Origin: an uncultured Bacteroidales bacterium
GTDB lineage: Bacteria; Bacteroidota; Bacteroidia; Bacteroidales; Porphyromonadaceae
DNA length: 16,733 nt
Direction of reading: 5' to 3'
NCBI GenBank assembly: GCA_947290775.1
Contig: CAMYPM010000025.1
Span: 1 to 16,733 of the forward strand
How positions within the stretch are numbered: position 1 is the first letter of the stretch; each line of letters opens with the position of its first letter. Of the stretch, positions 1 to 16,733 are shown one piece after another. Both the position numbers and the translations under genes were made by a program. The notes under the pieces were generated by a model that was not told the DNA's origin, did no database searches, and saw only the letters and a program-made list of their open reading frames with translations.

Positions 1-1942
1 CACTCGGATATTTCTGATTAGTTTTGGTTGTTCTATGGTTATAAATACAATGTTTAAAAGCTTTCGATCCAATACTTGTTACCGAATTGGGGATAGTAAT
101 GCTCGTTAGACTATGGCAATCCACAAAAGCTCCATCTCCAATACTTATTACCGAATTGGGGATAGTAATGCTCGTTAGACTATGGCAATCCTCAAAAGTC
201 CACGGTTCAATACTTGTTACCGAATTGGGAATGGTAATGCTCGTTAGACTATTGCAATGCACAAAAGCCCCTTCTCCAATACTTGTTACCGAATTGGGTA
301 TGATAATGCTCGTCAGACTATTGCATTTCTCAAAAGCCGAATTTCCAATACTTATTACCGAATTGGGGATAGTCACATGTCCATTCTCTGGAATAGCCTC
401 GTTAGGCCATTTTACGAGCACTCCATCCTTGATAATAACTCCATTTGGAACATCCTCCTGCCCGAAATCGAGTTTCATATCATAATAGAATCCATGTTCG
501 AAAAGCCCTAAAAAGGCCAGAAGCATGTCTCCCGTCAACTTACCAAGTTTCACATAATAGTTGACATCCGTAATTGCCTTTTTAAAGGCTTCATTGGCCA
601 ATGACTTAGCTAATTCAGGATACAATTTAATTGCATCACCTGTAACAAAACTAACAAACTTTCCTTGTAGCTTTTGGCATATTTTATACGATATATCCGT
701 GTAAGACAGTGATTTATTGCTTGCAATAGCTCTTATTTCATTTATGAAAATATGATCTGTTGCTAATTTGTAAACAAATCGGTATATGAAATCCTTAATA
801 AAAGATTTGTCGTCTTTTATCTCTCCGCCCAACAGAGATATTGATGGAGCTAAAATAGCCATTGTCGCATTGAAGACAAGAAGATTATCGCTTTCTTGAG
901 GTGATAATACTAAAACGACATCATTGGGCTTCTGAAAATCCATATAAATTCCACTCAATTTAGACATATCCCAAGTCATATCGCCAAATCCAAATCCTTC
1001 TTCTGTAAATAATCTCCATGTATCTGAAAAATAAGCTTTAATACCACCCCAAGAAGAAGTAGTTCCCATAAATTTGCTTACGTTCATCGGTGGAATTATA
1101 AATTTCATCTGCTCCCAAAAATCATTTGAATAGGGATAAATTACACCGTCATTTCCTTTATAGGCATGAACCATGGCAACATAACCAAACCTTTCGTTAT
1201 ATCCGGTCATATTACAATGCCATGTTTTCGATTCTGTTATAAAGTTACTACTTTTTATGTCCAATCTAACACCCTTATATCTGTTATTGATAATTTGAGG
1301 AGGAATGGGTGTGGTTGATGATCTTGTAGTAGGTGCGTTTTTTTGAAAGGCTCTTGTACTTAAGAAGTTTTCTTTTAGACCTGCTAACTGGATTATCTTT
1401 TCCTTTGCAATAGAATATTCCCTCTCAACATCATCTAAGTTCAGATATCCGTTGCGAACGATGCTCCTATCGATTGCTGTAGCCAACTGTTTGGTCTCTT
1501 GTAGCTGAGCTATCAAGTTTTTTAAGGACTCAAAAGAGGCTGTAGAAGTGGGTATAAAAACATTCGGGAATATTTGCAGGAGCAAAGAACTTGCAGTCTC
1601 TAAAGAATTAAGAGTAACCTTCTTGTTTGAAGGTATAGTATCAGAGGATAGATAACTCACATACAATATACGATCCTCTTTACCTAAGACGAGTAGGACA
1701 TTGGCTGTCGTATTAAAATTCCCGTCAGGATCAACTTTGATTTGCTGCCCTCCATTTTCAAAGATTTGAATAGCATCTAACGAAATGTCTGCCCCCTTTG
1801 GTAACTCTATCTTGGCGCTCCCTTGGGGCTGTGCCGGATTCGAGGGCTGTCCCGGATTTGAGGATTCTGGAATATCGTTTTTGCAACTATAGAATAGCAT
1901 CGTTATCACAAATCCGACAATGTAAATGGCAAGTTTTTTCAT
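1..1942 (-). CDS. BspA-like leucine-rich-repeat surface lipoprotein, C-terminus cut by window edge
   Basis: Translating the minus strand from the ATG at 1942-1940 gives an open frame of 647 codons with no stop before the window edge, so the C-terminus is missing. The N-terminus is a lipoprotein signal peptide: MKK, a hydrophobic stretch (residues 4-17), then LFYSC with the lipidated cysteine at residue 20. A Pro/Ser/Asn/Gln-rich linker follows (about 24-37). Residues about 40-520 form a long region I do not recognise. From about residue 522 there are five 23-residue repeats of the BspA/TpLRR (LRR_5) type, with consensus [14 protein letters not shown], then AF and C. After the fifth unit the sequence leaves the consensus (CIYNHRTTK), so the repeat domain probably ends near the window edge. 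BspA-type proteins are surface proteins implicated in adhesion and binding to host or other bacteria. Lipidation and export to the cell surface are inferred. It is AT-rich compared with the core genes, which fits an accessory gene. Confidence 0.85.
70..373 (-). repeat. Five tandem 69-bp repeats encoding 23-aa leucine-rich repeats
   Basis: The string CAATACTTRTTACCGAATTGG starts at 70, 139, 208, 277 and 346, exactly 69 bases apart. It encodes IPNSV(T/I)SI on the minus strand. Copies are nearly identical over most of the unit and differ mainly in the AF..C segment. The high DNA identity suggests recent duplication or gene conversion. Because the period is a multiple of three, gain or loss of units would keep the frame. 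Confidence 0.95.
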
Positions 1943-1995
1943 ACTTGTTGTTATTAAAGATGTTGTCTTAAATCGTTACTAAACACATATTATTG

Positions 1996-2003
1996 CAAAG
2001 TAA
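1996..2003 (-). promoter_or_regulatory. Probable -7 element of the lipoprotein gene
   Basis: The minus strand reads TTACTTTG, seven of eight matches to the Bacteroidota -7 consensus TAnnTTTG, about 54 bases upstream of the ATG at 1942. A TTTG lies further upstream but only 14 bases away, shorter than the usual 19-21, so the -33 box is uncertain. Confidence 0.4.
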
Positions 2004-2048
2004 ATATATTTTTTAAACAAACTTATTTCCGACTTTTTTTTATTCATA

Positions 2049-2534
2049 CTAGGTTGTTGCCTTCATTCGTTGGCTGATTAGCCTTCGGTTGGCATTGACA
2101 AGGCTAACAATTTGGTCGTGGTATGAGCTGTTTTGGTTGCACACCCCACGACTTTGTACCACTTTGAGAGTGTCTAGAGATACCTCTATGGTCTCTATTC
2201 TGCCCTCAATGGTTGCGGACAAAATAAGCGAGTTCTCTTTGAGGTAGTACTCATTTGAAAATAGGCAGTGGTGCAATTCAGCTCCTTCCTCTATATACTC
2301 ATGCACGCTCTCTAACACGCGCACTTGGATTGTGCCGTCCGTAAAACGGATGCCGAAGAACTTGGATTTAAGTTCTTGGAAACGCTTTTCATTTTCCATC
2401 GCCTTTTGCTGTTTCTTGGCAAGTCCCTCCTTTTCTCTTTGTGTGAGCAGTTCCGTATGTCTGCGGTCGTGTTCGGCTCTGAGGTCGGTAGGACAAAGAT
2501 AGCAGAAAGTGTATCTTTGTACTTGATGAGAATA
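2049..2534 (-). pseudogene. PcfJ-like protein, C-terminal remnant
   Basis: The minus-strand frame ends in TAG at 2049-2051 and is open back to a TGA at 2535-2537. The longest ATG-started piece begins at 2399 (116 residues), but homology-like sequence continues upstream of that ATG (LCPTDLRAEHDRRH, then a Lys/Glu-rich helix). Recognisable PcfJ features are FFGIRFTDGTIQVRVLESV, the HHC motif (residues 43-45 of the 116-residue piece), a following YYL, SLILSATIEG, IETIEVSL and VVQSRG, in the order seen in Bacteroidota PcfJ-like proteins. Family members are several hundred residues long, so at least the N-terminal half is missing. The family is linked to conjugative and mobilizable elements, but its biochemical role is unknown. 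The fragment abuts dgt (start 2586), so the deletion or insertion junction is probably between about 2500 and 2585. I treat it as a non-functional remnant, although the 116-residue piece could still be made. Confidence 0.7.
2512..2519 (+). promoter_or_regulatory. Possible -7 element for dgt
   Basis: TATCTTTG matches TAnnTTTG fully and lies 66 bases before the dgt ATG. No TTTG is present at the usual -33 distance. It is also the right arm of an inverted repeat (2494-2501 and 2512-2519), so it may be coincidental. Confidence 0.35.
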
Positions 2535-2585
2535 TCAGGATTCCATAAAAGGGACTTAACAAACAATAGATGCATGAGGTAGGAG

Positions 2586-3932
2586 ATGGAATGGCAACAA
2601 TTGATATGTGACAAACGCTTGGGTAAAACAGAGCAGGAGAGAACACCACAGGATACGCCACGTGGCTTTGGACGCCGTAGTGAGTTTGAGCGAGACTACG
2701 ACCGCTTGGTATTTAGTGCTCCTTTTCGCAGACTTCAAAATAAGGCACAAATATTTCCTCTGCCCGGCAATGTATTTGTACATAACCGCCTCACGCACAC
2801 TTTAGAAGTAAGCTGTGTAGGGCGCAGCTTAGGTAATCTGGTAGGTGATGCTCTGTGCAAGAAATATAAGTCGCTCCCCTTTTCCTCGGGTGACTTAGCG
2901 GCTATTGTATCGGCCGCATGCTTGGCACACGACTTGGGTAATCCACCTTTTGGACATAGTGGCGAAAGAGCCATCTCTGCCTATTTCCGAGAGGGAGAGG
3001 GACAAAAATGGGAGCAGCCGGTACGCAAGGAAAAAAGCCGATGGGAAGACTTCACTATATTTGATGGCAATGCAAATACCTTTCGCCTCCTCACTCACCG
3101 CTTTGTAGGAAGAAGGCCCGGAGGCTTTGGACTCTCTTACAGCACATTAGCCGCTATTGTCAAGTATCCCTACCCCTCCACCGTTCAATTAAAGCAGGGA
3201 AAATTTGGATTTTTCGCTGCCGAAGAGGAAACCTATATTGAGCTGGCGACTCAATTGGGTCTAACCTGTATTGATGCAGACAAGAAGATCTATGTGCGTC
3301 ATCCCCTCGTTTACTTAGTGGAAGCAGCCGATGATATTTGCTACGAAATAATGGATTTGGAAGATGCCTATAAGCTGCGAATACTCTCGTTACAAGAAGT
3401 GAAAGAGCTTCTCTTGGCATTCTTTGACAGCAAGGAGGTAGATCGTTTATCACAGCGTGCTCGCGATATAACTGATGCCAACGAACAAGTAGCTTATTTG
3501 CGCAGTAAAGTGATCAATGTACTGATAGCCCACTGTGCAGCCTCCTTCGTAGAGCATGAGGAAGAGATCCTAAAAGGGGTATTTGAAGGTTCTTTAATTG
3601 ACCATTGTCCTTCCCGGACCCTAAACGCCTACCACGGAGCAGAAAAAGTAGCAAGAAGTCGCATATATTCTGCTCGGGACGTAGTAGATGTAGAGCTGGC
3701 CGGACATCGCATCTTTTCTGAAATAATAGAGCGTACAATGTATGCCTTGGAGCATCCCGACAATGCCTACAGCCGCACCTATCTCACTCGGGTAAGCAGT
3801 CAGTATGATCAACACGTAGAAGGCACCTATGGAAAGATCCTAACCACATTGGACTACATCAGTGGAATGACGGATCTATATGCATTAGAGCTATACCGAA
3901 AAATAACAGGTATGAGCCTACCCCATGTATAA
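2586..3932 (+). CDS. dgt: Deoxynucleoside triphosphate triphosphohydrolase (dGTPase family)
   Basis: The 448-residue product belongs to the HD-domain dNTPase family, which hydrolyses dGTP or other dNTPs to the nucleoside plus triphosphate and so tunes dNTP pools in the cytoplasm. Family signatures are visible in order: RDYDRLVFSAPFRRLQNKAQ (37-56), HNRLTH (66-71), the HD pair in ACLAHDLGNPPFGHSGE (111-127), FDGNANTFRLLT (159-170) and EAADDICYEI (246-255), which supplies the last metal ligand. The metal-site residues H71, H115, D116 and the aspartates of AADDI are all present. Length is normal for the short dGTPase type. The ATG is the first start after an upstream stop in this frame, and the N-terminus MEWQQLICDKRLG looks like the natural start in Bacteroidales homologues. 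It stands apart from the following operon by 142 bases that contain a promoter. The substrate (dGTP only or several dNTPs) cannot be read from sequence. Confidence 0.95.
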   Translation: MEWQQLICDKRLGKTEQERTPQDTPRGFGRRSEFERDYDRLVFSAPFRRLQNKAQIFPLPGNVFVHNRLTHTLEVSCVGRSLGNLVGDALCKKYKSLPFSSGDLAAIVSAACLAHDLGNPPFGHSGERAISAYFREGEGQKWEQPVRKEKSRWEDFTIFDGNANTFRLLTHRFVGRRPGGFGLSYSTLAAIVKYPYPSTVQLKQGKFGFFAAEEETYIELATQLGLTCIDADKKIYVRHPLVYLVEAADDICYEIMDLEDAYKLRILSLQEVKELLLAFFDSKEVDRLSQRARDITDANEQVAYLRSKVINVLIAHCAASFVEHEEEILKGVFEGSLIDHCPSRTLNAYHGAEKVARSRIYSARDVVDVELAGHRIFSEIIERTMYALEHPDNAYSRTYLTRVSSQYDQHVEGTYGKILTTLDYISGMTDLYALELYRKITGMSLPHV

Positions 3933-3975
3933 GTTTCCCCATCCAAAATCTATTTTCGGTAGGAGGTGTTTTTTT
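3894..3975 (+). terminator. Possible weak terminator after dgt
   Basis: TACCGAAAA at 3894-3902 pairs perfectly with TTTTCGGTA at 3953-3961, and a run of seven T occurs at 3969-3975. The loop is about 50 bases, the left arm lies inside the dgt coding region, and the T-run is 7 bases after the stem. It is therefore a poor intrinsic terminator and may be chance. Confidence 0.2.
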
Positions 3976-3985
3976 GCTACCTTTG
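3954..3985 (+). promoter_or_regulatory. Bacteroidota sigma-ABfr-type promoter of the DUF2723-to-tkt operon
   Basis: TTTC at 3954-3957, a 20-base spacer, then a perfect -7 box TACCTTTG at 3978-3985. Transcription would start near 3991-3993. This places the first in-frame ATG (3997) almost on the transcript end and favours the ATG at 4075, with a leader of about 80 bases. Confidence 0.65.
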
Positions 3986-4074
3986 CGAAGTAAAAAGTGC
4001 AGAGCGGAGCGTATGCGATCGTTGCCAAAGGCTTCTATACGCAAATCTCCTTGTTCAGTATAGGTGACTATAAG

Positions 4075-7000
4075 ATGGAAATAAGACGACTGAAGAGCTT
4101 AGATGCGATAGCCGGGTGGATTGTGTTCGCCGTATCGGCTGTAGTCTATCTGCTGACGATAGGACCGAGCGCAAGTCTTTGGGACTGCGGAGAGTTCGTA
4201 GTTTGCATACATAAGTTGGAAGTAGGGCACCCGCCAGGAGCTCCCTTCTTTATGCTCCTCTACAACTTCTTTAGCCACATGACTAGTGATCCGCAAAAGA
4301 TTGCCTATTTGTGCAATGCGGTGAGCGGGTTAGTAAGTGCCGGTACGATCTATTTTCTGTTCCGCTCCATTACTCATATTGCGCGCAAGCTGCTCGTAGA
4401 GGAGGGGGCTTTACAGGTAAGCCGTCACCAGGCCGTTTGCATCCTTGCTGCCGGTACGTGCGGAGCGTTGGTTTATACGTTTAGCGATACCTTTTGGTTT
4501 AGTGCTGTAGAAGCAGAGGTGTATGCTTTGAGTAGCCTCTTTACCGCTGTGGTCTTTTGGCTGATGCTAAAGTGGGAAGAAAAGGCGGATAGCCCGATCT
4601 CTGCTCGATGGCTCATTCTTATTGCCTACCTGATGGGGTTGGGAATCGGGGTCCATCTGCTCAATCTGCTTTGCATACCTGCCATGGCACTTATTTTCTA
4701 CTACAGAAAATACAGCAAGCCTACAACATGGGGGACTATATTGGCCCTGCTGGTATCCTTTGTGGTAATCATACTCATCATGTTCGGAGTAATACAGGGT
4801 TCTATGAAAGTAGCTACCCGCTTCGATGTATTCGCAGTAAATGTATTGGGGCTCTCCTTCAATTCGGGAATGATCATATACCTCGTACTGATGGGTATTA
4901 TAATGGGGCTTACCTTATGGCTTCTTTACAGTGGCAAAAATGAAACCTTTGCACGGCTTGGCGTGCTACTCACAGCCTGCTTAATGGGGATACCCTTTAT
5001 CTCCTCCTCTTGGTTACTGTGGTTCGTTATTCTCGCTGTGCTTAGCTGGCTTTTCTTTAGCAAAAAGAATTTGGTCAGCATGGGCTTCTTGAGTACGCTT
5101 CAGTCTGCTTTAGTAGCCATGGCAATAGGCTTCTCATGCTATGGTGTTATTCTCATTCGAAGCGCAGCTCAACCCCCGATGAACGAAAATGACCCTTCAA
5201 CTCCCATTACGCTGAAAGGATACCTCAACCGTGAACAATACGGCTCCGTGCCACTCATCTCAGGACCGAGCTTCGCAAGCCAACCTGTTGCCATCAAGGA
5301 AGCACGACACGAGTGGAAGCCGGCTCCCAAAGATGAAATAACAGCAAAAGATCGGTACATAAAAGTTGCCAAGCCTGCAGAGTACGAATATTCACATAAA
5401 ACATTCTTCCCGAGGATGTACTCCCCCAGGGCAGAGCACATTCGCATTTACAATACTTGGGTAGGGCGACATCCGGAAGATCTGAGCGAGCCCACGTTTG
5501 GAGAGAATTTGCGTTTCTTCTTCTCATACCAAATAAACTTTATGTATTGGCGCTATTTTGGCTGGAACTTCATTGGTCGACAGAATGACCTGTACAGCTC
5601 AGGCTCAATGCTTAAAGGAGGCGTAGCAACCGGATTCAATTTTATAGATCGCTCCCAGTGGGGAGATAAAGAGTACTATCCTGATGAAATGACCCAAAAT
5701 AAGGGACATAATGTATACTACCTTATGCCTCTCATACTGGGTCTACTGGGTATAGCATTTCAATTTGCCAAGAAAAAGAGGGGTATACAGAGCTTTTTGA
5801 TTGTCTTCTTCCTGTTCTTTATGACCGGACTTGCAATCATACTCTATATCAATCAAACACCCCTGCAACCTCGCGAACGAGACTATGCTTATGCCGGCTC
5901 CTTCTACGCATTTGCTATTTGGGTGGGATTAGGTGCCGCAGCTGTAGGCGACTTCATTATGCGGCTGAAGGTAAAGAAAGTACCCACCTCTGTATTAAAT
6001 CTTTTAGGTGGAGTAACCGCTATTCACCTTGCCGTTTTGGTACCTGTTCAGATGGCGCTCCAAAACTGGGACGACCACGATCGTAGCGGCCGTACGGTAG
6101 CACGCGACTTAGGTGCTAACTACCTGAATAGTTGTGGAGATCAGGCTATTCTATTCTGTTTTGGTGATAACGACACTTTCCCCGTTTGGTATGCACAAGA
6201 GATAGAGGGCATCCGCACAGATGTACGCGCTTGTAACTTAAGTTATCTGCAGGCGGAATGGTACGTAGACCAGATGCGGTGCGATGCCTATGAGTCAAAG
6301 GCATTGCCCATCCGCTGGTTAAAACCCTCCTTCTACTATCCAAAAGCCTATGCACGTATAGAATCGAGGGGTGAAATGACGGTGGAACAGGCTTACCGCA
6401 TGATGCTTGAAGACAAAGGCAATCCGAGTATATTCCCCACGGATCATATACTGATTCCCTTGGATAAAGCTGCCGTGGGAAAAGCGTTCCCCGGGCTTGC
6501 CTGCGAAAGCGATAATATGTTGCTTACGTTGCAGGATGGCGGTGCGCTTGTTCGTGACGGAATGGTTGCTTTGGACGTCATTGCAAACAATAATTGGGAA
6601 CGCCCCATTTATTGGCTCAAGTCTACGCCCACTAATCTCTTCAGCAATCTTAATAACTACCTATCCTCTTCGGGTATGGCCTTCCGGCTACTTCCACAAG
6701 AGGTTGCACACAATCCTTCTTATGCAAACACGGAAGCAGAATATGATATGGTAATGAACAAGTTCCTTTGGTTTGGAGCTTCGGATGATAATATCTATTA
6801 TGATGAAAACATCCGCAACAACATTATCATGTATTACCGTGCCGCTCTATTCCCCGAATTAGCTTTGCGCTTGCAGAATGAAGGGAAAACAGATAAAGCG
6901 CGCAAAGTATTGGATAAGTGTTTCAAAGAGATTAGTGCAAAAGCACTCCCCTATCAATTCAATGACCTCTATCTGGCTATGGCTACGTATGAAGTGGGCA

Positions 7001-7344
7001 TGGAGCAAAAGGGAGATATGATCGTAAAGGAGATTGCACAAAGCGGCTTGCGCAAGTTGAATTGGCTTAAGCACCTTAACATGCGACAACTCCAGCGAGC
7101 TACCGGCGAGGGACTGCTACAAGAAGCTTTGCGCGATGCTTCAGAATCCCTCCGTATAGCGCTTCATTACAACCGAGCTGAGCAAGTGAGCGATCTAAAG
7201 GAAGAGTTACAAAATGCTCTTAATGTGATCTGGGGCAGCAATGCTCCCTCTGTGGATCGTTTATTAGCGCCTCAGGATACTTATCAAGAACCCATGCAGA
7301 AAAATCTGCCTTCCACAGACATAGAACAAGAAATATTAGAATAA
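4075..7344 (+). CDS. DUF2723 (TMEM260-like) multi-pass membrane protein, candidate GT-C glycosyltransferase
   Basis: I place the start at the ATG at 4075 (1089 residues). An in-frame ATG at 3997 would add 26 residues that look non-coding and lie at the predicted transcription start. The N-terminal half has many hydrophobic segments. The first (about 12-30) is followed by SLWDCGEF with acidic residues D37 and E40, then GHPPGAP (51-57). An acidic pair in the first periplasmic loop is typical of GT-C glycosyltransferases. A soluble stretch follows (about 365-540), then two more membrane segments around the conserved QPRERDYAYAGSFYAF. The C-terminal third is soluble and helical, with TPR-like sequence near FPELALRLQNEGKTDKARKV. 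The animal member TMEM260 is reported to be a protein O-mannosyltransferase, and Bacteroidota have general protein O-glycosylation. A role in glycosylating exported proteins is therefore plausible but inferred. It is the first gene of the operon, 24 bases before efp. Confidence 0.85.
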   Translation: MEIRRLKSLDAIAGWIVFAVSAVVYLLTIGPSASLWDCGEFVVCIHKLEVGHPPGAPFFMLLYNFFSHMTSDPQKIAYLCNAVSGLVSAGTIYFLFRSITHIARKLLVEEGALQVSRHQAVCILAAGTCGALVYTFSDTFWFSAVEAEVYALSSLFTAVVFWLMLKWEEKADSPISARWLILIAYLMGLGIGVHLLNLLCIPAMALIFYYRKYSKPTTWGTILALLVSFVVIILIMFGVIQGSMKVATRFDVFAVNVLGLSFNSGMIIYLVLMGIIMGLTLWLLYSGKNETFARLGVLLTACLMGIPFISSSWLLWFVILAVLSWLFFSKKNLVSMGFLSTLQSALVAMAIGFSCYGVILIRSAAQPPMNENDPSTPITLKGYLNREQYGSVPLISGPSFASQPVAIKEARHEWKPAPKDEITAKDRYIKVAKPAEYEYSHKTFFPRMYSPRAEHIRIYNTWVGRHPEDLSEPTFGENLRFFFSYQINFMYWRYFGWNFIGRQNDLYSSGSMLKGGVATGFNFIDRSQWGDKEYYPDEMTQNKGHNVYYLMPLILGLLGIAFQFAKKKRGIQSFLIVFFLFFMTGLAIILYINQTPLQPRERDYAYAGSFYAFAIWVGLGAAAVGDFIMRLKVKKVPTSVLNLLGGVTAIHLAVLVPVQMALQNWDDHDRSGRTVARDLGANYLNSCGDQAILFCFGDNDTFPVWYAQEIEGIRTDVRACNLSYLQAEWYVDQMRCDAYESKALPIRWLKPSFYYPKAYARIESRGEMTVEQAYRMMLEDKGNPSIFPTDHILIPLDKAAVGKAFPGLACESDNMLLTLQDGGALVRDGMVALDVIANNNWERPIYWLKSTPTNLFSNLNNYLSSSGMAFRLLPQEVAHNPSYANTEAEYDMVMNKFLWFGASDDNIYYDENIRNNIIMYYRAALFPELALRLQNEGKTDKARKVLDKCFKEISAKALPYQFNDLYLAMATYEVGMEQKGDMIVKEIAQSGLRKLNWLKHLNMRQLQRATGEGLLQEALRDASESLRIALHYNRAEQVSDLKEELQNALNVIWGSNAPSVDRLLAPQDTYQEPMQKNLPSTDIEQEILE

Positions 7345-7368
7345 TCTACATATAACAAATAACGTAAT

Positions 7369-7935
7369 ATGGCTACAACAGCTGATTTCAGAAACGGAAT
7401 GTGCCTTGATATTGATGGGCAATACTATTTCATCGTTGAATTTCTACACGTAAAACCCGGAAAGGGCCCCGCTTTCGTTCGTACGAAGCTAAAGAATGTG
7501 GCTACGGGACGCATCCTCGATAAAACTTGGAACAGCGGCGTAAAAGTAGAAGAGGTTCGCATTGAAAGACGACCCTATCAGTACCTCTATAAGGACGAAA
7601 TGGGATACAACTTTATGCATCAGGAAACTTTTGAGCAGATCAGTATCCCCGGTGAAAGCATTGAAGGGGTTCAGTTCCTAAAGGAAGGCGATACCGTTGA
7701 AGCTATGGTACACGCCGAAACTGATACCGTGCTTACTTGCGAAATGCCTGCACACGTGGTTTTGCGTGTAACTTACACAGAGCCCGGCCTAAAGGGAGAC
7801 ACAGCTACTAATGCCCTCAAGCCTGCTACGGTGGAAACAGGTGCAGAAGTACGCGTGCCCCTGTTCATTTCGGAAGGCGAATTGATTGAAATCGATACAC
7901 GCGACGGTAGTTACGTAGGTCGCGTAAAAGAGTAA
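7369..7935 (+). CDS. efp: Translation elongation factor P
   Basis: The 188-residue product has the EF-P length and three-domain layout. EF-P binds the ribosome between the P and E sites and relieves stalling at polyproline stretches. The N-terminal KOW-like domain carries the loop [15 protein letters not shown] (29-43), with the tip lysine at residue 32 in the position that some bacteria modify. The C-terminal OB-like domain ends in the family signature [14 protein letters not shown]. The neighbouring genes show no modification enzyme for the lysine. The start ATG follows the DUF2723 stop by 24 bases and begins [10 protein letters not shown], as expected. It is co-transcribed with the upstream and downstream genes by spacing. 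Confidence 0.97.
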
Positions 7936-8003
7936 GTAACGTACAACTTTACTAAACTCTGCGGAAGGCTCTTTGCAATGTGGAGGCCTTACCGCAAAGC
8001 AAT

Positions 8004-8014
8004 AAAGGAAGGAG
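8004..8014 (+). promoter_or_regulatory. Shine-Dalgarno-like sequence deciding the Fur-like gene start
   Basis: AAAGGAAGGAG lies 10 bases before GTG at 8025. It supports that GTG over the in-frame GTG at 7980, which has no comparable purine tract. Confidence 0.5.
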
Positions 8015-8024
8015 TGATACAAAC

Positions 8025-8525
8025 GTGCCGAGAACGCATCAGAACGAGGACTTGAAAGCTGCTGAGCAAGCGCGCTTGGCAGCGTATCTGCAGATCAAAG
8101 GGCAGCGTCTCTCTGTGGAGCGCGAAGCTCTATTCGATACGGTCTTGGCATATGAGCGCACCTTTTCGGCTTCAGAATTGTACGAAAAAGCCAAGGAGGC
8201 ATCTTGCCCGGTAACACTCGCCACTGTATACAATGCGCTGGAGCTGTTTGTAAAAGCCGGTGTAGTAATTCCCTTTGAAATACAACGAAGGGAAACATAC
8301 TATCTCCCTTACTTTTGCTCCTACAATCGTGCGGTTGTGGTGTGCAGTGAGTGTGGCAAAACAGTCTATTTGCGACGCGTTAAGGTGTACGATATACTGG
8401 CAAAGCTGATTACGCCTCACTTTAGTAAGAGTAGACCGCTGTTACTCTATTACGGCTACTGCAAGGATTGCAGATTTGCTCTTAGGCAGGCAGCGAAAAA
8501 ACGAAACAATAAAACTTTGGAATAG
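8025..8525 (+). CDS. Fur-family transcriptional regulator lacking the usual regulatory-site histidines
   Basis: There is no ATG in the N-terminal part. I choose GTG 8025 (166 residues) because of the purine-rich tract before it. GTG 7980 would give 181 residues. The N-terminal winged helix contains LSVEREALFDTVLAY (29-43), FSASELYEKAKE (47-58) and the recognition-helix region PVTLATVYNALELFVKAGVV (62-81). Two zinc-type CxxC pairs are present in the dimerisation domain: C107/C110 (CSECG) and C146/C149 (CKDC). In ordinary Fur or PerR the segment before the first CxxC holds an HHxH-type motif. Here it reads YYLPYFCSYNRAVVVC, with no histidine. The structural zinc site is therefore kept, while the classical iron or manganese sensing site appears lost. 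This recalls the haem-responsive Fur homologue Har of Porphyromonas gingivalis, but that identity is not shown. It lies 89 bases after efp and 8 bases before purA. Confidence 0.88.
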   Translation: MPRTHQNEDLKAAEQARLAAYLQIKGQRLSVEREALFDTVLAYERTFSASELYEKAKEASCPVTLATVYNALELFVKAGVVIPFEIQRRETYYLPYFCSYNRAVVVCSECGKTVYLRRVKVYDILAKLITPHFSKSRPLLLYYGYCKDCRFALRQAAKKRNNKTLE

Positions 8526-8533
8526 GCACTATT

Positions 8534-9805
8534 ATGGCTAAGGTAGATGTATTGTTGGGTCTTCAATGGGGAGACGAAGGAAAGGGTAAAATAGTAGACG
8601 TACTAACCCCCAATTATGATATGGTGGCGCGCTTCCAAGGCGGCCCGAATGCCGGTCATACGCTTCATTTTGACGGAAATAAGTACGTACTGCGTTCCAT
8701 TCCAAGCGGCATCTTCCAGAAAGATACCATCAACGTGGTGGGCAATGGCGTTGTGCTCGATCCGGTACGCTTCATTGAGGAAGCCAAAGAATTGCAAAAA
8801 AGTGGCTGCTCTGTAAAGGATAAACTACGCATCGCACGTAAGGCGCATCTCATTCTACCTACGCATCGCCTCTTGGATGCCGCCAACGAAAAGGCTCTGA
8901 AGGGAAGTAAGATCGGTACCACCGGAAGAGGTATCGGTCCTACCTATACGGATAAAACGGCTCGTTACGGAGTGCGTGTGGGTGAAATCGAGGGAGACTT
9001 CGAAAAGGCATACAATACCGCTAAGGAGCGTCATTTGGCACGCCTCGCCGCTATGGGCGAAACGCCTGATCTAACCGATTTGGAAAAGGAATATTTCGAT
9101 GCCATTGAGCAGCTGAAAACATTCAAACTGATCGATTGCGAATATGAGATCAATGGTGCCTTGCACGAGGGCAAGAAAGTACTGGCGGAGGGAGCCCAGG
9201 GCTCTATGCTGGACGTGGATTACGGAACCTATCCGTTCGTTACCTCCAGTAATACCATTGCTTCCGGTTGCTGCACAGGATTAGGCATAGCCCCTCAACA
9301 GATCGGTCACGTATTCGGTATTTTCAAAGCTTATTGTACCCGAGTAGGGGCAGGACCTTTCCCAACCGAATTGCAGGACGAAGTGGGACACGAAATGGCA
9401 GTACGGGGTGCCGAGTTCGGTGCCGTTACCGGCAGACCACGTCGCTGCGGGTGGATCGATTTGGTAGCTCTGAAATATACTATTATGCTGAGTGGCGTTA
9501 CCGATCTCATCATGATGAAAAGCGATGTGCTGGACACCTTTAAGGAAATAAAGGCGTGCCGCGCTTACCGCGTTAATGGCAAGGAAACGCAGCGCGTTCC
9601 TTTCCACTTTACGGACGACGACTCAATTGAACCGATTTACGACACCATCCCCGGGTGGCAATGTGATCTTACTGCTATTACTCGCGAGGCTGATTTCCCC
9701 GTTGCGTTCCGCAACTACATAGCGTATTTGGAAAATGCTTTAGGCTGTCCCATCAAGATTGTTTCCGTGGGCCCCGATCGCAAGCAAACCATTATACGTT
9801 CGTAA
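8534..9805 (+). CDS. purA: Adenylosuccinate synthetase
   Basis: The 423-residue product joins IMP and aspartate, using GTP, to make adenylosuccinate, the first committed step to AMP. Visible signatures are LLGLQWGDEGKGKIVD (7-22) with catalytic D14, FQGGPNAGHTL (34-44) with catalytic H42, the IMP-binding GTTGRGIGPTYTDKTAR near 130-146, EGAQGSMLDVDYGTYPFVTS, and GRPRRCGWID. Length is standard. The ATG begins 8 bases after the Fur-like stop, which argues for translational coupling in one transcript. No sign of truncation. Confidence 0.98.
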   Translation: MAKVDVLLGLQWGDEGKGKIVDVLTPNYDMVARFQGGPNAGHTLHFDGNKYVLRSIPSGIFQKDTINVVGNGVVLDPVRFIEEAKELQKSGCSVKDKLRIARKAHLILPTHRLLDAANEKALKGSKIGTTGRGIGPTYTDKTARYGVRVGEIEGDFEKAYNTAKERHLARLAAMGETPDLTDLEKEYFDAIEQLKTFKLIDCEYEINGALHEGKKVLAEGAQGSMLDVDYGTYPFVTSSNTIASGCCTGLGIAPQQIGHVFGIFKAYCTRVGAGPFPTELQDEVGHEMAVRGAEFGAVTGRPRRCGWIDLVALKYTIMLSGVTDLIMMKSDVLDTFKEIKACRAYRVNGKETQRVPFHFTDDDSIEPIYDTIPGWQCDLTAITREADFPVAFRNYIAYLENALGCPIKIVSVGPDRKQTIIRS

Positions 9806-9823
9806 CAGAAGCATACCCTTGGT

Positions 9824-11134
9824 ATGACCTACCGCGAAACAATTGACTTCCTTTTCAACGTAACACCCGTATTCGAAAAGGGAGACGCAGGAGCCTACAA
9901 GCCCGGATTAGAGCGTATGCAGGCGATGGCGGAGGAGATTGGCAACCCTCACGTCGGACAGCGCTACCTCCATATAGCCGGCACTAACGGCAAGGGGTCC
10001 GTTTCGTCCACTCTGGCAGCCATACTGACCGCCTCGGGCTATCGGACCGGCTTATTCACCTCTCCGCACCTAATCGATTTTCGCGAGCGAATCCGCATTA
10101 ACGGAGTACCCATCAGTGAAGAGGATGTGGTTCGTTTTGTGGAACGCATCAAACCGCTCATTGAGCGTTACCAACCGAGCTTCTTCGAACTAACCACGCT
10201 CATGGCGTTAGACTACTTCGCGCGTATGAAGTGCGATGTAGTGGTTATGGAAGTGGGTATGGGCGGACGCTTGGATTGCACCAATATTATTACGCCGTTG
10301 CTCTCCATAATCACCAATGTGAGCATGGATCACATGCAGTTCCTCGGCAATACACTTGAGGCAATTGCACGCGAAAAAGCCGGTATCTTTAAACAGGGTG
10401 TGCCCGCACTGATCGGCGAGGCGCCCGAAAGGCTTCGTCCTTTATACGAATCCTATACACAGATCGAGAAGCATTACGCCGAGCAGTCCGATGAAATTGA
10501 ATCCATTACGGATGCTCCGGATGGATTACTTATAGAAACAAAGCGCTGGGGAACATTAAAAGGTGTACTGACCGGTGCCGTACAGCATCTAAATGCGCGT
10601 ACAACGCTTGCCGCTGTTGATCTGCTTACCGATAAGCATTTACTCCAAATTCCTCGGGATGCGGTAGCAAAAGGCTTTGCTCAAGTGGTATCGCTTACGC
10701 ATCTTTTGGGGCGCTGGCAGCGGGTGGCCTCTCGTCCTACCGTTATCCTCGATACCGGACATAACGAAGGTGCCATCACTGAGGTGGCACAACAGCTCAA
10801 ACAGGAGCCATACGAAGCACTCCACATCGTTTTTGGAATGATGCACGACAAGGATTTTGCTAAAGTGCTCCGGTTGCTTCCCCAAAATGCGACCTACTAC
10901 TTTTCTACCCCCGAAACGCCTCGGGCTCTTTCCGGCGAAATGCTTCGCCAAGAAGCACTCAAGGCCGGTCTACGAGGCGAAACCTATCCAACGCTTACAG
11001 AAGCTTTCCGTGCCGCTCGCACAGCGGCTAAGCCTACGGATCTGATCTATGCCGGCGGTAGCAACTACGTAGTGGCAGAAATACTCTCCGGATTCTTTCC
11101 GGAGCTCATAGAAGAAAATAAAACAACAAAATAA
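9824..11134 (+). CDS. folC: Bifunctional folylpolyglutamate synthase / dihydrofolate synthase
   Basis: The 436-residue Mur-ligase-fold enzyme adds glutamate to dihydropteroate and then to folates, retaining them in the cell. Evidence: ATP-binding loop HIAGTNGKGSVSSTLAAIL (50-68), SPHLIDFRERI, the segment VVMEVGMGGRLDCTNIITP, SMDHMQFLGNTLEAIAREKAGIFK, and a DTGHNEGAI motif in the C-terminal domain corresponding to the family's DGAHN (threonine and glycine replace glycine and alanine). Start is the ATG 18 bases after purA. Whether both activities are retained cannot be decided by eye. Confidence 0.95.
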   Translation: MTYRETIDFLFNVTPVFEKGDAGAYKPGLERMQAMAEEIGNPHVGQRYLHIAGTNGKGSVSSTLAAILTASGYRTGLFTSPHLIDFRERIRINGVPISEEDVVRFVERIKPLIERYQPSFFELTTLMALDYFARMKCDVVVMEVGMGGRLDCTNIITPLLSIITNVSMDHMQFLGNTLEAIAREKAGIFKQGVPALIGEAPERLRPLYESYTQIEKHYAEQSDEIESITDAPDGLLIETKRWGTLKGVLTGAVQHLNARTTLAAVDLLTDKHLLQIPRDAVAKGFAQVVSLTHLLGRWQRVASRPTVILDTGHNEGAITEVAQQLKQEPYEALHIVFGMMHDKDFAKVLRLLPQNATYYFSTPETPRALSGEMLRQEALKAGLRGETYPTLTEAFRAARTAAKPTDLIYAGGSNYVVAEILSGFFPELIEENKTTK

Positions 11135-11143
11135 CGTATCACA

Positions 11144-12544
11144 ATGACTGAACAGTTACAGAAAACATTGCGCGACAAAGCCTGGGCAAGATGGCTTGTG
11201 CTTGCGCTCATCGCCTCAACGATGTTCTTCGCCTACATGTTTGTAGACGTACTCTCACCGCTTAAAACTATGCTCGAAGAGCAGGTTCAATGGAGCAGTA
11301 AAACCTTTGGACTTTACGCCGGTAGCGAATTCTTCCTCAACGTCTTTGTATTTTTCCTCATCTTTGCAGGTATTATATTGGACAAGATGGGAGTTCGCTT
11401 CACAGCGATCCTCTCCGGTAGCCTTATGGTAATAGGGGCCGGCATCAAAGTATATGCTCTTAGCGAATCCTTTTTGACTACCTCCCTTTATACGTGGCTC
11501 AATAGCTGGTGGACCGCTTTCCCCGCTACTGCCAAACTTGCCTCAATCGGCTTTATGATCTTTGGCTGTGGTACCGAAATGGGTGGTGTAACCGTTTCAC
11601 GCGCTATCGTAAAGTGGTTCCAAGGAAAGGAAATGGCTCTCGCAATGGGAATTGAGATGGGGATAGCTCGTTTGGGCGTATTTGCCGTTTTTTGGATTTC
11701 TCCCTATTTGGCAGACCGCTATAACTCGGTGCAAGCCCCTGTGATTTTTGTATTCTTCCTCCTCTGCGTGGGATTGCTATTCTACCTCATCTACGGAGTG
11801 TTTGACAACAAACTGGAACATCAACAGAAGGATCTGGTTATAGAGGATGAAGAGCCCTTCCATTTCAGAGACCTCGGTAAGGTATTTGGGAGCGGAATCT
11901 TTTGGGTAGTTGCCTTGTTATGCGTGCTTTACTACTCTGCAATTTTCCCGTTCCAGCGTTTTGCTACCGAAATGCTTCAGAGCAAACTCGGATGGGAACC
12001 CGACTTCGCTAGCCGTATCTTTAGCTTCTTCCCCATTGGTGCTATGGCTATCACACCGTTCCTTGGCGCCTTTTTGGACCACAAAGGAAAGGGAGCCACG
12101 ATGCTTATTTGGGGATCTATCCTTATGATTGTATGCCATACGGTATTTGCGCTCTTCCCCTTTGGTGCCGTTGGGCACACATTTGCAGCAATCATTGCTT
12201 TTGCGGCTATCGTTCTGTTAGGCATTTCGTTCTCATTAGTTCCTGCAGCGCTTTGGCCCTCTATGCCTAAGCTGATTGATAACAAGGTACTCGGTAGCGC
12301 CTATTCCGCTACTTTCTGGGTACAGAACGTAGGACTTATGTCCGTTCCTATCCTCATTGGAACGGTACTCGACGGCATTCGCAAGAATTTGCCTGCAACG
12401 GCTGCCGAAGAATCCGTTTACACCGTACCGATGCTAATCTTCGCTTCGTTTGGTGTAGCGGCTCTCCTGCTCAGCCTCTATCTCAAATCCATTGATAAAA
12501 AGCGTGGATACGGCCTCGAACTTCCTAACATCAAGAAGGATTAA
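11144..12544 (+). CDS. Major facilitator superfamily transporter, MFSD1-like
   Basis: The 466-residue inner-membrane protein has about twelve hydrophobic segments and the MFS motif-A-like loop ILDKMGVRFT between segments 2 and 3 (about 78-89). A charged cytoplasmic loop in the middle (DNKLEHQQKDLVIEDEEPFHF, shown here only as landmark around 225-245) separates the two six-helix halves. The second half contains AALWPSMPKLIDNKVLGSAY and FWVQNVGLMSVPILIGT, which resemble the MFSD1 branch, whose animal member is reported to move dipeptides. Peptide uptake would suit an asaccharolytic, peptide-fermenting Porphyromonas-like organism, but the substrate is inference. It follows folC by 9 bases and precedes tkt by 18. 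Confidence 0.88.
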   Translation: MTEQLQKTLRDKAWARWLVLALIASTMFFAYMFVDVLSPLKTMLEEQVQWSSKTFGLYAGSEFFLNVFVFFLIFAGIILDKMGVRFTAILSGSLMVIGAGIKVYALSESFLTTSLYTWLNSWWTAFPATAKLASIGFMIFGCGTEMGGVTVSRAIVKWFQGKEMALAMGIEMGIARLGVFAVFWISPYLADRYNSVQAPVIFVFFLLCVGLLFYLIYGVFDNKLEHQQKDLVIEDEEPFHFRDLGKVFGSGIFWVVALLCVLYYSAIFPFQRFATEMLQSKLGWEPDFASRIFSFFPIGAMAITPFLGAFLDHKGKGATMLIWGSILMIVCHTVFALFPFGAVGHTFAAIIAFAAIVLLGISFSLVPAALWPSMPKLIDNKVLGSAYSATFWVQNVGLMSVPILIGTVLDGIRKNLPATAAEESVYTVPMLIFASFGVAALLLSLYLKSIDKKRGYGLELPNIKKD

Positions 12545-12562
12545 GGTACGGAGGAATTCATA

Positions 12563-14611
12563 ATGTTACAGAACAAACCATTCGACACACAACTATTGGA
12601 GCGTGCCGCTGATAATATCCGCGCCCTCTCCGTAGCTATGGTGGAACGCGCCAAGAGCGGTCACCCGGGTGGGGCTATGGGTGGAGCCGATTTCATCAAT
12701 CTGCTCTTTACCGAATATCTGCGCTACGACCCCGAGCAGCCCTGCCGCTATGCGCGTGACCGATTCTTCCTCGATCCGGGGCATATGTCCCCCATGCTCT
12801 ATTCATCGCTTGCACTACAGGGGCGCTTTACCCTCAACGAATTGAAGCAATTCCGCCAGTGGGGAAGCCCTACGCCCGGTCATCCCGAGCGAGATGTAGC
12901 GCGTGGCATCGAAAACACTAGCGGCCCCCTTGGTCAAGGGCACACTTTTGCGGTAGGTGCCGCCATTGCCGCTAAGATAATGGCGCAACGCTTCGGGGCG
13001 GAACGTATGCCGCAGCACATTTATGCCTACATATCCGATGGCGGTATTCAAGAAGAAATCGCTCAAGGTGCCGGACGAATAGCCGGGCACCTCGGATTGG
13101 ACAATCTGACCATGTTCTATGATGCCAACGATGTGCAGCTCTCCACGCTCGTCAGCGATGTGACCAGCGAAGATGTTGCTGCCAAATATCGTGCTTGGGG
13201 ATGGGAAGTGATCACCGTAAACGGCAACTGTGTAACCGAACTGCGCAAAGCATTGGACACGGCGCTCGCCACCAAAGGCAAGCCGACGTTGATCATCGGC
13301 AAAACCACAATGGCATACAAAGCGCTGAACGAAGAGGGAAGCGAGATTACCAACCGCATTGCTACGCACGGGCAACCGATGAGCAAAGCGGGTGCCTCCA
13401 TAGCTCAAACTTTGGGTGGAATGAATATGCCTTCCGATGAGCCGTTCCAAATATTGCCTGAAGTAAGCCAATTGTATCAAGCTCGTGCCGAAGAGCTGAA
13501 AGCCTACTGGGCAGACTACGATCGTAGCTTTGCCGCTTGGGAAAAGAGCAATCAACACGAAGCCGATACGCTACGGGACTGGTTCGAAGGCAAACTCCCA
13601 CAAATAGATATGAGCGCCATCGAGCAGAAGCCCAATAGTGCTACACGCTCCGCAGGTGCCACCGTGCTTTCCGCTTTAGTTAAGCAAATCCCCAATATGG
13701 TGGTAGCAAGTGCGGACCTATCCAACTCCGATAAAACGGACGCATTCCTCAAGGGCACGCATCCGCTCGCAAAGGGCGACTTTAGCGGTCGCTTCCTCAA
13801 TGCCGGCGTTTCCGAGCTCACCATGGCAGCAGTATGCCTCGGAATGATGCTCCACGGCGGGATTCACGCCGCTTGCGGCACCTTCTTCGTCTTCTCCGAT
13901 TATCAAAAACCGGTGATCCGCTTGGCTGCTTTGATGCAAATCCCGCTCATTTTCATCTGGACGCACGACGCCTTCCGGGTGGGTGAGGACGGACCTACGC
14001 ACCAGCCGGTAGAGCACGAAGCGCAAATCCGACTGATGGAAAAGCTGCACAACCACTCCGGTGCTAGAAGTATGTTGGTACTCCGCCCCGCCGATGTGCA
14101 CGAAACTACCGTGGCTTGGCAGATGGCTTTGGAGAATCGCGATACGCCTACGGGGCTCATTTTGTCCCGTCAGAACATCAACGATCTCCCCTCCGGTGAC
14201 GTCACCCCCTACCACCGTGCATTAGGCGCGCTCAAGGGCGGCTATGTAGTGAGCAGCGATAAGGATGCACAAATCGCTCTGGTGGCATCCGGTAGTGAGG
14301 TATCCACTTTGGAAGAAGCCGCTACCTTGCTCCGCAAAGAAGGCTTCCGCATACGCGTGGTTTCCGTTCCTTCCGAAGGACGGTTTGCCGATCAGGACGA
14401 CAAATATCGCGAAACGGTGCTCCCCGCAGCTATGCCGCGCTTTGGGCTTACTGCCGGATTGCCCGTAAACCTGCTCGGATTAGTGGGGTGCGAACAGCGC
14501 ATTGCCGGCTTGGAAAGCTTCGGCTACTCGGCACCCTATACGGTGTTGGACGAAAAGCTCGGATTCACTGCGCAGGCAGTTGCCGATAAAATCCGCGCGC
14601 TTCTCGCTTAG
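12563..14611 (+). CDS. tkt: Transketolase
   Basis: The 682-residue thiamine-diphosphate enzyme moves two-carbon units between sugar phosphates in the non-oxidative pentose phosphate pathway. Key sites: SGHPGGAMGG (32-41, H34), DPGHMSPMLYSS with H74, SGPLGQGHTFAVGAAIA (120-136), the cofactor motif YISDGGIQEE (156-165) to DAND (187-190), GVSELTMAAVCLGM with the catalytic glutamate of the pyrimidine domain, and THDAFRVGEDGPTHQPVEH. The cofactor motif has SDG rather than the GDG of E. coli-type enzymes, as I recall for other Bacteroidales transketolases. The start ATG has a clear GGAGG at 12550-12554, 8 bases upstream, unusual for this phylum. It is the last gene of the operon and is followed by a strong terminator. 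Confidence 0.97.
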   Translation: MLQNKPFDTQLLERAADNIRALSVAMVERAKSGHPGGAMGGADFINLLFTEYLRYDPEQPCRYARDRFFLDPGHMSPMLYSSLALQGRFTLNELKQFRQWGSPTPGHPERDVARGIENTSGPLGQGHTFAVGAAIAAKIMAQRFGAERMPQHIYAYISDGGIQEEIAQGAGRIAGHLGLDNLTMFYDANDVQLSTLVSDVTSEDVAAKYRAWGWEVITVNGNCVTELRKALDTALATKGKPTLIIGKTTMAYKALNEEGSEITNRIATHGQPMSKAGASIAQTLGGMNMPSDEPFQILPEVSQLYQARAEELKAYWADYDRSFAAWEKSNQHEADTLRDWFEGKLPQIDMSAIEQKPNSATRSAGATVLSALVKQIPNMVVASADLSNSDKTDAFLKGTHPLAKGDFSGRFLNAGVSELTMAAVCLGMMLHGGIHAACGTFFVFSDYQKPVIRLAALMQIPLIFIWTHDAFRVGEDGPTHQPVEHEAQIRLMEKLHNHSGARSMLVLRPADVHETTVAWQMALENRDTPTGLILSRQNINDLPSGDVTPYHRALGALKGGYVVSSDKDAQIALVASGSEVSTLEEAATLLRKEGFRIRVVSVPSEGRFADQDDKYRETVLPAAMPRFGLTAGLPVNLLGLVGCEQRIAGLESFGYSAPYTVLDEKLGFTAQAVADKIRALLA

Positions 14612-14650
14612 CCGTAACCGAGCTTCCCTTTCGGAAGCATCCTAATCTGA

Positions 14651-14682
14651 AGGCATCTCCCCGCACGGGAGGTGCCTTTTTT
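14651..14682 (+). terminator. Intrinsic terminator of the operon
   Basis: An 11-bp stem (14651-14661 with 14667-14677, one G-U pair) closes a 5-base loop and ends in six T (14677-14682). It lies 39 bases after the tkt stop. A second perfect 6-bp hairpin, GCTTCC and GGAAGC (14622-14638), sits between the stop codon and the terminator. Confidence 0.92.
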
Positions 14683-14860
14683 CATAGCCTATATCCATTC
14701 CTTCTCCCGATCGCAACTCGCACAACCTTACATAAGCAAGGGCAGAGTGGAGCATGAGTGCTAACGAATGGGAGAAGGTAAGTTATTTGGGTAGCACAAG
14801 CGTGCAATCGGAAGAAAGATCGTGAGGTAACAAATATTTCGTCGCATATATTTAGAAAAT

Positions 14861-15014
14861 ACCCTATAGCCTTTTTCGAGAAACCCTATAGCCTCTTTAC
14901 AAATACCCTATAGGGTTTTTGTAAATACCCTATAGCCTTTTCCCGAATTGTACGGCATAATAAATCTGATTGTACGGCAAGATAATTATTAAAATACGAC
15001 TTGTTGAAAATAAA
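14861..15014. repeat. Array of seven 22-bp-phased units (iteron-like)
   Basis: ACCCTATAG occurs at 14861, 14883, 14905 and 14927, exactly 22 bases apart, each followed by a T-rich tract and usually preceded by AAT. The phase then continues with another core: TGTACGGCA at 14949 and 14971, and a degenerate TACGACT at 14995, which is again 22 bases after the TACGGCA at 14973. Twenty-two bases is about two helical turns, so bound proteins would lie on one face of the DNA. Similar spacing is typical of plasmid replication iterons. It is not coding (22 is not a multiple of three). Which protein reads it is unknown. Confidence 0.85.
14896..14925. repeat. 30-bp near-perfect palindrome inside the 22-bp array
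   Basis: TTTACAAATACCCTA is followed directly by its inverted copy TAGGGTTTTTGTAAA, with 14 of 15 positions matching. The centre is the perfect 12-bp palindrome ACCCTATAGGGT. Only the third array unit has GGG after CCCTATA; the other three have GCC, so the full dyad is unique to this unit. Confidence 0.85.
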
Positions 15015-15100
15015 GAAGTTACCTTGTTGGTATAACTGAACTAGTAACGATTTGGAAACGAACGAGCTACTTGGTTTCGCTGTTTTCTGCCTAACAAAGA

Positions 15101-15153
15101 ACGCTTGTTATTCTGTTAGCAAACAGAATATTTTGCTGGCGAATAACAAGCAT
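15101..15153. repeat. Long nested hairpin / inverted repeat downstream of the relaxase remnant
   Basis: GCTTGTTATTC (15103-15113) pairs perfectly with GAATAACAAGC (15141-15151). After a small internal loop, AGCAAA (15118-15123) pairs with TTTGCT (15132-15137). An alternative perfect hairpin, ATTCTGTT and AACAGAAT with a 4-base loop (15110-15129), competes with it. ATTTTT follows on the plus strand, so it could act as a terminator. It could equally be a recombination or replication structure of the mobile element. Confidence 0.8.
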
Positions 15154-15206
15154 TTTTAATGATATATTCTTTTTTCTGCACTTTTCTAATGCGATTTTTG
15201 ATAGGG

Positions 15207-16066
15207 TTATAATCTTCGTCCTCGCTTCTTCTTTCTGCTTGCTTGGTTTCTGAGTTTGCGCTGCCACGCTGTTTCTGCATAGTCATCGCCTTGCGTAGTT
15301 GGTGTAATCAAATCGCCTAACCCTTCCACTACGTAATCGATTGCACTAATGGCTACATCTGCCATTGTACCGATAGCCTGTACAATCTGCGGAGTTTCTT
15401 CTGAAGCTCGTGGTATGTACGAACGGCTTTTAGGTACAAGCTGGTAGCCTTTATCAGGCTGTTCTTTCTTTTCAGTTGCCTCTTGTATCGTTTGGCGTGG
15501 TTTCTTTGGTTCTTCCTTGTTGGTTGCTTCAAAGTTCCTCTGCAAGGAACGGTAGCCGAACTCCCTGCCGATTTCGGAAGCCTTGAAGGTTTGTCTTGCG
15601 TATGAGAACTTCAAGGCATAAACCTTGTCCTACTTGTTCTTCAAGCGCTCTATGGAAATGCCGTTTTTGTTCAATTCATAAAAGAACATGGAAAACCCGG
15701 TGATGCCTGTACCTTTGTACTTATCAAGCAAGGTGTAGCAAATCTTCTGCACCTACTGCTTTTTCTGTCTCTCGTGGGATTAGCTTTTGTCTTTTGGAGT
15801 TTCCTTTCCGCCTTGACTTCCTTAGCAATGGTCAAACCTTTCTCCCTACTGATTTCCTCTGCCCCCTTGCTGCCTTGTTGCTCACAAAGGTGGTGTCATA
15901 GACTTCTCCGTACGGACTGATACGGTTGGCAATGATATGAATGTGCCTGTTGTCGGTGTCCTTGTGCGTTACTGCCACCCATTGGTGGTTGTCAAGTCCC
16001 ATTCGCTTGGCAAACAAATGGGCTATCCGCACCAGTTCGGACACAGACAGCTTTTTCTCATCCTGC
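15207..16066 (-). pseudogene. Relaxase (mobilization nuclease), degenerate
   Basis: Joining three minus-strand segments rebuilds one relaxase. Segment 1 (about 16066-15865) reads SVSELVRIAHLFAKRMG and then VTHKDTDNRHIHIIANRI, with the paired histidines of relaxase motif III encoded at 15937-15945. A frameshift at the C5 run 15862-15866 moves into segment 2, AEEISREKGLTIAKEVKAER. A second shift near 15765-15785 enters segment 3: ICYTLLDKYKGTGITGFSMF, KFSYARQTFKASEIGREFGY and a basic tail RKKKRGRRL ending in TAA at 15207. Segment 3 holds two in-frame TAG codons (15753-15755 and 15630-15632), both explicable as CAG to TAG changes. The N-terminal motif I with the catalytic tyrosine is absent. An intact relaxase would nick the element's transfer origin; this copy cannot. 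The last piece (from 15614) could be translated as a 135-residue fragment. Confidence 0.8.
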
Positions 16067-16274
16067 GGTGCGTGTTGATTTCATAGCGACCTACTTTTGA
16101 GAAGTGAGCATCGTTCTTACTATGATATTCGGTTCTTCCCAACACTGTGTTGTATCTAAACTGGTAGTAAGAGGAGAGATAGGTTTCTATCTCCGAGTTC
16201 TTGGAAAACTTCCTTCTTGTATGAAGTTCGCTGTTTTCCCCCTCAGATTAGCTTTTATCCGCATTCTTTTTCAT
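16066..16274 (-). pseudogene. VirE-like N-terminal fragment fused to the relaxase remnant
   Basis: From ATG 16274 the minus strand reads MKKNADKS, then a TAA at 16248-16250, then continues in the same frame with KFSKNSEIETYLSSYYQF, RYNTVLGRTEY and HFSKVGRYEINTHRR. This resembles the N-terminal region of the Bacteroidota VirE (virulence-associated E) proteins found on mobilizable elements. The frame ends at TAG 16023-16025, but similarity stops near 16066, where relaxase-like sequence (DEKKLSV) takes over in another frame. Full-length family members are several hundred residues long, so almost all of the gene is missing. Family assignment is from memory of the conserved block and is moderate. 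Confidence 0.5.
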
Positions 16275-16328
16275 TATATGCTTGGTTTGGTTTCCAAGAG
16301 TGAAGTTATGAAGAGAATAGGAAAGTTC

Positions 16329-16349
16329 CAAGCATTCGGAGAGTGCTTG
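16329..16349. repeat. Short hairpin
   Basis: CAAGCATTC, loop GGA, GAGTGCTTG: nine pairs including one T-G, with a 3-base loop. It lies about 55 bases upstream of the VirE-like start on the minus strand and has no T-run on either side. Function unknown. Confidence 0.45.
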
Positions 16350-16609
16350 CATAATGTTGCACAAATTGGCAATGAATTTCTCACGAACTTTTGACAGGAA
16401 ACAGTCGGAAAGGACGGATTTAAGCCCCAAACAAGAGGACAAGTGCGTAAGGGATGCAAGAAAGGCAGGTGCTTCTTTGCTCCATCCTGCATAGTATTGC
16501 ATCGGCTAAAAGGATATGATAAAATGGAGTAAAAAGGCAAAGAAAGAGAGTGACAATCCTTTTGTTCTTTCATTGTTTTCCCCTGTATTTCCCTACTGTT
16601 CCCTTGTGC

Positions 16610-16640
16610 TTTGAAGTATGACAAACACTCCCTACTTTTG
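16610..16640 (+). promoter_or_regulatory. Consensus Bacteroidota promoter
   Basis: TTTG at 16610-16613, a 19-base spacer, and TACTTTTG at 16633-16640 match both boxes of the Bacteroidota consensus exactly. Transcription would start near 16646-16648, about 60 bases before the ATG at 16707. Confidence 0.75.
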
Positions 16641-16706
16641 CAAGCAGAAACGTGTGATGAAGCGCAAAACAAGAAAAGGAATTACAAACAAAACAACAAT
16701 AGAATT

Positions 16707-16733
16707 ATGGGATATTTTATCATTACGGATTCA
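16707..16733 (+). CDS. Start of an unidentified gene, cut by the window edge
   Basis: Nine codons, MGYFIITDS, are visible after a consensus promoter and an A-rich leader (AAACAACAATAGAATT), as is common before starts in this phylum. Too short to assign. It diverges from the VirE/relaxase remnants, so it could belong to the same mobile element or mark the return to other sequence. Confidence 0.5.

Follow-up and report, generated by a model that had tools for sequence, protein, structure and literature searches.

A six-unit 22-bp phased array beside tkt in a Porphyromonadaceae chromosome, a possible cis-acting element cut by a mobilizable element

The window analysed here, a stretch of 16,733 nucleotides from an uncultured Bacteroidales bacterium of the Porphyromonadaceae, contains a row of six units at 22-bp steps in intergenic DNA downstream of the transketolase gene tkt. 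With a rough probability of 0.5, this array is a chromosomal cis-acting element, one of a class of phased arrays acting as protein sites upstream of promoters, and has been cut by a mobilizable element. Its membership in a class that is dispersed over Porphyromonadaceae chromosomes is probable. Constraint on the spacing, number and position of the sites, combined with free linkers, as seen in the genomes studied, is characteristic of sites that a protein reads and not of a drifting repeat. If this holds, many promoters in some of these bacteria carry an unrecognized upstream element with its own reader, and the contrasting site codes of related species provide a direct route to that reader by genome comparison. 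Short repeats of 22-23 nt are already known in Porphyromonas, from P. gingivalis, as minisatellites or MITEs; a literature search that left most subscription journals aside found nothing on fixed-number phased arrays upstream of promoters.

Units 1 to 4 of the window array (14857..14878, AAATACCCTATAGCCTTTTTCG; 14879..14900, AGAAACCCTATAGCCTCTTTAC; 14901..14922, AAATACCCTATAGGGTTTTTGT; 14923..14944, AAATACCCTATAGCCTTTTCCC) contain CCCTATAG, starting at 14862, 14884, 14906 and 14928, i.e. at exact 22-bp steps. Their CTATAG core is palindromic, most extensively in unit 3 (CCCTATAGGG). Units 5 (14945..14966) and 6 (14967..14978) carry a second core, TTGTACGGC, which is not clearly palindromic, with TGTACGGC at 14949 and 14971; the mobile element cuts in immediately after the TTGTACGGC of unit 6. 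No strand is assigned to any of the units. Three CCCTATAG at 22-bp steps give two matches in the window and none in 200 dinucleotide shuffles, and the TGTACGGCA pair gives one match against none in 200 shuffles; the four CCCTATAG and two TGTACGGC units are genuine and exceed chance. When 14857-14978 is compared with itself at lags of 10-60, agreement is highest at lag 22 (64% of letters), followed by its multiple 44, and the best unrelated lag, 42, reaches 39%. Adjacent units agree at 17, 15, 17, 5 and 16 of 22 letters, the drop to chance level between units 4 and 5 being due to the change of core. The array has an exact period within 22-24 bp over at least three units, one of the features of the class as described here, and it is the only array that a scan for exact 7-mer triples detects in the 16.7-kb window. 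With a core of ~10 bp and a linker of ~12 bp it differs from CRISPR arrays, in which repeats of ~21-48 bp alternate with unique spacers of similar length, and no cas match occurs among the window ORFs scanned.

Both cores fill roughly equal columns of the 22-bp frame, a coincidence of phase that simple counting puts at about 1 in 22. A preliminary description of this DNA had seen no break in phase between the two motif types and had counted seven units. The shared columns bear out the first point in part, but the statement is weaker than it appeared, because with unrelated cores the register follows from the choice of a first letter for each one. As for the second, six units stand beyond shuffles and the seventh fails: its TACGACT core has 5 of 9 letters in common with TGTACGGCA, a score equalled off-register at 15083, and it lies inside the mobile element.

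The position of that element is defined by homology. The array follows tkt (12563..14611, + strand; Pfam Transketolase_N/pyr/C), a chromosomal gene whose closest relatives among the best 80 of 589 loci are those of Porphyromonas, at 72-74% amino acid identity, and a GC-rich inverted repeat with a T run (14652..14682, + strand) that looks by eye like a terminator. On the right, 14979..16733 (- strand) is the end of a mobilizable element with decayed mobilization genes that runs off the window and is 80-82% identical to Prevotella copies (L001, L002). Searches with this region give 82% and 80% identity to the two Prevotella records, starting at window positions 14977-14978; in an alignment to three Prevotella copies, of which one strain supplies two, the common sequence starts with AAGAT at 14979 and the left side differs. 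The element is presumably integrative, and no integrase was seen. It includes a relaxase fragment (15832..16044, - strand; PF03432) and an ORF (15207..15614, - strand) with no Pfam match of its own that lies beneath the Prevotella relaxase match and would represent the C-terminal part. The second TTGTACGGC ends flush at the element and therefore belongs to the host side, and the TACGACT unit lies within the element, where homology begins at 14979, so that six real units are found on the chromosomal side. The array is intergenic, and the sequence once to its right has been replaced by the mobile element.

The array might instead belong to this element, as iterons or as a transfer-control region, which is what the preliminary description had proposed from the adjacent mobilization remnants. 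The window array does adjoin mob genes, and mob remnants of the same family occur in three other Porphyromonas genomes, with two identical 22-bp units and a partial third at the junction in G008 (L267), one array-like unit, GTATATAC, in G007 (L268), and doubtful array-like DNA in G003 (L270). Element and array may therefore be linked in some way, and the mob element may prefer array DNA of this kind. However, element homology stops at 14979, the three Prevotella copies show no array at the corresponding boundary, and another CTTCCGCA pair lies 70 kb away on the same contig of G008, which favours the host as owner of the arrays. Neither rep nor int has a match among the window ORFs scanned, the element itself extending past the window, and like arrays are dispersed between ordinary genes of relatives. 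A replication or transfer function is not supported, and ownership of the array by the element is unlikely. In a plasmid collection, the mob region alone has matches, in two Prevotella records, besides a weak 33-base match in Kosakonia; a phage collection yields no match, and a search of 393 order-level genomes with the element end, scoring two candidates per genome, yields only 11 weak matches. Replication iterons are direct repeats of a protein site, located within a replicon beside the rep gene, and those of R6K are 22 bp long. The window array resembles them in its direct 22-bp repeats on one helical face but is chromosomal, beside tkt, and genomes like G006 and G018 carry such arrays by the dozen. 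Of the earlier proposal of two kinds of site, or two proteins, on one face of the helix, the idea of protein sites spaced by about two helical turns fits, but the role of replication iterons does not.

Arrays with this period are a feature of several related genomes. Period spectra were obtained from samples of 200-400 kb from eight genomes, as exact 7-mer triples at periods of 12-60; G018, G006, G014 and G015 were sampled because they had matched a search for CCCTATAG-N14-CCCTATAG. Array clusters at 22, 23 and 24 bp number 22/0/0 in G018 (400 kb), 4/20/3 in G006, 2/1/2 in G014, 1/6/0 in G015, 5/5/0 in G009 and 3/0/0 in G003, against means of 0.00-0.12 at other periods (0.12 in G018, 0.05 in G006) when double periods are set aside; eight clusters in G006 fall at the double period of 46. 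Samples of the close relatives G002 (280 kb) and G001 (200 kb) contain no 7-mer triple array, although G002 carries CTTCCGCA arrays elsewhere. Cores vary from genome to genome and many appear palindromic by eye: TGAGGGATATCCCTCA in G018, GAGTTACCATAACTC in G006, a GATCCTA type in G015, CCCATGAATGGGT in G014, and GTATATAC with its relatives in several. The motif of G006 forms 436 phased pairs in that genome and none in 37 others. Single arrays of G012 and G014 keep to exact 22-bp steps while their core changes, for instance between GTATATAC, GCATATGC, GTGCGCAC and CTTCCGCA, so the two cores of the window are not unique.

The window's own cores recur less widely. With one mismatch, CCCTATAG-N14-CCCTATAG is found in 4 of 38 family genomes (seven matches in G006, three in G014, two in G015, one in G033), and its reversed control has one match in G013 and 44+47 in G018, the latter fitting that genome's own array motif, GATATCCC. 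At periods of 12-42, 28 of the 50 matches to CCTATAG pairs, palindromic pairs being counted on both strands, are spaced by exactly 22 bp, with no other period above 2; the 22-bp pairs occur in 4 of 38 genomes (14 in G006, 12 in G033, one each in G014 and G007). Overall, these pairs do not outnumber the reversed control (50 vs 53, without G018, as totals over all of these periods), and only their spacing stands out, not their number. Pairs of TGTACGGC are listed in the family solely with two mismatches, mostly within TCTACGGC/TGTAGGGC arrays of G009. Pairs of two other cores were counted as well: CTTCCGCA pairs are present in 8 of 38 genomes, including P. endodontalis G002 (62 matches vs 0 in the control), and GTATATAC pairs in 15 of 38 (92 forward matches vs 4 reversed). 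At the order level, GTATATAC pairs occur in 20 of 295 genomes but do not exceed the control (64 forward vs 73 reversed, 46 of the latter in G097), so that any spread beyond the family rests on a few genomes, with G079 (seven) and G306 (four) as suggestive single cases. Core matches also occur in 20 viral contigs, which fall into few groups, one of them, a group of four, having three units (raw counts). The preliminary description had proposed to follow the cores, either beside mobility genes or over many chromosomal sites. Arrays of 22-24 bp do lie at many intergenic chromosomal sites in relatives, and mob remnants abut 22-bp units as well, clearly so in G008, with one unit in G007 and doubtfully in G003.

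The arrays of G006 and G018 are strongly constrained. Five units are present in 27 of 34 G006 arrays and four in 23 of 29 G018 arrays (chains of fewer than three units being left out in G018), and the commonest pattern in G006, seen in 15 of 34 arrays, has its last unit inverted. Neighbouring units are exactly 23 bp apart in 131 of 137 cases in G006, and 22 bp or a multiple apart in 55 of 56 in G018. The corresponding figure for G012, 22 bp in 36 of 38, comes from loci that were picked, like five in G014, by 22-bp GTATATAC pairs, so that spacing and array rates in these two genomes are biased. In arrays with exactly five (G006, 27) or four (G018, 23) units, conservation reaches 2 bits in the cores, is near 0 in mid-linker, drops within a few letters beyond the array edges and averages 0.09-0.18 bits in the flanks; the 3' flank of G018 is weakly C-rich, at most at 1 bit. 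Outer units in G018 have ATAT centres and inner units tend towards ACGT. Linkers of one array are identical at 3.2-4.4 of 8 positions in G006 and 2.0-2.9 of 6 in G018, compared with 3.5-3.9 and 2.2-2.8 between arrays (figures that carry no significance test); as they are about as alike within arrays as between them, tandem duplication alone does not account for these two families. The preliminary description had likewise argued that two unrelated cores in one register do not result from simple duplication. That argument gains from these linkers and from the mixed-core arrays of G012 and G014, but for the second window core the rest of the family yielded matches at two mismatches only.

The alternative that deserves most weight is a BrickBuilt-like minisatellite carried in a MITE, that is, a non-autonomous transposable repeat whose bricks of 22-23 nt expand and contract and have no function as sites. 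BrickBuilt of P. gingivalis is the nearest described system found: passages of its description give a unit of 23 nt (AGAYCATARTATCCTCTCRTRTG), arrays located in intergenic MITEs with a leader, a tail and 12-bp terminal repeats, and a copy number that varies between strains (PMC4596501, which also cites earlier tandem repeats of 41, 23 and 22 nt from strain W83; BrickBuilt is mentioned in PMC5771137 as well). As far as these passages go, it is like the window array in being intergenic, in its spacerless tandem units and in its genus, and unlike it in unit length, the window having 22-bp units, two cores and variable linkers. Several observations suit such an origin. The BrickBuilt unit is present in the G009 sample; a GCATATGC/GTATATAC array of G009 recurs in multiple copies with common flanks and inverted ends and looks, by eye, like a transposable element; and array copies in G014 have a leader in common, again by eye. 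Across species, array positions coincide for 6 of 52 ortholog pairs, with 5.1 expected (P = 0.40), and this lack of positional conservation counts for a MITE. Against it, the window contains neither the BrickBuilt unit, searched in a permuted form, nor IS-like ends of the G009 repeat, each at up to 3 mismatches, and the one BrickBuilt terminal repeat end that was searched, CCGAAAGGTCTC, has three window matches at 2 mismatches (1.1 expected), none of them within 3 kb of the array. In G006 and G018, no strong common leader or tail is seen, unit number is near-fixed, and linkers next to each other show no clear excess of similarity over the rest (no significance test applies to identity). For these two families, a freely expanding minisatellite was rejected, given the near-fixed unit number, the rigid spacing and the mostly unshared flanks. 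A MITE origin of the window array is possible but doubtful; moreover, arrays may ride on MITEs in some species while also being protein sites.

Half-sites and folding bear on whether DNA or RNA is read. As RNA, the window array folds better than shuffles on both strands (z -3.6 and -3.3), and serial hairpins could act as an attenuator, a terminator or a small RNA. However, any palindromic array folds well, and in the relatives the half-site variants are anti-compensatory, with odds ratios of 0.38 in G006 (P 0.033) and 0.064 in G018 (P 0.0013), in a test that omitted units of other half-site types (3 of 165 and 48 of 108, respectively). Linkers within arrays show no excess of complementarity (z -2.5 to 1.3 in G006 and G018), arrays are rarer between convergent genes, and Rfam and tRNA searches have no match. 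Hairpins were rejected as the selected feature on the grounds of these half-sites and unpaired linkers, and an RNA-level element is quite improbable. Taken together, linker identity and complementarity speak against both recent tandem duplication and RNA pairing, and half-sites that combine against palindromy suit a protein reading degenerate half-sites.

Palindromic units can also be spread as REP or BIME sequences by a Y1 (RAYT) transposase. REP units are longer, are more often located behind genes, and accompany Y1 transposases. The arrays are similar in their clustered palindromic units, present in both orientations, some of them inverted, in many intergenic copies, and one Y1 transposase occurs in G018. 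The transposase (PF01797) is present in 7 of 38 genomes but was not found in the array-bearing G006, G009, G012, G014 and G015, which makes this explanation very unlikely.

The location of the arrays is consistent with sites upstream of promoters. Among 114 arrays, that of the window included, 94 are intergenic, 12 lie in ORFs and 8 at edges. The intergenic arrays occupy divergent gaps more often than the background predicts (30 of 94 arrays vs 109 of 658 background gaps, Fisher P 0.0009) and convergent gaps less often (9 of 94 vs 133 of 658, Fisher P 0.011), with mechanically called ORFs and a background that contains the array gaps themselves. The next co-directional ORF starts at a median distance of 296 bp in G006 (n=18, 9-870) and 224 bp in G018 (n=16, 33-720). 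Between array and ORF, TAnnTTTG, the motif of the Bacteroidota -7 box, occurs 19 times in G006 and 13 times in G018, against 3.9 and 0.6 in letter shuffles, a baseline that differs from array-free promoter gaps; ORFs shorter than 450 bp and distances outside 100-600 bp were left out of this count. Sigma-54 promoters show no clear excess downstream of arrays, and array orientation in G006 shows no bias relative to the gene strand (7 to 6 and 3 to 2). Where the gap in front of an ORF measures 150 bp or more, an array precedes the ORF in 46 of 94 cases in G006, 35 of 87 in G018, 16 of 44 in G015, 11 of 87 in G009 and 3 of 94 in G003; the share is 10 of 47 in G014 and 8 of 9 in G012, where the choice of loci biases it. 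The genes behind arrays (30 of 42 proteins scanned) include dnaK, two uvrA-like genes, dnaX, enolase, PNPase, gapA and trmD, with no common function evident among them, and an Lnb-like gene, below the family cut-off, stands behind arrays in both G018 and G006.

A mechanism can be outlined for the window array as a promoter-upstream element, with its place in the class, protein binding, cooperativity and any effect on transcription all inferred. Six sites at 22-bp, or approximately two-turn, steps, with CTATAG-centred and TTGTACGGC cores, would originally have lain between tkt and a gene that formerly followed it. The class as a whole would consist of arrays dispersed in Porphyromonadaceae chromosomes, commonly upstream of promoters, with often palindromic cores that vary between species, an exact spacing of 22-24 bp and a site number that hardly varies within the families examined. 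In the likeliest mechanism, site after site along the same helical face would be occupied by a DNA-binding protein, probably a dimer, and an ordered complex would form on the array, upstream of the promoter. Units specific to a position, such as the inner and outer cores of G018 and the often inverted last unit of G006, may mark the ends of this complex or recruit a second partner. The mobilizable element would have inserted later at the right edge of the array, parting it from its gene. Operator arrays of cooperative regulators such as BldC, which is reported to act on direct repeats (PMC5859096), offer a partial parallel: evenly spaced sites would in both cases be read cooperatively by one protein, the reader of the window array being a putative one. 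They differ in extent, since in one sampled genome array sites stand before roughly every second ORF whose gap is no shorter than 150 bp.

More tentatively, the arrays could amount to a genome-wide architectural code of the Porphyromonadaceae, in which 4-6 sites at intervals of 22-24 bp seat a complex of fixed size, ~200-300 bp before the start codon, at as many as half of the ORFs whose gap reaches 150 bp. From one species to another the site sequence would be replaced entirely, with spacing and number retained, as though the protein and its sites co-evolved rapidly, and the two codes of the window would perhaps represent a stage of such a replacement. This wider proposal is held at well below even odds.

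Several further observations concern repeats and neighbouring DNA. Elsewhere in the window, a 69-bp tandem repeat (68-373) lies within a gene of the BspA-type leucine-rich-repeat kind, and a PcfJ-like protein (PF14284) is encoded at 2049-2399 (- strand) in a chromosomal setting. Among the best 80 of 589 Bacteroidales tkt loci, five (L034, L053, L064, L098, L099) have 22-bp arrays within 1 kb downstream of tkt; they account for 5 of the 21 arrays found in the 80 loci, and some may lie in coding DNA. Four viral contigs (L004, L007, L015, L020) have a 22-bp array in common, made up of three units with CCCTATAG cores, in surroundings unlike those of the window array. In G097, the 46 control matches, to CATATATG spaced by 22 bp, might stem from a separate array family of that genome. 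G009 contains a second dispersed 22-bp family, with TCTACGGC/TGTAGGGC cores, at about ten places (e.g. C1:130861-131002), several of which have both orientations.
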